Both the position numbers and the translations under genes were made by a program. Below, piece after piece: positions 1-64,000 of a stretch of 64,000 bases of DNA. Numbering within the stretch: the stretch's first letter is position 1; every line of letters begins with the position of its first letter. The notes under the pieces are model-generated. The model had not been told where the DNA came from and ran no database searches. It saw only the letters and a program-made list of their open reading frames with translations. Origin of the DNA: an uncultured Fluviicola sp. (GTDB lineage: Bacteria > Bacteroidota > Bacteroidia > Flavobacteriales_D > Crocinitomicaceae); contig NZ_CABHOL010000015.1 in NCBI RefSeq assembly GCF_902168135.1, positions 124,001 to 188,000 of the forward strand, given 5' to 3'.

Positions 1-310
1 TATTCTGGATGACCTCATCTCCAATTCTGTAAAAGCGGGAGCTACAATAGTAAACATAATGATATCAAAAATCGATTCATCTTTAAGAATACTATTCTCA
101 GACAATGGTTGTGGATTAGCCTCTAAGTTTCAAGATAATGAAGAGCTTATCTTTGATTTAGGCGTTACAACGACTGATGGATCGGGTATTGGACTGAATC
201 ATGTTAGAAAAACACTAGCAAAGATGCAAGGGACTATAAATTATTCCGGAAATCACCCTCAATTAAAGGGTGCTTCTTTTGAAATATTAATTAGCAAATC
301 TTACACATAA
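1..310 (+). CDS. sensor histidine kinase, C-terminal ATPase domain (5' end outside window)
   Basis: The reading frame is open from base 2 to a TAA at 308-310, so this is the 3' end of a longer gene that starts before the window; the first in-window ATG at 59 is not its start. The visible part is an almost complete GHKL/HATPase_c domain: an N box around DDLISNSVKAGA, a G1 box DNGCG, and a G2 box GSGIGL followed by a helix. This binds ATP and would phosphorylate the kinase's own dimerisation histidine. Sensor and HisKA-like parts are not visible. The stop overlaps the next ATG (TAATG), so it is translationally coupled to the receiver-like gene. The function as a kinase is family knowledge; a role in defence is inferred from the neighbours. 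Confidence 0.85.
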   Translation, partial: ILDDLISNSVKAGATIVNIMISKIDSSLRILFSDNGCGLASKFQDNEELIFDLGVTTTDGSGIGLNHVRKTLAKMQGTINYSGNHPQLKGASFEILISKSYT

Positions 311-1017
311 TGAAAACCCTACTAATCATTGACAACGACGATCAGACTGAAGCTATAGATAAAATTAATAGCATTGCCCAAAGATTTAATCTTGGAATTA
401 ATTGTATTCAATTTAATGTCGGTTTACCTGATGGCAATGATGTGGTCAACGAACAGGGTCGAATAGACTTAAATTTAGTAATGGAAAAATTTGAGAGAGA
501 ATACTCTTCAAGAAGATTCCACATGATTGCGTTTGATTTTAAGCTTAATGAACCCGAGGAAGAAAAAAATTTTGTAGATGGTGTTTCGTTGATTAAAAGG
601 TTTAACTCTCTTCACCGATTAAAGAATTCTAAGAAAATTCTATATTCATCTGAATTAAATGAAATCGTTGAGACATACTTAAATGATTATCGGGATACAT
701 CAGATTTCGAATCGGCTTGGGGCAAGTTCAAGACTCTTATTAATCTTGAAATTGTTGATTTTTGTAAAAGAGAAGATTATGAAGAAAAGGTAGTTGAGCA
801 CATTAAGAAAGTTCATGATCAAGGAGATGATTTCTTAATTGAAGAACTTAAAGGAAACGGTGATCTTAAATTAAATGCTGCGGTTGACGTATACGAAGGA
901 TTAACACTAAATCAGATAGCAAAAAAAATAGAAGAAGATGATAACCTTTCTGAATCGTTCAAAAAGAAAATATTAGCGCTTACCATTGCACATCTCTCTC
1001 ATCTGGACAACGAATGA
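310..1017 (+). CDS. divergent receiver-domain (response-regulator-like) protein
   Basis: The N-terminal half reads as a CheY-like receiver. LLIIDNDDQ gives acidic pocket residues D8 and D10, IAFDF gives a candidate phospho-acceptor D76, DGVSLIKRF fits the helix after the acceptor loop, and ILYSSE fits the strand carrying the switch Ser/Thr. There is an insertion between strands 1 and 3, so it is a diverged receiver. Residues from about 150 to 235 are charged and helical with no DNA-binding domain that I recognise, so the output is probably protein-protein contact rather than transcription. The start overlaps the kinase stop (TAATG) and its stop overlaps the next start (ATGA). It likely relays phosphate or state from the kinase to the protease-like third protein; that step is inference. 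Confidence 0.7.
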   Translation: MKTLLIIDNDDQTEAIDKINSIAQRFNLGINCIQFNVGLPDGNDVVNEQGRIDLNLVMEKFEREYSSRRFHMIAFDFKLNEPEEEKNFVDGVSLIKRFNSLHRLKNSKKILYSSELNEIVETYLNDYRDTSDFESAWGKFKTLINLEIVDFCKREDYEEKVVEHIKKVHDQGDDFLIEELKGNGDLKLNAAVDVYEGLTLNQIAKKIEEDDNLSESFKKKILALTIAHLSHLDNE

Positions 1018-1679
1018 AATTATATATTATTTTTCCTAAGGATTCAACCACCGATTTTCTGGAAGAGATTGTAAATTATCTGGAAGATAATCTAATAACC
1101 TCCTCAATAAAGGTTTTTAGATTAAAATCCGAGGCAGATCATAGACTTATTTTGGATAATGGTCAAGCGTTGTTTTCTGAAGATTCAACTGTATTATTTA
1201 TGGGTCATGGTATGAGCTCGGCAATAAGTGGCGCATTAACTATTGATTATAATCATGGCGTTTTAATTCAAGAAACTGAACTAAGTTTATTCCAAAAGCG
1301 TAGACTCATATTATTAAGCTGTAGATCTAACGAATTCATCTTGAAATATTCTTGGGGAGCAAAGCTAAAAGGAAGTATTGGTTTTCCAAATCTTGTTACA
1401 GATGATTATGATAGATACGGTACAGAAGATCGTTGGATAAATGAAGTCACTGAACGAGATATTGAAAATTACAGAAACGACATCGTTGATGTATTAAAGT
1501 ATTCATTAGAAGACTACCTAGAGCAGAAACTTTCTTTTTTTCAGCTCTATAAAAGGATCAAACTTAGAGCTCAGAGAAAACTTATTTCATATTGTAAAAC
1601 ACTACCAAATTCAAATAGAACAGCATATTGGCATATGTTAAATGATTTAAGTCATGGAGTTGTCATTACTGGTAATTGA
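1014..1679 (+). CDS. putative caspase/CHAT-like cysteine peptidase, candidate effector
   Basis: No family name is certain. The order of elements matches the caspase-like (clan CD, CHAT) fold: a hydrophobic strand ending in His-Gly (VLFMGHG, H65), then a hydrophobic strand ending in Cys (LILLSCRS, C103), then GAKLKGSIGFP, which resembles the GA..VIG segment after the catalytic Cys in CHAT domains. H65 and C103 would be the catalytic dyad. The C-terminal 90 residues are helical and basic. At 221 residues it is a lone domain without TPRs. The start overlaps the previous stop (ATGA), and its 3' end overlaps the convergent glycosylase gene by 28 bp. Its place behind a kinase and receiver suggests a regulated protease effector. 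The alternative is a catalytically inactive caspase-fold scaffold. Confidence 0.6.
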   Translation: MKLYIIFPKDSTTDFLEEIVNYLEDNLITSSIKVFRLKSEADHRLILDNGQALFSEDSTVLFMGHGMSSAISGALTIDYNHGVLIQETELSLFQKRRLILLSCRSNEFILKYSWGAKLKGSIGFPNLVTDDYDRYGTEDRWINEVTERDIENYRNDIVDVLKYSLEDYLEQKLSFFQLYKRIKLRAQRKLISYCKTLPNSNRTAYWHMLNDLSHGVVITGN

Positions 1680-2326
1680 CTAAAAAATAAGCATTGTTTT
1701 TTTAGTAAGCAGATCTCGCACAACGGTTTCCTAGCCTTACAAATCAAAGCTGCAAAATCCAATATTCCCCAATTAATTTCTTTCGAAAATTCAGTATCAG
1801 CAATTTTATACGCCAAATCTTGTAGATAGGGATCATAACGTATATCAGCCATTTTTCGTTCACCAAAATAACGTTCTAACACGCGCGCCATATTTACATC
1901 CAAAAGCGGGCTTCGCTTTTCAAAGATCAATAACTCGATAGCATTCGCAATGTATTGTCCCAAGAAAGGTATTTCATCTAATGAAGACCGATCTTTTGGG
2001 AGAATTCCATTCCGTTTGACCATTTCAACCGCTAATGCATACAATCTTTTGGATCGTTGCTGGTACAATCCAATAGGTTTTAAATAATCTCCAATTCGTT
2101 CAGGACCCGCATCAACAAGTGAATGCCAACTTGGGAACTTTAACAAAAAACCATCATAATATTTTGAAATGGTTTCTGCTTTGGTTCGTTGCAAAAGAAC
2201 CTCTGCTATAATCAATTTGTATTTGGAGAGTCCTGGCTTTCTCCAAGGAAAAATTCGTCCATTAACTAGGTACCAACCTAAAAGCTGTTCTTGAAAATAT
2301 GCAATATTCGATTCTTCCTGTCGCAT
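1652..2326 (-). CDS. MIG/MutY-type HhH-GPD mismatch DNA glycosylase with 4Fe-4S cluster
   Basis: This is a base-excision glycosylase of the endonuclease III superfamily. An E42-containing helix (AEVLLQRT), a helix-hairpin-helix PFLGQYIANAI and the catalytic Asp LLDVN (D143) are visible. A C-terminal cluster motif C196-x6-C203-x2-C206-x5-C212 closes it. The lyase Lys of endonuclease III is Tyr here (Y125), 18 residues before the Asp. This matches the Tyr/Asp pair of the T:G mismatch glycosylase MIG, which is also about 220 residues long, and the NUDIX-like domain of full MutY is absent. MIG-type enzymes usually accompany m5C DNA methyltransferases and repair deaminated methylcytosine, so a methyltransferase gene may lie nearby, outside the window. 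The alternative is a short MutY-like adenine glycosylase. Confidence 0.8.
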   Translation of the reverse strand: MRQEESNIAYFQEQLLGWYLVNGRIFPWRKPGLSKYKLIIAEVLLQRTKAETISKYYDGFLLKFPSWHSLVDAGPERIGDYLKPIGLYQQRSKRLYALAVEMVKRNGILPKDRSSLDEIPFLGQYIANAIELLIFEKRSPLLDVNMARVLERYFGERKMADIRYDPYLQDLAYKIADTEFSKEINWGILDFAALICKARKPLCEICLLKKQCLFFSQLPVMTTP

Positions 2327-2391
2327 AAATACAAGTTATGCATTGATTATTTTGAATCTATTGGTTTTAACAAGTTTTAGATGTCTCAAGT

Positions 2392-2652
2392 TTAACCATA
2401 CTCCCAAACAAAATCCCCCACCGTCTCCTCTTCCTTCTCATACTTCATTACCATCAGTGAAGTGATTCGGTTTACCCAGCCTGTGATCTCCGATTCAAAT
2501 TCCAGTTCTTGCAAAAAATTCAGCTTAGGATCGGCCGGATCGAAATCGTTGAAATAAAAGAGCATGTCTGTTTTAAAACTGTCTGCATAGGAAGAACCGA
2601 TGTCCTCCAGGCAGTTTTTCAATGCGCGGATTTTTTCATCACATGTGAGCAT
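2392..2652 (-). CDS. hypothetical protein, possibly the 3' part of a frameshifted gene
   Basis: This 86-residue acidic helical protein is not recognised. Its frame stays open upstream of the ATG for about 27 further codons, back to a TGA near 2736, and that extension (ENLARKYLTDCQQ) looks protein-like. Just beyond lies a 35-residue ORF in another frame starting at 2825. It may therefore be the end of one gene of about 144 codons broken by a single-base shift near 2720. It lies between the glycosylase and mfd. As drawn, the ATG at 2652 is the first in-frame start after the disruption. Confidence 0.5.
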   Translation of the reverse strand: MLTCDEKIRALKNCLEDIGSSYADSFKTDMLFYFNDFDPADPKLNFLQELEFESEITGWVNRITSLMVMKYEKEEETVGDFVWEYG

Positions 2653-2717
2653 AAGTGTCTGTTTCTGACAAATATGCTGTTGGCAATCCGTAAGGTATTT
2701 ACGTGCTAAATTCTCTT

Positions 2718-2825
2718 TTATTTCACCACAAAGAACTCATGAGCCGCCAAACTACGTATTTCAAGCAGCACTTCCTTCGAAAAGTGTAATTCCGGGATAT
2801 CGTTGGTGCATTTTTTACAGAACAT
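2718..2825 (-). CDS. 35-residue ORF with N-terminal Cys pair, probable 5' fragment of the frameshifted gene
   Basis: Read on the minus strand, an ATG at 2825 opens a short frame beginning MFCKKCTND, with C3-x2-C6 as in small zinc-ribbon starts, and continuing with a helical stretch to a TAA at 2718. The sequence then makes sense in the -1 frame, which runs into the 86-residue ORF at 2392-2652. I read the two as pieces of one gene, whether by mutation, programmed shift or sequencing error. No function is assigned. Confidence 0.4.
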   Translation of the reverse strand: MFCKKCTNDIPELHFSKEVLLEIRSLAAHEFFVVK

Positions 2826-2868
2826 TGTTTCGTTTTCAGTTAATAATTACACTCACCACCCTCCTTTA

Positions 2869-2886
2869 TCCTCCCTCGAGGGAGGA
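2869..2886. repeat. 18 bp perfect palindrome downstream of mfd
   Basis: A loopless palindrome centred on CTCGAG lies 39 bp past the mfd stop, with further CCCTCC runs on either side. It could help end mfd transcription or be a member of an interspersed palindromic repeat family. There is no clear T-tract on the minus strand. The rest of 2826-2924 shows no gene. Confidence 0.5.
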
Positions 2887-2924
2887 AATTTCTAACCCTC
2901 CTTTTTCCATTAAGGAACTCGTGA

Positions 2925-5900
2925 TTATTCCACAATTTCCCCCAGCCGCTCAAATGCCTGGTCCATATTCATCACGTTGCTGTAAATCAGGCGCAGTTTG
3001 TCGTTTTTCTCACTCATCTTGCAGTCCTTCGGGTTGCTTTGAACGTACTTCAGGACTTGCGTGAAAATCGGCGACTCGTAGTATTTGCTCTGCGGATTGG
3101 ACACAAAATAACCGATCATGGAGCCTTGTTTGATTACGAGTTTCTCGAAGCCGATTTCCTGAGCCAGCCAGCGCAGTTCGAAGGAACGAAGTAACTCTTT
3201 CACTACTCTTGGCAGCGGACCGAAGCGGTCGATCAATTGCTGCTTGTAATTTTCAATCTCTTCTTTGGTTTCGAGGTTGTCGAGGTCCTGGTAAATGCTC
3301 AGACGCTCGGATACGTTGTTGATGTAATCTTCGGTAATGCGCAGCTCGAAATCGGTCTCCAGGACGCAGTCTTTCACGAAGTGCGCGCCCATTGTTTCGG
3401 TGTTGCGGTCGTCGTAGAGGTCTTTGAATTCTTCCTCTTTCAGTTCGTCCATGGCTTCGTTGAGGATCTTTTGGTACATCTCGAAACCGATCTCGGAAAT
3501 GAATCCGCTCTGCTCACCACCCAACAGGTTTCCGGCTCCGCGGATATCCAGATCTTTCATCGCAATGTTGAAACCGGAACCCAAATCGGAGAACTGGACC
3601 AAAGCTTCCAGGCGTTTGCGCGCTTCGGAAGTCAACAAACTGATCGGTTGTGAAATAAGGTAACAGAATCCTTTTTTGTTGGATCGGCCCACGCGTCCGC
3701 GCAGCTGGTGCAGATCACTCAACCCGAAGTTGTGTGCGTCGTTAATGATGATCGTGTTCGCGTTCGAGATATCAATCCCCGATTCAATGATCGTTGTGGC
3801 CAGCAAAACGTCGTATTCGCCCTGGATGAAATCCATCATGATCTTTTCGAGCTGTTTCCCCTCCATTTGTCCGTGACCGATTGCCACCCGGACTCCCGGA
3901 CACAAGCGCGAGATCATTCCGGCCATTTCCTTGATATTCGCCAGGCGGTTGTGCACAAAATAAACCTGTCCGCCGCGGCTTACTTCATAGGAAATAGCAT
4001 CCCGGATCGATTCTTCGTTAAACGTAATGACTTCCGTTAGAACCGGCTGACGGTTTGGCGGCGGTGTATTGATGATACTCAAATCGCGGGCACCCATGAG
4101 TGAGAATTGCAGCGTTCTCGGGATCGGCGTTGCTGTGAGTGTCAGTGTATCGACCGTTGTTTTCAGGGTTTTCAATTTGTCTTTTACAGCTACTCCGAAC
4201 TTTTGCTCTTCATCGATAATGATCAATCCAAGATCCTTAAATTTCACCTTATCGCTGACAATTTTATGTGTTCCCACCAAAATATCGATCTCACCGCTTG
4301 CCACTTTTTTCAGGGTAGCCGTGATTTCCTTCGCAGATTTGAAGCGGTTGATGTAATCCACATTTGCCGGAAAATTCTTCAGGCGTTCCGCAAAAGAGCG
4401 CGCATGCTGATGACTCAGGATCGTGGTGGGAACCAGAATAGCTACCTGCTTGCTGTCGGCCACTGCTTTGAATGCCGCACGAATAGCTACTTCTGTTTTT
4501 CCGAAACCAACATCCCCGCAAACCAACCGGTCCATCGGCATGGGTTTTTCCATGTCCTCTTTTACGGCCTGCGTTGCTTTCAACTGATCCGGAGTGTCTT
4601 CATACATAAACGAAGCTTCCAGCTCATTTTGCAGGTAAGTATCGGGAGAAAACGCAAATCCGGGTTGACTTTTGCGCTTTGCGTACAATTGGATTAAGTC
4701 GAAAGCCAATTCCTTGATACGCTTCTTAGTCTTTTGTTTCAGCGTTGCCCAGGCCTGCGTTCCCAGTTTATTCATTTTCGGAGCAGCTCCGTCTTTTCCG
4801 GTAAATTTCGAAATGCGGTGCAAGGAGTGAATACTCACATAGAGCACATCGCCGTCTTTGTAAACCAAACGAATGGCTTCCTGCGGTTTTCCGTTCACAT
4901 CAATGGTTTGCAGCCCGGAAAACTGTCCCACTCCGTGATCGATGTGCGTCACATAATCGCCTTTCTGCAGGTTATAGATTTCCTTTAAAGTCAGCGCCTG
5001 CTTTGCCTGGCGGAAACCTTCCTTCAGTTTGAAACGGTGGTAACGCTCAAAGATCTGGTGGTCGGTATAACAAACCAGCTTCAGCGAAGGCAGAATAAAT
5101 CCTTCGTGCAAAGCAATATTCATAGGCTCAAATTCCACTTCTGCGCCAATATCTTCGAAAATCTGGTACAAGCGTTCGATCTGTTTCGGCTGATTGGAAA
5201 AGATCAGGTTTTCTGCTCCTGCTTTTTTACGGGCAATCAGGTCATCTTTCAACAGGTCAAAATCCTTGTTGAATGTGGGTTGATGAAGCGTTTCGAATTG
5301 AATGACTTCCGAAGCTTTGAATGCATATTCCGGTCCGATCTCCACAATAGCATGCACCGGAAGGCGCTCTTTCCAGTCGGAAGGATGCATGTACAATTCG
5401 CTCGGTAAACTGTGTTTGATCGTGTCTTTCGGAAGTGAGTCGTAAACGGTTACGGCCTTTTCGTAATCCTTTTCCAGAGCCGCTTTTACCAGGTCGTTGG
5501 ATGCCAGCCAAATGGTCGTTTGTTTCCCGATGAACTCCAGGAAAGTCCCGGTTCCGTTCAGAACCAACTGGCGCTGCACATTCGGAACCACCGAAAAATG
5601 TGTGTGTGTTCCGACCGACAACTGGGAAACCGGGTCAAAAGTCCGGATCGAATCCACCTCATCTCCGAAGAATTCAACCCGGAAAGGCTGGTCATTCGAA
5701 AAAGAGAAAATATCGACAATTCCTCCGCGGATGGAGAACTGTCCGGGCTCATACACAAAATCCACACGTTCAAATCCGTATTCCAGGAGAAATTCATTGA
5801 AGAAATCAATGGAATAGCTTTTCCCGCGTTCCACACGCATGGTGTTTTCGGAAAGTTTCTTCTGAGTCGGTACGCGTTCGAACAAAGCCTGCGGATAAGT

Positions 5901-6266
5901 AACTACCCACGTGTTCTTCCCGGTATTGATCTTTTCCAGTACTTCGGCACGCGCCACCACGTTGGCATTGTCTGTTTCCTCCAATTGATAAGGCGTGCGG
6001 TAAGAAGCCGGGTAAAAGTAAATGTGCTTATTGTCCGGGTACAATTGTTCCAGGTCGTTGAGAAAGTAAGCCGCCGTTTCTTTGTCTTCCAGGATGAATA
6101 AATGATTTCCCGGAACCTGCTCGCAAACAGAAGCTGCCGCAATGGATTTGGAAGAACCGATCAGTCCTTTCCAGTGAATACGAATTTCTGCCTGCTGCAA
6201 TAAATCAGCTGTTTGATCGAGTCCTTTGAGTTTTTTGAATCGTTGTAAAAATTGTGCCTGGTCCAT
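2925..6266 (-). CDS. mfd: transcription-repair coupling factor Mfd
   Basis: Mfd is an ATP-driven translocase that removes stalled RNA polymerase from damaged DNA and recruits UvrA. Visible parts in order are a UvrB-like N-terminal region (to about residue 340), an RNAP-interaction CarD-like domain beginning GDYVTHIDHGVGQF (about 435), helicase Walker A GDVGFGKTE (about 585), a DEEQ box (about 684), helicase motifs including QLRGRVGRS, and a C-terminal TRCF domain. The 1113-residue length is normal for the phylum. I chose the ATG at 6266; the frame extends nine codons to a GTG at 6293, but the protein then begins less typically. A 30 bp perfect palindrome lies upstream. Confidence 0.96.
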   Translation of the reverse strand: MDQAQFLQRFKKLKGLDQTADLLQQAEIRIHWKGLIGSSKSIAAASVCEQVPGNHLFILEDKETAAYFLNDLEQLYPDNKHIYFYPASYRTPYQLEETDNANVVARAEVLEKINTGKNTWVVTYPQALFERVPTQKKLSENTMRVERGKSYSIDFFNEFLLEYGFERVDFVYEPGQFSIRGGIVDIFSFSNDQPFRVEFFGDEVDSIRTFDPVSQLSVGTHTHFSVVPNVQRQLVLNGTGTFLEFIGKQTTIWLASNDLVKAALEKDYEKAVTVYDSLPKDTIKHSLPSELYMHPSDWKERLPVHAIVEIGPEYAFKASEVIQFETLHQPTFNKDFDLLKDDLIARKKAGAENLIFSNQPKQIERLYQIFEDIGAEVEFEPMNIALHEGFILPSLKLVCYTDHQIFERYHRFKLKEGFRQAKQALTLKEIYNLQKGDYVTHIDHGVGQFSGLQTIDVNGKPQEAIRLVYKDGDVLYVSIHSLHRISKFTGKDGAAPKMNKLGTQAWATLKQKTKKRIKELAFDLIQLYAKRKSQPGFAFSPDTYLQNELEASFMYEDTPDQLKATQAVKEDMEKPMPMDRLVCGDVGFGKTEVAIRAAFKAVADSKQVAILVPTTILSHQHARSFAERLKNFPANVDYINRFKSAKEITATLKKVASGEIDILVGTHKIVSDKVKFKDLGLIIIDEEQKFGVAVKDKLKTLKTTVDTLTLTATPIPRTLQFSLMGARDLSIINTPPPNRQPVLTEVITFNEESIRDAISYEVSRGGQVYFVHNRLANIKEMAGMISRLCPGVRVAIGHGQMEGKQLEKIMMDFIQGEYDVLLATTIIESGIDISNANTIIINDAHNFGLSDLHQLRGRVGRSNKKGFCYLISQPISLLTSEARKRLEALVQFSDLGSGFNIAMKDLDIRGAGNLLGGEQSGFISEIGFEMYQKILNEAMDELKEEEFKDLYDDRNTETMGAHFVKDCVLETDFELRITEDYINNVSERLSIYQDLDNLETKEEIENYKQQLIDRFGPLPRVVKELLRSFELRWLAQEIGFEKLVIKQGSMIGYFVSNPQSKYYESPIFTQVLKYVQSNPKDCKMSEKNDKLRLIYSNVMNMDQAFERLGEIVE

Positions 6267-6358
6267 ATTTTGAATAAACAGTTTAGGGGACACAGCGCAC
6301 TGTACCCCCTTATAAAAGTTGGTACAAAGTTCGTGAATTTTTCCTGGAATTGGTCCGT

Positions 6359-6388
6359 GGTAGTGGCGGAAAATTTTCCGCCACTACC
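6359..6388. repeat. 30 bp perfect loopless palindrome between divergent genes
   Basis: The two 15-base arms are exact reverse complements with no spacer, centred on AAAATTTT and flanked by CCGCCACTACC-type arms. It sits between divergent mfd and the DUF4382 lipoprotein gene, upstream of both. It could be a protein-binding site or a mobile palindromic repeat. The remaining intergenic sequence at 6267-6529 shows no other gene. Confidence 0.7.
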
Positions 6389-6529
6389 TATGTTTTACTT
6401 TTTTGAAACCATTTTTTTCAAAATGAAAAAAGTTTGAAGACCTTTTTTATTCAAATCCCTTTAAAACCGGGCTTTCTGTTTTTTGGCACAGCATTTACTA
6501 AGTGTTGGCACGAACGAAAATTAAGAATT

Positions 6530-7054
6530 ATGAAAACGACATATTTTGTGGTGTTGGCATTAGTGGGAATGTTGGGGATTTCAACTGGGTGCAAGAAGAA
6601 AGAAGGAACAAGTCAAATGACTGTGAAGATGGTGGACGCGCCCGGTGATTTCCAGCAGGTAAATGTAGAAGTGTTGCAGGTTCAGGTTCATCACGATGGG
6701 CAGGGCTGGATCAATCTTCCTACTGTAGCAGGAGTTTACGATCTGTTGACCTTACAGAATGATGTTTCTGCAACCCTTGTAAATGCGGGAACACTTCCTT
6801 CGGGAGATTTGCAGCAATTGCGCCTGGTACTGGGAGATGAAAACAATGTGATGGTAGATAGTTTATATTATCCTTTAGCAACACCTTCAGCACAGCAATC
6901 CGGATTAAAAATTAATTTGAACTCCAATTTCGCACCGAATACGCAGTATGAACTGGTACTCGATTTCGATGCAGAGAAAAGTATTGTGATCCAGGGAAAT
7001 GGGTCTTATTCCTTAAAACCGGTTATCCGCGTTTTATCGATCAATCCTCTTTAG
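6530..7054 (+). CDS. DUF4382-type lipoprotein
   Basis: This is a predicted envelope lipoprotein of 174 residues. I chose the ATG at 6530 because it opens with MKTTYFVVLALVG and a lipobox ISTGC directly followed by KKK. The frame is open 32 codons further upstream, but that stretch does not look like a signal sequence. The mature part begins MTVKMVDAPGDFQQVNVEVLQVQVH, the characteristic start of DUF4382 domains (beta-rich, role unknown). A terminator follows at 7089. No operon partner is seen. Confidence 0.75.
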   Translation: MKTTYFVVLALVGMLGISTGCKKKEGTSQMTVKMVDAPGDFQQVNVEVLQVQVHHDGQGWINLPTVAGVYDLLTLQNDVSATLVNAGTLPSGDLQQLRLVLGDENNVMVDSLYYPLATPSAQQSGLKINLNSNFAPNTQYELVLDFDAEKSIVIQGNGSYSLKPVIRVLSINPL

Positions 7055-7088
7055 GTGTGGTGTAATAAGTAGTAGTAGTATGTCCACA

Positions 7089-7124
7089 AAAAGCCATTCG
7101 TCTCCGCGAGTGGCTTTTCTTTTT
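7089..7124 (+). terminator. rho-independent terminator after the DUF4382 gene
   Basis: Arms AAAAGCCATTCG (7089-7100) and CGAGTGGCTTTT (7107-7118) pair with one G-T, followed by a T-rich run. It lies 35 bp past the stop. The rest of 7125-7267 shows no gene. Confidence 0.85.
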
Positions 7125-7267
7125 AGGGCAGGTCAGACATTTGCTTTAATCAACCTCTTATCTCTTCAAATAATCCAATTGCTCCGATCCGTCAATAAAA
7201 CGATCATTTAACCAACTATAATTGCGACCCGGGCGTTCAGTGTTATTATTCACTTAATAACTCAATT

Positions 7268-8812
7268 ATGAAAGCAATCATTACTTCACTTCTAATCCTG
7301 GGATCGGGCGGAGCTTTATTCGGACAAGGCTCGCTGACTGTCACATCCTCCAATGATAACGTTAAATTCTCCGTTTCGAATAATGGAATGTTCTTCAGCA
7401 ACCCAACAATCAACGGCGGATACTTTGTGCCAAAAGACAGTTTGGTAAGTTCTATCTATTCCATGGCATTTATGGCTACCGGAACAGATGTCAACGGAAA
7501 TCTCAAAGGCGCAGTTTCTCAATTCATGTATTCGGATTTTTCTCCGGGACCGTATTTGCCGAATGCCGTCAACTACAATGCTCAATCTTACCTGGATAAA
7601 TACCAATCCTCTATATGGATGATTAACAAAGCACAAATTGACGAACACAAAGCTCATTGGATGGATCCCGGTTATGTGGTTCCGCCGTTTATTGCCTCCT
7701 GGCCTGGAAATGGAAACACCGGTAACGGCGAAAGTCCGCTTCTTGCTCCATTCCGTGATTTGGACGGAGACCACATTTATGAACCTGAAAGCGGAGATTA
7801 TCCGTTGATTCGCGGAGACAGAGCTATTTATACCATTATCAATGATGGAAAAGGCGCACATCCTTCTGGGTTGGACCAGGCAGGAATAGAAGTGCATATG
7901 ATGTTCTACCAATACAACGATTCTACTGATGCTGCTTTAACGAATACCGTTTTCTTCCAAACAACCGTTTTCAATCGTGGAACAAACTTTATGAATGATT
8001 TCCATGTGGGTCATTTGGCTGATTTCGATCTGGGCAATCCATACGATGATTATATCGGAACAGAACCGGGAAGAAACCTGATCTATGTTTATAATGGTGA
8101 TCTGAACGACGAGAATTTCTCCGGAAAACCCGGTTACGGTGCATACCCCCCGGCTGCAGGAATCCTGACCCTCGACGGAAATTTAAGCTCTAATATTCAG
8201 ATTACAAATGCGTCCGGTTTCAACACCCCTTCGAAATACCATAACGCCTTAAATGGTCTTTTACCGGATGGAAGTCCGTTGCTCGACGGGAACAATCAGC
8301 CAACCACTTATATTTACAACGATATTGATCCGACTATAGGATGGAACGAGTTTGCCGGTATTCCCAATCCTCCCGGAGACCGCAGAACAGTTGCCGCGCA
8401 CGACGGAGTTGTTTTTGGTCCGGGAAAGATTCTTTGTTATAACAATGCGGCCATTTTTGCCAGAAGTTACGAAGGAAACTTAACTTCGAGTGTAGACAGT
8501 TTGTTCCATGTTGCCAACCACATTCAGCACTTCTACAACGAACAGAATTTCTATTGTGAAACACAGTTCCTGGGATTACAGGAAGAAGAAAAGCTGACCT
8601 TTTCCATTTACCCGAATCCTGCCAAAGAACAAATTCACATCGAAGGATTGACGGTTGGAACATACCGCATCATCAATCCGGAAGGAAAAGAGGTTCTTGC
8701 CGGAAACTTCGAAAATACGATCATTCAAATTGATTCACTGAAGAACGGTTTTTACATTCTGGAAATTACTGCCGGAGGAAAATACGACCGGAAACCTTTT
8801 GTGAAAGAATAA
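7268..8812 (+). CDS. secreted protein with T9SS type A sorting domain
   Basis: A 514-residue exported protein. The signal peptide (MKAIITSLLILGSGGALFGQ) ends near residue 20. The middle is rich in Asn, Gly and Tyr and contains DLDGDHIYEPESGDYP, a calcium-binding-like acidic run; I do not recognise its family. The C-terminal 80 residues beginning SIYPNPAKEQIHIEGL and ending with a basic FVKE match T9SS sorting domains, which direct export across the outer membrane and are removed or used for attachment. It stands alone, with terminators on both sides. Its role is probably surface adhesion or binding, without specific evidence. Confidence 0.75.
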   Translation: MKAIITSLLILGSGGALFGQGSLTVTSSNDNVKFSVSNNGMFFSNPTINGGYFVPKDSLVSSIYSMAFMATGTDVNGNLKGAVSQFMYSDFSPGPYLPNAVNYNAQSYLDKYQSSIWMINKAQIDEHKAHWMDPGYVVPPFIASWPGNGNTGNGESPLLAPFRDLDGDHIYEPESGDYPLIRGDRAIYTIINDGKGAHPSGLDQAGIEVHMMFYQYNDSTDAALTNTVFFQTTVFNRGTNFMNDFHVGHLADFDLGNPYDDYIGTEPGRNLIYVYNGDLNDENFSGKPGYGAYPPAAGILTLDGNLSSNIQITNASGFNTPSKYHNALNGLLPDGSPLLDGNNQPTTYIYNDIDPTIGWNEFAGIPNPPGDRRTVAAHDGVVFGPGKILCYNNAAIFARSYEGNLTSSVDSLFHVANHIQHFYNEQNFYCETQFLGLQEEEKLTFSIYPNPAKEQIHIEGLTVGTYRIINPEGKEVLAGNFENTIIQIDSLKNGFYILEITAGGKYDRKPFVKE

Positions 8813-8837
8813 GATCCCGAAAATTCTTTTTCTGCTC

Positions 8838-8873
8838 AAAACCCTTTCTCGGCTGAGCCGAGAGGGGTTTTTT
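8838..8873 (+). terminator. rho-independent terminator
   Basis: A strong hairpin has arms AAAACCCTTTCTCGGCT (8838-8854) and AGCCGAGAGGGGTTTT (8856-8871), with one bulge, ending in six T. It lies 26 bp after the T9SS cargo gene. Confidence 0.9.
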
Positions 8874-9007
8874 CGTTTTGTCGAAACTTTTTTGAAAAAA
8901 TCAATCATTTGGAATGAACCTTTGATGACCGGCTGAGTAATCCTTTTAGAAACCAAGAGGTCAAGCGCGCTACGCTTACGCCATAGCTCTTGCCTTTGTG
9001 AAGCCAT

Positions 9008-9099
9008 TGTGCCTTCGCTGACCGCATGTCGCCAAAGCTTTAGCGGCGGCACAAGCTACAGCATAAGCGTTTTGGCAAAGCAAGGTCAGCGCAGGCGCA
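9008..9099. repeat. imperfect inverted repeat in the 8813-9119 gap
   Basis: The arms TGTGCCTTCGCTGACC (9008-9023) and GGTCAGCGCAGGCGCA (9084-9099) pair at 14 of 16 positions. Between them lies a smaller inverted repeat around GCCAAAGCTTTAGCGGC. The whole 8900-9105 stretch is richer in GCGC-type words than the flanking intergenic DNA and has no convincing ORF. It looks like a structured intergenic repeat rather than a gene. The T-run after 9099 is just before the next start, so it is not an ordinary terminator. Confidence 0.45.
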
Positions 9100-9119
9100 G
9101 ATTTTTTTAATTTAAGAAC

Positions 9120-11027
9120 ATGAAACACTTATTTATCGGACTTACTTTTTTAACCTGTTTCAATTCCTTTGCTCAGAAAGACGGAGACCAAAAACCGGAA
9201 ACGGTTTACAGTATCGTGAAAGAAGAACGAGCATTAAAATGGTACGAAGACCAGCTAAGACTTTGGAAAGCAGAAGTAGATAAAAGTCCAAAGAACGGAA
9301 CTGCCTGGACAAATTATTATGCTTCGGCAAGAGCGCTTCGAAACACCAATCCGCACGGATCAGAAGAGCGAAAAAAATACACCGAACTCTGTGCACAAAT
9401 CGCGGGGGAAGTTCAAAAAGCCATGCCGAATACTTTTGAGGGCTATTTCATCCCTTTCATAGAAAACGAAGGGGCATGGGGAAACCCGGAAGGACTTTTA
9501 AAAGCTGCCGCGATCAACCCGGACGATCCGAGACTGTTGGACGAAATGCTGATTCATTATGCGATGGAACGCAACCAGCAGCAATTTGATGTGTACGGCC
9601 AGAAAATGTTCAATACCAACGAACTGCCCGTGGGATTGCTCAACTGGGGATACAATGTAGTCTCCGAACTGGACGAAAACGCAATCTTATTTACCATCGG
9701 AGACAATGACACATACGCTGCATGGATTATGCAGGCGGCTAAAAAAATGAGACGGGACATTACAGTTGTCAATACTTCACTCATTGAACTGGAAGGTTAC
9801 AGAAACCGGCTCCTGAAAGAACTTGGATATCCTCCATTAACAGTGAAAGAGCCTGAATCCGACGAAGAATACCTGCAAAAGAAGAAGCAAATATATGCGC
9901 ACTTTTTCCAGGGTAAAAGACCGGTTTATGTGGCAACAACGGCTATCAGCTTATTTGAAAAAGACTTTGGTGATAAATTGTACCTTACCGGTTTGGCATA
10001 CAAATACAGTGACTCCAATTTTGACAACACAGCAGTCATTCGCAGGAATTATGAAAAACGGTATTTGCTGGATTACCTGAAAGAAGTTTTTTCCTATAAC
10101 ATCGGGGATCTGAAAGCACAGGAATTCAATGGAATGTATGTTCCTTCCATGATCAAATTGTACAAGCATTATTCGGAAACAGAAGAAACCCTGAAAAAGC
10201 AGGAACTGGAACTATTGCTGCTGAAAGTGTCTGAACAAAGCGGACAGCAAAGTGAGGTTTTTGAACTCCTTTCCGAACAAAATAAGCCGGTTTCCATTCT
10301 TTCAGCGGTGCTTGATTTGAAAACCCTGGAAAAAAACATGATCCCTGTTAACGGAAACATCTATATGGACAAGTATGAAGTAACGAACGGAGATTACAGC
10401 AAATTCCTGAATAATCTGAAAATTTCCGGTCAAACCGACTTGTACCAATCTGCTCTGTATGATTCTACCCAATGGATCAAGGACAAATACGCCGTCAGTT
10501 TCAATGATCCAATGATGAATTTATACCATTGGCATCCGGCTTATCAAGATTATCCTGCCGTTTGCATTTCATACGAAGGAGCAAAAGCATACTGTGAATG
10601 GTTAACCAAACAATACAATTTGCAGCGCAAAAGAACATTTACACAGGTTGTCTTTCGCTTGCCAACAGAGCAAGAATGGAGAACTGCAGCTGGTTCCGGA
10701 GATTCGAAAGCCATTACTCCGTTCCCAAACAATGAAATCAAGGAACCCGATGGGAAACATTACCGCGGAAACATACGCACCTCGAAAGAGCGCTTTTTTG
10801 ATGACGGTGGTTTTCACCAGGTAAAAGTATCCAGTTATCTGCCCAACAAGCTCGGACTTTACAATACTCTCGGAAATGTTTCCGAAATGATCAGCACCAG
10901 GGGAAAAGCAATCGGAGGATCCTGGTACGACTTGTTTGAAGATTGTACTTTTGATAAAACACAAACGTATTCAAACCCGGACCCTGCAGTCGGCTTTCGA
11001 GTTGTGATGGAAATAATAGAAAAGTGA
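9120..11027 (+). CDS. exported protein with formylglycine-generating-enzyme-like (SUMF1) domain
   Basis: 635 residues with a signal peptide ending near FNSFAQ. Around residues 183-215, NAILFTIGDNDTYAAW followed by ITVVNTSL resembles the C-terminal soluble part of DUF2723/GT117 membrane proteins. From about 405 to the end lies a SUMF1/FGE-like fold: GNIYMDKYEVTNGDY, YPAVCISYEGAKAYCEWL, FRLPTEQEW, LGLYNTLGNVSEM, GGSWYD, VGFRVV. The pair of catalytic Cys of true FGEs is not present after GGSW, so it probably does not make formylglycine and acts as a structural or binding module, as in GldJ/GldK. It lies 17 bp before an ECF sigma gene, so the three genes from 9120 to 12259 are probably one operon. 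Confidence 0.75.
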   Translation: MKHLFIGLTFLTCFNSFAQKDGDQKPETVYSIVKEERALKWYEDQLRLWKAEVDKSPKNGTAWTNYYASARALRNTNPHGSEERKKYTELCAQIAGEVQKAMPNTFEGYFIPFIENEGAWGNPEGLLKAAAINPDDPRLLDEMLIHYAMERNQQQFDVYGQKMFNTNELPVGLLNWGYNVVSELDENAILFTIGDNDTYAAWIMQAAKKMRRDITVVNTSLIELEGYRNRLLKELGYPPLTVKEPESDEEYLQKKKQIYAHFFQGKRPVYVATTAISLFEKDFGDKLYLTGLAYKYSDSNFDNTAVIRRNYEKRYLLDYLKEVFSYNIGDLKAQEFNGMYVPSMIKLYKHYSETEETLKKQELELLLLKVSEQSGQQSEVFELLSEQNKPVSILSAVLDLKTLEKNMIPVNGNIYMDKYEVTNGDYSKFLNNLKISGQTDLYQSALYDSTQWIKDKYAVSFNDPMMNLYHWHPAYQDYPAVCISYEGAKAYCEWLTKQYNLQRKRTFTQVVFRLPTEQEWRTAAGSGDSKAITPFPNNEIKEPDGKHYRGNIRTSKERFFDDGGFHQVKVSSYLPNKLGLYNTLGNVSEMISTRGKAIGGSWYDLFEDCTFDKTQTYSNPDPAVGFRVVMEIIEK

Positions 11028-11043
11028 AAAAGCCTAAGTAACC

Positions 11044-11652
11044 TTGAAGAGTTTACATCATAAACAACAAAGCGACGAAGAGTTGATGGTTCAGGTAATG
11101 GACCATCATTCTCCTTTGTCTGCCAAACAAGCAGAATTGGCCTTGGAGGAACTGCACCGACGGTACAGCAAAAAACTGCTGGGTTACTTTATCAAAATGC
11201 TGAACAAGGATGTGGATTTGGCACAGGATTTTGTGCAGGAAATTTTCCTGAAACTCCTGGAGAAAAAACACCTGTTTAATCCGGAGAAGAAGTTTTATTC
11301 CTGGATTTTTACAATTGCTTCCAACATGTGCAAAACCGCTTACCGGCATCATGGAAAAACGGTTTCACTGCATCCGGAAATCAATCATCCGAGCGGTTTA
11401 GCTGAAAATCTCCTGGAGAAAAAGCTGTTCTTAAAGGCATTGCAAGACGCCATTGACGACCTGGAACACCATCACAAAACGGTCTTTGTACTGCGCTACC
11501 TGGAACATTTTCCCTTAAACGAAATTGCAGAGATCACGGAATCTTCCCTGGGAACGGTAAAATCGCGCTTATTCTACGCAACAAAGAAAATCACGGATCA
11601 ACTGAAACATTTTGATCCGAGTTTTGAAACAATACTTTTTAAATTGAATTGA
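11044..11652 (+). CDS. ECF-type RNA polymerase sigma factor
   Basis: Sigma-70 family, extracytoplasmic-function group, 202 residues. Region 2 carries DLAQDFVQEIFLKLLEK and FYSWIFTIASN. Region 4 carries HHKTVFVLRYLEHFPLNEIAEITESSLGTVKSRLFYA, a helix-turn-helix that reads -35 DNA. The start is a TTG at 11044, because the typical opening SDEELM lies before the first ATG at 11086. It is 17 bp downstream of the SUMF1-like gene and 1 bp before a gene for a single-span membrane protein that may act as its anti-sigma partner. The target promoters are not evident. Confidence 0.9.
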   Translation: MKSLHHKQQSDEELMVQVMDHHSPLSAKQAELALEELHRRYSKKLLGYFIKMLNKDVDLAQDFVQEIFLKLLEKKHLFNPEKKFYSWIFTIASNMCKTAYRHHGKTVSLHPEINHPSGLAENLLEKKLFLKALQDAIDDLEHHHKTVFVLRYLEHFPLNEIAEITESSLGTVKSRLFYATKKITDQLKHFDPSFETILFKLN

Positions 11653-11653
11653 T

Positions 11654-12259
11654 ATGGAAGAGCAACACGAACGCTTATTCGATTTGATCGAATCCAAATC
11701 TTTTGAGGAACTTACCAACGAAGAGAAATCCTTCGTTCTGAATCACTTAACGCAAGCGGAATACAATCTTCAGCGAACTGTAATTGCTGCAGTACCTGCT
11801 CTCGAATACCCCGATCATGAACCGCTGGCTCTGGAAATTCCGAAAGCGAAAAAGCACTTTTTAAATCGTTCCGTTCCACTTTACCAGGTGTTGATCGGAG
11901 CTGCATGCCTGATCGTTCTTTTTATGGTGGGGAATCAAAAAAGTTTTTCCCTTAACTGGCGTTTCTCCGAATATCCTTTGGAAATTTCGGTGACCGGTGC
12001 TTCTTCCGGGAAAATCATTCACGACACGATCGTAAAAGAAATTCCGGTTTTCAGGACCGCTTCAACGATTATTCACGATACGGTCACTGTTGTGGAGCAG
12101 ATTTTACAACAGCCGGAAAAACGCATGCTGGAAGTGAAAAATACGCTAGTCTACCCGGAATTGAACGAAAAATTGCTGGAAACGAAAAGTACTCCTTTCA
12201 AGGATGATCAGACGGCGCAATTCCTGCCCTCCATGAATATTGTGAACACCATGAAGTAG
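11654..12259 (+). CDS. single-pass membrane protein, possible anti-sigma partner
   Basis: 201 residues. An N-terminal cytoplasmic part of about 75 residues (HERLFDLIESKSFEELTNEEKSFVLNHL), one hydrophobic helix (YQVLIGAACLIVLFMVG, about residues 77-93) and a periplasmic tail with repeated IIHDT motifs are visible. The layout suits an anti-sigma factor: cytoplasmic sigma binding, one span, outer sensing part. I do not see a zinc-binding HxxxCxxC motif. It follows the sigma gene after one base, so they are co-transcribed. The function is inferred from layout and position only. Confidence 0.6.
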   Translation: MEEQHERLFDLIESKSFEELTNEEKSFVLNHLTQAEYNLQRTVIAAVPALEYPDHEPLALEIPKAKKHFLNRSVPLYQVLIGAACLIVLFMVGNQKSFSLNWRFSEYPLEISVTGASSGKIIHDTIVKEIPVFRTASTIIHDTVTVVEQILQQPEKRMLEVKNTLVYPELNEKLLETKSTPFKDDQTAQFLPSMNIVNTMK

Positions 12260-12264
12260 AATAT

Positions 12265-12939
12265 TCACTTTTTAGCTTCGGAAATTCGTTCCAAAATTTG
12301 CTTTTGTAACAGATCATTGAATACCATTAAATCCGTCAGAAAAGTATGATAGTAATTGTTTTTTATCGTGTTATCCAACATGATTTTTTCCATGAATCTT
12401 TCTCGCAATTTTGAACGGATAAACGGATAGTGGTTTGCATAAACTTTTAAAAGCAACCTGTTCTCACAATCATTTATCAGACAATACTCAAAAATGCGGT
12501 TTTGATACCGGTTGTTTAATCTATTGAAGTTACTTCCATAATGAATGAGCACACTTTCGTGGACAGTTTTATTGATTTTTATTTTTTGAGGACCAAGATA
12601 CATGAATAACAAATCAATTGCTTCAGGACGGTTTTCCATGAAAAGAATCCAGTTCGGAAAAATGACCCTCGGAAGCAATGGATGTAACTTCTTATTCGTC
12701 AAAATCAGATCATAAACCTTAAATAGAGCTGTATTTCCAAGTTTGTATTTTTGATTTGAAACAAGTTTTATTGCAAGTGCAAGATATTGGATACCAACAA
12801 ATTTCTCCGCATATTCCAAAAAAACAAAAATCTCCTGTTGATCCTCTTCCGTTAACTTGTCTCCTTTGAATGAGTTTTTTAGCCTTCGAAAATGTTCTGC
12901 AGCCTCTTGAGCAATGTAATATTCCTGATTATTTATCAT
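12265..12939 (-). CDS. hypothetical helical protein
   Basis: 224 residues, not recognised. It is rich in Lys, Asn, Ile and aromatic residues, has no signal peptide or clear membrane segment, and seems all-helical, with alternating hydrophobic and charged stretches as in HEAT-like repeats. Its DNA is more AT-rich than its neighbours, which may mean a different origin. It converges on the anti-sigma-like gene with only 5 bp between stops. The 37 bp before its start hold a short hairpin (ATCCGC/GCGGAT near 12950). Confidence 0.6.
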   Translation of the reverse strand: MINNQEYYIAQEAAEHFRRLKNSFKGDKLTEEDQQEIFVFLEYAEKFVGIQYLALAIKLVSNQKYKLGNTALFKVYDLILTNKKLHPLLPRVIFPNWILFMENRPEAIDLLFMYLGPQKIKINKTVHESVLIHYGSNFNRLNNRYQNRIFEYCLINDCENRLLLKVYANHYPFIRSKLRERFMEKIMLDNTIKNNYYHTFLTDLMVFNDLLQKQILERISEAKK

Positions 12940-12976
12940 AGGGTCGTAATCCGCGGCGGCGGATGCTAAATTACAT

Positions 12977-13342
12977 CTAATCTAATTCGTTTGAGTCATT
13001 TTTTCCAGGAATTCCCCTGGCAAACAATTGCTGTCCATAAAATACAAACAACAAAATCAATCCGCTTCCAAAGAAGATCAGTGCCAACGGGCGTGTTCCG
13101 TCATCAAAGAAAAATTCACCGATCATCCAGGTCGAATTTGCCAGGATCCAAAGGATTACCGCCAGGTTATGCATCAATTCGGAATAGGAGCTGCGCATTT
13201 TCCAGGTTAGCCAAAAAGCGACGGCAAGTGTTGGCAGGATCATAATCGTTCCCGGCCATTTCAGATCAGCTGCCCAGCAAATATCCTTGAGCAGCCAAAG
13301 CAAAATATGAAGGTTTTCTATTTTCCGGAAATCGAGGAACAT
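12977..13342 (-). CDS. small integral membrane protein
   Basis: 121 residues with about four hydrophobic segments (IENLHILLWLLKDICW, GTIMILPTLAVAFWLTW, NLAVILWILANSTWMIGEF, LALIFFGSGLILLFVFYG) and a charged tail. No family is recognised with confidence. It overlaps the end of fbp as TAATG, so it is translated after fbp from the same message. A metabolic link to fbp is not implied by anything in the protein. Confidence 0.7.
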   Translation of the reverse strand: MFLDFRKIENLHILLWLLKDICWAADLKWPGTIMILPTLAVAFWLTWKMRSSYSELMHNLAVILWILANSTWMIGEFFFDDGTRPLALIFFGSGLILLFVFYGQQLFARGIPGKNDSNELD

Positions 13343-14358
13343 TATGCCTTGGCACGTGCTGTTTCCAGGCAGTTAATCGCCTTTTCCATCATTTGTTTGG
13401 AACCTGTAAAGAATCCGCAGCGCTGATGTAATTGGTGCGGTTCCAAATCCAAAATGCGTTCTGTACCGTTGGTTGCCATTCCGCCTGCTTGTTCGGCAAC
13501 AAAAGCCAATGGGTTGCACTCGTAAAGCAAGCGCAGTTTTCCTTTCGGGCTTTGGTTCGTTACCGGGTAAATGTAAATTCCCCCTTTAATGAGGTTTCTG
13601 TGAAAATCTGCTACCAAAGAGCCGATGTACCTTCCGGAATAAGGTCTTCCGTCAGCCTTAACTTCCTGGCAAAACGAAATGTAATCTTTTACTCCCTGTT
13701 CACATTCGTGAATGTTTCCTTCGTTCATGGCATAAATACGGCCCGTTTCCGGCATGCGCATATTCGGATGCGACAAACAGAATTCACCGATGGAAGGGTC
13801 GAGTGTAAATCCATTTACCCCGTGTCCGGTTGTATAAACCAACATGGTTGAAGAACCGTACAGAACGTAACCGGCAGCAACCTGCTGTGTTCCTTTTTGC
13901 AGCATATCTTCCAGGGTTGCAGGAGTACCTTTCGGAGAAATGCGTTTGTAAACTGAGAAAATCGTTCCTATCGAAACATTGCAGTCGATATTGGAAGAAC
14001 CGTCCAAAGGATCAAACAGCACAATGTATTTTCCACTTTGAGCGCGTTCGGATGTAAAGGCTAAAAAGTCGTCATTTTCTTCAGAAGCAATTCCACAGAT
14101 CTCACCACTTGATTCAAACACTTTGATAAACTGGTTATCTGCAACCACATCCAGTTTTTGCTGTTCTTCACCCTGGATATTCATATCTCCCTGGGCACCA
14201 AGGATATGATCTACCAATCCGGCTCTACGAACATCTCTTGCCACAATTTTTGATGCAATTGAAATATCGTTCAAAATGCGGGACAATTCCCCGGATGAGC
14301 CCGGAAATTCCGCCTGTCGTTCCATAATAAAATCGCTCAATGTGATGATGTGTGACAT
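13342..14358 (-). CDS. fbp: class I fructose-1,6-bisphosphatase
   Basis: Removes the 1-phosphate of fructose 1,6-bisphosphate in gluconeogenesis. The metal-binding core [20 protein letters not shown] is intact, as are the active-site stretches [20 protein letters not shown] and [20 protein letters not shown]. With the ATG at 14358 ([10 protein letters not shown]) the protein has 338 residues, the usual length. The frame extends 15 codons to a GTG at 14403, which I regard as upstream read-through. It is followed by the membrane protein gene with a TAATG overlap. Confidence 0.96.
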
Positions 14359-14644
14359 ACCTGCTGTTTTTGCTTTTTGACAAAGATATGAAATAGCTTT
14401 CACCTTTTAGTGGATCGATTTAGCGGTGAATCCACAATTTCAAAAAATCTGCTGATTTTAAATAGATCAATCGAATCAAAAATGAGGTGTTTCGCCTACT
14501 GCTTATTGGTTTGTTCGCTGCATCCTGTAAATGAACCGGGGCAAATCCATAATTAAATCCGGGTTTTTCATAACTACTTACAACTACTGATGGTTTAATT
14601 TCGGAATACCGGTAAACGGTTATGTCGAATTAAACTTCCATCGT

Positions 14645-15454
14645 ATGAAAACAATTTATTCTTTATTCATCGCAATAGGTATTTGCGGTGTAAACCAAGC
14701 GAATGCCCAGTGTGTTGTCAATCCTTTTCTCATCCGGTATTTCGAATTCAATGGTTCAGCTTACGAGATCGTGCTTGAGAACCAAAACTGGCAGAATGCA
14801 GCTTCCTGTGCTGTTTCCCGCGGGGGAAAGCTTGTTGAGATCAACTCTCAGGAAGAACAGGACGCACTATTCCAGGAAATCAACAATGTATTTTTTGATC
14901 ATGCACAAACCGTTGCTCCGGACGGAGGTGGTGCATCCTACATGTGGTTGGGCGGCAATGATTCTTCTTCCGAAGGAAACTGGGTTTGGAACGGTGATAA
15001 CGACACACAATCTTCTCCTTTCTGGATAGGTACTTCCAACGGTTCACCTGTAAACGGAAGTTACGAAAACTGGGGCAACGAGCCGGATAACTGGAACAAC
15101 CAGGACGGTTTGGCAATAGCTGTTACCAATTGGCCTTTGGGTCAAGCCGGGCAATGGAATGATGTGTTTAATACCAATGAACTTTATTACATTATTGAAT
15201 ACCCTTCAACATCTCTTGACCTCCGGGAAAACACATCCGGCGCATTCGCTATGTGGCCAAATCCGGCAACCAGTCAATTAACCGTTTCTCTTCCAAACAA
15301 GGAAAGTAAGATCGTATTTACCGATTTATCCGGTAAGCTCCTTTTTACCAGTGAAACGAACTCAGAAATTACGGTGCTCGATATTTCCAACCTTGCGGCC
15401 GGTACGTACCTGGTACATGCAAACGGACAAGTTCAAAAACTTTTCATAGAGTAA
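14645..15454 (+). CDS. secreted C-type-lectin-fold protein with T9SS sorting domain
   Basis: 269 residues. A signal peptide ends at NQANA. Residues about 30-190 form a C-type lectin domain: YEIVLENQNWQNAASCAVSRGGKLVEINSQEEQ, the WLGG core, GSYENWGNEPDNWNNQDG with an EPD version of the sugar-binding EPN loop, and QWND before the last strand. The C-terminal 75 residues (FAMWPNPATSQLTVSLP ... GTYLVHANGQVQKLFIE) are a T9SS type A sorting domain. It is probably a surface protein that binds carbohydrate in a calcium-dependent way; the ligand is unknown. A terminator follows directly. The 240 bp before it show no gene. Confidence 0.85.
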   Translation: MKTIYSLFIAIGICGVNQANAQCVVNPFLIRYFEFNGSAYEIVLENQNWQNAASCAVSRGGKLVEINSQEEQDALFQEINNVFFDHAQTVAPDGGGASYMWLGGNDSSSEGNWVWNGDNDTQSSPFWIGTSNGSPVNGSYENWGNEPDNWNNQDGLAIAVTNWPLGQAGQWNDVFNTNELYYIIEYPSTSLDLRENTSGAFAMWPNPATSQLTVSLPNKESKIVFTDLSGKLLFTSETNSEITVLDISNLAAGTYLVHANGQVQKLFIE

Positions 15455-15516
15455 CAAAGACCGGCAGAGGGAACTAAGAGAAACTCTCCATTCTCTCCCC
15501 CTGCCGGCTTTGTTTA
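15455..15516 (+). terminator. rho-independent terminator
   Basis: Arms near AAAGACCGGCAGAGGGA (15456-15472) and TCCCCCTGCCGGCTTTG pair across a loop of about 20 bases. This lies right after the lectin-fold gene and ends in a T-rich run. Confidence 0.75.
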
Positions 15517-15578
15517 TTAAGAGGTGTAATATTTGCTGAATTTGTCGAAAGAAACAAAGCAGGGATTCAAATAAGCTC

Positions 15579-15586
15579 TAACTTTG
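15579..15586 (+). promoter_or_regulatory. candidate -7 element TAACTTTG close to the EamA start
   Basis: It matches the Bacteroidota -7 consensus TAnnTTTG fully, but it ends only 4 bp before the ATG at 15591 and no TTG is at the usual -33 spacing. If it is used, transcription would begin at about the ATG, which gives a leaderless message or makes the ATG at 15621 the real start. Confidence 0.4.
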
Positions 15587-15590
15587 GGGC

Positions 15591-16496
15591 ATGTTTCAAA
15601 AGTTCCGGTATTATATTTTGATGCACCTCATTATTTTCATGTGGGGGTTCACCGGAATTTTGGGAAAACTCATCCATATTGAAGCACAGTATTTGGTTTG
15701 GCACCGTATCCTGATCGCGTTTATTTCGCTGCTCATTGGTTTGTACCTGCTGAAAATGCCCATGAGGATCCGCAATCGAAAAACCATGCTGAAAGTTTTC
15801 GGGACCGGAATCATTGTTGCCCTGCATTGGATTACGTTTTACAGTGCTATTAAACTTTCCACTGCTTCATTGGGAATTTTGTGCTTGTCAACAGCTACCC
15901 TGCACGTTACCTGGATTGAGCCGATTGTCTTCAAAAAGAAATTCTCCTGGGTGGAATTCCTATTCGGCGCGTTGGTAATCTTCGGGATTTACTTTGTTTC
16001 TTCCGATTTCGACGAAACGCAATATTTAGCACTTGCTCTCGGGCTGACTTCTGCGCTTTGTGCCGGTTTCTTTTCCGTTTTTAATGCGAAGCTGGCAGAA
16101 GAGGTTCCTTCATCTGCTATTACGCTTCATGAAATGGGAATCGGATTGGTCTTCCTTTCCGGGATGCTTTTGTACAACGGAAAACTGGACAGCAACTTGT
16201 TTAAAATGACCGGAAGCGATTTTGCCTGGCTTTTGTTCCTGGGTGTTTGCTGTACGTCCTTTGCATTTATTGCCACCATCGAGGTGATGAAAAAACTGGG
16301 GGCATTTACGGTTTCTCTAAGCATCAACCTGGAACCGGTTTACACCATTTTACTGGCTATTCCGATTTTACATGAGGATGAGCTGCTAAACGGAAATTTC
16401 TACGCGGGTTCTGCTATGATTATCATCGTGGTAGTTGCCAATGCAATCTACAAATCGAAAATGCGGGAGCGGGAGTTGAAAAGACTTCAGTCATAA
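15591..16496 (+). CDS. EamA/DMT-family transporter
   Basis: 301 residues with ten hydrophobic segments, the two five-helix halves of the drug/metabolite transporter superfamily. Typical pieces are IIFMWGFTGILGK near the N terminus, ALHWITFYSAIKLSTASLGIL, and in the second half TSFAFIATIEVMKKLGAFTVSLSINLEPVYTILLA, the usual EamA repeat ending. It is an inner-membrane exporter of unknown small substrate. The start is uncertain: ATG 15591 gives an atypical FQKFRYYIL extension, while ATG 15621 begins MHLIIFMWGF as in relatives and sits better relative to the TAACTTTG element. It is monocistronic, convergent with the GH3 gene. Confidence 0.88.
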   Translation: MFQKFRYYILMHLIIFMWGFTGILGKLIHIEAQYLVWHRILIAFISLLIGLYLLKMPMRIRNRKTMLKVFGTGIIVALHWITFYSAIKLSTASLGILCLSTATLHVTWIEPIVFKKKFSWVEFLFGALVIFGIYFVSSDFDETQYLALALGLTSALCAGFFSVFNAKLAEEVPSSAITLHEMGIGLVFLSGMLLYNGKLDSNLFKMTGSDFAWLLFLGVCCTSFAFIATIEVMKKLGAFTVSLSINLEPVYTILLAIPILHEDELLNGNFYAGSAMIIIVVVANAIYKSKMRERELKRLQS

Positions 16497-16529
16497 TCCA
16501 CAGATCAATTCGTATACGACTTTAAACTG

Positions 16530-16557
16530 GCAGGGACGTGAAGCTTCACGTCTCTGC
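16530..16557. repeat. 28 bp near-perfect palindrome between convergent genes
   Basis: A core GACGTGAAGCTTCACGTC (16535-16552) is extended by GCAG/CTGC arms with one G-T opposition. It has no loop and lies between the stops of the EamA and GH3 genes, so it could act as a bidirectional terminator stem. It also belongs to the class of loopless intergenic palindromes seen elsewhere in the window. Confidence 0.6.
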
Positions 16558-16572
16558 TATATGCTTTCGGGA

Positions 16573-18090
16573 TTAAATCCCCAGGAAGAGTCTCCACTCT
16601 TGCGACTGGTGTTCGTTCATTACGCGCGGGAATTTATTCTGAGATCCCAACTTCCCTTTTTCCTCCATGAACTGGTAGAAATTAGTTACATCCGTTTGGT
16701 AAGACGCCGGGGTTTTCAGAGTATCGTATTTTCTCACCGAAGCGTAATCATCATTCAATTCGCAAAGTAAAGCATCAACGGTTTTCATAACCAGCTCATT
16801 GTCCATAGACTTGTCCGTTCCGAAACACCAATAATGTCTTTGTTCTTCCGTGTTTGCATAAAGGCAGAACTCCGGAATGGCCACGTTGAGTTTCTCTCCG
16901 GCTTTCATGATTGCCATATTGATATTGTCAAGCGACAAGTGCTCGCCCACTAAACTTAAATACTGTTTGATACGTCCGCTAATGCGAATTTCCCGTCGTT
17001 CCAAATCCACAAACTGAACCAGGTCTCCAACCAAATAGCGCCACAATCCGGCATTTGTTGAAATGACCAGGGCATAATCTTCTTTCGTGGTTACCTCATC
17101 AACAGACAATGCTTTTGCTTCAGGTTTCAGATTCCCGTATTCGTCAAAATTATCCCGGTTAAACGGTACAAATTCGAAGAAAATCCCGGATTTCAACAGC
17201 AATTGCATTCCATTGCTTTCAGCTCTTTTCTGGTAGGCAAAATATCCTTCCGAAGCGAGGTAAGTATTCAGAATATGCACCTTTTTTCCACAAACCTTTT
17301 CAAAGCGTTTCAGGTAAGGTTCCATATAAACTCCTCCCGACAGGTACAATTCCAAATTCGGCCAGATATCGTGGATCGATTCTACCTGGTATCTTTCAAT
17401 GATGCGTTCCATCAGCATAATGCACCAGCTCGGAATTCCGGCAATGGTACTGATATCCCACTCCGGTGCTTTTTCCACCATACGGTCCATCTTCTTATTC
17501 CAGTCTTTTATCGCTGCTGTTTCTGCATCCGGTTTGGTAAGCGGAAGCAACACAACCGAAGTATGTTTCTTGAGAATTCCGGACAGATCGCCTTCAAAGT
17601 GTTTTCCTTTTTTTTCCGGTTTGGAAGATCCGCCGACCGCTAAAAACGATTTTTGATAGAATCCATCGGAAAGGTTCAGGTCAGCAGTTGCTGTAAACTG
17701 TTTAATTGTATTGCGCTGGAATGAACGGATCATTTGTTTGGTAACAGGGATCCGTTTACTCGGTGAACCTGTTGTTCCTGAAGAAAGTGCAAAATATTTG
17801 ATCTTTCCGGGCCAGATTACATCTTCCTCTTCGTCCAGGCAGCGATGTAACCAGGTTTGGTAAAACTGGTCATAATCACGAATCGGAATGGTTCTTTGGA
17901 ATTCTTCCACTATGTTTTCTGAGTCCAAAATGGATTGGAAATCATAGTGATAGCCAAATTTCGTTTCCTGCGCAAATTTTAAGATCTTCGAGAGGACTTT
18001 TATCTGATCTTTGAAATCAAGTCCTTTCAACGCATTTCTGCGCGCAGAAAATTCGGTAGTCTTTTTCAATAATTTCCCGATTATTGGCAT
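16573..18090 (-). CDS. GH3-family acyl-adenylate-forming enzyme
   Basis: 505 residues of the GH3 auxin-responsive-promoter family. Plant members adenylate carboxylic hormones and join them to amino acids; bacterial substrates are unknown. The ATP/AMP signature FALSSGTTGSPSKRIP is near residue 100, followed by TIAGIPSWCIMLMERI and YLSGGVYMEPY, and later the Y.LVISTNAGLWRYLVGDLVQF stretch that closes the nucleotide site and is typical of the family. It is cytoplasmic, with no signal peptide. It stands alone, divergent from the universal stress gene. Acyl activation is family knowledge; the acceptor and role here are unknown. Confidence 0.88.
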   Translation of the reverse strand: MPIIGKLLKKTTEFSARRNALKGLDFKDQIKVLSKILKFAQETKFGYHYDFQSILDSENIVEEFQRTIPIRDYDQFYQTWLHRCLDEEEDVIWPGKIKYFALSSGTTGSPSKRIPVTKQMIRSFQRNTIKQFTATADLNLSDGFYQKSFLAVGGSSKPEKKGKHFEGDLSGILKKHTSVVLLPLTKPDAETAAIKDWNKKMDRMVEKAPEWDISTIAGIPSWCIMLMERIIERYQVESIHDIWPNLELYLSGGVYMEPYLKRFEKVCGKKVHILNTYLASEGYFAYQKRAESNGMQLLLKSGIFFEFVPFNRDNFDEYGNLKPEAKALSVDEVTTKEDYALVISTNAGLWRYLVGDLVQFVDLERREIRISGRIKQYLSLVGEHLSLDNINMAIMKAGEKLNVAIPEFCLYANTEEQRHYWCFGTDKSMDNELVMKTVDALLCELNDDYASVRKYDTLKTPASYQTDVTNFYQFMEEKGKLGSQNKFPRVMNEHQSQEWRLFLGI

Positions 18091-18207
18091 TTCTTCTTCA
18101 TTTTGTAATCCTTACAAAAGTGAGAAAAAACCACGACTTATTGTTTTATTAACGTCTTATTTTTAATATTGGTCCAGGAAATAGAATCAAGCTTCTAATG
18201 CTTTGAT

Positions 18208-18215
18208 TACATTTG
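18208..18215 (+). promoter_or_regulatory. candidate -7 element TACATTTG for the universal stress gene
   Basis: A full match to TAnnTTTG 31 bp before the ATG at 18247. No TTG lies at the expected -33 distance, so only half the promoter is supported. Confidence 0.45.
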
Positions 18216-18246
18216 CACTACTATATAAAACCCACAAAAACTCCTT

Positions 18247-19065
18247 ATGGAAAAAAAGACCATTATTGTTCCCCACGATTTTACACCGGTTGCGGAAAAT
18301 GCTCTGAACCATGCGATTAATACTGCAAAGATTACCGGTGCGGAGATTTTACTATTACATGTTGTAGCAAAAGACAAGGCTGTTAACGAAGCGGAAGAAA
18401 AATTGAAAGGTATTGTAGAGCAGCACAAGGGACAGATAAAGATTACAGCTTACGTCCGTGTTGGAAATATTTTTGACGATATCGGTGATTTTGCTTCGGA
18501 AAACCATGCTGAACTTATTTTTATGGGTACACATGGTCAAACCGGGTGGCAGCATATTACCGGAAGTCATGCCTTGAAAGTAATTACCCATTCTACGGTT
18601 CCATTTATTGTTGTACAGGAAAAACCTATCCGGGAAACCGGTTATGACGATATCGTGGTTCCATTGGATCTAAACAAGGAAACGAAGCAAAAATTGGCTT
18701 ATGTTGCAAATATCGCTACTTACTTCAAATCGCGTGTTCACGTAATCACACCTGACGAATCGGATGAGTTCCTGCGCCACCAGGTGAAAGCAAATATCCA
18801 GTTTGCAGTGCGTTTCTTCCACGAAAGAGGAATCGATGTGACGACAAAAGTTGTCCCAAACAGCGGATTTGATAAAGAAGTGGTAAAACATGCCGTATCA
18901 TTGGATGCCGATTTGATCGCTATCATGAATTTGAACCGCAATAACATGCTGGGTGTTATTACCGCAAACCATGAGCAATACATTCTTACAAACGATGCTC
19001 AAATTCCAACATTGATTGTGAATCCGGTTGCAGGGAAATACGGAAGCAGTGTTTTATTCAGTTAA
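18247..19065 (+). CDS. tandem-domain universal stress protein
   Basis: 272 residues with two UspA folds. The first begins KTIIVPHDFTPVAENALNHAI and ends with LIFMGTHGQTGWQHITGSHALKVITHSTVPFIVV, the ATP-binding G-x2-G-x9-G(S/T) type pattern. The second begins DDIVVPLDLNKET and ends IPTLIVNP, with a weaker nucleotide motif. Such proteins respond to starvation or other stress in the cytoplasm and often bind ATP. It is transcribed alone; a -7 element precedes it and a terminator follows. Confidence 0.9.
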   Translation: MEKKTIIVPHDFTPVAENALNHAINTAKITGAEILLLHVVAKDKAVNEAEEKLKGIVEQHKGQIKITAYVRVGNIFDDIGDFASENHAELIFMGTHGQTGWQHITGSHALKVITHSTVPFIVVQEKPIRETGYDDIVVPLDLNKETKQKLAYVANIATYFKSRVHVITPDESDEFLRHQVKANIQFAVRFFHERGIDVTTKVVPNSGFDKEVVKHAVSLDADLIAIMNLNRNNMLGVITANHEQYILTNDAQIPTLIVNPVAGKYGSSVLFS

Positions 19066-19092
19066 GATTTTACTTACCGTTTTTATATTAAA

Positions 19093-19130
19093 AAAACCCG
19101 TCTCGGATAAGCCAGGACGGGTTTTCTTTT
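19093..19130. terminator. bidirectional rho-independent terminator
   Basis: Arms AAAACCCGTC (19093-19102) and GACGGGTTTT (19116-19125) have A-rich sequence before and T-rich sequence after. They serve both the universal stress gene (plus) and the lipoprotein gene (minus), whose stop is at 19132. Confidence 0.88.
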
Positions 19131-19131
19131 T

Positions 19132-19518
19132 CTAGTCTTTACAAAACCGGTAGGTAAATCCTCCGGTCCGGTCTTCCTGTATCCAAAGGGTGTCTCCCAC
19201 ATGGTTCAGCATGAACCCATAGGAAATCCCGCTTAATTTCATTGTCAGCTTGTTCACTCCCAACGTTTGGGACATTTTCATTCCATAGATGTAAACGCCC
19301 TGGTAATAAGTGGTGTCATTACGCTTCCAATCCATATTCTTATAATCCACAATCGTTAAAACCTGTCTGTTTGATGACGACGCCGTATCTTCTGCAAAAG
19401 TAGAATCCTGAATGGTGGAAACCCAATTCCAGGTTCCTTCGATATTGTTGGATGGTTCTACCGTATCTTTTCCACAGCTGCAAAGCAGCACTAATAATCC
19501 AAAAACACCAATTCTCAT
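19132..19518 (-). CDS. small lipoprotein, lipocalin-like
   Basis: 128 residues from the ATG at 19518; the frame reaches a TTG two codons upstream. The signal sequence MRIGVFGLLVLLCSCGKD has a lipoprotein-type Cys. The mature part begins IEGTWNWVSTIQDS and alternates beta strands, like the GTW start of lipocalin-like domains in Bacteroidota lipoproteins. The ligand and role are unknown. It converges on the universal stress gene and lies 62 bp downstream of the large receptor gene on the same strand. Confidence 0.65.
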   Translation of the reverse strand: MRIGVFGLLVLLCSCGKDTVEPSNNIEGTWNWVSTIQDSTFAEDTASSSNRQVLTIVDYKNMDWKRNDTTYYQGVYIYGMKMSQTLGVNKLTMKLSGISYGFMLNHVGDTLWIQEDRTGGFTYRFCKD

Positions 19519-19580
19519 TGTCAAATTTTTACCAAAAATAGCCTTGTTTTTCCATTCCTCCTAATCCAATAGCGACTTGA

Positions 19581-22500
19581 TTAATCCTTGTACTCGTTTC
19601 TTTCCAGACGTTCTTCTACTTCCTTGAGGTTTTGCATTTTCTTGGTTTGTCTGCTGGCAATAGCCGTAGGTGTAAAATACTTATGCATATTCAGGAAAGC
19701 AACCTGCATCAGGTCCCATTGTCTGTCGCCCTGGATCTTCCCGTGCTCACGCAGCTCTCTTCTGAGGCGGTCGGAGATTTCATGGAAATCATCCCTTCCC
19801 AGGTAATCCAAATCGGCATCGCAGATAATCTGTTCCAGTTTATTTTTCGGCTGATGCGGGATCTGTGTCACGAAAATCAGTTCTTTAATCTGGGCAATGT
19901 GTTGATCCGAGTAGCCGTATTTCGGAAGGATCTCTTCAGCCATTCTCGCTCCTATCGGTTCGTTTTTTTCATAGCTTTCCACGAATCCGGCATCGTGGTA
20001 TGTCGCTGCTGATTTCAACAGGAATAACCCTTCATCGGTAACGCCTTCCAGCAAGGCATAACGTTCAACGGCACGAACAACATCTTTGGTGTGTTCAATA
20101 CTGTGGTAATGCAGCATCGGCGACAAGCCTTTCTCCAAGACCTTAATAATGTGTCGTTCCGCTTTGTAATAATTAATGCTACTGTATAAATGCAGGTTGA
20201 CGATCTGCTGGAAACGGTCATTCGGGTACAATCCTTCGCCGTTGATTGAAAGTTCGGGTTTGATGCGTTCTACCGTAAACATTTCTATCAATCCTTTACT
20301 CTTCGTTTTTACCTTTCCGCGATACGTACATTCGAAGTATGGTTCAATGAGCTTAAAGGTAGATCCGGAAATCGTTACTCTTCCGGGTTCACCCATCATT
20401 TCCATCCGCTGTGCCTGGTTTACAGTTGCTCCCCAAATATCATAGGCCAGTCGCTCCGAGCCGATAACTCCGGCCGTCACTTCCCCTGTATTGATCCCTA
20501 AGCGCAATTCCCAGTATTCTTCACCGTTTTTCAATGCCTCCTCCCGCAGTGTATTCATGTAATCCTGAATTTGCAGCGCAGCTAATACCGCATCTATCGG
20601 GTTGGTATTGTTACGCACAGGAACACCACCGGCACACATGTAAGCATCACCGATAGTCTTGATTTTCTCCAGGTTATTCTTTACGATAATCTCATCGAAC
20701 TTCCGGAAATATACATCCAGCTTATTTACCAGGTCAGTTGGTTTCAACCCTTCAGCAATTTTCGTGAAGCCGACAAAATCCGTAAATAGTACAGAAACCG
20801 TTTTATAAGCTCGTGCCGAAGCGCGGCCTTTTGTTTTAAGTTCCTCCGCTGTAGATTCCGGGATGATGTTACGAAGCAGGGTCTCTGTTTTATCTTTTTC
20901 GATCTGAAGCAAACGCTTCTGTTCTTCTACTTTCGTTTTTTCTTCTTCAATGACTCTCTTCTGAGATTCGATCTTCATGTTCTGAGCCCGGATCTCTTTG
21001 GTTCTCTCCACAATCTTCATCTCCAAACGCACCTGGTCTCTTCTTGCCAAATCGATTCGTGAGCGGATGAAAACAATAATGATCAGGGTCAAAACGATCA
21101 AAACGATTACCCAAAACCACCATTTCCACCAGAAAGGGGCTGCGATCTCGATATTCATCTGTGAAGAAGCCTGCACCCAATTCCCGTCGATGCGCTTCAC
21201 ATAAATCTTCAGGACATAAGAGCCCGGAGTCAGTGAAGTAAAGTGAATTTCACTGGAAGAACCCAGGAATACGGAACCTTCGTCCAGACCTTCCAATTCG
21301 TACTTGAATTGAAGCAGGTCGCGGTTGATCAAATCCGTTGGTAAAAAACGGATCGTGAAACTTCGCTCATCGTACCCCAATTTGATATTCGACTGAAAGG
21401 AAAATGATTCTTTAAACGGTGCTCCTTTATCGCCGGGCTTTAACCAGCGATCATCGAACCGGAACTTCAAAAAGTTGACATATACTTTGTCCTTAAGCTC
21501 CTGTAAATTTTCCGGATCGAAAAAATTGTATCCTTCAATTCCTCCGAAATACATATCTCCGTTTCCGGAAAGCAGGTATGCACCGGTATTAAACTCGTTG
21601 CTCATTAATCCGTTCACTTCGGAATAATTGGTGCAGCTTTCCTCGGTCTTATTGAATTTACACAATCCCTTATTGGTACTTAACCACAGATTACCGCGGC
21701 TGTCCGGAAGGATCCCGTAAACAAAATTATTCGGAAGTCCCTGCTTGCGGGTATATGCCTTTACTTCACCGCTCTGCAGATTCAGCTTCAGCAATCCCGA
21801 TCCGGAAGAACCAAGCCATAAGGTTGTTTCGTTTTCCTGGTAAATGCTGGAGATAACATCCCGACTGGCTTTCAGAATGGATTTATTCATCGGGTAAGGA
21901 ATAATCCGCTCTTTTCCGTTTTTATCTATGGAAAGCACGTTGATTCCTCCTACCCCTGTTGCAAAATAGTAAGTGTCATTCTGTCCTCTATATGCCACCC
22001 GGCAAATTCCGGCACCGATCGTTGTTTTGGGTTTTTTCGGATCGTAAACAAAGGGTTGAAATTCACCGGTTTTGATATCGTAAAGCAGAACTCCGCCTTT
22101 TGTAGCCAGGAAATAGTGTGACTCTTTGTAAGGTGTAATCTGGTAAATTTGCTGAAAACCGGATGGATTGGAAATTCCTTTGTAATTGATTTTTTTAAAG
22201 GTTCCTTTTCCATTTTGGATCTTTAAATCATACAATCCGTCATTCGCCCCGACCAAAAAGTGCTTATCCGTTATGTGGTGAATGGAAACAATGCTGTTCT
22301 CATTAAAATCACCGGACTTTGAAATGTAGTAATGTTTGAATTTCCCGGTCTTACGGTCCAATTCTGAAATGGCAAAATCTGTTGCTATGTATACTTTCGA
22401 GTAATCGGAAGATTCTGCGAAACCCCAAACACTTTCGGAAGGCAATCCCAGGTTCAGGTTGGCTGCCGGGCCCACTCCAAAGAAGGAATCGTTTTTCGGA

Positions 22501-23489
22501 TTAAATCCGCTCAGTCCTCTCAATGTCCCTATCCATATTGTTCCGTTTTCATCACAAAACAATTCATTCAGCTCATTAAAGAGGATGGCATTCTTCTGGA
22601 AAATGTCTTTTTTACTGACGGTAACCCTATAACCATCTCTGGAATTACTGACACTGATCAATCCGTTGTTTACCGTAGCGATATAAAACTCATTGATCGA
22701 TTTCACATACACATCCGAGAACTCTTCTATGCCATAATCTTTCCCGATGAACTTTAAGAACGGGATTAGTTTGTGGTTTTGGGTGTCGAACAGCCAAAGT
22801 CCTTCGTTACTGGAAAAAATAAGACTGTTTTCCGTAAAGGGTTCCGCATCTGAAACCAGCCAGGTTTTTCTGTTATTCGCAGGTGTGAGTTGTTTCCATG
22901 CTTTTGTTATCAGGTTGTAAACATATACTCCCACATCTTCAAAAGAAACTATCAGTTGGTCTTTTGAAACGAATTTGATATAATGGATGCGTTTGGAAGG
23001 AATAGCTCCCGTCAGAAACGAGACTTTTTTGGTTTTTTGATCGTATTTCGCTAATCCGTGCGTGGAAGATCCCACCCAAATATTTCCGTTGTGTTCTTCC
23101 GAAATACTTTCAATGGAAAGGTTGTTATCATCTGATGCAAGGAGTGACCGGAAGGTTTCTTTTTTGGGGTCGTAAACGGAAATACCGTCTGCCGTTCCAA
23201 ACCACAATAGTCCTTTTTGATCTTTCAGACCACAGTGTATATAGGAACTAGCCAGTCCGGGAGTGTCATCCGAGGTAAATACTTCAAATTGTTGCCCGTC
23301 AAAACGGTTCAGACCGTCCTGGGTTCCCAGCCATAAGGTCCCTGCTTCGTCTTGCACAATAGTCGTCACCGAACTCTGTGAGAGTCCATCGTTAATAGAA
23401 AAATTTCTAAAACGATACGAGACTTGACTTACCGCGCTAGTAGTAGCAAACGCAACAACAGCTCCAATTCCTAGTAATCGAACGAGCAT
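19581..23489 (-). CDS. two-component-type propeller receptor with adenylate cyclase and C-terminal HD domain
   Basis: 1302 residues. After a signal peptide come Reg_prop propeller blades (repeats like TLWLGTQDGLNRFDG, residues about 30-680), a Y_Y_Y domain (about 690-780), one membrane helix (WWFWVIVLIVLTLIIIVFI, about 787-807) and a coiled coil. A class III cyclase follows (about 895-1085) with FTDFVGFT, KTIGDAYM, YDIWGATVNQAQR: both metal Asp, the Lys and Asp that select ATP, and the Asn/Arg pair. The last 220 residues contain an HD-type phosphohydrolase pattern, H..H..YHDAGF and CDADLDYLG. It would bind an outside ligand and make, and perhaps also break, a cyclic nucleotide. A Crp-family gene lies 38 kb away. 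Confidence 0.88.
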   Translation of the reverse strand: MLVRLLGIGAVVAFATTSAVSQVSYRFRNFSINDGLSQSSVTTIVQDEAGTLWLGTQDGLNRFDGQQFEVFTSDDTPGLASSYIHCGLKDQKGLLWFGTADGISVYDPKKETFRSLLASDDNNLSIESISEEHNGNIWVGSSTHGLAKYDQKTKKVSFLTGAIPSKRIHYIKFVSKDQLIVSFEDVGVYVYNLITKAWKQLTPANNRKTWLVSDAEPFTENSLIFSSNEGLWLFDTQNHKLIPFLKFIGKDYGIEEFSDVYVKSINEFYIATVNNGLISVSNSRDGYRVTVSKKDIFQKNAILFNELNELFCDENGTIWIGTLRGLSGFNPKNDSFFGVGPAANLNLGLPSESVWGFAESSDYSKVYIATDFAISELDRKTGKFKHYYISKSGDFNENSIVSIHHITDKHFLVGANDGLYDLKIQNGKGTFKKINYKGISNPSGFQQIYQITPYKESHYFLATKGGVLLYDIKTGEFQPFVYDPKKPKTTIGAGICRVAYRGQNDTYYFATGVGGINVLSIDKNGKERIIPYPMNKSILKASRDVISSIYQENETTLWLGSSGSGLLKLNLQSGEVKAYTRKQGLPNNFVYGILPDSRGNLWLSTNKGLCKFNKTEESCTNYSEVNGLMSNEFNTGAYLLSGNGDMYFGGIEGYNFFDPENLQELKDKVYVNFLKFRFDDRWLKPGDKGAPFKESFSFQSNIKLGYDERSFTIRFLPTDLINRDLLQFKYELEGLDEGSVFLGSSSEIHFTSLTPGSYVLKIYVKRIDGNWVQASSQMNIEIAAPFWWKWWFWVIVLIVLTLIIIVFIRSRIDLARRDQVRLEMKIVERTKEIRAQNMKIESQKRVIEEEKTKVEEQKRLLQIEKDKTETLLRNIIPESTAEELKTKGRASARAYKTVSVLFTDFVGFTKIAEGLKPTDLVNKLDVYFRKFDEIIVKNNLEKIKTIGDAYMCAGGVPVRNNTNPIDAVLAALQIQDYMNTLREEALKNGEEYWELRLGINTGEVTAGVIGSERLAYDIWGATVNQAQRMEMMGEPGRVTISGSTFKLIEPYFECTYRGKVKTKSKGLIEMFTVERIKPELSINGEGLYPNDRFQQIVNLHLYSSINYYKAERHIIKVLEKGLSPMLHYHSIEHTKDVVRAVERYALLEGVTDEGLFLLKSAATYHDAGFVESYEKNEPIGARMAEEILPKYGYSDQHIAQIKELIFVTQIPHQPKNKLEQIICDADLDYLGRDDFHEISDRLRRELREHGKIQGDRQWDLMQVAFLNMHKYFTPTAIASRQTKKMQNLKEVEERLERNEYKD

Positions 23490-23551
23490 AGAGTACTTTA
23501 TTTCGTTTGTTTCAACGAATAATTCACCGAAAAAGTTTCACCGTCAAAGCT

Positions 23552-24076
23552 TTACGCTTTCTGATCTGCGCTTCCTGCTTTCACAGCTGCCGCTGCTGCA
23601 GTTTCCATATCGCGATCGAACAGGTAAAGCCCCCCCTTGTCTCCGCCAATCAGGCGCAATTTGTCCAGAATACTGCGACCCAGCGCTTCTTCTTCCAATT
23701 GCTCGGAAACATACCACTGCATGAAGTTATGTGTGGAATAATCTTTTTCCTGTAAACAAATATCAACAACACCGTTGATGCTTTCGGAAACCCCCACTTC
23801 ATGCTCCAGCAGCAATTCAAAAACACGCTCCAAAGAATCGTATTCTCTTGGCGGCTCCGGAATTGAAGGAACAACAGCTACACCTCCGCGCTCATTTACA
23901 AATTTGATCAGCTTCAACATGTGGAACCGCTCTTCGTCTGAATGTGTGTACATGAACTTTGCCGTCCCGTTCAGTCCCTTTGTTTCTGCCCAGGAAGCCA
24001 TAGCCAAGTAATATTGAGAGGAAGATGATTCTTTTTGAATTTGATCATTTAATGCCGCTTCAATTCGCTTATTCAT
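23552..24076 (-). CDS. ftnA: bacterial non-haem ferritin
   Basis: 174 residues, a four-helix ferritin that stores iron as ferrihydrite in a 24-mer. Ferroxidase ligands are visible in QIQKESSSSQYYLAMASW (Glu, Tyr), SDEERFHMLKL (Glu, Glu, His) and LLEHEVGVSESIN, YVSEQLEEEALG. The tail is Ala-rich. A well-spaced TTG/TAACTTTG promoter is upstream on the minus strand, so it is likely transcribed alone. The feo iron import genes lie 32 kb to the right. Confidence 0.93.
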   Translation of the reverse strand: MNKRIEAALNDQIQKESSSSQYYLAMASWAETKGLNGTAKFMYTHSDEERFHMLKLIKFVNERGGVAVVPSIPEPPREYDSLERVFELLLEHEVGVSESINGVVDICLQEKDYSTHNFMQWYVSEQLEEEALGRSILDKLRLIGGDKGGLYLFDRDMETAAAAAVKAGSADQKA

Positions 24077-24103
24077 TGTTATAACTTTTTATTCTGTTTC
24101 TAT

Positions 24104-24132
24104 CAAAGTTAAGATTTTCAGCTGAAAATCAA
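24104..24132 (-). promoter_or_regulatory. ferritin promoter (TTG -18- TAACTTTG)
   Basis: On the minus strand a perfect -7 element TAACTTTG occupies 24111-24104 and TTG 24132-24130, 18 bp apart. The start codon is 28 bp beyond the -7 element. Confidence 0.6.
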
Positions 24133-24133
24133 G

Positions 24134-25147
24134 TTAAATCCATTCTTTTTTGATTTCAAGATCAATCGGTGCGTAGTTGATGTATTGAACAATACGCGGG
24201 CTATGAGCCAAATTCGGGCTGCTCCCGTGTGGTAGTGCCTGATGCCAGATAATAAAATCTCCCGCTTGAGCAGCAATGGGTTTGGCTCCAAGGGCATAAA
24301 AGTCCTGATCCCTTGGATTTTCACCATCCGGCAATGAGCTCAGCCAAGCTTCAATCTTTCGGTGAAATCCGGGAACCAAAGTAAATGCACCCTGATTTTC
24401 AGCTGTATCGGTCAAGTACAAAATTCCCTGAAGGCCTAAAGGGATTGGCTGCTTCAAACTCACGTCCCAATGCAAAGGAAAACCCTGATAAGGGTGTGAT
24501 TCTGTAACCGGTGGATTAAATCCGCAACGATCCGTGTTCAGCCACAAATCCGTTCTGTTCCACAATTGTTCATACGCTTTCAACACCTTTGGTGAGCGCC
24601 GGTTTTGCTCCAACAATTCATGCTGGAAGAGTTGAACCATCACTCCTTGTTTCTCCGGATGAGCCGTATACCAGGTTTCAGGTCTTGATAGGTCTGCACC
24701 AATAAAGTCACAAATTACTTTTACTGTGGCTTCACAATCTTCCTTTGGAATGGCCCCACGGATTATCAGGTAACCGTTTTCCTCCCAGAAATGAAGTTCT
24801 TCTTCACTAAGCACCTGCTCGATTTCTCTTTTTTTCGGCTCATCCCGCTGAAGGATTCGAGCATTGAATTGCCGGATATTTTCTTCCGGTATGCTCCCTC
24901 CGTTCACTTCCAGAATCCAGTCTTCAAACTCGTCAATGGATGCTCCGCCGATATACAAGTACCGAACTGTTTGTTCCAGCCCAAGGTTCAGTGCAACCAA
25001 CAAAGTATAATCCAACTGCCATTCTTCCGACATATCCGCATTGTTCAATATTCCGTTCCGGATGGCTTGTTGTTTTTCCCAGTAACGTTTTAAGTGCATA
25101 ATTCCCAAACGGGTTGTTTCAACTGAGGCTGAAAAAGGTTTGTTCAT
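24134..25147 (-). CDS. phytanoyl-CoA dioxygenase (PhyH)-family protein
   Basis: 337 residues. The C-terminal two thirds have the PhyH cupin: a long GYLIIRGAIPKEDC entry, iron ligands HWD (about residue 225) and H in LPHGSS (about 306), and the 2-oxoglutarate Arg in SPRIVQYIN (about 317). The N-terminal 110 residues are helical and not recognised. It should be an Fe(II)/2-oxoglutarate oxygenase in the cytoplasm; the substrate is unknown, and many bacterial members act on small secondary metabolites or lipids. It lies directly upstream of ferritin but ferritin has its own promoter. Confidence 0.85.
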   Translation of the reverse strand: MNKPFSASVETTRLGIMHLKRYWEKQQAIRNGILNNADMSEEWQLDYTLLVALNLGLEQTVRYLYIGGASIDEFEDWILEVNGGSIPEENIRQFNARILQRDEPKKREIEQVLSEEELHFWEENGYLIIRGAIPKEDCEATVKVICDFIGADLSRPETWYTAHPEKQGVMVQLFQHELLEQNRRSPKVLKAYEQLWNRTDLWLNTDRCGFNPPVTESHPYQGFPLHWDVSLKQPIPLGLQGILYLTDTAENQGAFTLVPGFHRKIEAWLSSLPDGENPRDQDFYALGAKPIAAQAGDFIIWHQALPHGSSPNLAHSPRIVQYINYAPIDLEIKKEWI

Positions 25148-25257
25148 GTGAAGCGGTTTTTTACGAAGTTAGCATTTGACAACTACAATGTCCGCATAAA
25201 AGCACTAATTCTCCAAATGTCATTTGGGTTTTGTATTTTTACCATACAACATTAGTT

Positions 25258-27417
25258 ATGGGTAAAAAAAGACCAACAAAAAAAATAAAAGATAAATCGA
25301 CCAAAAAACTAAAAACCGGCCTCTATCACATTATTCGAAAATTATTTGAACAACACCAGGATGCACTTCTGAATTACAAGCAGGTGTGCAGTTTGCTGCA
25401 TGTGCACGACAGCGAATCCCGCAAATTAGTTGTGGCTTTACTGCGTGAATTGGAAACTGAAGGTTTTTTGCGCAAGAGCGGACATGAAACGTATGCTTAT
25501 TCCAATACCACGGAAACCATTGAAGGAGAACTGGAGCTGACACAGCGCGGTTCCGGATTTGTAGTGGTTGGAAAAAATGAAGCGGATATTTTCATCGCGC
25601 CTCACAATATCGGTCACGCCATTCACGGAGATATTGTGCGTGTGGCTTTGACAAAAAAAAGCGGCAACCGGCCGGAAGGTAAGATCATGGAGGTAGTTTC
25701 GCGCGAGCGGACGCAGTTTGTAGGTACGATTCACATGTACGACAAACACGCATTTTTAATTCCCGACAATACGAAAACGGGCGTGAAAATTTACATTCCT
25801 TTCGAAAAGCTCAACAAGGCAAAAAATAAGGACAAGGCGCTGGTAAAAATCACGGTTTGGCCGAAGTCTGCTGAGTTTCCTTTCGGAGAAGTCATCCAGA
25901 CCCTGGGCGGAAATTCTATTCACGATACGGAAATGATCTCTATTCTGATCGGACAGGGAATTCCCATTGAATTTGAGGACGACGTCATGAACGAAGCGGA
26001 ACAGGTAACGTTGGAACTCGATCCGGTGGAAGTCGCGAAGCGACGCGATTTTCGGGATATTTTGACTTTCACCATCGACCCGGTGGATGCAAAAGACTTC
26101 GATGATGCTTTGTCGATCCGCAAACTGGAGAACGGTCATTACGAGATTGGTGTACACATTGCGGATGTAAGCCAGTATGTGAAACCGGATTCTGCCATGG
26201 ACAAGGAAGCTTATAAACGCGGAAACTCCGTTTACCTGGTAGACCGTGTCATCCCAATGCTTCCGGAACAGCTTTCAAACATGGTTTGTTCCCTGCGTCC
26301 GAAGGAAGATAAATTCACGTTCTCCGCAGTTTTCGAACTGGATGAAAAAGGAAAATTGTATAAAGAGTGGTTTGGTAAAACAGTCATTCATTCCGACCAT
26401 CGATTTGCCTATGAAGACGCTCAGGAAATCCTCGAAGGTGCAGAAGGCCCATACAAGGAAGAACTGCATATTTTAGATAAAATCGCAAAAATCTATCGAA
26501 AAGAGCGGTTTAAGCATGGTGCTTTGATGATCAACTCGGAAGAGATCCGATTCAAACTGGACGAAAACAAAGAACCGGTTGATGTGGTTGTGAAGGTTTC
26601 GAAAGATGCACATCAGCTGATCGAAGAGTTCATGCTATTGGCCAATAAGCGTGTGGCCATGTACGTTGGAATGCCTCAAAAAGGAAAAGATCCTGTTCCT
26701 TTCGTCTACCGTGTTCACGACAAGCCCGATCCGGAGAAAATCGCATTATTCAGTTTGTTTTTGGATAAATTCGGTCATTCTTTGGAATTCACAAGTCCGG
26801 AAAAAGCCGCTCAAAGCATCAACAAATTACTGAACGATATCCGTCTGAAGAACGAATACAGCATTATTCAGCAGATGGCTATCCGAAGCATGGCCAAGGC
26901 GACCTACGACACGGACAACATCGGTCACTATGGTTTGGCTTTCCAGTATTATACGCACTTCACCTCACCGATCCGCCGCTATGCAGATTTGATGGTGCAC
27001 CGCATTTTACTCGAATGTTTGGAAAACCGCCCACACAAGTACAACAATGCTTTGGAAGACATCTGCAAACGCATTTCACGCACGGAGCGCAAAGCAACGG
27101 AAGCGGAACGCGAATCCAATAAGTACTTCCAGGTAGTATTCGTCCACGACAAGATCGGGGAAGAATTTGACGGAATTGTTTCCGGTCTGGCAGAGTTCGG
27201 GCTGTTTGTGCGCATGACCGAAAACGCCTGTGAAGGAATGGTACCGCTGCAGGAACTTCCCGGAGACCGCTATACCTTTGATGAAAAAACGATGACCATT
27301 GTGGGTCAGAAAACCGGTAAAACGTTCCATTTCGGGGATAATGTCCGGGTGAAGATCTCGGAGGTGAGTCCTAAGAAGCGGACGATTGATTTGGAATTGG
27401 TATCAGTTTCAGAGTGA
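25258..27417 (+). CDS. rnr: ribonuclease R
   Basis: A 3'-5' processive exoribonuclease of the RNB family, 719 residues. In order: a Lys-rich start, a helix-turn-helix-like segment, cold-shock domains (GSGFVVVGKNEADIFI and FVGTIHMYDKHAFLIP), the RNB catalytic core with FTIDPVDAKDFDDALSI (metal Asp residues), HYGLAFQYYTHFTSPIRRYADLMVHR, and a C-terminal S1 domain (FDGIVSGLAEFGLFVRM). I chose the ATG at 25258 (MGKKRPTKK); the frame extends to a TTG at 25231, but that stretch lies in the likely promoter. It degrades structured RNA and takes part in rRNA quality control. Confidence 0.95.
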   Translation: MGKKRPTKKIKDKSTKKLKTGLYHIIRKLFEQHQDALLNYKQVCSLLHVHDSESRKLVVALLRELETEGFLRKSGHETYAYSNTTETIEGELELTQRGSGFVVVGKNEADIFIAPHNIGHAIHGDIVRVALTKKSGNRPEGKIMEVVSRERTQFVGTIHMYDKHAFLIPDNTKTGVKIYIPFEKLNKAKNKDKALVKITVWPKSAEFPFGEVIQTLGGNSIHDTEMISILIGQGIPIEFEDDVMNEAEQVTLELDPVEVAKRRDFRDILTFTIDPVDAKDFDDALSIRKLENGHYEIGVHIADVSQYVKPDSAMDKEAYKRGNSVYLVDRVIPMLPEQLSNMVCSLRPKEDKFTFSAVFELDEKGKLYKEWFGKTVIHSDHRFAYEDAQEILEGAEGPYKEELHILDKIAKIYRKERFKHGALMINSEEIRFKLDENKEPVDVVVKVSKDAHQLIEEFMLLANKRVAMYVGMPQKGKDPVPFVYRVHDKPDPEKIALFSLFLDKFGHSLEFTSPEKAAQSINKLLNDIRLKNEYSIIQQMAIRSMAKATYDTDNIGHYGLAFQYYTHFTSPIRRYADLMVHRILLECLENRPHKYNNALEDICKRISRTERKATEAERESNKYFQVVFVHDKIGEEFDGIVSGLAEFGLFVRMTENACEGMVPLQELPGDRYTFDEKTMTIVGQKTGKTFHFGDNVRVKISEVSPKKRTIDLELVSVSE

Positions 27418-27469
27418 GAAAGATAAAACAGAATGAGGCGCTATCCTCACTCTCAAAACTCAAACTGAT

Positions 27470-28012
27470 TTAAATTAGCGTTCGGAGGATTTTTGCAATG
27501 TTCTTTGCATCATCCACTCCGCGGTGATGTGTTCCTTCCAATTCGATCCGAAGATGCTGTAATGCACCATCCATTCCTTTTTCATGTCCCAATTTGTTTT
27601 TCAATGCAAAGAGCGTTTTTACATTGATGTGAGATGGACCGAGGGGATAACCGACTCCCAGTTCGGAACATTGGCGCTGGATGTGTTTCAGATCGTAAGC
27701 CCCAAAGCTTGCCCAGGCCCTGCTCTGCCCTTCATATTCCTTCTTAATAATGGAACATGCTTCTTTGAAGGAAATTCCTTCGTTTCGGATCATTTCCGGA
27801 GTAATGGTGGTTAACTCCGTACAGAAATCGCTGATCTCGGAACGTTCCGGAATAACCAGGATTCCCCTATTGTCGGAAATTTCTCCCGAATGGACATCCA
27901 GTAAACAGATCCCGAATTCGATAATATCGTTGGTCATTCCTTGTGGAGGAGCTGTGTTCCAGCATGTGGCTTCCACATCGATCACGATAATTTTGTCTAA
28001 TTTTTTTGCCAT
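27470..28012 (-). CDS. DEDDh 3'-5' exonuclease, ERI-1/KapD-like
   Basis: 180 residues of the DnaQ-like exonuclease fold. IVIDVEATCWN carries the D-x-E pair, FGAYD the third Asp, and HHRGVDDAKNIAKIL the catalytic His and last Asp (DEDDh). The opening ATCW and the NDIIEFGICLLDV strand are as in the ERI-1/KapD group, which acts on RNA or DNA 3' ends. Its convergent neighbour is RNase R, 52 bp away. The substrate is unknown. The 125 bp upstream hold only AT-rich sequence. Confidence 0.88.
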   Translation of the reverse strand: MAKKLDKIIVIDVEATCWNTAPPQGMTNDIIEFGICLLDVHSGEISDNRGILVIPERSEISDFCTELTTITPEMIRNEGISFKEACSIIKKEYEGQSRAWASFGAYDLKHIQRQCSELGVGYPLGPSHINVKTLFALKNKLGHEKGMDGALQHLRIELEGTHHRGVDDAKNIAKILRTLI

Positions 28013-28137
28013 TTTTTAATTGTTTAAATTGTTAATTAAACACGACTTTCCTTTCTAGAAAATTCCCCGGCAAAATGAATGATTTAGGTTCAGTAGTCGT
28101 GGTTGTTTGCATATATTGGAAGCAAAATTAGTGAAAA

Positions 28138-28881
28138 TTACTTTAAGACTCTCAATCCTGAAAATTTCCTGGGAAGTTCTTCTTTGATGAAAGTATCAAA
28201 AGCGAAATGGATAAATTGAATGGAAGTATTCCATTCAGCTTCATTAATATAAAGATTCCAATAAACATTATTGCTGTCTTTGCATAACTCATATCTTATT
28301 CCTTCATACCGGAAACTTAAAAATAAGTAGCCGGTAACATTTGATATAGCTAAGCTGGAAAATTCATGCTGAATTAGCGAATCCACTTCTTCTTTATCAT
28401 TTTGGCCATCGGGGAAATGTTTTTCCAAATATGAAGCTGGAATTTCTTTCATGGTATACGAAAAAACCGTATCTGCTTTAATGGCAACTATTGACCGGAG
28501 AAAAGCATTAAGATCTTTCCCGGCTATTCTTCGATCTTTGAAAATTTTTGGGTGAGATACACTATCACTTATCAAATTTGGACCAAATCCGCCAACCCAG
28601 GTTTTGACTTCCTTTTTAGTAATGCTATCCTGTGATATTTCCCATTGCCCTACCCATTCTCTGAAGCTTTCTTTGCATTCAAACTTTGTTATGCGATAAA
28701 CATGTTTCTCCTTTTCATAGTTTATCTTCTCCTTTCTTCCACAAGCTCCTCTTTTTTCTTCTCCGTCCATTTCGGGACTGCATTTATACCCGATCCTGTA
28801 AAAAATAACAAGGGAATCGACCTCCTGCGAAAAGCCGTTAACACCAATGAAGATCATCCATGCAAAACTCAGTATTTTCAT
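28138..28881 (-). CDS. exported hypothetical protein
   Basis: 247 residues, not recognised. A signal peptide (MKILSFAWMIFIGVNGFSQ) is followed by YRIGYKCSPEMDGEEKRGACGRKEKI, with two Cys that may pair, and a mixed, Lys- and Glu-rich body. No catalytic motif is seen. It is the first gene reading left in a run of minus-strand genes with the lipoprotein gene upstream; both have the same short repeat just before them (28922-28947 and 29638-29664). Confidence 0.65.
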   Translation of the reverse strand: MKILSFAWMIFIGVNGFSQEVDSLVIFYRIGYKCSPEMDGEEKRGACGRKEKINYEKEKHVYRITKFECKESFREWVGQWEISQDSITKKEVKTWVGGFGPNLISDSVSHPKIFKDRRIAGKDLNAFLRSIVAIKADTVFSYTMKEIPASYLEKHFPDGQNDKEEVDSLIQHEFSSLAISNVTGYLFLSFRYEGIRYELCKDSNNVYWNLYINEAEWNTSIQFIHFAFDTFIKEELPRKFSGLRVLK

Positions 28882-28921
28882 TTTTTGGGTATAGATGGTT
28901 TTTCGTGGATGATTCCATAAA

Positions 28922-28947
28922 TTCCCGGCGGAGCCGAAAAATTTTGA
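28922..28947 (-). repeat. short intercistronic repeat, copy 1
   Basis: TTCCCGGCGGAGCCG followed by AAAAATTTTGA, about 40 bp upstream of the gene starting at 28881. A near-identical copy is at 29638-29664. It contains the small hairpin CGGCggaGCCG. Confidence 0.6.
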
Positions 28948-28972
28948 TTTTCTGAGGTTTTCCTTTCGATAA

Positions 28973-29620
28973 CTATTGTTTTTTCAGGCGGAATGAACCC
29001 GTTTGCAATACCGCATCATCTTCAATAGTGTAAAGCGAATCGCCCGAAATGACGATGTCAAATTCAACCTGGTCTCCCTCTACGAAGCTATAGGCACAAC
29101 CGTAGCTGGCTTTGATTGTTAATGCTTCCCCCGTAATGGGATGTGTGTGGTCCGTTAAGATATACGCCGGCGTATATTCGTTGAATAAACGGTCGTCTAT
29201 GACATAAGTTATTCCCGTTTTACTGGTTTTTCGTCCGGTCATCAGGTCTTCGTTTTCATAACGGGCCAGGATCATCTTTTTATCTATCAACGAAGGCGGA
29301 TCCACGCTGATCCATAATGAATCCAGGTTAAACGGTTTAAAGACAAATTCTCCGAAAGTCAGTTTACAGTTCACATGATAAGTGGAATCATTTATCGCTT
29401 TGATTGTTCCGGAATGTTCTCCGTAACTATCGTTTCCTTCATTTTGATAGGTGAAAATAACTTTGTTTCCCGGTAAAATTTTCAGGTAGCATAAGTAGCT
29501 TCCTCTGTCGGAATAACCTTTGTAAAGTTGTTCCGTTTTGAAACCATAGTTCTCTTTTTTTTCTGAATCAGAACAGCCTGCTAGCAGAAACAATATCGTT
29601 GGTATAATTAATCGCATCAT
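28973..29620 (-). CDS. hypothetical lipoprotein
   Basis: 215 residues. The signal sequence MMRLIIPTILFLLAGCSDSEKKE has a clear lipobox LAGC. The mature protein is beta-rich, with SYLCYLKILPGNKVIFTY, SGTIKAINDSTYHVN and a final ADAV-like barrel segment; the family is not recognised. It probably sits in the periplasm or outer membrane. Two ATG codons in a row (29620, 29617) are possible starts. It lies 56 bp downstream of the GNAT gene on the same strand. Confidence 0.65.
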   Translation of the reverse strand: MMRLIIPTILFLLAGCSDSEKKENYGFKTEQLYKGYSDRGSYLCYLKILPGNKVIFTYQNEGNDSYGEHSGTIKAINDSTYHVNCKLTFGEFVFKPFNLDSLWISVDPPSLIDKKMILARYENEDLMTGRKTSKTGITYVIDDRLFNEYTPAYILTDHTHPITGEALTIKASYGCAYSFVEGDQVEFDIVISGDSLYTIEDDAVLQTGSFRLKKQ

Positions 29621-29637
29621 ATTTATAAGGCATTGCT

Positions 29638-29664
29638 TTCCCGGCGGAGCCGAAAAAATTTTGA
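29638..29664 (-). repeat. short intercistronic repeat, copy 2
   Basis: The same TTCCCGGCGGAGCCG block with one extra A, 18 bp upstream of the lipoprotein start and 13 bp past the GNAT stop; see the copy at 28922-28947. Confidence 0.6.
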
Positions 29665-29676
29665 GTTTTAAGCTTT

Positions 29677-30081
29677 CTATCTTAAGAGTTCCATCATATT
29701 CTCCGGTTTAGCTAATTCGGTAAATCCAACTTGTTTGTACAAACCGTGTGCATCAGCCGTTGCCAGTCGTATAACCCTGACATCTTTTAAAGCATCACAT
29801 TCCAGGATGTGTTTCATCAGCATTTTGGAATACCCATTTCCCCGGTATTTTTCGTCAATGAACACATCCATCAAATAAGCAAATTGGTAATAATCCGTCA
29901 CAACGCGCGCATATCCGATTTGCTGCTCATCAAGTAACATGCCGAAGTTCAATGAGTTTTCGATACAGGTACGCATGTTTTCCATGGTGCGGTCCTTCGC
30001 CCAATAGGTTTGTGCTATGAAATCCGTAATGTATGCGATATCCAAACGATTTTTGTCGGAGGTGATAATCAGATCTTCCAT
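29677..30081 (-). CDS. GNAT-family N-acetyltransferase
   Basis: 134 residues with the Gcn5-related fold: GYARVVTDYYQFAYLMDVFIDEKYRGNGYSKMLMKHIL contains the acetyl-CoA pyrophosphate loop (R-G-N-G-Y), and the last strands read RLATADAHGLYKQVGF. The layout matches small single-domain GNATs that acetylate amines of unknown identity. It is cytoplasmic and no partner is evident. Confidence 0.88.
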   Translation of the reverse strand: MEDLIITSDKNRLDIAYITDFIAQTYWAKDRTMENMRTCIENSLNFGMLLDEQQIGYARVVTDYYQFAYLMDVFIDEKYRGNGYSKMLMKHILECDALKDVRVIRLATADAHGLYKQVGFTELAKPENMMELLR

Positions 30082-30143
30082 GAATTAAAAATAAACAATC
30101 CATATAAAAATAGTAGGGGTTTAAGATTTTAAACCCCTACACC

Positions 30144-30212
30144 CTAACATATGAACGTAAATTGTGGAAGAATCTGAACCGGTTTGGTAACAATTGTTCC
30201 GTTTTTGGTTAG
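30144..30212 (-). pseudogene. possible remnant of a T9SS cargo gene 3' end
   Basis: On the minus strand this reads ...KNGTIVTKPVQI... and ends in TAG. The true end of the neighbouring subtilase gene reads KDGQVVTKPVQVIH. Twenty bases (CTGAACCGGTTTGGTAACAA as written on the plus strand) are identical at 30174-30193 and 30328-30347. It looks like a decayed copy of a sorting-domain tail, from a local duplication or a lost neighbour. It is too short for certainty. Confidence 0.4.
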
Positions 30213-30243
30213 ACCTATGCCTTCAGCATAGATATTTTTATGA

Positions 30244-30308
30244 ACCGCAAAGAATGAAAGAACGCAAAGGGAGGATTATTAAAACTTTGCGCCTTTACTC
30301 CTTGCGGT
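30244..30308. repeat. imperfect hairpin with ACCGCAA...CGCAAAG arms
   Basis: The left arm ACCGCAAAGAATGAAAGAACGCAAAG and a right arm ending CTTTGCGCC...CTTGCGGT pair imperfectly. It lies immediately after the subtilase stop (30316), so it may serve as its terminator. The arm words resemble those of the element at 58475-58847. Confidence 0.45.
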
Positions 30309-30315
30309 AAAAAAA

Positions 30316-31950
30316 TTAGTGTATTACCTGAACCGGTTTGGTAACAACCTGTCCATCTTTATAAATTACCGACAGGTAATAAATTCCTGCTTGCAGATTC
30401 CTGCTTTTCAATTCAAATCCCATACCTGTTTTTACCTGGTCTATTTGAATTTCTTTGCCGGAAACATCTTTCAGGGTTAATTGGCTTACAGTTCCATTTG
30501 GGATATAAACAGCGAAAGAACCTGTATTCGGATTCGGGAAAACGGAAAAAGCGTTTTTATCGGTTGCATCTATTCCTAAATGGTCCATCAGGTAATTTCC
30601 GGCCGCAAAAACGTTGGGCAACGGCCCGATTTTTTGTGAAAGCGGAAATAGTGTCCCTGCAACCTGGGGTTTTCCGGTGTGAACCAATAAATCCCGTATT
30701 TGATCTCTTGATAAAGGATTTCCGGTAACGCTTTTATGCAGGGATTGTATTAACGCAACTGCTCCAACTACAATCGGAGAAGCTCCGGAAGTTCCTCCGA
30801 AATCGTTTGAATATTCCTTGTTAACTCCCTCGGCTGAATAAGCATCTCCATAACCGGTTGTAACAACTCCTTCCCCATTTCCCTGCAAGTCAATCCGGCT
30901 TCCGTAATTGGAAAACCACAGCCTGGAACGTGATGCATCATCGATACCAACAGCTCCGGCTCCCACCATAATAGCTTCCGACCAGTTCTCTTCCAGGAAA
31001 GGATAATGTCCGTTATTGTCCATACTGAAAATAGGGTCATCCAAATCCTGATTGCCATTTGCGGCAGCTTCCACTACAATCAATCCATTTCCGGATATTA
31101 ACTGGATGGCATCGTAATACGGTTCATACCATTCTACCGGTACATAATCCGGATTTGCATCGGGGCCGGCAATTTGCTGTTCGATCAGAACGATATCTCC
31201 CGGATCCAATTCATTCATGGTATTGATCAGCGCTTCTTCCAGGAAATACGTTTGGTCGAAATAAGCACCTGAAAAAAACAGCTGGCTTTGATAAGCAATA
31301 CCGGTGGTTCCTACTCCATCATTCAAAGAACCGATTTCTCCCAATACGGCCGTTCCGTGATCCGGTCCGAACCCGGGATCTTCCGGCTGTGGTCCTATGA
31401 TAGTAACCGTTGGAAGATCATCATGAAGGTCGTTGAACATGTATTCAATATCGCAAACTTTTACTCCTGCTCCGTAGACAGAATACGCACTCCAAAATTC
31501 CTGTGCATGAATTCCCGCTTCCTGGTCGTACAAATAAAGCTGCGTCGGTTGAAAATCAGGTACTGCCGGCAGGCTTAATTTCGGTGGAATGCTCACATAC
31601 TTAATAGCACTCAATCTCGTTTCTATTTCCTTTTTAACCGATTGGATATCTTCATCAGCATTTAAGTGAAATTCAAAAAGTGTGCGTGGGTCCGAAAGGT
31701 TCTTTTTCAGGTTTTGTTTGGCCTTTTGGTAATAAGCGTCCAATTTTTCCGGGGAAATGGAATAAAAAGGTTCCCAATGTCCATATTGTCCAAGATCCGG
31801 GAAAGCACCTGATTCAGAAACCAGTTTCCCGTCTTGGGCATATACTGCTGTTCCGTCCAGGAACTTCACGTGTAATATTCTATCCGGATTATTTTGAGCG
31901 GTAACCGTAAAAAAGGAGAAAGATAAAATGGTAAGCAGACGAAATTTCAT
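30316..31950 (-). CDS. secreted S8 (subtilisin-like) serine peptidase with T9SS sorting domain
   Basis: 544 residues. Signal peptide to about 18 (FTVTAQ), a prodomain-like stretch to about 150, then the subtilase core. The catalytic Asp lies in VKVCDIEYMFN (about 167), His in GPDHGTAVLG (about 198), the oxyanion Asn region in VEAAANGNQDLDD (about 295) and Ser in GGTSGASPIVVG (about 388). The first motif is CDIE rather than the usual DTG. From about 465, AFSVFPNPNTGSFAVYI to QVVTKPVQVIH is a T9SS type A sorting domain. It should be an extracellular or surface peptidase. Confidence 0.88.
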   Translation of the reverse strand: MKFRLLTILSFSFFTVTAQNNPDRILHVKFLDGTAVYAQDGKLVSESGAFPDLGQYGHWEPFYSISPEKLDAYYQKAKQNLKKNLSDPRTLFEFHLNADEDIQSVKKEIETRLSAIKYVSIPPKLSLPAVPDFQPTQLYLYDQEAGIHAQEFWSAYSVYGAGVKVCDIEYMFNDLHDDLPTVTIIGPQPEDPGFGPDHGTAVLGEIGSLNDGVGTTGIAYQSQLFFSGAYFDQTYFLEEALINTMNELDPGDIVLIEQQIAGPDANPDYVPVEWYEPYYDAIQLISGNGLIVVEAAANGNQDLDDPIFSMDNNGHYPFLEENWSEAIMVGAGAVGIDDASRSRLWFSNYGSRIDLQGNGEGVVTTGYGDAYSAEGVNKEYSNDFGGTSGASPIVVGAVALIQSLHKSVTGNPLSRDQIRDLLVHTGKPQVAGTLFPLSQKIGPLPNVFAAGNYLMDHLGIDATDKNAFSVFPNPNTGSFAVYIPNGTVSQLTLKDVSGKEIQIDQVKTGMGFELKSRNLQAGIYYLSVIYKDGQVVTKPVQVIH

Positions 31951-32065
31951 AAGCGCGATCTTTTCGTCAATGCTAGGAAATATATCTCAACTTTCTGTAC
32001 AAATAATTTGTAACCTGAAACTTATTGAGGGAAAGGTAATAAAGGAAATGTAACCGGGCGGCTGC

Positions 32066-32827
32066 TTAAAGCATTTTGATGCGATTCGTCAGTTCATCTC
32101 TGTATGAACCTCCGATCGGAATGAGTTTGCGGTCATTTTCCAACTGCAGGTTCGGAAAGTCGATCGATGCAATTTTATCCAGACGAACAATAAACGAACG
32201 ATGAACACGAATAAACTGGTCTGTACCCAATTTTGTTTCGATATCCTTCATGGTTGAATGGATCGTGTAACGTGTTTCATTGGTGTTGATAACTACGTAA
32301 TCCTTCAAAGCCTCAATGAAATAAATATCGTTCATATTCAACTTCACCAATTTGCTGTTGGATTTTACGAAAATGAACTCATTGAGTGAATCTTTCTCTT
32401 TGTTTTCAACAAGCGAATAAAGCATATCGCGTTCGCGTTCCACCTCTTGTTCCTTCTTGTGTTTGTATAGAGCCATTTCAATCGACGTGTGTAAATCGAT
32501 TTCTTTGAAAGGTTTTAAAATATACCCGTATGGTTCGGTAACTTTCGCTTTGGATAAAGTGGCTTCATCTGCATAAGCTGTTAGATAGATTACCGGAATG
32601 GAGTATTGGTTACGAACAATTTCCGCTGTTTCGATCCCATTCATTTCTCCTTTCAACATGATGTCCATAAGGACAATATCAGGCTGATTTGCTTCCAATA
32701 ATTCAAGTGCTTTCTCACCCGAAGGAGCCGCACCAACAACGTGGTAACCAAGCTTTTTCAAACTTGACTGGATATCCTTCGAAACAATGAATTCATCTTC
32801 TACAACTAACACATTAGCCTTCGTCAT
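32066..32827 (-). CDS. LytTR-family response regulator
   Basis: 253 residues. Receiver domain at 1-120: VLVVEDEF acidic pocket, IVLMDIML with phospho-acceptor D55, VIYLTAY switch Thr, YGYILKPF with the conserved Lys. A linker helix follows, then a LytTR DNA-binding domain from about 150 (FVKSNSKLVKLNMNDIYFIEALKDYVVINTNETRYTIHSTMKDIE ... FIRVHRSFIVRLDKI). It would be phosphorylated by a histidine kinase not found next to it. A well-formed promoter lies upstream, next to the AT-rich gap. Confidence 0.93.
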   Translation of the reverse strand: MTKANVLVVEDEFIVSKDIQSSLKKLGYHVVGAAPSGEKALELLEANQPDIVLMDIMLKGEMNGIETAEIVRNQYSIPVIYLTAYADEATLSKAKVTEPYGYILKPFKEIDLHTSIEMALYKHKKEQEVERERDMLYSLVENKEKDSLNEFIFVKSNSKLVKLNMNDIYFIEALKDYVVINTNETRYTIHSTMKDIETKLGTDQFIRVHRSFIVRLDKIASIDFPNLQLENDRKLIPIGGSYRDELTNRIKML

Positions 32828-32845
32828 TCTTTACAGCTTTGGAGT

Positions 32846-32877
32846 CAAAAGTAATTAATTTTGAGCGTTAATTACAA
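32846..32877 (-). promoter_or_regulatory. LytTR regulator promoter (TTG -21- TACTTTTG)
   Basis: On the minus strand TACTTTTG (32853-32846) fits TAnnTTTG, and TTG (32877-32875) is 21 bp upstream. The start codon is 18 bp past the -7 element. Confidence 0.55.
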
Positions 32878-33440
32878 TCTGTTCTAATTATTTCGTAGAC
32901 ACTTCACTTTCGTTCGTCTATTCGAATATAAACTTTAACTATGAATTGTGCAAATTAGTCTTCAAAAGAGCGAAAACAAAATAAATAGAATAAAATCTTT
33001 TTTAAAAAGAAATCTATTATATCTATTAGGGGTGTTAATTCGTGTAAAACTTTCAATAAAAGGATTCGTTTTTTAAACTTATGAGTTCATTCGATAGATT
33101 TATTGACAATCGGAATACATCTTTTGAAGTTCTATCACAAGACTTTACGCAGATATGAACAAAATGAGTTAAATTGTTAATGTGGATAAAATAGTTTGGT
33201 TTTACTCTGTTAATATGTGTTTAACATGGTGATAAAAGAGCGATAATTTGATCAAACTTTTGAGTGCTTTATTCAAAAACTTGTACATATGATCAAATAG
33301 TTCGAATATCCTAGAAATACTTATTGAATCTTTCCAACAGATATTGACAATTTGGATTTAAAAGGTGTGTAAAACTACTTTTAACAAGAGCAACAAAATC
33401 AGCACTTTCCGGGAATGCATTTTTTCTTATTGTTAATTGA
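32878..33440. other. AT-rich intergenic region, candidate oriC
   Basis: No gene is evident in this gap of about 560 bp. From 32965 to 33035 it is extremely AT-rich (candidate unwinding element). From 33181 it carries one perfect DnaA box, TGTGGATAA, and two 8-of-9 matches, TGTGTTTAA (33216-33224) and TGTGTAAAA (33366-33374). The word GATCAAA occurs twice (near 33250 and 33292). A 25-codon ORF at 33081 is not convincing. With a parS cluster 12 kb away, an origin of replication is plausible, but dnaA itself is not in the window. Confidence 0.4.
33181..33189 (-). promoter_or_regulatory. DnaA box TTATCCACA
   Basis: A perfect 9-mer match to the strong DnaA-binding consensus, reading on the minus strand, within the AT-rich gap. 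It is the only perfect one I noticed in the window. Confidence 0.55.
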
Positions 33441-33471
33441 TTGTTCCATTTGTTGATAAGCCTTAACTTTG
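33441..33471 (+). promoter_or_regulatory. rpiB promoter (TTG -20- TAACTTTG)
   Basis: TTG at 33441-33443 and TAACTTTG at 33464-33471 match both elements of the Bacteroidota promoter at the right spacing. The rpiB ATG at 33489 lies 17 bp downstream, which argues against the frame's upstream extension being coding. Confidence 0.7.
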
Positions 33472-33488
33472 AGAAAACTTTCAGTATT

Positions 33489-33929
33489 ATGTCACAAATC
33501 ATTCCTATAGGAGCAGATCATGCAGGATTTCAGTTGAAATCAGAAGTTATTAAACATTTGGAATCAGTGGGTTACCAGGTAAAAGATTACGGATGTTACA
33601 GTGAAGAAAGCATTGACTATGCTGATTTCGGTCACCCGGTTGCCGATCACGTGGAAGCAAATGAAGGGTCCAAAGGAATTGTGATCTGCGGAAGCGGGAA
33701 CGGAATTAACATGACTGTTAACAAACACCAGGGAATTCGCGGAGCACTTTGCTGGAAGAAAGAAATCGCTCAATTGGCTCGTGAACATAATGATGCAAAC
33801 ATTTTGACACTTCCTGCGCGATTTGTTTCTGTAGAAGAAGCATTGGAAATGGTGGATATTTTCTGGAACACCGATTTTGAAGGTGGAAGACACCAGAAGC
33901 GTATTGATAAAATCCCGATGTGTAAATAG
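33489..33929 (+). CDS. rpiB: ribose 5-phosphate isomerase B
   Basis: 146 residues. It interconverts ribose 5-phosphate and ribulose 5-phosphate in the pentose phosphate pathway. The family opening IPIGADHAGFQLK, DYADFGHPVADHV and the active-site Cys in GIVICGSGNGINMTVNKHQGIRGALCW are all present, with HNDANILTLPARF near the end. The ATG at 33489 is chosen from the protein start and the promoter; the frame is open 16 codons further upstream. A hairpin follows the stop. Confidence 0.95.
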   Translation: MSQIIPIGADHAGFQLKSEVIKHLESVGYQVKDYGCYSEESIDYADFGHPVADHVEANEGSKGIVICGSGNGINMTVNKHQGIRGALCWKKEIAQLAREHNDANILTLPARFVSVEEALEMVDIFWNTDFEGGRHQKRIDKIPMCK

Positions 33930-33930
33930 T

Positions 33931-33980
33931 AAATGTTCAAAAGTTTCAAGAGGTTCGAATATTGAACTTTTTGAACATTT
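33931..33980 (+). terminator. AT-rich hairpin after rpiB
   Basis: Arms AAATGTTCAAAAGTTTCAA (33931-33949) and TTGAACTTTTTGAACATTT (33962-33980) pair at most positions. There is no strong T-run, so it may be a weak terminator or an RNA-stabilising stem. Confidence 0.5.
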
Positions 33981-33999
33981 CAACTCTTATTGATAAAGT

Positions 34000-35451
34000 A
34001 TGAAAGGAATCACCAGTCTTTTATTTTCAAGTGCCTTGTGCGTTTGTTTTTCCCAGCAGGTTGATGTACCTAAAAAGTACAGCTCTTATATAGATGAAGC
34101 AGATCTGAAAAAAAACCTCACAGTTATAGCTTCCGATGAATACCTGGGAAGAGAAACCGGGAAACAGGGGCAGAAAATGACTGCTGAGTTCCTGAGTGCT
34201 TATTTTAAGAAACTGGGTTGTTCTTTTGCACCGGGAATGTCGGGTTATGAACAATACTTTGATGTCATTGAAAGTACACCCGGTGGAACAATGAGCCTAA
34301 ACGGATTGAACCTGAATTTCAAAACAGATTTTATCTATTATTCCTGTAAGTCGAAAACAAGTTTGGAGAATCTGCCGGTGTATACAAACGAGCAGCTGAC
34401 AAAAGCGGGAAAAGAACCTTGCTACCTGATATATATGCTAAAAAGCCTGGAAGTGCGTAAAGAAGTTGCTGCTTTGAAAAAAGATCTTCCGAAGCATGTA
34501 AAAGGAATTATTTTAGTTTCCGATCAGTATACTACTTTATATGAGTACATGGAACATTACGTTACGACGAAAAGCATGTACCTGGCGGATGAAAAGAGAA
34601 AGGAAGAATTCCCGATCCTGTTTGTGAATAAGTCTTCTTTGCAAGGCCTGAACAAAAAATCGAATGGATTTCTTTCCGGAACGGGGAAGATATCGAAACC
34701 AACGAAACCGGTTTTTACATTAAATGGTCAGCTGAATACGCAGGAAGAACGATTAAAAAGTTCCAATGTATTGGCTTATATAGAAGGAAGTGATCCCGTT
34801 CTTTCAAAGGAAGTAGTGGTTATTACCGCACATTATGATCACATTGGTGTAGATCATGGAGTTGTATACAATGGTGCGGATGATGATGGAACAGGAACAG
34901 TTGCTTTGCTGGAATTGGCAGAAGCATTTATGGAAGCGAAGAAAAACGGAGAAGGTCCGAAACGTTCCATCCTGATCATGCCGGTTTCGGGTGAAGAAAA
35001 AGGACTGCTTGGTTCTAACTATTATTCTTCACATCCGGTGATTCCTTTGGCAAATACGGTTGCCGATCTGAATATAGATATGATAGGCCGGAATGATATC
35101 GGACATGAAAAGGATACCAATTACATTTATATCATCGGTTCGAATATGCTGAGCAATGACCTGCACGATGTAAATGAAAAGGCGAATGAAAAGTATACGC
35201 GCGTCAAATTGGATTATAAGTTCAACAGTTTATCTGACCCGAACCAATTCTATTATCGTTCGGATCATTACAATTTTGCCAAGCACAGTATTCCTGTAAT
35301 TTTCTACTTCAGCGGAGTTCATGAGGATTACCATCAACCTACAGATGACGTGGAGAAAATCATATTCTCTAAAGTGGAAAAAATAGCGCGCCTGGTTTTT
35401 TATACGGCTTGGGAACTTTCAGACAATCCTAAAAGAATCCGGTTAAATTAA
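34000..35451 (+). CDS. exported M28-family zinc aminopeptidase
   Basis: 483 residues with a signal peptide (to about FSQQ). A PA-like insert lies in the middle. The zinc site is complete: HYDHIG (about 277), NGADDDGTGT (about 292), the Glu pair in SGEEKGLLGS (about 330), Asp in NIDMIGR (about 360) and His in HEDYHQPTDD (about 447). It probably acts in the periplasm or outside the cell, removing N-terminal residues from peptides. The stop overlaps the convergent TlpA-like gene by 4 bp. Confidence 0.92.
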   Translation: MKGITSLLFSSALCVCFSQQVDVPKKYSSYIDEADLKKNLTVIASDEYLGRETGKQGQKMTAEFLSAYFKKLGCSFAPGMSGYEQYFDVIESTPGGTMSLNGLNLNFKTDFIYYSCKSKTSLENLPVYTNEQLTKAGKEPCYLIYMLKSLEVRKEVAALKKDLPKHVKGIILVSDQYTTLYEYMEHYVTTKSMYLADEKRKEEFPILFVNKSSLQGLNKKSNGFLSGTGKISKPTKPVFTLNGQLNTQEERLKSSNVLAYIEGSDPVLSKEVVVITAHYDHIGVDHGVVYNGADDDGTGTVALLELAEAFMEAKKNGEGPKRSILIMPVSGEEKGLLGSNYYSSHPVIPLANTVADLNIDMIGRNDIGHEKDTNYIYIIGSNMLSNDLHDVNEKANEKYTRVKLDYKFNSLSDPNQFYYRSDHYNFAKHSIPVIFYFSGVHEDYHQPTDDVEKIIFSKVEKIARLVFYTAWELSDNPKRIRLN

Positions 35452-36668
35452 TAACCCAGCAGGGATTCAATCAGTGCATTTGTTTTTTGAACGTATTCGA
35501 TATACACTTCCCCTGTTCCCGGTCCGTTGAAACCGGTATGAATGCGTTTTACTTCCCCGTCTCTTCCAATATAAATAGAGGTAGGGAAAGAGATTACTTC
35601 ATTGAGCATTTTAAATTGTTCGGAAGCAATTCCTTTGGAGGCTTTTCCTCCGACTAAAAAAGTGAAGTCTAAATTTTTACGTTCTTTCAGAGTAAGGATC
35701 TTTTTAGCCTGGTCTTCAAAAGTGTCGGCAGTTTCATACCCGATAGATATGATTTCCAATCCTTTGGAATGGTATTTTTCGTACAATTCCTTGTAATAAT
35801 TGGTTTCGTCCATGCAATTCGGACACCAGGTCCCCATGATTTGAATGATTACCACTTTTCCTCTTGTTTCGGCATTCGGGAAGGAATAATCTCCTCCGTT
35901 CACAGTTTTCAGGTTGAAGCTGAAAGGAGTATTTTCCTTCTTAAGAACGGTAATGGAATCCGGATCACGCAATTCAAAATCGGGATTATAATTTGCAACG
36001 AAATCCGTAGAATAATGTTTACCGCTGTAAAAATAACCCTGAACATGCTGCTGATCCTTTAAAGACCCATTCAGTAAAAATGCATGTGAACCATCGAAGG
36101 CAGAAAGGTAGAATTTAGATCCTTCAATAAATCCTTCTAAAAAACGGTAATCACCGGTTTCTGTTCGGAATGTTCCAGTCAGATGATTGTGATCCTGGGA
36201 AATAATTCCAAGCGCACTTTCTTCGTCATTGGTTTCAGGAGAAAAATGCGTTTCCCATTTTCCGCTTAGATTTCCACCGGGAGCCTCTTTTTTTCGTGCT
36301 TTTGGATTGAAATTAGCGAAAAATGGAATTTTGTAATTGACTCCTTTGTTGTAGTTGAACCAAAATCCGCGGATTTCCTTTTTCTTATGAGTGATGAAAC
36401 GCAATTCGGAATCAAAGCTCGGGAAAGGTAAAACAATGGTATCTCCCTTTTTAATTCCGTTCGTTAATTCGATTCTTTCTTCGGCATTGTTAACAACCAG
36501 GAGTGTTCTTTTTTGTTTTTTCTCCACGGTTAAATGAACCGGCAATTGGGTTGTTTCATTTAGTTGAAGATAAGCTGAATAGGATCCCGGAAGAAGCGGG
36601 ATCTTTTGAGAGTACACGGTTGTTGCTGATAAACCCATCAGTAACAAGGAGGAAATACTTATTTTCAT
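35448..36668 (-). CDS. TlpA/ResA-like thiol-disulfide oxidoreductase
   Basis: 406 residues. A signal peptide is followed by a beta-rich N-terminal region of about 230 residues (with GNLSGKWETHFSPE and LTGTFRTETGDYRFLEG). From about 255 a thioredoxin domain has the redox motif GTWCPNCMDE (Cys near 279 and 282) and the TlpA-type segment LEIISIGYETAD. Likely periplasmic, reducing or oxidising cysteines of exported proteins. Related Bacteroidota proteins have DUF4369-like N-termini; whether this one does is not clear. Confidence 0.85.
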   Translation of the reverse strand: MKISISSLLLMGLSATTVYSQKIPLLPGSYSAYLQLNETTQLPVHLTVEKKQKRTLLVVNNAEERIELTNGIKKGDTIVLPFPSFDSELRFITHKKKEIRGFWFNYNKGVNYKIPFFANFNPKARKKEAPGGNLSGKWETHFSPETNDEESALGIISQDHNHLTGTFRTETGDYRFLEGFIEGSKFYLSAFDGSHAFLLNGSLKDQQHVQGYFYSGKHYSTDFVANYNPDFELRDPDSITVLKKENTPFSFNLKTVNGGDYSFPNAETRGKVVIIQIMGTWCPNCMDETNYYKELYEKYHSKGLEIISIGYETADTFEDQAKKILTLKERKNLDFTFLVGGKASKGIASEQFKMLNEVISFPTSIYIGRDGEVKRIHTGFNGPGTGEVYIEYVQKTNALIESLLGY

Positions 36669-36767
36669 TGGGGTGCTAAAGTGCTACTAAGATAAATTTT
36701 ATTTTGAAGAATTCTGTCACATGCAACCTTTTTTGGTAGTTTAGAGTCTATTGATACAGCAAGTGCT

Positions 36768-37301
36768 ATGGATGATTTAACATTGGTAAATGAATGCGCC
36801 AAAGGAAATTCAAAAGCACAGCGAGCGTTGTTTGATAAGTTTGCTCCCAAGATGCTGGCGGTTTGTCAGCGTTACCTGAGAAATAACCAGGAAGCTGAAG
36901 ATGTATTACAAGATGGTTTTGTAAAAGTATTTCAGAAGATTGTGGATTTCAAAATGGAAGGATCTCTGGAAGGATGGATCAGAAGGATTGTTGTAAATAC
37001 AGCTCTGGATACCATCCGGAAGAACAAAAAGTTATTGGATGACATACAAGTCGAAGAGGTTCAATACAAAGTATCCTTTACAGACCATCAGTTTGATGGA
37101 ATGGACCTGGCGCAGTTAATGAAACTGATTAACGAAATGCCGGATGGATACCGGATTGTATTTAACATGTTTGCAATAGAAGGTTATTCGCATAAAGAAA
37201 TAGCAGATACATTGGGAGTAACGGAGAATACCTCCAAATCACAATACTCGCGTGCACGAGCTTTTCTACGCACTCAATTAGAATTATTAGAACGTGATTG
37301 A
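36768..37301 (+). CDS. ECF-type RNA polymerase sigma factor
   Basis: 177 residues. Region 2: KMLAVCQRYLRNNQEAEDVLQDGFVKVFQKI, then GSLEGWIRRIVVNTALDTIRKNK. Region 4: MPDGYRIVFNMFAIEGYSHKEIADTLGVTENTSKSQYSRARAFL with the helix-turn-helix. This is the Bacteroidota sigma-70 subgroup often paired with a membrane partner. The end overlaps the next gene by 8 bp (GTG start at 37294), so the pair is translationally coupled. Confidence 0.92.
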   Translation: MDDLTLVNECAKGNSKAQRALFDKFAPKMLAVCQRYLRNNQEAEDVLQDGFVKVFQKIVDFKMEGSLEGWIRRIVVNTALDTIRKNKKLLDDIQVEEVQYKVSFTDHQFDGMDLAQLMKLINEMPDGYRIVFNMFAIEGYSHKEIADTLGVTENTSKSQYSRARAFLRTQLELLERD

Positions 37302-38229
37302 AAAAGATAATATACAAGAACTGTTTTCGAAGGCATTTGAGAACCAGACTGCCCCGGTGAGGCCGGATTTATGGGCTGGTGTTCAGGCTAAGATGGCTGC
37401 TGCAGGTGTTGCTTCTACGGCAACGGTTGCAACTAAAGGTCTTTCTGCTTTGACAAAATGGATCATTGGCTCAGCTGCGGTTGGAACTGTAGGCGTGGTC
37501 ACTGCTGTTGTTGCTTTGAATTCAGGTGAAGAAAGTGTGAACAAAAAGACGGATTCTCCAAAAGAAATCTCTCAGAATGTGATCACAACCAGTCCGGAAG
37601 AGAACAAATCTGAAGACACGAAATTCGCACCACATACCGGCTATACAAAACCGGTAGTTGTTGAAGATAAACAGTTTGCAGATATTCCTCAGACAACGAA
37701 TCCTAACAGTAAGGAATATATCAAGGAAGATTTCGTTAAGAATGATGATATTCCGCAGGAAGCAGCTAAACCGGATAAAGTGAAACAGGAAGAAACGCAC
37801 GTTTTAACCGATAACTTTAGAAAAGAGTCAGCTGGAAAAACAGATTCTAAAAAAGAACCGGCGGAAAAGAAGGATGATGTAAGAGAAACACCGCCTACGA
37901 AACATCCGGAAGATTCGAAGGAACCTGTTTTCGTGAAACTGGAAGCAAAAGTGACTAAGTTCCCTAGTATTTTTACTCCAAATGGTGACGGAAGTAACGA
38001 CATTTATTTTGTAAAAGCGGAAAACATTAACGACTTCCAATTATTGATCATTGATCAGAACAACCGTGAAATGTTCCGTTCAAATGCCCCTGGAGAAGAG
38101 GAAGGATGGAACGGAAGAGATAAATCAGGAGATGAAGCACCGAGCGGAAGCTACGCAGCAATCGTTACAGGAAAAGATCAAAACGGGAAAAGTTTCCGGG
38201 ACATTCAATTGTTCGAATTAAGACGCTAA
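37294..38229 (+). CDS. anti-sigma-like membrane protein with T9SS type B (gliding-motility) C-terminal domain
   Basis: 311 residues starting at a GTG inside the sigma gene. Residues 1-45 (NIQELFSKAFENQTAPVRPDLWAGVQAKM) look like an anti-sigma N-terminus, residues about 50-75 form a membrane helix (WIIGSAAVGTVGVVTAVVAL), and residues 80-220 are a low-complexity Lys/Glu/Pro linker. The last 85 residues, beginning FPSIFTPNGDGSNDIYFV and ending DIQLFELRR, match the gliding-motility-associated (CHU_C) domain, normally a T9SS type B sorting signal. A sorting domain on a membrane-anchored sigma partner is odd, since the anchor would hold it at the inner membrane. The domain may be used as a sensor. 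The terminator is at 38261. Confidence 0.75.
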   Translation: MIEKDNIQELFSKAFENQTAPVRPDLWAGVQAKMAAAGVASTATVATKGLSALTKWIIGSAAVGTVGVVTAVVALNSGEESVNKKTDSPKEISQNVITTSPEENKSEDTKFAPHTGYTKPVVVEDKQFADIPQTTNPNSKEYIKEDFVKNDDIPQEAAKPDKVKQEETHVLTDNFRKESAGKTDSKKEPAEKKDDVRETPPTKHPEDSKEPVFVKLEAKVTKFPSIFTPNGDGSNDIYFVKAENINDFQLLIIDQNNREMFRSNAPGEEEGWNGRDKSGDEAPSGSYAAIVTGKDQNGKSFRDIQLFELRR

Positions 38230-38260
38230 TAATTACACGTATACTGAAACAAAGTGAAAG

Positions 38261-38289
38261 AGCATTCGTCTTTTGACGGGTGCTTTTTT
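38261..38289 (+). terminator. rho-independent terminator
   Basis: Arms AGCATTCGTC (38261-38270) and GACGGGTGCT (38275-38284) pair with two G-T, followed by six T. It ends the sigma/anti-sigma operon. The following 38290-38530 contain only a small AT-rich inverted repeat (CGCAAAT/ATTTGCG). Confidence 0.8.
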
Positions 38290-38532
38290 GCTTATTAAAA
38301 CCACATAGGTACGGAGTTCACATAGATTATTATCGCAAATAATAATTAAAATTTGCGCATAATATGAACAGTAGAGAGACAAAGAATTTTTGTTTTCTGT
38401 AACCCACAAGGAATTTATTCTGTTTTATTCAAAGAATGGTAAAGCGTATTACTATGTGCTCTATGTTTCTATATTGTGACAAGAAGAATTTTATGAAAAC
38501 AAAAAGTTCCGCAGTTATGTGAAGCTTTTCGA

Positions 38533-38720
38533 GGTCTCGTCTCCCGCACATGCGGGAAACCGGAGCACACGGTTTTGTAGATATTAAAAAACAAAAAACC
38601 CTGACGATTACTGTCAGGGTTTCTGAGGTCTCGTCTCCCGCACATGCGGGAAACCGGAGCACATGGTTTTGTAGATATTAAAAAACAAAAAACCCTGACG
38701 ATTACTGTCAGGGTTTCTGA
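38533..38720 (-). repeat. two 94 bp tandem units derived from the 3' half of tRNA-Cys plus its terminator
   Basis: Units 38533-38626 and 38627-38720 differ at one base, and a third unit start coincides with the real tRNA at 38721. Each holds a tRNA-Cys-like 3' portion (minus strand: CTACAAAACC..GTGCTCCGG.. then GACGAGACC) whose T arm is replaced by the palindrome CCCGCATGTGCGGG, and the hairpin AAACCCTGAC/GTCAGGGTTT. They lack the D arm and 5' acceptor strand, so they cannot be functional tRNAs. Confidence 0.85.
38679..38716 (-). terminator. rho-independent terminator of tRNA-Cys
   Basis: Arms 38707-38716 and 38690-38699 (AAACCCTGAC/GTCAGGGTTT) form the stem, followed on the minus strand by a T-rich run. 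The same terminator is copied at 38585-38622. Confidence 0.85.
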
Positions 38721-38790
38721 GGTCTCGTCCGGATTCGAACCGGAGTACACGGTTTTGCAGACCGTTGCCTAACCGCTCGGCCACGAGACC
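38720..38790 (-). tRNA. tRNA-Cys (GCA)
   Basis: The minus strand folds as a cloverleaf: acceptor GGTCTCG/CGAGACC, anticodon loop CTGCAAA with anticodon GCA, T arm CCGGTTCGAATCCGG, and discriminator U as expected for tRNA-Cys. CCA is not encoded. A terminator and two degenerate tandem copies follow. Confidence 0.95.
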
Positions 38791-38894
38791 GTCTTGTGCC
38801 GGCAAAAATAGTAATTTTTCTTTAATTCCAATGAAAATGGTTGTTTTTGTTAAACCAATCCGTCTTTAAATTAATTCAATTTTTTGAACCTTTT

Positions 38895-39257
38895 TTACCA
38901 GGTTCCCGACTCAATAATAATTGCAACGTTATCTACGTCTCCGTTAATGGGAGGACAAATCTTAGTCACTTTTACACGAAGCGCAATTAACCCTTTGATC
39001 TCTTGCTCAATACGTGAAACAATTCGCTGGCCGACATGTTCGATCAGCTTGGAGCGAATAGCCATTTCTTGCGTTACAATTGCATTGATGTGTACATAAT
39101 CGATTGTCTGGCTCAATTCGTCGTTCAGAGCAGCTTGAGAAAAATCGGTTTTCATGCAGACATCTACTACGTAGTTTCCGCCAATCTTTCCCTCTTCCTC
39201 CAAACAGCCGTGATAAGCGTAGAGTTTTATTCCGTTGACTTCTATCAGATGATTCAT
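38895..39257 (-). CDS. folB: dihydroneopterin aldolase
   Basis: 120 residues. It converts 7,8-dihydroneopterin to 6-hydroxymethyl-dihydropterin in folate synthesis. The start IEVNGIKLYAYHGCLEEEGKIGGNYVVDV holds the family's YHGC-x-EE catalytic segment, and IDYVHINAIV, LIEHVGQRIV and VKVTKICPPINGDVDNVAI follow. I chose the ATG at 39257, which overlaps the gltX stop as ATGA; the frame is open 13 codons further upstream inside gltX. It is co-transcribed with gltX. Confidence 0.93.
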   Translation of the reverse strand: MNHLIEVNGIKLYAYHGCLEEEGKIGGNYVVDVCMKTDFSQAALNDELSQTIDYVHINAIVTQEMAIRSKLIEHVGQRIVSRIEQEIKGLIALRVKVTKICPPINGDVDNVAIIIESGTW

Positions 39258-40780
39258 CCCAGTTTTGCTAATCCGTCGTTCATGCGGTTCAAACATTCCT
39301 CCTTGCCTAAGTAAGCGGCAATTTCAAACATAGAGGGCCCCATTCCTGCTCCTGTTACCAGCAAACGGAATAAAGGCAGCACAGCTCCGATTCCCAAAGA
39401 TTTCTCTTCCAGGAAGGATTTAAATGCCGTTTCAATGCTTGGTGCATCGAATGTTGAAAGTGCTTCCAGTCTGCTTTTCCATTCAGTCATCAATGCAGCA
39501 GAATCTTGTTTCCATTTCTTGGAAACTGTCTGCTCGTCATAAGAAGCCGGCTTATTAAGCAGGTAAGATCCTTCTTCCATCATGTCTTTAATGAAGGTTG
39601 CACGCTCTTTCATTAAGTGGCAGAACTGTGCTATTTTTTCATCACTTTCCGCAAGATTAAATTGAGATTTGAGCATTTGAGCTAAATCTTCATCGCTTGT
39701 TGCTTTTAAATATTGTTGTTGGAACCACTTGGTTTTATCCGGATCAAACTTCGCTCCTGCCTTGCTTACACGATCGAGGCTAAATGCTTCAACCAATTGG
39801 TCAAGACTAAAAATCTCTTGAGTTGTTCCCGGGTTCCATCCAAGGAAAGCGAGCATATTGATGAACGCATTATTCAAATAGCCGCTTTCACGGTAACCGG
39901 TAAATGATTCCATGTTTCCTGTTTTCGGATCTTTCAGGTTTCCTGAAATTGGGAAAACCGGGAAGCCAAGACGGTCTCCGTCTCTTTTGGAAAGTTTACC
40001 GTTTCCATCCGGGCGAAGCAATAATGGAAGGTGTGCAAATTTAGGAGCATCCCATCCGAATGCCTGGTAAAGCAAAATGTGAAGCGGTGCAGACGGAAGC
40101 CATTCTTCCCCACGGATTACGTGAGATATTTTCATCAAATGATCATCCACAATATTCGCTAAATGGTAAGTTGGAAGTCCGTCACTTTTGAATAACACTT
40201 TGTCATCCAGGTTGTTCGTGTTTACTACTACCCATCCACGGATGATATCTTCGAATCGAACATCTTCATTTCTGGGCATTTTCATTCGGATGACAAATTT
40301 ATCACCGGCCTCCAATCTTCTTTTTACTTCATCAGCAGGAAGCGTCAGGGAGTTTTTCAATGAAGAACGTGTGATAGAGTTGTATTGCCAATTGGGCATC
40401 CCCATATTTTTTGCCTGCTCGCGAACTGCATCCAATTCTTCAGGAGTATCGAATGCATAATATGCTTTATCGTTTTCAACAAGTTGAAGCGCGTAAGGTT
40501 TATAAAGATCCATGCGTTCACTTTGAACGTAAGGGCCGTAGTCACCACCTATACCCGGACCTTCGGTAGGCATGATACCACACCATTCTAGAGATTCCAT
40601 GATATATTCCTGTGCTCCGGGAACGAAACGCTCCTGGTCGGTATCCTCTATTCGAATAATGAAAGTTCCATTATTGTGTTTTGCAAAAAGGTAATTATAA
40701 AGTGCTGTTCGAACACCTCCCATATGTAATGGTCCGGTTGGTGATGGTGCGAAACGAACACGTACGTCTGACGAACTCAT
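39254..40780 (-). CDS. gltX: glutamyl-tRNA synthetase
   Basis: 508 residues, class I aminoacyl-tRNA synthetase. The HIGH motif is HMGG at 19-22 within RFAPSPTGPLHMGG, followed by RIEDTD, and the KMSKS-type motif is KLSKRDG near 262. WLPSAPLHILLYQAFGW and the helical anticodon-binding C-terminal part are also present. The length is normal. A TTG/TACTTTTG promoter is upstream, and folB follows with a 4 bp overlap. Confidence 0.97.
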   Translation of the reverse strand: MSSSDVRVRFAPSPTGPLHMGGVRTALYNYLFAKHNNGTFIIRIEDTDQERFVPGAQEYIMESLEWCGIMPTEGPGIGGDYGPYVQSERMDLYKPYALQLVENDKAYYAFDTPEELDAVREQAKNMGMPNWQYNSITRSSLKNSLTLPADEVKRRLEAGDKFVIRMKMPRNEDVRFEDIIRGWVVVNTNNLDDKVLFKSDGLPTYHLANIVDDHLMKISHVIRGEEWLPSAPLHILLYQAFGWDAPKFAHLPLLLRPDGNGKLSKRDGDRLGFPVFPISGNLKDPKTGNMESFTGYRESGYLNNAFINMLAFLGWNPGTTQEIFSLDQLVEAFSLDRVSKAGAKFDPDKTKWFQQQYLKATSDEDLAQMLKSQFNLAESDEKIAQFCHLMKERATFIKDMMEEGSYLLNKPASYDEQTVSKKWKQDSAALMTEWKSRLEALSTFDAPSIETAFKSFLEEKSLGIGAVLPLFRLLVTGAGMGPSMFEIAAYLGKEECLNRMNDGLAKLG

Positions 40781-40796
40781 GCTTGTAAATTTTATG

Positions 40797-40829
40797 CAAA
40801 AGTAATTAAATAATGACCTCGTTCGGCAA
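40797..40829 (-). promoter_or_regulatory. gltX promoter (TTG -22- TACTTTTG)
   Basis: On the minus strand TACTTTTG (40804-40797) is a full match to TAnnTTTG and TTG lies at 40829-40827. The start codon is 16 bp past the -7 element. Confidence 0.55.
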
Positions 40830-40961
40830 AACGGTAAAGTGTTAAAAGTGTGTTTGATTAACCTTTTTTATGAGTAAAGTGTACGGCTTGAAAAAATTTG
40901 AAGAAGATGTTCTGTATGAACTTTTCTACTTTAGTAAGTTATTCGTATAAGAATTATTTTT

Positions 40962-43900
40962 ATGTCAGCTTTTGATCGCTTAATTGAGCAAATAGACGCC
41001 TTCATCCGGAAGTATTACAAGAGTGAGATCTTGAAGGGTGTTTTGATCGTCGTTGGCTTTTTATTGGCCTCCTGGTTAACGGTGAGTGTCCTGGAGTATT
41101 TTGGTCGTTTCCCGAGTTCCGTTCGATTTATCTTGTTGATTTTATTCCTGGGAATGAACGGTTATTTATTGGTGCGTTATTTTGCGCTCCCGTTAATGCG
41201 TTTGTACTCTTTTGGAAAGCGAATCAATCGAACGCAGGCCGCGAAGATTATCGGTGCCTTTTTTCCGAATGTTTCTGACCGCTTGCTGAACACGCTGCAG
41301 TTGAATGAGATTATAAACGAAAATGACCGCAGTTTTGAATTGATTCGTGCGAGTGTTTCACAGAAATCTAATGAGCTGCTTGCTGTTAAGTTTGAAGAGG
41401 CGGTTCGTTACGAGGAATCGAAGAAGTACTTAAAGTATGTAATTCCGATTGTTTTGCTTTTTGGAACGATTGCTGTTTTTGCACCTGGATGGATCACGAA
41501 GGGTTCTTCCAATGTGGTGAATTTTTCCCAGGCTCAGGAGGCTCCGTTTGATTTTAACCTGGTAAACAGAAAAGATAGATTGCGTGAAGGAAGCTCTTAC
41601 AATGTTGAAGTAGATATCACCGGATTATATGTTCCTGAACATGTGTTCCTGGTTTCGAACCGGGGCCGCTATAAAATGAACAAGACCCGAAAGAACCGGA
41701 TGGCTTTCCCTATCGAAAATTTGAAAACAGATTTTGTTTTCCATTTTGAAAGTGAAGGGTATCAGTCGAAGGAGTTTGAGGTTAAGGTTTTGGGAAATTC
41801 ATCTTTGGGAAAAGTTGTAGCAACGTTACATTACCCGAAGTACCTTCACAAGAAGGATGAGCGCCTTTTGAACATTGCAGACCTGGATCTTCCTGAAGGA
41901 ACGAAAGTCGATTGGAATGTAGAGACACGCAATGTGAGTTGGTTTAAGGTGTTGAGCAAAGGTTTTTCCAAACAGTTCAATACCGGAAACGGAAACTTTG
42001 AAACTGTTTATAAAGAGGATGGTTCGATGAATTTTGTTTTGAAGAACAAAGATCTGAACGTTTTGGACACTTCGAGTATTCGGGTTCATGTAATCAAAGA
42101 TGCCTACCCTTCTATCCTGGTTTCTGAAAACGTAGATTCAGTAAAAACATCTGTTCGTTTGTTTGAAGGATTGATATCTGATGATTACGGATTGACGTCC
42201 TTGTACTTCATGTACACCATTAAAAAGAAGAACGGAACGGAATTGAAGCGTAAAATGTTGGTTGATAAGTACACTTCTACCAATGATAAGTTTTCATTTG
42301 CTGTGGATTTCAGCAGAGATAATATCGATGTGGAGGACAAGATTTCTTATCATTTCCAGGTGTTTGATAACGATGGTGTGAACGGATCAAAAAGCACCTC
42401 TTCTCAAAACTTCGTTTATGAACTTCCTACACTTACCGATTTGAATGAGAAACGCGATGAAGTTCAGAAGGAATTGAAGAATTCGCTGAAAGATGTTTTC
42501 AAGAAAACGGAACAGTTCCAAAAGGATGTGAACAAGCTCCAGAAATCATTAATGAACAAATCAAAAAGTGATTTCAAAAACATGGAACAGGTTCAGTCTT
42601 TGAAACAACAGCAACAATCTCTGCAGGAGGAGTTACAATCCATTAAAGACAAATTGGATGCTAGTAATGAGGAGAAGAATAAACTGAGTGAGCAGGATGA
42701 AGAGTTATTGAAGCAGCAGGAACTGATAGAAGAATTACTGAAAGAAGTAATGGATGATGAGCTTAAGAAGCTGCTCGATGAACTGGAGAAATTGATGGAG
42801 AAGAATGATCAGCTTCAGATGAAGAATGAAACCGAGAAGTTGGATGCCTCCAGTGATGAGATGAAGAAGCAATTGGACCGAACGATGGAGATGCTCAAGC
42901 GTTTGCAGGTGAATGAGAAGATTGACGATTTGGAAAAGGAGTTGGATCAATTGGCCGAGGAACAGGAAAAGTTAGAAAAGGACATCAAGGAGGAGAAGCT
43001 TTCTGAAAAGGATGCTTCAAAGAAACAAGAGGAGCTGAACAAAAAGTTTGATGAGCTGAAGCAGGATATGCAGGAAATGCAAAAGTTGAATGAAGAATTG
43101 GAACGCCCGATGCCAATGGATTCGTTTGAGCAGGAACAGCAGGAAATCTCCGAGGAAATGAACGATGCTAAGAGTAAACTGGATCAGGGGAAAAAATCGA
43201 AGGCCGGAGAAAATCAAAAGAAGGCTGCTGAGAAAATGAAGGAACTTTCAGACCAATTGAATAATCAGCAGGAAGCGGCAAACAAAAAGCAGAATGAGGA
43301 AGATATGGGTCTTATCCGTTTGTTGTTGGAGAATTTGATGTCGTTGAGTTTTGACCAGGAGTATGTGATGAACCGATTTGGAAAAGTGAAGGATATGGAC
43401 CCTTACTATAATAAGTTGGGAAGAAAACAACGAAGCATCATTGACGACAACAAGTTGATAGAAGATAGTTTGATGGCATTGGCGAAAAGACAAACGAAGA
43501 TTGCCCCGTTTATTGACAAGGAATTAAAAGATATCCGCACCAACTTTGGTCTGATTACAAATGAGATTGGCGAACATAATCGCAGGGGAATGCAGCAGCA
43601 TCAGCAATATGTGATGACGAGTTACAACAACTTAGCATTGATGTTAAATGAGAGCTTGCAATCGATGCAACAGCAGGCTCAACAAAAACCCGGTTCGGGT
43701 TCTTGTGACAATCCGGGTGGCGCCGGACAAAAACCAAGCGCTGGGCAAATGTCTTCCGGAGACATGAAGGAAATGCTGAAAAAGCAGCTGGAGCAAATGA
43801 AGAAGGGAAACAATCCCGGAGGAAAAGAACCTGGAAACAAACCTGGTCAGGGCAACCAGGGAATGCCCGGATTAGGAAATAAGGAAATCGCAAAGATGGC

Positions 43901-44294
43901 TGCACAGCAAACAGCAATTCGTCAGCGCTTGGAGCAGTTGCGAAATGAGATGAACAAAGAGGGTCAGGGAAAAGGGAATCAATTGAACCCTTTGATCAAG
44001 GAGTTGGAGGAACAGGAGAGACAATTGATCAATAAACAGTTTTCTCCGGAGATGATCCGTCGCCAGCAAGATATTTTAACGCGTCTTTTGGAAAGTGAAA
44101 AAGCGCTGAAAGAAAGAGGGTTTGAGGAAAAACGGGAATCCACTTCAGGAAAAAACGTGAATTATGGTAACCTTATTCGATTTGATGAGTATAAGCGTAA
44201 CAAGCTTGGACAAGTTGAGTTGCTGCGTGCGGTTGATCCTTTGTTGACAAAGTACTACAAAGACAAAGCTGGCAAATACTTCAATCAGTTCTAG
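40962..44294 (+). CDS. DUF4175-type large membrane protein with coiled coil
   Basis: 1110 residues. Three N-terminal membrane helices (VLIVVGFLLASWLTVSVL, FILLILFLGMNGYLLV, YLKYVIPIVLLFGTIAVFAP) enclose a short cytoplasmic loop. An Ig-like beta region lies at about 190-490, a very long Glu/Lys/Gln coiled coil at about 500-800, and a Gly/Pro/Asn/Gln-rich flexible part at about 895-980. The layout matches the DUF4175 family common in Bacteroidota, whose function is unknown; it may be a large envelope-spanning or scaffold protein. It starts a plus-strand block with the ATPase, ybeY and mnmG genes, 17 bp before the next. Confidence 0.78.
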   Translation: MSAFDRLIEQIDAFIRKYYKSEILKGVLIVVGFLLASWLTVSVLEYFGRFPSSVRFILLILFLGMNGYLLVRYFALPLMRLYSFGKRINRTQAAKIIGAFFPNVSDRLLNTLQLNEIINENDRSFELIRASVSQKSNELLAVKFEEAVRYEESKKYLKYVIPIVLLFGTIAVFAPGWITKGSSNVVNFSQAQEAPFDFNLVNRKDRLREGSSYNVEVDITGLYVPEHVFLVSNRGRYKMNKTRKNRMAFPIENLKTDFVFHFESEGYQSKEFEVKVLGNSSLGKVVATLHYPKYLHKKDERLLNIADLDLPEGTKVDWNVETRNVSWFKVLSKGFSKQFNTGNGNFETVYKEDGSMNFVLKNKDLNVLDTSSIRVHVIKDAYPSILVSENVDSVKTSVRLFEGLISDDYGLTSLYFMYTIKKKNGTELKRKMLVDKYTSTNDKFSFAVDFSRDNIDVEDKISYHFQVFDNDGVNGSKSTSSQNFVYELPTLTDLNEKRDEVQKELKNSLKDVFKKTEQFQKDVNKLQKSLMNKSKSDFKNMEQVQSLKQQQQSLQEELQSIKDKLDASNEEKNKLSEQDEELLKQQELIEELLKEVMDDELKKLLDELEKLMEKNDQLQMKNETEKLDASSDEMKKQLDRTMEMLKRLQVNEKIDDLEKELDQLAEEQEKLEKDIKEEKLSEKDASKKQEELNKKFDELKQDMQEMQKLNEELERPMPMDSFEQEQQEISEEMNDAKSKLDQGKKSKAGENQKKAAEKMKELSDQLNNQQEAANKKQNEEDMGLIRLLLENLMSLSFDQEYVMNRFGKVKDMDPYYNKLGRKQRSIIDDNKLIEDSLMALAKRQTKIAPFIDKELKDIRTNFGLITNEIGEHNRRGMQQHQQYVMTSYNNLALMLNESLQSMQQQAQQKPGSGSCDNPGGAGQKPSAGQMSSGDMKEMLKKQLEQMKKGNNPGGKEPGNKPGQGNQGMPGLGNKEIAKMAAQQTAIRQRLEQLRNEMNKEGQGKGNQLNPLIKELEEQERQLINKQFSPEMIRRQQDILTRLLESEKALKERGFEEKRESTSGKNVNYGNLIRFDEYKRNKLGQVELLRAVDPLLTKYYKDKAGKYFNQF

Positions 44295-44311
44295 TATACG
44301 TAGAACATTAA

Positions 44312-44734
44312 ATGAATAGAATGAAAGAAGGGTTTACTTTAATTGATTCGTTAAGCATTCCTTCAGAATTGAATAATTTGCCGGTAGTAGAGTCGATGAT
44401 CGATAAAGCTTGTCAGACGGTTGGTATCGATGAGGACATGTATGGAAATGTATTGATAGCAGTAACTGAAGCTGTGAACAATGCGATAATTCATGGAAAT
44501 GCCATGCATGAGGGTAAAGAAGTGAAGTTGGAGTTTTATGAAACCAGTGATGGTTTTGGATTTAGAATTTGTGATGAAGGTGTGGGCTTTGATCATCTGC
44601 ACCTCCCCGATCCTACTTCCCCTGAAAATATTGAAAAGGAAAATGGAAGAGGAATTTTCCTGATGAGAAACCTGGCGGATGAAGTAATGTTCAACGAAAA
44701 GGGGAATGAAGTAAGTGTCTTTTTTAATAGATAA
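44312..44734 (+). CDS. RsbW-like ATP-binding protein (anti-sigma/serine kinase type)
   Basis: 140 residues, a stand-alone GHKL ATPase. The N box is ITEAVNNAIIHGN-like (VTEAVNNAIIHGNAMH), G1 is CDEGVGFD, and G2 is ENGRGIFLMRNLADEVMFN. Such proteins (RsbW/SpoIIAB group) phosphorylate an antagonist or hold a sigma factor, but no partner gene is near. The stop overlaps ybeY as TAATG. This gene before ybeY and mnmG is a common order in the phylum, so it may be coupled to translation genes. Confidence 0.88.
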   Translation: MNRMKEGFTLIDSLSIPSELNNLPVVESMIDKACQTVGIDEDMYGNVLIAVTEAVNNAIIHGNAMHEGKEVKLEFYETSDGFGFRICDEGVGFDHLHLPDPTSPENIEKENGRGIFLMRNLADEVMFNEKGNEVSVFFNR

Positions 44735-45171
44735 TGGTAGAGATTTTTTTCGAAGATATTGAAGAAGTTCCGGGTGTTAATCCGGAATTTTTGTTTGCAT
44801 GGTATTCAAATGTATGTGAAGTAGAGTCAAAAGTGTTGGGTGAAATCTCAATTATCTTTTGTTCGGACGAGCACTTGTTGGAAATGAATAAGGAATACCT
44901 GGAGCATGATTATTACACGGATATCATCACATTCGACTACACACAGGATAATGTGGTTTCTGGTGATTTGTTTATCAGTGTTGATCGTGTTCAGGACAAT
45001 GCGGATGAGTTTGATACTTTGTTCCGGGATGAATTGCATCGGGTGTGTGTGCATGGGTTGTTGCACCTGTGTGGGTACAAGGATAAGACGGAAAGTGATG
45101 AAGAGTTAATGAGATCAAAGGAGAATGAAATGCTGGAGCTTCGTAAGTTTCACGTGGAACGTTTGGGTTGA
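44734..45171 (+). CDS. ybeY: rRNA maturation RNase YbeY
   Basis: 145 residues. It processes the 3' end of 16S rRNA and takes part in ribosome quality control. The family core ISIIFCSDEHLLEMNKEYLEHDYYTDIITFDY and the metal motif HGLLHLCGYKD are visible. The first two His are present, while the third ligand position, His in E. coli (HGxLHLxGYDH), is Asp here; this seems usual for the phylum and Asp can also bind metal. The start overlaps the upstream ATPase stop. The last codons contain a parS-like site. Confidence 0.92.
   Translation: MVEIFFEDIEEVPGVNPEFLFAWYSNVCEVESKVLGEISIIFCSDEHLLEMNKEYLEHDYYTDIITFDYTQDNVVSGDLFISVDRVQDNADEFDTLFRDELHRVCVHGLLHLCGYKDKTESDEELMRSKENEMLELRKFHVERLG
45146..45161 (+). 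promoter_or_regulatory. parS: parS-like site 1
   Basis: AGTTTCACGTGGAACG, 13 or 14 of 16 bases of the ParB target TGTTTCACGTGAAACA. It is inside the 3' end of ybeY and is the first of four within 175 bp. Confidence 0.7.
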
Positions 45172-45180
45172 TGTTTGTTT

Positions 45181-45196
45181 TGTTTCACGTGGAACA
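45181..45196 (+). promoter_or_regulatory. parS: parS-like site 2
   Basis: TGTTTCACGTGGAACA, 15 of 16 bases of the classic ParB-binding sequence, in the gap between ybeY and mnmG. Confidence 0.8.
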
Positions 45197-45258
45197 TGGA
45201 TTTGTTTTCGTGAAACTTTCTGGTCTGTCTTTGAAAAATCAAATGTTAATGAAACGTA

Positions 45259-45274
45259 AGTTTCACGTGGAACA
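45259..45274 (+). promoter_or_regulatory. parS: parS-like site 3
   Basis: AGTTTCACGTGGAACA, in the ybeY-mnmG gap, same orientation as sites 1 and 2. Confidence 0.78.
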
Positions 45275-45304
45275 TTTGAAGGCTTGCCGAGATGATAGTA
45301 ATTT

Positions 45305-45320
45305 TGTTCCACGTGAAACA
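45305..45320 (-). promoter_or_regulatory. parS: parS-like site 4
   Basis: TGTTCCACGTGAAACA on the plus strand, the exact reverse complement of site 2. It lies 11 bp before the mnmG start. Confidence 0.8.
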
Positions 45321-45330
45321 TGAAATAGTT

Positions 45331-47202
45331 ATGTTGAAGAATTATGATGTCATTGTAGTGGGTGGCGGACATGCCGGTTGCGAGGCTGCAAATGCAGCTG
45401 CAAAACTGGGGAGTTCGGTGTTGTTGATTACAATGAATATGAATACGATTGCTCAAATGAGTTGCAACCCCGCAATGGGTGGTGTGGCGAAGGGGCAAAT
45501 TGTTCGTGAGATTGATGCGCTTGGTGGTGGATCCGGAATTGTTTCGGATTTGTCGGCAATTCAGTTTCGTATGTTGAATCGCTCAAAAGGTCCGGCAATG
45601 TGGTCGCCAAGGACACAAAATGATCGGATGAAGTTCGCGGAAGAGTGGCGATTGCTGCTTGAGCGAAATCCAAATGTTGATTTTTGGCAGGACATGTGCA
45701 ACGGATTGATCGTGGAAAACGGATCTGTTGTGGGTGTTCGCACTTCTCTTGGTATTCCGGTTTATGGAAAGGCCGTTGTTCTGACAAACGGAACATTCCT
45801 GAACGGATTGATTCACTTGGGCGAGAAGCAGTTTGGCGGTGGAAGAATTGGTGAAAAAGGAGCTACGGGAATCACTGAGGATTTGGTTGCTTTGGGATTT
45901 GAATCCGGAAGAATGAAGACTGGAACACCTCCGAGAATTGACGGCCGTTCGCTGGACTATTCCAAAATGGAACTGCAGGATGGTGATGAGAACCCAAGTA
46001 AGTTCTCTTACGGAAATACGGAAGCTCTGAAGTTTCAACGTGCATGCCACATTACTTACACCTCTACCCTAACGCATGATTTATTGCGTGAAGGATTTGA
46101 TCGCTCTCCTATGTTTAACGGAGCTATTAAAAGCAGCGGACCAAGATATTGTCCCAGTATTGAAGATAAGATCAATCGTTTCGCTGATCGGGATCGACAC
46201 CAGATTTTTGTTGAGCCGGAGGGTTGGAATACAGTTGAGATATATGTAAATGGTTTTTCGACCAGTTTGCCAGAGGATGTTCAATTGAAAGCATTGAGAT
46301 CTATTCCCGGATTTGAACAGGCGAAGATGTTCAGACCTGGATATGCAATCGAGTATGATTACTTCCCCCCTACCCAACTAAAGCATACGTTGGAAACCAA
46401 ATTGATCAATGGATTGTATTTTGCCGGGCAAATAAACGGAACCACAGGATACGAGGAAGCGGCTTGTCAGGGATTGATGGCCGGAATTAATGCTGCTTTG
46501 AAGGTTCAGGAAAAAGATCCGTTTATTCTTTCAAGAAGTGAGGCTTATATCGGTGTGTTGATTGATGACTTGATTACCAAGGGAACGCAGGAACCATACC
46601 GTATGTTTACTTCACGTGCGGAGTATCGTATTTTGCTGCGTCAGGATAATGCAGATGTTCGTTTAACTCCGATTGCTTTCGAACTTGGTTTGCAGGATCA
46701 GGAAGCTATGGATCGTGTAAATAGAAAGGTGAATGCTGCAAAGGAATTAATCGGAGCCTTGCGAAAAGAAGGCGTTAGTCCGGAGGTTGCAAATCCGGTT
46801 TTGGATTTGGTTGGAAGCTCTCCCCTTTCTCAGCAGGTTAAATTGGCCTCAGTGCTTACACGTCCGCATGTGACCATGGAGCATGTGCTGGAAATGAGTC
46901 AGAATGTTCGTGAGTTGGCTGAAAGGTTACACGTGGAACATGATGAAGCTGTTGAGCAGGCTGAAATATTGTTGAAATATGAAGGATATATTGCCCGTGA
47001 AGAGGAAGTGGCTTTAAAGCTTTCTCGCCTGGAGGAAGTTTCAATTCCAAGCAGTATGGATTATTCCGGATTGAAATCTTTGTCTTCGGAAGCCAAAGAG
47101 AAGTTAAGTAAGATAAAACCTGTGACTATTGGCCAGGCATCAAGAGTTAGTGGAGTTTCCCCTAGCGATATTTCTGTTTTATTAATTCATTTAGGAAGAT
47201 AG
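45331..47202 (+). CDS. mnmG: tRNA uridine 5-carboxymethylaminomethyl modification enzyme MnmG (GidA)
   Basis: 623 residues. With MnmE it modifies the wobble uridine of several tRNAs using FAD. The FAD fold opens [23 protein letters not shown], then [21 protein letters not shown], the CGTF-type loop as [47 protein letters not shown], and a C-terminal helical domain for MnmE/tRNA binding. The ATG at 45331 is chosen because it begins the fold; the upstream ATG at 45292 would make the parS site coding. A parS-like site crosses its stop. Confidence 0.96.
46925..46940 (+). promoter_or_regulatory. degenerate parS-like site inside mnmG
   Basis: GGTTACACGTGGAACA, with the full CACGTGGAACA half but mismatches on the left. 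It may be a weak ParB site or chance within coding sequence. Confidence 0.4.
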
Positions 47203-47216
47203 TTTCACGTGGAACA
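47201..47216 (+). promoter_or_regulatory. parS: parS-like site 5, spanning mnmG stop and methyltransferase start
   Basis: AGTTTCACGTGGAACA. The mnmG TAG (47200-47202) overlaps its left end, and the CACGTG core contains the GTG start codon of the next gene. Confidence 0.75.
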
Positions 47217-48084
47217 TTTAAATCAAACCTCTTGCCCTTCATGTGGAGCGCAATCTTTTAGTACTTATCTAACGGTGAAGGATCATTTCCTTTCCAAAGA
47301 GAATTTTAAACTGGAGCTGTGTGCTTCCTGTAATTTGTTGTTCACAAACCCGCGACCAAGCCTGGAAAGAATAGGTGAATATTACAAGTCCGAAGAATAT
47401 GTTTCACACAGCTCAACTAAAAAAGGATTCGTTAATAAAGTCTATGGTTGGGTCCGCTCTTACACGTTAAAGAAGAAAATTTCTTTGTTGAAGGAGCTAA
47501 CAACCGGAAAGAAGCTTCTTGACATCGGAGCAGGAACCGGTCACTTTTTAGCGAAAGCAAAAGAATCAGGATATACTGTTTTGGGTTTAGAACCGGATGA
47601 AGATGCTCGTAGAGTTGCTATGTCGGAGAACGGAATAGAACTAAAGGATCTAAGTTTGCTTCATGACTTGAATGAATCGTTTGATATTGTTTCCATGTGG
47701 CACGTATTGGAACATGTCTACAACCTTCAGCCGGATTTGGAAAAGATCGCTTCTTTGGTGAACCAAAATGGAGTTTTGATAATTGCCGTTCCGAATTATA
47801 CCTCTTTTGATGCACAGTATTACAAAGAGTATTGGGCCGCTTACGATGTTCCTCGTCACCTCTATCATTTTTCTCCAAAATCAATTATTCCTTTAGTTGA
47901 ATCCAAAGGACTGAAATTTGAGAAAATGCTTCCGATGAAATTTGATAGTTATTATGTTTCGATGCTCAGTGAAAAATACAAGGGTGGTTCTTTGCTAAAA
48001 GCCATGCTAATTGGATTTTTATCCAATAGGAAGGCTAGGGAAGGTTTGTCGAGCTCTCAGATCTATATTTTCCGTAAGAAATAG
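47209..48084 (+). CDS. class I SAM-dependent methyltransferase with N-terminal zinc ribbon
   Basis: 291 residues starting at a GTG inside a parS-like site; no ATG is available nearby before the conserved Cys. Residues 9-41 form a zinc ribbon (CPSCG ... CASCN) and LLFTNPRPSLERIGEYYKSEEYVSH is typical of the group. A Rossmann methyltransferase follows with LLDIGAGTGHFLAKAKESGY (about 103), FDIVSMWHVLEHVYN and LIIAVPNYTSFDAQYY. This family includes methyltransferases acting on sugars or small metabolites. A strong terminator follows. Confidence 0.88.
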   Translation: MEHLNQTSCPSCGAQSFSTYLTVKDHFLSKENFKLELCASCNLLFTNPRPSLERIGEYYKSEEYVSHSSTKKGFVNKVYGWVRSYTLKKKISLLKELTTGKKLLDIGAGTGHFLAKAKESGYTVLGLEPDEDARRVAMSENGIELKDLSLLHDLNESFDIVSMWHVLEHVYNLQPDLEKIASLVNQNGVLIIAVPNYTSFDAQYYKEYWAAYDVPRHLYHFSPKSIIPLVESKGLKFEKMLPMKFDSYYVSMLSEKYKGGSLLKAMLIGFLSNRKAREGLSSSQIYIFRKK

Positions 48085-48091
48085 CGTTTTT

Positions 48092-48115
48092 AAGCCCTTT
48101 GAAGGGCTTTTTTTA
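48092..48115 (+). terminator. rho-independent terminator
   Basis: AAGCCCTT (48092-48099) pairs with AAGGGCTT (48102-48109), followed by a T-run. It closes the mnmG-methyltransferase unit. The 180 bp to the ispG stop show nothing else convincing. Confidence 0.88.
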
Positions 48116-48298
48116 TGTTTGGAAGGGAAAGACCCTGGTTGTGGGTAGATCAGGCAGGAAATCAAGTGAAATTTTTAACTTTTTGGCTGGTTTTGCAGAA
48201 CAAAGCAGTTAGACTTAGCGTGCGTCAGCAATTATTGGTAACATTTTATTTTTTTGGAAAGATCATTGAGCGGAGTCGAAATGATCTTTTTAGGAAAA

Positions 48299-50209
48299 TT
48301 AATTATTCGGCTCAATCCAATCTCCGTTTTCCCGAATTAAATCAATTAATGCGTCTACAGCTTCTTTTTCTGAAACATTTTTCTTCACAACCGTTTTCTC
48401 TTTGTAAAGAGTGATTTTCCCAGGACCGGTTCCTACGTATCCGTAATCAGCATCGGCCATTTCTCCCGGACCGTTTACAATACAGCCCATAATGCCTATT
48501 TTAATTCCTTTGAGATGGGATGTGCGTTCCCGGATCTTTGCTGTGGTCTCTTGTAAGTCGAATAAGGTTCTTCCACAGGATGGACAGGAAATGTATTCTG
48601 TTTTCGAGATGCGCGTACGTGTTGCCTGCAGAATGCCAAAGGATAAACTGTTCAGGTCAACCACCGATTGTGGTGCTGTGATCCAAAGCCCGTCTGCAAA
48701 GCCGTCAATAAAATGAATTCCGGCATCTGAACTGGCATATAGTTGGAGCATTTCCAGCTCTTTCAACTCGTAGTTTAGTTTGAGTATAACGGGTGTTTGG
48801 TTGTTTAATTCCGCTAATTCATGTTGAAATTTGCGGATTAATTGGGTTTTTTGCCTTTTTTCCGTTTGAATAACATAAATGATTTCTGCTGTTGGTAATT
48901 CTGAAACGATAACTTGCTCATCCAGGTTAATGAGTAAAAAGACAATTCCGGAGGGTTTGTATTCCTGGTATTCTCGCAATGTACATAGCGGATATGCGTC
49001 GATTCTACTGTGCTCTTTCCACGTGGCGTAGTCCTGGACCAGTCGCAAAGTTCCCGGAATTTCAAAGTCAATACTCTGATTTCCAAGATAAACATAATCT
49101 GCAGCCTGGTCAAAAATATTCCATTTGTCTAGCTGCTCGGAATAGCTGTACCCAAAACAAAAGAAATTAGTTGAAACTATGTTTTCTTTTTTTGATAGAT
49201 CCGAAAAAACAATTGAATGATTACTTCCACCAATGTTTAGTAACTTTTTGGTTGAACGTTTATTATAATGGAAATAGTCTAACTTTATTTTAGACGAAAA
49301 GTTTAGTTTGTAGTCCTGTTCTTTTTTAAATTTTTGGAGCAGCTTTTGAGCTACCGGAATCTCAAATTCAGGATCTTCTGTCAGGGATACCCGAATGGTG
49401 TCTCCCAAACCGTCTTCCAGCAAGGCTCCAATTCCAACCGCAGATTTAATCCGTCCGTCTTCGCCATCTCCCGCTTCTGTTACTCCCAGATGCAGCGGAT
49501 AATTCATTCCCTGCTCCTTCATGGTTTTAACCAACAAACGGTAGGCTTGTACCATGACAAGCGTATTGCTTGCTTTCATGGAAATGATCAGGTCGTGGTA
49601 ATCATTCTTTTTACAGATATGAATAAACTCCATGGCGGATTGTACCATCCCTTCCGGAGTATCTCCGTACCTGCTCAAGATTCTGTCGGAAAGGGACCCG
49701 TGATTGGTACCGATCCGCATAGCCGTTCCATGTTCCTTGCAAAGCAAAACGAGGGGGGTAAACTTCTCTTCAATGCGCTCTAGTTCTGCCCGGTAACTTT
49801 CTTCGGTGTAGTCGATTTCTTCGAATTTCTTTTTATCGGCATAGTTGCCGGGATTGACGCGCACCTTTTCAATGAGTTTTGCTGCGATTTCAGCTGCGTT
49901 TGGTGTAAAATGGATGTCTGCTACCAGCGGAGTGTTATAACCTCGTTTAACAAGCTCTTTTTTGATAATACTTAGATTTACTGCTTCCTTCTTGGATGGT
50001 GCTGTCAAACGGACCAATTCACATCCCGCATCAATCATACGGATAGATTGTTCCACGGATCCTTCGGTGTCCATTGTGTCGGTAGTCGTCATGGATTGAA
50101 TGCGGATGGGGTTTTTACCTCCAATTGCCGTAATCCCGATTTTTACCTCACGTGTCTCGAAGCGTTCGCGATTGAATAAATCATTGCAGAATTCTATTCT
50201 ATCAGACAT
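48299..50209 (-). CDS. ispG: 4-hydroxy-3-methylbut-2-enyl diphosphate synthase (IspG), long form
   Basis: 636 residues. It reduces MEcPP in the non-mevalonate isoprenoid pathway using a 4Fe-4S cluster. The TIM barrel part begins VKIGITAIGGKNPIRIQSMTTTDTMD and holds VADIHFTPNAA and RVNPGNYADKK. The cluster ligands are C-P-S-C (about 545) -x30-C (about 577) -x6-E in GIMGCIVNGPGE. An insertion of about 260 residues in the middle gives the plant/Bacteroidota long form. In that insert, sequence similarity is low and its role is structural. Confidence 0.96.
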   Translation of the reverse strand: MSDRIEFCNDLFNRERFETREVKIGITAIGGKNPIRIQSMTTTDTMDTEGSVEQSIRMIDAGCELVRLTAPSKKEAVNLSIIKKELVKRGYNTPLVADIHFTPNAAEIAAKLIEKVRVNPGNYADKKKFEEIDYTEESYRAELERIEEKFTPLVLLCKEHGTAMRIGTNHGSLSDRILSRYGDTPEGMVQSAMEFIHICKKNDYHDLIISMKASNTLVMVQAYRLLVKTMKEQGMNYPLHLGVTEAGDGEDGRIKSAVGIGALLEDGLGDTIRVSLTEDPEFEIPVAQKLLQKFKKEQDYKLNFSSKIKLDYFHYNKRSTKKLLNIGGSNHSIVFSDLSKKENIVSTNFFCFGYSYSEQLDKWNIFDQAADYVYLGNQSIDFEIPGTLRLVQDYATWKEHSRIDAYPLCTLREYQEYKPSGIVFLLINLDEQVIVSELPTAEIIYVIQTEKRQKTQLIRKFQHELAELNNQTPVILKLNYELKELEMLQLYASSDAGIHFIDGFADGLWITAPQSVVDLNSLSFGILQATRTRISKTEYISCPSCGRTLFDLQETTAKIRERTSHLKGIKIGIMGCIVNGPGEMADADYGYVGTGPGKITLYKEKTVVKKNVSEKEAVDALIDLIRENGDWIEPNN

Positions 50210-50228
50210 TAAAGCGTTTTTACTTAAA

Positions 50229-50236
50229 CAAATGTA
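50229..50236 (-). promoter_or_regulatory. candidate -7 element TACATTTG for ispG
   Basis: A full match to TAnnTTTG on the minus strand, 19 bp before the start codon. A second match, TACTTTTG, is at 50273-50266. Neither has a TTG at ideal distance, so which one is used is open. Confidence 0.4.
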
Positions 50237-50290
50237 CGGAATGAATTTTACTGGTTCATCTCTGACAAAAGTATTTCAATGAGGTGACAA

Positions 50291-50761
50291 TTAATTCAAC
50301 CGCAACTTTCCTCGAACAATCTGGTAGCTGAAACTATAGATCGAATCAATTTTCTCTTCTTTGTATTTTCCGGCTTCCCATTCGAAATCCTGTTTCATGA
50401 GATATGCCAGGATTTCATCATTTAATTCCCTGTTTTTTGATTTCACAACTTCGGACCACCCGATAACTTTTCCTTCGCAATTGATAACAATGCTGATCAT
50501 TCCGCGGCCTTTAAATTCGGGATGATTTTTCAGGAAGGAAAGATCGCTGTTGAGCCTTTCAGTTAGTTCCTCCTTGTCAATCATGCATTTTGGTTCTACT
50601 TCATCCGGATTTCCGCCATATAATTCAAGCACTTGTTTGGAAGGAACGCACATTCCGGGGACGACTTTTTTCAAGGTAACTCGTTTCGGATCCTGGTCCA
50701 TTGTTTGACTTTGTGAGTAAAGAGCAATGAAGGGCAAGAGAAATATCAATAGCTTATTCAT
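50291..50761 (-). CDS. exported protein with TonB-C-like domain
   Basis: 156 residues. A signal peptide (MNKLLIFLLPFIALYSQSQT) is followed by a beta-alpha-beta domain (KGRGMISIVINCEGKVIGWSEVVKSKNRELNDEILAYLMKQDFEWEAGKYKEEKIDSIYSFSYQI), which follows the pattern of TonB C-terminal-like proteins. There is no membrane anchor, so it is a free periplasmic version. Third in a minus-strand run after the MtfA-like and ChaN-like genes, 9 bp after the latter. Confidence 0.65.
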   Translation of the reverse strand: MNKLLIFLLPFIALYSQSQTMDQDPKRVTLKKVVPGMCVPSKQVLELYGGNPDEVEPKCMIDKEELTERLNSDLSFLKNHPEFKGRGMISIVINCEGKVIGWSEVVKSKNRELNDEILAYLMKQDFEWEAGKYKEEKIDSIYSFSYQIVRGKLRLN

Positions 50762-50770
50762 CCTGCGAAA

Positions 50771-51607
50771 TTAGTTTTTAAGATCAAGTATTTCCGAATG
50801 ATGCACTTTCCGTGTGAAGAAAATACAATTGTTGGGGGTGGGTTCGGCACTGTCGTAAAAAATGAAATAGTTCTCATGTTTACCGGAAGAAAAATCGCTT
50901 TCCTGGAATTCGATAGTCGTTAATTCCAACCCTTTTCCCGTATTATTTAACATGGTTCCTTCCGCATAGTAATGATAAATAGAGCAAATTTGCTCTTTCG
51001 GAAAGATAGATGAATCTGCTGAAAGATAAGACCCCATGGTTTTCGAACCGTTACGGGCAATCAATTGATTGTGAAGGTTTCCGGAGATTGTCAAAATTTT
51101 GTTCTTCGGATGAAGTGCCGCCTGTTTTTTGACCTCCAGGTACATGATGGAGTCACGTGGAACATCTGATGAAACATAATTGTCGTAAAAAAACACGCTG
51201 ACTCTTGGTTCATTCATGCAATACCTCACCAATTCAAACCAGGCACGTCCGTTTCTCCCGTCTTCATTGGGTTTGGAGAAAAACCGACTTTCTCTCAGGT
51301 TTTTTTCAGAAGGATTTTGGAGGAAAGCGCTCATTTCCTTCTCAGGGATTTCCAGCCCGATTGAAACACTGTCTTCGTATTGCAATAGTAAGCGCACAAG
51401 TTGCTCTGTCATTTTTGCCGGCTCCAGTGTTCCATGCATTTCTCCCACCATAATCAGCCTGTAGTCTTTGAATGAATGATACAGCGACGAATCAAGTTCC
51501 AGGTTTTTTCCACACGGAAGTGCATTTTGTGAAATATACTCCTTCCAGCTTTGGGAGAAGAGTTTTGATGAGAGAAGTAAGCAGAAAGTAAGGACGAGTT
51601 TTTTCAT
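50771..51607 (-). CDS. exported ChaN/TraB-like (haem-binding or erythromycin-esterase-type) protein
   Basis: 278 residues from the ATG at 51607 (MKKLVLTFCLLLSSKLFSQ signal peptide); the frame is open 27 codons upstream, overlapping the previous gene. The body begins RLIMVGEMHGTLEPAKMTEQLVRLLL and SIGLEIPEKEM, the GE.HG..E pattern of the ChaN/TraB/erythromycin-esterase superfamily, and KILTISGNLHNQL near the middle. The Glu/His set suggests a metal or haem site. The substrate is unknown. It starts 5 bp after the MtfA-like stop, so they form an operon. Confidence 0.65.
   Translation of the reverse strand: MKKLVLTFCLLLSSKLFSQSWKEYISQNALPCGKNLELDSSLYHSFKDYRLIMVGEMHGTLEPAKMTEQLVRLLLQYEDSVSIGLEIPEKEMSAFLQNPSEKNLRESRFFSKPNEDGRNGRAWFELVRYCMNEPRVSVFFYDNYVSSDVPRDSIMYLEVKKQAALHPKNKILTISGNLHNQLIARNGSKTMGSYLSADSSIFPKEQICSIYHYYAEGTMLNNTGKGLELTTIEFQESDFSSGKHENYFIFYDSAEPTPNNCIFFTRKVHHSEILDLKN
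51149..51164 (+). promoter_or_regulatory. degenerate parS-like half site
   Basis: GGAGTCACGTGGAACA: the right half CACGTGGAACA is intact, the left half is not. It lies inside the ChaN-like gene. Confidence 0.25.
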
Positions 51608-51611
51608 AAGT

Positions 51612-52514
51612 TTAGACGGTTTTCTTATAATGCACGCTTCCGCAGCAATGCTTGAATTTTTCACCGCTTTCACAGTAGCATGGATCATTTCTTCCGATCA
51701 CTTTTGTCTTCTTGGAAAGGTTGCGGTCGGCCATGTTCTGGTTGAAAATCTTCTCCAGTAGAGCATATAGTTCCGGGTGTTTTTCTTCCAGTAGTTTCGG
51801 GCGTTCAAAGAAATATTCACTGATTACCGAAAAGAATTCAGCGCGATTTGTACCTCCATAAGGGTTGATGTCGGATTTTCGGGCATAAATCCGGTCTATT
51901 TCACGGTTCATGTGGTTGATCCATGGAAGTGCATACTGTTTGTCCATCAGCACTTTCGGAAGGCCATCAATTTCTCCGTCAGTTTTGTCGATTAAATGAA
52001 CAAATTCATGAATGGCTGTGTTCTGTTTGTCCGACTCATTTTTGAAACCCAATCTCAAGGCTTCCTTTGAAAGGATCATAATTCCTTCCATGCTTTGGTT
52101 CCCCACCATCCCAAGAATTCTTTTGTCGGATTCACCTTCAAACTGGTAGTTTTCATCAAACATGTCGGGGTAAAGAAGCACCTCCCGGATATTCGCGTAT
52201 TTCCAGGAGTCGAAACCAAAGATCGGAATGATAGCGCTGGAAGCAACAAGCAGTTTATCCGTTAAACTCACATCTGTTTTTATCCCGGTGATCCGGCAAT
52301 TGAGCAAAAATTCCTGCACTTTGGATTCAAAACGTGGCTTTTCTTCATCGTTCAAAGAGTTGTAGAACAAAACTTCCCGGACCAGGATTTCTCTCCAGGT
52401 TGCCGGGAAAGGTTCACGTGGAACCTGCCATTTCGGATGGGATGCCTGTTTATAAGATCTCCAGCCCAGGGATAGGAGCAAAGAAACAATTACGAGAATA
52501 CCAATGGCGACCAT
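51612..52514 (-). CDS. MtfA-like zinc peptidase with C-terminal SEC-C motif
   Basis: 300 residues. One N-terminal membrane helix (MVAIGILVIVSLLLSLGW) anchors it. The body matches the MtfA (glucose-regulated metallopeptidase) family: the zinc motif NTAIHEFVHLIDKTDGEIDG with HEFVH near 169 and the DEF/NPYGGTNRAEFFSVISEYFFERP segment carrying the third ligand Glu. The last 25 residues, GRNDPCYCESGEKFKHCCG, are a SEC-C zinc-binding motif. The peptidase fusion to SEC-C recurs in related proteins. It is the first gene of a three-gene minus-strand operon. Confidence 0.85.
   Translation of the reverse strand: MVAIGILVIVSLLLSLGWRSYKQASHPKWQVPREPFPATWREILVREVLFYNSLNDEEKPRFESKVQEFLLNCRITGIKTDVSLTDKLLVASSAIIPIFGFDSWKYANIREVLLYPDMFDENYQFEGESDKRILGMVGNQSMEGIMILSKEALRLGFKNESDKQNTAIHEFVHLIDKTDGEIDGLPKVLMDKQYALPWINHMNREIDRIYARKSDINPYGGTNRAEFFSVISEYFFERPKLLEEKHPELYALLEKIFNQNMADRNLSKKTKVIGRNDPCYCESGEKFKHCCGSVHYKKTV
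52410..52425 (+). promoter_or_regulatory. degenerate parS-like site
   Basis: AGGTTCACGTGGAACC, which is the perfect palindrome GGTTCACGTGGAACC apart from one base. It lies inside the MtfA-like gene and matches parS at the core and right half. Confidence 0.35.
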
Positions 52515-52576
52515 GACATTAAATTAAAGTTTTGAATTTAGCATTTTTAATTTTTAATTCTGGTTAACTTTCCACC

Positions 52577-52930
52577 ATGCATTTTGACGAATTGATCCAT
52601 TTTTGTTTCCAGCTCCCGGGGGCAACCGAGACTTTTCCTTTTGATAAGCGCACCCTGGTTATCAAGGTGCAGAACAAAATGTTCGCATTGGTGGATGTGG
52701 AAGATCCCACAGGAATTAACCTGAAATGCGACCCGGAAAAAGCCGTCGAGTTGCGGGAGCGCTACGATGGGATACAGCCGGGTTATCACATGAGTAAGAA
52801 ACATTGGAACACCGTTTCATTGGAAGGATTGGTAGATGATTCATTGATTAAAGAGTTGATCGTACATTCTTACGATTTAGTGGTTTCTTCCCTTCCGAAA
52901 AAATTACAAGATGAGCTTAAGAATAGATAA
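52577..52930 (+). CDS. MmcQ/YjbR-family protein
   Basis: 117 residues of the CyaY-like MmcQ/YjbR fold: LPGATETFPFDKRTLVIKVQNKMFALVD, then INLKCDPEKAVELRERYDGIQPGYHMSKKHWNTVSLEG. These proteins may bind DNA and are linked to several stress loci, but no firm role is known. The 3' end overlaps the S4 gene by 20 bp, so they are translated together. Confidence 0.9.
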   Translation: MHFDELIHFCFQLPGATETFPFDKRTLVIKVQNKMFALVDVEDPTGINLKCDPEKAVELRERYDGIQPGYHMSKKHWNTVSLEGLVDDSLIKELIVHSYDLVVSSLPKKLQDELKNR

Positions 52931-53306
52931 ATACGTTTGGTTTGTACGTCTGGCAAAGACCCGCACGCTGGCAACCGAACTGGTTCAAAGGAATAAAATC
53001 AAGTTGAATGACATGCCCGTGAAACCATCGAAGGAAGTAAAAATCGGGGATACGTTATCTATTATCAAGAATAACGCGACGTTTAGCTACAAGATCAAAG
53101 ATTTGCTGGATCGCAGGGTCGGAGCAAAATTGGTTGCTGATTACCTCATTGACATCACAGATCCCCTGGAACTGGAAAAATTCAAAACGTACCAGGCGGC
53201 ACAAAGCGTTTACCGGGAATATGGGACCGGCCGCCCATCGCGTAAAGACCGCGACAACCTGGATTCTTTTTTCGAATGGCTGGAGGAAGATGAAGACGAA
53301 GATTAG
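52911..53306 (+). CDS. S4-domain RNA-binding protein (Hsp15-like)
   Basis: 131 residues. The S4 domain fills residues 1-60: RIDKYVWFVRLAKTRTLATELVQRNKIKLNDMPVKPSKEVKIGDTLSI, as in HslR/Hsp15, which recycles free 50S subunits carrying nascent chains. The tail is basic then acidic (EWLEEDEDED). It overlaps the YjbR gene and a terminator follows 58 bp later. Confidence 0.9.
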   Translation: MSLRIDKYVWFVRLAKTRTLATELVQRNKIKLNDMPVKPSKEVKIGDTLSIIKNNATFSYKIKDLLDRRVGAKLVADYLIDITDPLELEKFKTYQAAQSVYREYGTGRPSRKDRDNLDSFFEWLEEDEDED

Positions 53307-53364
53307 TGGTGAGCAATAAGGTGGTTTGAAACCCGCTTCATCTGTAAATGGATAATGAAAAAAC

Positions 53365-53401
53365 CCCGCAGATAACGCTTATTTTAGCTGATATCTGCGG
53401 G
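53365..53401. terminator. hairpin terminator between convergent genes
   Basis: Arms CCCGCAGATA (53365-53374) and TATCTGCGGG (53392-53401), with A-rich sequence on both sides. It serves the S4 gene and the convergent VWA gene (stop at 53412). Confidence 0.8.
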
Positions 53402-53411
53402 AAAATAAAAT

Positions 53412-55682
53412 TTACGGTTCTGCACGCAGCTGCTCGAAAACACTTACATATTCCTGTAATTTCTCAAACAAACCCTTTAGATCTGCCGGAATTGCCTGTG
53501 GGAAGAGTTTTTGGATTTGTGTAACCCCGCCGTTTGCGGCTTTTTCGGCTCCTGCCTTATCTCCCGAAGCAAATCGCTCAGCCATCAGTTTCATACTTTG
53601 ATTTACTATTGCTACTGCCATCATGCGTTTGTGGTTCATATCCAGCGTCATGTCCAGTAATCCTGTTGCCGGACTCCATTCCGGGTTCAGTTCTTTTTCA
53701 ACTGTTTTTTGTTTTTTGCTTACCGGATCGGTATAGGTCATCCGGGCAACGACTTTTTGCTTTTCAATCGCAGGTGTAGAATTGATAATGTCCATTTTCA
53801 CCAGGGCCATTTTTTGCAGTCCGGGGAATAAATGATCGATATCAACGGTCACTTTTCCGGTATTTACTTTGGCATTTTCATAACCAAGCAGCTGACGGTA
53901 AACAATCTGGTCATTGAAGAGAATTTCCAATTTTACATCCGTTCCGATCGGATCAATAATACCATCAAATGTCTTCAAAAATGCCTGGCTGTAGTGTGAA
54001 GGATCTCCGGCCATCTGCATGGTACCACCTCCGATGGTTGCCAATTGCTCCAATAACGCGGTATTGTAATCATAACCAACGCCGATTGCTGAGATTTGCA
54101 GTCCTTTGGCAGCATAGGTTTTTGCCAGGTTGATCGAAATCTCTGGCTCATCACCGCCATAACCATCAGACAGCAACACCAGACGGTTGACCATATTGGC
54201 TTTTTTATCGGCTGATAATTGCTTAAGCCCCTCTTCGAAACCAATGGAGATATTGGTTCCTCCGTTTGGCTGTAAAGCACGAATGATATCGCAAATAGCC
54301 GCTTTATTGGTAATGAATTGAGAAGGCAGTACTTTGTAAACCTGGTCGTCAAAAGCCACAATTCCGATGCGGTCCTGAGGGGTCATACGGTTAACGAACT
54401 CAATCAGGGTGTTTTTGAGCAATTCCAGTCTATTCTCATTCGACATGGAGCCGGAAACGTCGATCACAAAAAGCAGGTTTTTCGGGATCGGAACCTTTTT
54501 GTTTTTAGCATTTACTTTAAAACCGACTTCCAAAACGGCTTCTTTGGAAGACGCATTGAATTTGTTGCCCCACTTCAGGAAAAGATCTACTTCATTATCG
54601 CTTGACGGATATTGAGCCGTCACGAAGTCATTGACATTCAGCGCTACCAGGTCTTTCACGCGTGGAATGAAAGATTCGATGTTTTCCAGGCGGGGATCAG
54701 GAATGTAGTTGATAGTCTTTCCCATGGTAGCAAAACCTTTCATTCTGCTTAAATCAAGCACGCTTGCATCGCGCTGAAAAGTGAAATCAACAACATATTT
54801 TGTTTTTAACGGAAGCATGAACGACACTTTCCCGGTTGCATCGGTTTTGCCCTTGTATTTGATGGAACCGCCAACAGTTTTTAAATAAACGGGTTCATTG
54901 GCGATCGGAGAACCACCCTTCCGGATTGTAAGGTCTACAACGGCATGAGAACTGCTCGGTTTTATTCCGGCAGGAATGGTTTGAACCGTGTATTTTCCTT
55001 CCCGTTTTTCGGAGAATGCTTTTTTCTCATAGGTGAGGAAAGCCGTTCTGGCTGTGGACTCATCCTTGAAATCTGCCCATTCCAAAGATGGGATATCCGC
55101 CACATCAATTTCATAGTCGTTTTTATTCGGTACCAGGAAAATGCATTCTCCTGAGGCGTTGGTTGTGCCTGTGAACTGTTCTGCCAATGCAAAACAAGTT
55201 AGTGTGACAGGAATATTGGCCTGTGCTTTGCCCTCCCGGTTTTTTACGACCACTTTCAATCCGCAGTGATTAGCATCCGGAAGTGGCATGGATGGATATT
55301 TCTGCGGAGTTTTCTTAAAAACAATGGTTGAACGGTCCGGTAAAATGCGGTTTTCACGTTCCCAAACTTCCAGATCGTACGTGAGGTGTTTGCTGGCAGT
55401 TCCTTTTCCCCAGTTTTCTACCCAAAGACAGTTACTCATTTCCCCAACGGATCCGATCCAAAGTTCACCGTGGTCAAAAACCAGGTCCAGGGCCCCGGAA
55501 GCATTGGTCTTTTTTTCAATTCGTTCAAAGGTTTTCGCTTCTACGAAACGCACGGAAAGGTTTCCTGCTGGCTGGTTCTGATTGTTTACGACCTGCAGAT
55601 GATAATTCGTTTGGGCATGTGCAATCCCTGTAGCTATTGGAATGCAGCAAAGTGCCGACAAAAGGTGTCGAATTGGTTTCAT
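53412..55682 (-). CDS. exported VWA-domain protein with Ig-like repeats
   Basis: 756 residues with a signal peptide ending at IAHAQ. Three Ig-like or CNA_B-like repeats follow (each with G.A.AN.PVTL ... TNASGECIF, about 25-340). The von Willebrand A domain (about 400-590) has the metal site LLFVIDVSGSMS and RLVLLSDGYGGDEPE. The C-terminal 170 residues are beta then helical. VWA proteins of this type bind partners through Mg; it is probably on the surface or in the periplasm. It stands alone. Confidence 0.82.
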   Translation of the reverse strand: MKPIRHLLSALCCIPIATGIAHAQTNYHLQVVNNQNQPAGNLSVRFVEAKTFERIEKKTNASGALDLVFDHGELWIGSVGEMSNCLWVENWGKGTASKHLTYDLEVWERENRILPDRSTIVFKKTPQKYPSMPLPDANHCGLKVVVKNREGKAQANIPVTLTCFALAEQFTGTTNASGECIFLVPNKNDYEIDVADIPSLEWADFKDESTARTAFLTYEKKAFSEKREGKYTVQTIPAGIKPSSSHAVVDLTIRKGGSPIANEPVYLKTVGGSIKYKGKTDATGKVSFMLPLKTKYVVDFTFQRDASVLDLSRMKGFATMGKTINYIPDPRLENIESFIPRVKDLVALNVNDFVTAQYPSSDNEVDLFLKWGNKFNASSKEAVLEVGFKVNAKNKKVPIPKNLLFVIDVSGSMSNENRLELLKNTLIEFVNRMTPQDRIGIVAFDDQVYKVLPSQFITNKAAICDIIRALQPNGGTNISIGFEEGLKQLSADKKANMVNRLVLLSDGYGGDEPEISINLAKTYAAKGLQISAIGVGYDYNTALLEQLATIGGGTMQMAGDPSHYSQAFLKTFDGIIDPIGTDVKLEILFNDQIVYRQLLGYENAKVNTGKVTVDIDHLFPGLQKMALVKMDIINSTPAIEKQKVVARMTYTDPVSKKQKTVEKELNPEWSPATGLLDMTLDMNHKRMMAVAIVNQSMKLMAERFASGDKAGAEKAANGGVTQIQKLFPQAIPADLKGLFEKLQEYVSVFEQLRAEP

Positions 55683-55779
55683 AAGTTTTGGAAAAATGGG
55701 TTTGTATTACTCAAACAAGCTGATTTCAATTTGGTTACACTTTCGAAGAAAGAATGATTGGCCTGTGATCTGGTTTTCT

Positions 55780-55926
55780 TTATAAAACCTGCTTTTTGGT
55801 CGCATTTTGATTGAGACCGCATTTCTCACAGCCAGCCTGCTTTTTGCGTTGGGAAGACAAGTAGAATCTACGCACCAAATAGAAGGCTGCCGCTGAAATG
55901 GCTATTATGACTAAAACGAGCTGCAT
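55780..55926 (-). CDS. FeoB-associated Cys-rich membrane protein (48 residues)
   Basis: The minus strand reads MQLVLVIIAISAAAFYLVRR, then a basic stretch and GCEKCGLNQ. One membrane helix is followed by a Cys pair (C-x2-C), as in the FeoB-associated family (Pfam 12669-like) found after feoB in many bacteria. Its ATG overlaps the feoB stop (TGATG), so it is the third gene of the feo operon. Its role in Fe(II) uptake is not settled; the Cys may bind iron. It is shorter than usual gene-finding limits. Confidence 0.85.
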   Translation of the reverse strand: MQLVLVIIAISAAAFYLVRRFYLSSQRKKQAGCEKCGLNQNATKKQVL

Positions 55927-57869
55927 CAGCTAAAAAGGATGAATGTTATGTAAGCTCCAAGATACGCCAAAACGCCCATATATCCAACCTGTATGATCGG
56001 CCATTTCCAGGATTTTGTTTCACGTTTTACCACCGCAAGTGTTGCCATGCACTGCATCGCAAAGACATAAAAAACCAGAAGAGAAAGACCGCTCGCAAGT
56101 GTATAAGTCGGAGTTCCGTCATCGCGTTTTTGTGCTTTCAATTTGTCGATCAGCTGCTTTGGATCATCGTCTACTTCGTGTACGGAATAAATCGTTGCCA
56201 GAGAGCCCACAAAAACCTCCCGGGCAGCAAAGGATGTAAGCAGCGAAATACCCATTTTCCAGTCGTAGCCCAAAGGTTTTATCACCGGTTCGATGAATTT
56301 TCCCATGTGCCCCATGTAGGAGTGTTCCAGTTTTACCGAAGCCACCTGACTTTCATAATCGGCCATTGCTTCTTCGGTTTGAACTTTTGGAGCCTGGATT
56401 TTTCCGGCATAATGTTCCATGTCATTTCCCGGACCGAAACTAGCCAAAGCCCATAAAATGATCGAGATAGCAAGGATGATTTTCCCGGCATCGAAAACAA
56501 AGATCTTCACTTTTTCAAAGACTTCAATTCCTACATTTCCCCAGCGCGGAGTTTTATAGGCAGGCATTTCCAGCAGGAAAACACTCAGTTCTTTCTTTTT
56601 GAAGAATTGCTTGATGACCCATGCTACCAGTAAGGCGGAGATGATTCCCAACAGGTACAATGCGAAAAGCACCAATCCCTGAAGGTTCAGGAATCCCAAT
56701 ACGATTTTAGATGGAATAACCAGGGCAATGAGCAGTGTATAAACGGGTAATCGTGCCGAACAGCTGATCAGGGGAGCAACAAGGATTGTGGTCAGACGCT
56801 CCTGCCACGAACTGATGGTACGTGTAGCCATAATTCCAGGAATAGCACAAGCGGCACTTGATAATAAGGGAACAACACTTTTTCCGTTCAACCCGAAAGG
56901 GCGCATCAGTTTGTCGGTAATAAACACCACGCGGGCCATGTAGCCGGTTTCTTCTAAAATGGCAAGCATGAAGAAGAGCAAGGCAATTTGGGGAATAAAG
57001 ATCAAAACCCCTCCGATTCCGGGAATCACTCCGTCAACGATCAGGGAGGTAAATACACCTTCCGGCATAATTGTTCCCAGCCAGGATGCCAGTGATGAGG
57101 TTCCCAAATCAATCCAGTCCATGGGGTAGGATGCCAGGGTGAAGACAGTTTGGAAAATGACCAACAGCAGTACCAGGAAGATCAAATAGCCTAAAACAGG
57201 GTGTACCAGCCATTTATCCAGTTTCGAGGAGAAGTTTGCTTCCGTCGGTTTTTTGCTTACAGCCTGGCTCACAATCTTTTTGATATGATCGAAACGGGTG
57301 TTGGTGTCTGCAATCTGACCTTCCAGATCATTTTTCGCTTTCAGGGTTTGCTGCCTGGTTTCACGCGGAACACTTTCTTCGGCCATCCATGCTTTCAATT
57401 CACTTAGGCCGGTTCCGATCCGCGCATTGGTACGGATAATTTTTGCGTCCGGAAATGCTTCCAGCAGAGCTGAAATGTGAATCTCGAAACCATTCCTGGA
57501 AGCCACATCGGTCATGTTTAGAACCAATGCGGTATTGAATCCCATGTCGTAAATCTGAGTAAATAGTAAAAGGTTACGTTCTAGATTTGTGCTGTCTAGT
57601 ACAACGATTGCTTTTTCAGGAAAATTCGCGTCTTTCGGATTTGAAATAACGTTGTATACAACCTCTTCATCCTTGCTTCGCGGGTAAATACTGTAGGTCC
57701 CCGGAAAGTCGATAAGCTCTATTTCCTTGCCCGAGATATTCAAAAATCCGGAATGTTTGTCTACAGTTACTCCCGGAAAATTTCCCACATGCTGACGAAG
57801 GCCCGTCAGACGGTTGAATAAGGAACTTTTTCCGGTGTTTGGGTTTCCAAAAAGAGCTATTTTTTTCAT
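55926..57869 (-). CDS. feoB: ferrous iron transporter FeoB
   Basis: 647 residues. It imports Fe(II) across the inner membrane. The N-terminal G domain has GNPNTGKSSLFN (8-19), PGVTVDK, IDFPGTYS, NMTD. A helical spacer follows, and then about ten membrane helices with the Gate motifs (SSAACAIPGIMATRTISSW, FAAREVFVGSLATIYS). Length and order are standard. FeoA lies upstream and overlaps by TAATG. The tight overlaps on both sides show one operon feoA-feoB-small Cys-rich gene. Confidence 0.96.
   Translation of the reverse strand: MKKIALFGNPNTGKSSLFNRLTGLRQHVGNFPGVTVDKHSGFLNISGKEIELIDFPGTYSIYPRSKDEEVVYNVISNPKDANFPEKAIVVLDSTNLERNLLLFTQIYDMGFNTALVLNMTDVASRNGFEIHISALLEAFPDAKIIRTNARIGTGLSELKAWMAEESVPRETRQQTLKAKNDLEGQIADTNTRFDHIKKIVSQAVSKKPTEANFSSKLDKWLVHPVLGYLIFLVLLLVIFQTVFTLASYPMDWIDLGTSSLASWLGTIMPEGVFTSLIVDGVIPGIGGVLIFIPQIALLFFMLAILEETGYMARVVFITDKLMRPFGLNGKSVVPLLSSAACAIPGIMATRTISSWQERLTTILVAPLISCSARLPVYTLLIALVIPSKIVLGFLNLQGLVLFALYLLGIISALLVAWVIKQFFKKKELSVFLLEMPAYKTPRWGNVGIEVFEKVKIFVFDAGKIILAISIILWALASFGPGNDMEHYAGKIQAPKVQTEEAMADYESQVASVKLEHSYMGHMGKFIEPVIKPLGYDWKMGISLLTSFAAREVFVGSLATIYSVHEVDDDPKQLIDKLKAQKRDDGTPTYTLASGLSLLVFYVFAMQCMATLAVVKRETKSWKWPIIQVGYMGVLAYLGAYITFILFS
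57357..57372 (+). promoter_or_regulatory. degenerate parS-like site in feoB
   Basis: GGTTTCACGCGGAACA has one core change (CACGCG) and lies in coding sequence; a weak ParB site or chance. Confidence 0.2.
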
Positions 57870-58087
57870 TACTCGACTTCGATCAGGTTAGCTTCAGAGA
57901 GACGCATGGATAAAGTATACCCGGAAATGTCTACGGCAATCGGGTCCCCGAAAGGTGCTTTGAATAAGACTTCTACTTCCTTTCCCGGGTAAAGGCCCAT
58001 TTCCAATAGTTTGGGTTTGAGCTCGCTTTCAGAAATACCGAGTACCCTGGCTTTTTGATGCAAAGGAAGCTGCGCAAGTTTTTTCAT
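57869..58087 (-). CDS. feoA: ferrous iron transport accessory protein FeoA
   Basis: 72 residues, an SH3-like small protein (KARVLGISESELKPKLLEMGLYPGKEVEVLFKAPFGDPIAVDISGYTLSMRLSEANLIEV). It is thought to bind FeoB and stimulate transport. Stop and feoB start overlap (TAATG). A TAATTTTG -7 element lies 33 bp upstream. Confidence 0.95.
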   Translation of the reverse strand: MKKLAQLPLHQKARVLGISESELKPKLLEMGLYPGKEVEVLFKAPFGDPIAVDISGYTLSMRLSEANLIEVE

Positions 58088-58119
58088 GGGAACCGATCGT
58101 GTTTGAAAATTTTGTGCAA

Positions 58120-58127
58120 CAAAATTA
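58120..58127 (-). promoter_or_regulatory. candidate -7 element TAATTTTG of the feo operon
   Basis: A full match to TAnnTTTG on the minus strand, 32 bp before the feoA start. No TTG is at the usual -33 position. Confidence 0.4.
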
Positions 58128-58169
58128 ACGGAAGTATGGTAAAGGTTAAATACCCTGTTTGTGGTATAT

Positions 58170-58376
58170 CTACTGATCGGATTTCAGGTCTTTCAGAATT
58201 TGCTGAACATCGTTCTCTGTTGAAGTAAGTTTGTCTTTACAAACCTGGATCAAAGCAGCGGCACGTTTCACTTTTTCAGACAGCAGGTCCACAGAAATTT
58301 CTCCGGATTCAATGTCCGAAATAATTTGCTGCAATTCTTCGTATGCCTTTTCGTATGTCAATGCTTCTTCTTTCAC
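58170..58376 (-). CDS. xseB: exodeoxyribonuclease VII small subunit
   Basis: 68 residues from a GTG start; the family pattern TYEKAYEELQQIISDIESGEISVDLLSEKVKRAAALIQVCKDKL is complete. Several copies bind one XseA to form exonuclease VII, which degrades single-stranded DNA in both directions. xseA lies upstream on the same strand but is 501 bp away rather than adjacent, because a structured repeat element fills the gap. Confidence 0.93.
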   Translation of the reverse strand: MKEEALTYEKAYEELQQIISDIESGEISVDLLSEKVKRAAALIQVCKDKLTSTENDVQQILKDLKSDQ

Positions 58377-58437
58377 TAGACGAATTTACGGAAAATTTTT
58401 GTTTCCCCTTCCGAAGGGCAATTGACTAGTAAATCTC

Positions 58438-58455
58438 ACATCCATTAATGGATGT
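58438..58455. repeat. 18 bp perfect palindrome
   Basis: ACATCCATTAATGGATGT, immediately left of the inverted-repeat element. A related palindrome, CATCCGCTAGCGGATG, lies at 58810-58825 inside its right part. Confidence 0.6.
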
Positions 58456-58474
58456 AGTTTTCAGCGTGTTTTTC

Positions 58475-58847
58475 TTTACCACAAATGCGCAAATTTTTAG
58501 GTCGCCTACCGATGGGAGTTATGTACTTAAAACAAGTAGAGCAGGCTTGCTTTCTCTTTCTCTATAATAAATAGTTTTAAAGGGAAGGTTAGTGTTTTAT
58601 AAAGCACGCGGATTTAGTGAATTTGCTCAGATAAACAGGTTACAATCTGCGCTCCGACAAAGTCGGAGACTGCGAAATCTGCGTGCTAAATTGTTCTACG
58701 TTCAGTTCTTAAAGACTCTTTGGATAGTTACCCGTGTTAAATACATAATCGCTCTACCGGTCGCCCTTTTGATAATGGAATTTTAAGAAGCGAGTCCGGT
58801 AGGTGAGCCCATCCGCTAGCGGATGAAATTTGCGTATTTGTGGTAAA
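58475..58847. mobile_element. MITE-like intergenic element with 22 bp inverted ends
   Basis: The ends at 58475-58496 (TTTACCACAAATGCGCAAATTT) and 58826-58847 are inverted repeats with 21 of 22 matches. The CCTACCG word is also repeated inverted just inside them (58506 and 58797). Further in, AGCACGCGGATTT (58603-58615) pairs with AAATCTGCGTGCT (58675-58687), and CTCCGAC with GTCGGAG. There is no ORF of note, so it would need a transposase from elsewhere. No clear target duplication is seen, so it may be a structured repeat and not a true transposon. Confidence 0.45.
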
Positions 58848-58877
58848 ATCATGAATAATATTCAGTTGTGCCTTTAT

Positions 58878-60338
58878 TTAGGAAATCCCCTTCGTATGAG
58901 GAGAAGATGATTTCACACTTGCATGCAGCTCCTGTGCTTCGGTAACAATCTTCAATTCGTCGTTTTTCTTAGCTTGGTTTTTTGCTGAAAGCACACCTTT
59001 TTCATTCGTCACAATGGCGTAACCACGCTGTAAAACAGTAATTGGGTCCAGTAATCTTAAATGCCGCTCGGCCTGATCCAGCTTTGCTGTTTCCGATTCA
59101 AATTTCCGCGGAAGTATTTTGATCAATTGGTTTTCCTGGGTGGAAATGCGTTGAAGGTTCGCGCCTAATAATGACTTACTGTGGATTTGAAGTAGATTTA
59201 TGCCGTTATCCAGTTTGTTTTCATGGGTTTCAAAAAGGTAAGACGAAGAAGAACGTATTTTATTACGAAGTTCTGATAAATGCTGATTTGAAACAGTCAT
59301 TTTATGTTTTACCTGGAACTCGAAATCCTTGACGGTATTCAAAAAAGTGTTCTTTTCAAATTGAATAGTCGTTTGAACTTCCTGCTGGAATGATCGCGCC
59401 AATTGTGAAAATTGATTAGACGCTTCTCGCATAAAATGCTGGATTTGCTGCGGTAATTTCAGCATTATTTCATCCAATGGCTCATCCAGCTCTTCGAAAA
59501 TGCGCAGCAGGAAATAGGCCATGTCGGAAGGGGTGATCCCGTTTCGGAAAGCGATCATTTCGCACACGGTGAGGTTTGTGGAGTGCCCGATCCCGGTTAA
59601 GACCGGAAGCGGAAAAGTTGCAATGGCCTTTGCCAGTTCGTAATTGTTGTAGCAATGCATCCCAATCTCGCCGCCGCCGCCGCGAATGATGACTACTGCA
59701 TCAAAATGCTGTTTTACCTTTTCAATGCGCTTCAGTTGACTTTGAATGGAAGTAATGGCTGCATCTCCCTGTAAGGTTGCTTCGAACAGGAAGGTATTGA
59801 AGTGGTAACGTTTCGGGTGTCCGTTCAGCAAGGTCACAAAATCGGAGTAGCCCTTGCTGTCGGCCTGCGAGATAATGGCCAATCTCTTCGGGACCAATGC
59901 CATTTCCAGGTTTTGGTTTGCGTTGAGAATTCCTTCTTTGTTAAGCCGTTCAAGGGTTTCCTGTCGTTCCCGCTGCAAAGCACCCAATGTGTAATTCGGA
60001 TCAATGTCGATAATCTCCAACCCGATGTTATAGAGTGGGTGATAGGTGATCTTCACGTGGAACAGTAATTCCATTCCATCATGCAAAGGTTCCTTCACAA
60101 TCTCAAAGAACTTTTGCTGCATCCGGTCAAAATTTTGTTTCCAGATGGTACCTCGCATTTCAACGATGATCGATTCGTCTTCTTTTTGTACCAGTTCCGG
60201 GTAGCAATGCCCTTTCCGGGTTTGGTTCAGTTTATGCATCTCGGCAGTTACCCAGTAAGTGCGTGAATAGCGTTCTGCAATGGTTTTGCGGATCGATTCT
60301 GCGACTTGTTTGAGGGTAAAATGCTGTGGACTTTCCAT
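58878..60338 (-). CDS. xseA: exodeoxyribonuclease VII large subunit
   Basis: 486 residues. An N-terminal OB-fold (residues 1-100: FTLKQVAESIRKTIAERYSRTYWVTAEMHKLNQ) binds ssDNA; the catalytic part follows with RLAIISQADSKGYSDFVTLL, VVIIRGGGGEIGMHCYNNYELAKAIATFPLPVLTGIGHSTN, and a long coiled-coil region (about 290-430) that binds XseB. The RGGG and GIGH motifs are intact. Start at the ATG MESPQHFTL. xseB follows on the same strand after the repeat element. Confidence 0.95.
   Translation of the reverse strand: MESPQHFTLKQVAESIRKTIAERYSRTYWVTAEMHKLNQTRKGHCYPELVQKEDESIIVEMRGTIWKQNFDRMQQKFFEIVKEPLHDGMELLFHVKITYHPLYNIGLEIIDIDPNYTLGALQRERQETLERLNKEGILNANQNLEMALVPKRLAIISQADSKGYSDFVTLLNGHPKRYHFNTFLFEATLQGDAAITSIQSQLKRIEKVKQHFDAVVIIRGGGGEIGMHCYNNYELAKAIATFPLPVLTGIGHSTNLTVCEMIAFRNGITPSDMAYFLLRIFEELDEPLDEIMLKLPQQIQHFMREASNQFSQLARSFQQEVQTTIQFEKNTFLNTVKDFEFQVKHKMTVSNQHLSELRNKIRSSSSYLFETHENKLDNGINLLQIHSKSLLGANLQRISTQENQLIKILPRKFESETAKLDQAERHLRLLDPITVLQRGYAIVTNEKGVLSAKNQAKKNDELKIVTEAQELHASVKSSSPHTKGIS
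60049..60064 (+). promoter_or_regulatory. degenerate parS-like half site in xseA
   Basis: ATCTTCACGTGGAACA: core and right half agree with parS, left half differs. It lies in coding sequence. Confidence 0.3.
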
Positions 60339-60469
60339 TAGCTAAAGTTACGTAAAAAAGCCAATTGCTTCATTCCAAAAAGACGCATAGACATCCCGTA
60401 TTGACGGGACAAGTTATGTCTATTTGGGTAGGAAGCACGGTGATTTCGCGTGCTTCCTATATTGGAGAA

Positions 60470-61105
60470 CTACTCTTTAAATTTTGTCGGCGCTTGATCC
60501 AGCTTGCTTTGAATGAAGATTAGAGCAGTTTCTTCATTCTTCATAAAAGGGGTTTCTTTCCCGTCTTTTTCCAGAATAAGCTCTACCGTTTCAGTTAGTA
60601 TTCCCTGCTCGTAATTGTAGTTTTGCGAAATACGGAATTTGTTGTAGGGAAGGAAACGCGGGGGATTTGGAACGTACATGGTTAATTCTGAGAAGCGGAA
60701 TTCAGTGTCGCTTGTCCCTGTTCCGTTACCGATAGAGGCCAGTATTTCGGATTGGACTTTTTGCTCTTTCAGCGTTTTGTAGAGAACCTCAAAATACATG
60801 GTTTGATCACGGTCTCCGGCTTTCCCGTCATAATCCGGATGAATGCGGTGCAGTGTTTTAATGGATTTCCAATGGTTCTCGTATCTTTTCTGAACCACAT
60901 TGAATTGGTAATCGTAGGATTCATCCCTAGTCCAGCTTCCGTTTTTATAGCGGTAGGCTTTGCTTACCCCATTCCAGATAATAGTGTAAGTATCGTCTGA
61001 TTCAACCGAAGTGTTGAATGGGATCGTGTTTTTTTGACCGGAGGCAAAGAATGGAAGAGAACCAAATGCCAGGAATAACCAGGTGAAGAAAATGCGTGTT
61101 TTCAT
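60470..61105 (-). CDS. exported hypothetical protein
   Basis: 211 residues from the ATG at 61105 (MKTRIFFTWLFLAFGSLPFFASG signal peptide); the frame extends 11 codons upstream. The rest is beta and charged, with YTIIWNGVSKAYRYKNGSWTRDESYDYQF and TGTSDTEFRFSELTMYVPNPPRF; not recognised. A hairpin (GGAAGCACG/CGTGCTTCC at 60431-60457) lies downstream. It is 80 bp after the Crp-family gene on the same strand. Confidence 0.6.
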   Translation of the reverse strand: MKTRIFFTWLFLAFGSLPFFASGQKNTIPFNTSVESDDTYTIIWNGVSKAYRYKNGSWTRDESYDYQFNVVQKRYENHWKSIKTLHRIHPDYDGKAGDRDQTMYFEVLYKTLKEQKVQSEILASIGNGTGTSDTEFRFSELTMYVPNPPRFLPYNKFRISQNYNYEQGILTETVELILEKDGKETPFMKNEETALIFIQSKLDQAPTKFKE

Positions 61106-61184
61106 GCGTGAATTTTTAGTGAAACTTATTTTCAGCAAAAATCCACAAGCAAGACGGGAAAAAAATTGACAAATGTTACAATCG

Positions 61185-61766
61185 TTATTTACCGGCGATT
61201 TTTTTCCGCAATCGGCTAAGGCTTTCGCGTTCCATGCCTAAATAGGAGGCAATGTGATAAAGCGGGATGCGGTCAAAAATCTGCGGTTCGTTTTTCAGCA
61301 GATCGAGGTATCGTTGTTCTCCGTCGAGAAACAGGAAGCTTTCTACCCGTTTAGTGGTCAGTTTATAGGATTGTTCGGCCATAAGTCTGCCGAAGCGTTC
61401 CCAGTTATGGGATTGGTGATAGGCATTGAGAAGGGCTTGCAGGTTGAAAGTAACGATTTCAGAATCTTCCAGTGCTTCAATGAAGTATTTGGAAGGTTTT
61501 GCTTCCAGGAAACTATCATAGTCGACCACAAAGTCATTTTCGAAAACAAAGCGGGTATTGATTTCCTTATCATCGGATAGGTAATAAGTGCGGAAACTGC
61601 CATGATTGACAAAGCCTATTTCCTGGCAGGTTTTCCCTTCTGTAAGAAAATGTTCTTTTGCATGCAGCTGTTTGGTTTTCAGATAGGATTCAAACAGGGA
61701 ACAGTCTTCCTCAGTGAGAAAGGAAACATGCTTCAGCCAGTTTTTGAAGAGTTCGAATTCGCTCAT
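61185..61766 (-). CDS. Crp/Fnr-family transcription regulator
   Basis: 193 residues. A cyclic-nucleotide-binding-type beta roll (LHAKEHFLTEGKTCQEIGFVNHGSFRTYYLSDDKEINTRFVFENDF) is followed by a long helix and a C-terminal helix-turn-helix (IPLYHIASYLGMERESLSRLRKKI). The phosphate-binding cassette of true cAMP receptors (RPR-S type) is not seen, so the ligand is uncertain. The start overlaps the upstream gene's stop (TAATG). This subgroup in Bacteroidota often controls local stress or redox genes. Confidence 0.9.
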   Translation of the reverse strand: MSEFELFKNWLKHVSFLTEEDCSLFESYLKTKQLHAKEHFLTEGKTCQEIGFVNHGSFRTYYLSDDKEINTRFVFENDFVVDYDSFLEAKPSKYFIEALEDSEIVTFNLQALLNAYHQSHNWERFGRLMAEQSYKLTTKRVESFLFLDGEQRYLDLLKNEPQIFDRIPLYHIASYLGMERESLSRLRKKIAGK

Positions 61767-62779
61767 TACTTGTATGCATAGGTATAGGTGATGACTTTGC
61801 CGGATTTAAAGCGGGTTTCCACGACCTTTAAAGGTAATCCCCGTGAATCGTAGTGATAGATTTGTTCACTGGTCTTTTCTTCTTTCGGGTTATCGTAGGA
61901 TTTGTAGAAACTTTCGGTTTTGATAACTTTTCCCTCCTGATTGTAGAAATAATTTGTTTTGGAACTGTAATCTTTGTTGCTGATTAATCGTCCTTTCGGA
62001 TCGAAAACCATGGTAGAGGTAATCTCTTCCCCAAAAACGTATGGATACTTCCCGTCAAGCTGATATTGAATGTATTTTTCCGGGTAGCTGATCACATCCA
62101 TGTAAAGTTCCTGGTTGTTTTGAAGTGACTCATCCACAACCACTTCGTATTTTCCGCTGGTCCGAATACTGTTTCCTTTTTTGTCTTTTCGGGTGAGGTG
62201 GTAATAGGTGTCGATGTCTTTCATTTTTCCGGAATCGTCAAAACCTACATACTCGACAATGGTCAAGGAATCACTTTTTTGAGTAATGCGCGTGAGGTTT
62301 TTGCTGACCCTATTGTGACCAGCCCATGATTCCGTTTCCGTAATCCAAACAGTGTCTTTGTCTTTTTTGTACTGTTCGTATTTGGTGCTTGTCAATTCGG
62401 TTCCAAGATTAAATACTTCTTCCTTTAATGTCGAGGAATCCGGATAGGTGTAAACATGTACACTTGTTACCACAGAAGTGTCTTTTTCATCAAAGAAGGT
62501 GAACGAAGTTCTTCGTGTCAGGCTATCATAAGTTTCTTTGTGGCGGACCCAGCGGTTGCCGTCGAAGACACGGTTTTCGGTGCGCAATCCCTGGGAGTTG
62601 AATGTTTGAATCTTAGTTAAAGGAGATCCTTCGTATTCACTCCAGGTTATAGTCATTTGATGCAAACCATGTTTTTGGAATGCTTTATTCACTACGGAAT
62701 CCAGCACTCTTTCGGTAAATGGCTGTGCGAACAAGCTGGAGCTGATAAACAATAAAAAGAAACTGGTTAAAATATGCAT
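61766..62779 (-). CDS. exported hypothetical protein with YD-like repeats
   Basis: 337 residues. Signal peptide MHILTSFFLLFISSSLFAQ, then repeated strands of the form LTKIQTFNSQGLRTENRVFDG, KMKDIDTYYHLT, MVFDPKGRLISNKDY, YFYNQEGKVIKTESFYK and YHYDSRGLPLKVVETRFK. These resemble the short beta repeats of MORN/RHS-like variants in Bacteroidota envelope proteins. No enzyme motif is visible. It is co-transcribed with the Crp-family gene (TAATG). Confidence 0.65.
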   Translation of the reverse strand: MHILTSFFLLFISSSLFAQPFTERVLDSVVNKAFQKHGLHQMTITWSEYEGSPLTKIQTFNSQGLRTENRVFDGNRWVRHKETYDSLTRRTSFTFFDEKDTSVVTSVHVYTYPDSSTLKEEVFNLGTELTSTKYEQYKKDKDTVWITETESWAGHNRVSKNLTRITQKSDSLTIVEYVGFDDSGKMKDIDTYYHLTRKDKKGNSIRTSGKYEVVVDESLQNNQELYMDVISYPEKYIQYQLDGKYPYVFGEEITSTMVFDPKGRLISNKDYSSKTNYFYNQEGKVIKTESFYKSYDNPKEEKTSEQIYHYDSRGLPLKVVETRFKSGKVITYTYAYK

Positions 62780-62804
62780 ATCCCTTGATAATTAATTTTT
62801 GAAC

Positions 62805-63179
62805 TTATTGGATTCTCCAGGGCGGACAAAGCCGGTTTTTTCCGGCAAAAAACAGAATCAGCTGGTTTCCATCGGGATCTTTCAGATAAGCTTCGCGCCA
62901 GAGCCAGGATTTGTCATTCGGAAGTTCATCGAAGTGTACTCCTTTTTGGATGAGGTCTTCGACTTTTTTATCCAGGTCTTCGCATTCGAAGTAAACGGAA
63001 ATTCCGTGACCGGTTGGCAATTGTTCTGTCAAATGCACCGAAAAAGTAGACGTTCCGTCCGGGCATTCAAATCGTGCATAATGATCGGATTTTACGATCA
63101 GTTTCAATCCCAGCGTTTGGTAGAATGCAATTGACCTGGGAATGTCCAGAGCAGGAACTGTTATTTGGTTTAAATTCAT
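62805..63179 (-). CDS. VOC-family (glyoxalase/dioxygenase-fold) protein
   Basis: 124 residues, a single vicinal-oxygen-chelate domain: LNQITVPALDIPRSIAFYQTLGLKLIVKSDHYARFECPDGTSTFSVHL, then EDLDKKVEDLIQKGVHFDELPNDKSWLWREAYLKDPDGNQLILF. The Glu of the second metal position may be in WREAYLKDPDG. It may act on a small toxin or metabolite. It is overlapped by the membrane gene upstream (TAATG) and followed by the repeat protein after 25 bp. Confidence 0.9.
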   Translation of the reverse strand: MNLNQITVPALDIPRSIAFYQTLGLKLIVKSDHYARFECPDGTSTFSVHLTEQLPTGHGISVYFECEDLDKKVEDLIQKGVHFDELPNDKSWLWREAYLKDPDGNQLILFFAGKNRLCPPWRIQ

Positions 63180-63964
63180 TATCTGTGGTTTAAAATAACC
63201 GAATCCGGTACGTTCAGTTCTTTGAGCTTCCGAAGGAAATCTTTTTCGGATAAGCCGTTATAGACTTCTTTGTCCCCGAAATTATCGGTGCTGTCTTTTG
63301 TTGTGACCAAAATAGCATAAACCGTTTTGGTGGTATCGTTGATCACCGGGTTTATTTTTGCCAGGATAAAATCGTCGTTAAACCCGTAAGCGATAACATC
63401 CGGTCCCAGAACAATCCCATAACACGATTTGCAGCTTTTGGATTGATACCCGATTTGCAAAACTCCCTGATCGTATGTGTCATAATCCCAAACACGGTAA
63501 TAACGGCCTGTTAGCTGGTTGTCGCTGACAGAATCCGGAGCTGAGGTAGCGTAGAATGAAAAAACGGACAAGCAGATAATGACCGGTTTCAGAAATTGGA
63601 AGGTGATGGGTTTTGCTTTTTCGGAGTACCAATAGGAAAATGGTAAAACAGACAAGGCTATGAGGTCGCTGTAATCAACCACGCGGGAGAATTCCGTTTG
63701 AAGTGTCTGGTTCACGTAGAACAAAAATCCGGTCGACAAATCCGATTTCCAGAACACGAAAAACACAGCCGTAAAAACAAAATTCAGCCAAATCCGTTTG
63801 GAGTTGAATAAACTTAGAAACAAAGGAAAAATGAATAAGCCTGCAAAATCACTGAGCTTGCCCGTAACCCAGTTTCCAAACATTTCTTTGAGATAAAAAT
63901 CGTTTAGAAGCAGGAAGAAAAGACCGAGCAGGAAACCCGCAGAAGTAATTTTTGACTGTTTCAT
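63179..63964 (-). CDS. membrane protein of unknown function
   Basis: 261 residues with about five hydrophobic helices in the N-terminal half (ITSAGFLLGLFFLLLNDFYL, LSDFAGLFIFPLFLSLF, IWLNFVFTAVFFVFW, LIALSVLPFSYWYSE, FLKPVIICLSVFSFYATSA). A soluble C-terminal part has two Cys (KSCKSCYGIVLGP) and YVIYAILVTTKD-like strands. It is not recognised. It is the first gene of a four-gene minus-strand cluster that ends with the Crp-family regulator. Confidence 0.7.
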   Translation of the reverse strand: MKQSKITSAGFLLGLFFLLLNDFYLKEMFGNWVTGKLSDFAGLFIFPLFLSLFNSKRIWLNFVFTAVFFVFWKSDLSTGFLFYVNQTLQTEFSRVVDYSDLIALSVLPFSYWYSEKAKPITFQFLKPVIICLSVFSFYATSAPDSVSDNQLTGRYYRVWDYDTYDQGVLQIGYQSKSCKSCYGIVLGPDVIAYGFNDDFILAKINPVINDTTKTVYAILVTTKDSTDNFGDKEVYNGLSEKDFLRKLKELNVPDSVILNHR

Positions 63965-64000
63965 TCCGTATTTTTCAAATGAATTTAGCGATTATCTTAT

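What the first reader, a model, noticed from the sequence alone, without database searches (positions are those of the whole stretch)
1..1679. Kinase-receiver-caspase-like protease cassette: candidate new defence or signalling system
The three genes overlap at their stops and starts (TAATG, ATGA). They encode a GHKL histidine-kinase ATPase, a diverged receiver without a DNA-binding output, and a small protein with a His-Gly ... Cys arrangement of CHAT/caspase-like peptidases (H65, C103). The set resembles Detocs (DtcA/DtcB/DtcC) in logic, but with a peptidase as a separate third component. It is AT-richer than its neighbours and lies beside a MIG-type glycosylase, as accessory islands do.
Basis: partly seen in the sequence, partly recalled or inferred. 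Interest (0 to 1): 0.85.

Follow-up and report, generated by a model that had tools for sequence, protein, structure and literature searches.

The report
Methylase-linked kinase–receiver–caspase-like cassette
A mobile bacterial gene set pairs a DNA methylase with a signalling kinase, its receiver and a small protein that looks like a caspase, suggesting a restriction-type immune system that may act by cutting proteins.

Summary
Window 1-1679 is the right end of an island: Mrr-type nuclease, C5 DNA methylase, 817-aa dual-GHKL kinase, short receiver, caspase-like protein (CASP), with a MIG-type glycosylase convergent. A same-genus genome with conserved flanks lacks it at that site. Kinase-receiver-CASP recurs at 11 loci (Bacteroidota genomes and a plasmid labelled Stenotrophomonas), with the methylase in front in 10 of the 10 where that side is sequenced. 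Phosphotransfer-type His and Asp are invariant 11/11, CASP His 11/11, Cys 10/10 readable. Two AlphaFold models rank caspase-4 second and first in Foldseek, with weak E-values. The kinase-receiver-methylase core is a described kind (paraMORC/HEF_HK-type elements tied to restriction-modification); CASP is the new part, in a slot where relatives carry HNH or metallo-beta-lactamase-fold genes. Best reading: a restriction-modification-derived signalling defence in which the paraMORC module senses foreign or unmodified DNA and a His-Asp relay triggers a protease, instead of or besides a nuclease. Protease activity, substrate and phage defence are untested. CASP has many phage-encoded relatives. New variant of a known kind.

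The parts
1..310 (+). C-terminal 102 residues of the 817-aa dual-GHKL paraMORC-type histidine kinase (HATPase_c). The gene starts at G000:C15:121857, 2144 bases left of the window; the putative phospho-accepting His606 and the N-terminal HATPase_c_3 module lie outside the window
   Evidence: ORF; Pfam; motifs and His606
310..1017 (+). Short receiver-like protein, 235 aa, no DNA-binding output found; acidic Asp8 (codon 331-333), Asp76 at the phospho-acceptor position (codon 535-537), Tyr112-Ser113
   Evidence: D8, D76, YS invariant 11/11; CheY profile match; homologue hits PF00072 weakly
1014..1679 (+). Caspase-like protein (CASP), 221 aa; putative catalytic His65 (codon 1206-1208) and Cys103 (codon 1320-1322), C-terminal helical part
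   Evidence: model; Foldseek; profile
1652..2326 (-). MIG-type HhH-GPD DNA glycosylase, convergent and overlapping the end of CASP; Tyr at the position that marks MIG-type enzymes (FLGQY; the meaning of this position is recalled), likely repair of T:G mismatches from deaminated 5-methylcytosine
   Evidence: island-specific: own genome has a separate 333-codon MutY-like frame at 29% identity and none of 12 same-genus genomes has a match above 32%
2925..6293 (-). mfd (transcription-repair coupling factor; name recalled from sequence): conserved right flank of the island, not part of it
   Evidence: 98% protein identity in the same-genus genome G659; flank comparison

Best explanation
The island encodes a restriction-modification-derived signalling defence. 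SHOWN by sequence: a C5 methylase, a kinase with two intact-looking ATP sites and a conserved His, a receiver with a conserved phospho-acceptor Asp, and a caspase-like protein with conserved His/Cys, in one overlapping operon at a variable chromosomal site, the last three with partly matching trees. INFERRED: the methylase marks self DNA with 5-methylcytosine; the N-terminal paraMORC GHKL module acts as an ATP-driven DNA clamp or sensor for unmodified or otherwise foreign DNA; engagement switches on the C-terminal histidine-kinase core (autophosphorylation of His606); the phosphoryl group passes to Asp76 of the receiver; phospho-receiver activates CASP, which cleaves host (or phage) proteins and stops the infected cell. 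The glycosylase repairs T:G mismatches caused by the methylase, the job that Vsr does beside related cassettes. The upstream Mrr-type nuclease may be an additional effector. Related cassettes put an HNH or metallo-beta-lactamase-fold gene in the same slot, so the output enzyme looks interchangeable.
For: Kinase-receiver-CASP order at 11 loci, methylase in front at 10 of 10 where that side is present. His606 column His in 11/11, both GHKL motif sets present in the 9 full-length kinases; Asp8, Asp76, Tyr-Ser 11/11; CASP His-Gly 11/11, Cys 10/10 (L202 ends before the Cys). Caspase fold: AF2 model pLDDT 73, pTM 0.72, Foldseek caspase-4 rank 2, E 2.6e-3, prob 1.00; separate model of a phage relative, pLDDT 96.4, caspase-4 rank 1, E 1.6e-3, prob 0.99; 40-row profile: the best 13 PDB rows are all caspase-1, E 0.02-0.049, His and Cys matched in the one alignment printed. 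Output slot: in 17 of 17 loci where the gene in the receiver position is under 250 aa, the next gene is CASP (11), a short HNH (4) or an MBL-fold gene (2). Kinase tree: all 11 CASP kinases in one 18-row branch (97/94) that also holds 7 non-CASP members; 4 changes of the label, 0 of 500 shuffles as low. Starred pairs shared by kinase, receiver and CASP trees: G230-G824, G778-G787 and G308-G088, while the methylase tree pairs G824 with G787. Site occupied otherwise in G659. Defence-type neighbours at 3 loci: AbiH (L200), GmrSD_N (L201), SIR2_2 (L006).
Against: No experiment. No Foldseek hit reaches E 0.001 in either search; rank 1 for the CASP model was RcsB (E 2.1e-3, prob 0.90), and flavodoxin-like and receiver folds are close behind for the phage model. 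In single-sequence phmmer thymidylate kinases (E 0.18) stand above caspase-4 (E 0.57). The profile of the five cassette CASPs alone found no caspase (best XPD helicase, E 0.0074, C-terminal part). CASP reaches no Pfam, NCBIfam or PHROG family and no convincing PADLOC model. L199 carries CASP and an HNH_2 nuclease together, and the window's own island has an Mrr nuclease, so CASP need not replace the nuclease. Two of the short genes counted as receivers (L078, L086) have no receiver Pfam hit. No cleavage substrate is visible in the operon. The sensing step is unproved. Nine of the ten further loci were fetched through CASP; only L006 came through the kinase.
Confidence: 0.5

Rival explanations
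1. Modification guardian or addiction module: the kinase monitors the cell's own methylation (or the methylase itself), and CASP kills or arrests the cell when modification is lost or blocked, for example by phage anti-restriction proteins or loss of the island. The target is the methylation state, not incoming DNA as such.
For: Methylase in front of the kinase in 10 of 10 loci with that side present; island mobility.
Against: A guardian bound to one methylase would be expected to coevolve with it; the methylase tree joins G824-G787 (98/96), against the kinase, receiver and CASP trees, unless only the mark is read.
Confidence: 0.18
2. CASP is an accessory regulator, not the effector: a nuclease (Mrr in the window's island, HNH_2 in L199, GmrSD-like near L201) restricts DNA, and CASP processes a cassette protein (kinase, receiver or nuclease) to switch the response on or off.
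For: CASP and HNH_2 occur together in L199; Mrr_cat gene 128 bases upstream of the methylase in the window's island.
Against: In the co-directional runs of L006, L021, L022, L023, L025, L200, L201 and L203 no nuclease was recognised; of the unlabelled genes in those runs only L200's (AbiH) and L203's (Rce1-like) were Pfam-tested and L022's is an Mfd homologue, so this is incomplete.
Confidence: 0.2
3. CASP is a catalytically idle or non-proteolytic caspase-fold protein (binding module), and the cassette is a regulatory two-component system.
For: The caspase match is weak by E-value; no substrate seen.
Against: His and Cys are among the only four invariant columns of the 40-row alignment that includes phage relatives (F15, H65, G66, C103).
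Confidence: 0.1
4. A housekeeping operon or chance gene order unrelated to conflict.
For: None found.
Against: Absent at the same site in a same-genus genome with conserved flanks; sporadic: CASP or solo relatives in 3 of 395, 8 of 395, 2 of 36, 14 of 151, 2 of 249 and 1 of 148 genomes; defence-type genes near three loci.
Confidence: 0.02

Closest known systems
HEF_HK / Response_reg_2 two-component-like elements linked to R-M systems and paraMORC ATPases (Bellieny-Rabelo 2021, PMC8011034; abstract and text parts 1-4 of 7 read)
   Same: Kinase architecture HATPase_c_3 + DHp-like His + HATPase_c; adjacent diverged receiver; C5 methylase; Vsr or HNH genes nearby
   Different: Window kinase and receiver do not reach PF19191 or PF19192 at E up to 1; receiver is followed by CASP; the words caspase, peptidase, protease, CHAT and glycosylase do not occur in that paper's main text
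paraMORC families in R-M operons (Iyer 2008, PMC2292703; passages read)
   Same: N-terminal GHKL module in operons with cytosine methylases
   Different: Some of those families carry nuclease or TIR extensions; here a histidine-kinase core is fused instead, with receiver and CASP as separate genes. An S5 domain was not tested here
VcSduA, paraMORC3-type Shedu I-D (PMC12137116; passages read)
   Same: GHKL module experimentally tied to phage defence
   Different: Output is a fused PD-(D/E)xK nuclease; a single protein, no phosphorelay
Detocs (DtcA/B/C; recalled, no paper on it read)
   Same: Kinase-to-receiver relay controlling an output enzyme
   Different: No methylase or paraMORC module in Detocs as recalled; here a separate caspase-like output; no Detocs-named match in the PADLOC search
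Caspases, family C14 (PDB caspase-1/-4)
   Same: His and Cys directly after two core strands, best fold and profile matches
   Different: No Pfam C14 match; weak E-values; activity untested
BbrUII/HgiDII restriction enzymes (NF050001)
   Same: N-terminal GHKL region aligns (E 2.7e-15)
   Different: 56 bits against a cut-off of 550; the C-terminal part is a histidine-kinase ATPase

Membership tests
HEF_HK/Response_reg_2 TCS-like R-M elements | Kinase and receiver match PF19191 and PF19192 | tested here: not met
   P0001 and P0002 no match at E up to 1; kinases of L006, L022, L023 and receivers of L006, L022, L023, L025 likewise
HEF_HK/Response_reg_2 TCS-like R-M elements | HATPase_c_3 + conserved His + HATPase_c architecture, adjacent receiver, C5 methylase nearby | tested here: met
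Two-component phosphorelay | Phospho-accepting His and Asp and intact ATP site | tested here: met
   His606 11/11, N/G1/G2 boxes by inspection; Asp8, Asp76, Ser113 11/11
Two-component phosphorelay | Phosphotransfer occurs | not testable with these tools
   needs biochemistry
Caspase-like (clan CD, C14) | Caspase fold | tested here: inconclusive
   caspase-4 rank 2 (E 2.6e-3, prob 1.00) and rank 1 (E 1.6e-3, prob 0.99) for two models, none below E 0.001; caspase-1 best by the 40-row profile, no caspase with the 5-row profile
Caspase-like (clan CD, C14) | Conserved His-Gly and Cys dyad | tested here: met
   invariant in the 40-row alignment; cassettes 11/11 and 10/10 readable
CHAT peptidase or Peptidase_C14 (Pfam) | Pfam match | tested here: not met
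   no such hit for the CASPs of the window (E up to 1), L006 (E up to 1), L023 and L025 (E up to 0.1)
Type II restriction-modification | Methylase with cognate restriction endonuclease | tested here: inconclusive
   methylase clear; Mrr_cat gene upstream in the window's island (E 1.2e-7), HNH_2 in L199; no nuclease recognised in the runs of eight other CASP cassettes (not all genes tested)
Detocs | DtcA/DtcB/DtcC homologues | tested here: inconclusive
   no Dtc-named match among PADLOC results for P0001-P0003; whether that library holds Dtc models was not checked
BbrUII/HgiDII | NF050001 cut-off of 550 bits | tested here: not met
   56 bits
Anti-phage defence system | Protects a host against phage | not testable with these tools
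   context only

The most novel reading that the evidence does not exclude
A restriction-modification lineage whose restriction arm is a phosphorelay-controlled caspase: DNA modification status is read by a paraMORC clamp, relayed by His-Asp transfer and executed by proteolysis, giving a bacterial link from DNA self/non-self discrimination to caspase-type execution; and phages carry stand-alone caspase-like relatives that could be decoys or captured effectors.
Probability: 0.35. Interest if true: 0.88.

Novelty: new variant of a known kind. Interest (0 to 1): 0.72.

Why it matters
The kinase-receiver-methylase elements were described in 2021 with receivers that lack any other known domain (PMC8011034), so their output was open. 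A separate caspase-like gene gives a concrete, testable output and would link restriction-modification to protease-executed cell shutdown. The apparently interchangeable slot (caspase-like, HNH, MBL-fold) suggests a modular immune architecture. It makes testable how paraMORC ATPases read DNA modification and whether bacterial caspase relatives act downstream of DNA sensing.

Tried and rejected
CHAT reading: set behind caspase C14-like, since no CHAT Pfam hit was found and caspases are the recognisable peptidases among the structure and profile matches.

Housekeeping MutY reading of the glycosylase: rejected, since the own genome has a separate 333-codon MutY-like frame at 29% identity and the best match in 12 same-genus genomes is 32% identical.

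Glycosylase as a core part of the CASP cassette: not supported. Among the 11 I saw it only beside the window's copy, but a homologue sits directly after the receiver-position gene in a related non-CASP cassette, L077, so it looks like a recurrent accessory, as Vsr is.

mfd as an insertion hotspot: the window island and the L022 cassette both adjoin mfd (56% identity over 1120 aa), but at opposite ends of the gene; left as a possible coincidence.

The 5-row CASP profile found no caspase in the PDB. A literature search for MIG glycosylases gave no papers, so statements on MIG enzymes are recalled.

Not examined: neighbourhoods of the 10 weaker CASP hits, and kinase matches beyond the 40 loci fetched and the 4 already held. 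The four solo CASP genes (G397, G438, G449, G602) showed no methylase, kinase or receiver match in the stretches fetched.

Full report
WHAT IS THERE. The window is G000:C15:124001-188000. The finding's 1679 bases are the right end of an island that begins about 4.5 kb to the left. On L002 (= G000:C15:112001-130000; L002 position = window + 12000) the genes are: Mrr_cat-type nuclease 7550-8440, C5 methylase 8569-9870, kinase 9857-12310, receiver 12310-13017, CASP 13014-13679, all on the + strand, and a glycosylase 13652-14326 on the - strand. Methylase, kinase, receiver and CASP overlap by 14, 1 and 4 bases. GC of these four is 0.32, against 0.40 and 0.45 in 5-kb flanks.

THE SITE IS VARIABLE. 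In G659, a same-genus genome whose Mfd is 98% identical, the left flank aligns at 84% DNA identity over 5.3 kb, with further pieces up to L002 7320, and mfd aligns at 85% over 3.1 kb, but BLASTN aligns nothing of L002 7321-14921; frames of 795 and 217 codons lie there instead. The glycosylase's best match in 12 same-genus genomes is 32% identical, and the own genome has two further, weaker matches elsewhere.

THE KINASE. 817 aa with HATPase_c_3 (E 3.3e-25) at the N-terminus and HATPase_c (E 9.1e-16) at the C-terminus. The N-terminal module resembles BbrUII/HgiDII restriction enzymes (E 2.7e-15, but 56 bits against a cut-off of 550). PMC8011034 (abstract and parts 1-4 of 7 read) describes this architecture as HEF_HK kinases with Response_reg_2 receivers near R-M genes, above all C5 methylases, with Vsr genes most often directly downstream of the receiver. 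The window's proteins do not reach those two Pfam models, so they look like a diverged branch of the same kind.

THE RECEIVER. 235 aa. Asp8, Asp76 and Tyr112-Ser113 are invariant in 11 of 11. A homologue hits Response_reg weakly; the six-row profile finds CheY at E 0.0066. No output domain was found.

THE CASPASE-LIKE PROTEIN. No curated family matches. Single-sequence phmmer found thymidylate kinases at E 0.18 and then caspase-4 at E 0.57, the latter over the His..Cys stretch. With a 40-row profile the first 13 PDB rows are caspase-1, E 0.02-0.049; in the one alignment printed the caspase Ser-His-Gly lies on the GHG and the caspase Cys on C103; SbcD-type exonucleases follow at E 0.065. AlphaFold2 with 33 sequences: pLDDT 73.1, pTM 0.72; strand 59-64 runs into His65, strand 97-102 into Cys103. 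Foldseek: caspase-4 E 2.6e-3, prob 1.00, second of 1228 matches; the first is RcsB, E 2.1e-3, prob 0.90; caspase-1 and legumain are lower in the list; several viral caspases appear in BFVD. A second model, of the phage relative in L009 built only from viral-contig sequences, has pLDDT 96.4 and ranks caspase-4 first, E 1.6e-3, prob 0.99, with flavodoxin-like, dehydrogenase and receiver folds behind. Against: no hit reaches E 0.001, and the five-row cassette profile finds no caspase. I put the caspase fold at about 0.85 (judgement).

HOMOLOGUES. Single-protein search: 3 of 395 phylum genomes. Profile A1: 8 of 395 class genomes, of which 4 cassettes and 4 solo genes. Profile A4: 2 of 36, 14 of 151, 2 of 249 and 1 of 148 genomes in four families, the own query genomes counted. 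The neighbourhoods I fetched give 11 CASP cassettes: own, L006 (plasmid CP031730, labelled Stenotrophomonas rhizophila, beside a TnsA gene), L021, L022 (G088), L023, L025, L199, L200, L201, L202, L203. Ten have the methylase in front; L199 ends inside the kinase, L202 ends inside CASP. L006 was found through the kinase, the other nine through CASP; a kinase-first search found own, G088, G230 and G308 again.

THE OUTPUT SLOT. The N-terminal kinase module is in 60 of 395 phylum genomes at E up to 1e-10. I fetched 40 further loci and tabulated 55 kinase loci in all. In 17 of 17 where the gene in the receiver position is under 250 aa, the next gene is CASP (11), a short HNH (4: L007, L086, L089, L090) or an MBL-fold gene (2: L075, L078). 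Of the six non-CASP short genes, those of L075 and L007 hit Response_reg weakly, those of L078 and L086 do not, and those of L089 and L090 were not tested. In the co-directional runs (at most four genes) of loci with a longer gene there, no CASP was found; HNH_2 (L062, L065), Vsr (L076, L080, L092, L097, L098) or a glycosylase (L077) can follow. Pfam support for representatives: HNH_2, HNH, Lactamase_B, HhH-GPD; Vsr. Selection caveat: most CASP loci were fetched because they have CASP. L199 has CASP followed by HNH_2, so the two outputs can coexist.

HISTORY. Kinase tree of 53 of the 55 loci (two with short matches dropped): all 11 CASP kinases fall in one 18-row branch (97/94) with 7 non-CASP members; the CASP label needs 4 changes, shuffled mean 10.2, 0 of 500 shuffles as low; starred branches force at least 3 changes. 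Either one gain with losses or several gains fit. The pairs G230-G824, G778-G787 and G308-G088 are starred in the kinase tree and in the receiver and CASP trees (the 9-row kinase tree, without the split G308 gene, has the first two); the methylase tree instead joins G824-G787 at 98/96. Other forks of the small trees are weak. So the signalling trio seems to travel together while the methylase may be exchanged.

MECHANISM. See Best explanation. Shown: gene set, conserved residues, partly matching trees, variable site. Inferred: DNA sensing, kinase activation, phosphotransfer, CASP activation, substrate, cell arrest or death. A paraMORC3-type GHKL protein with a fused nuclease is a tested phage-defence protein (VcSduA; PMC12137116, passages), which makes the sensing role plausible.

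PRIOR WORK. Searches returned no paper that I could see to describe a caspase-like gene with this kinase-receiver-methylase set; the library holds only open-licence PMC papers and no preprints, and most listed papers were seen as listings only. Passages of PMC7159879, PMC8195603, PMC7641849 and PMC7824862 were read; they describe other systems. Detocs and other bacterial caspase-type defences are recalled, not read.

Noticed in passing
L009:8001-8549, L010-L013, L100-L179 (viral contigs); Lak megaphage hits H24-H32: A large family of phage proteins of about 177-195 aa (LIIHPKD..GHGSP..IWCNAD) is homologous to CASP (profile-profile E 4.9e-17); 186 of 221 pattern stretches in IMG/VR encode a relative, best 80 kept, two of those on contigs over 300 kb, and nine Lak megaphage records match over 48-68% of the query. 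Model pLDDT 96.4, caspase-4 ranked first. Two members tested reach no PHROG family. Function unknown.
   Followed up: partly
L021:10413-12913: The kinase of the G308 cassette is split into two ORFs (561 and 265 aa), so this copy may be broken.
   Followed up: no
L006 (CP031730, 261380-274612): A cassette on a low-GC stretch (0.29) of a plasmid labelled Stenotrophomonas rhizophila, next to a TnsA-annotated gene and SIR2 and SIR2_2 genes; could be Tn7-type cargo. The receiver and CASP genes are not in the record's gene table.
   Followed up: partly
L075:13326-15010, L078:6284-7935: Kinase cassettes with an MBL-fold gene directly after a short receiver-position gene; the L078 one matches PADLOC LmuA and RTasMBL models.
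   Followed up: partly
L086, L089, L090, L007: A second recurrent layout: kinase, short receiver-position gene, short HNH gene, and in L086, L089 and L090 an Eco57I-type methylase after it (in L007 before the kinase).
   Followed up: partly
L077:6971-12391: Methylase, kinase, long receiver-position gene and glycosylase homologous to the window's in one co-directional run, a second association of this glycosylase with the cassette type.
   Followed up: partly
G088: L022 and L060: One genome carries two methylase-kinase cassettes with a receiver, one with CASP and one without.
   Followed up: no
window 2925-6293 and L022:10400-13813: Both the window island and the L022 cassette adjoin mfd, at opposite ends of the gene.
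   Followed up: partly
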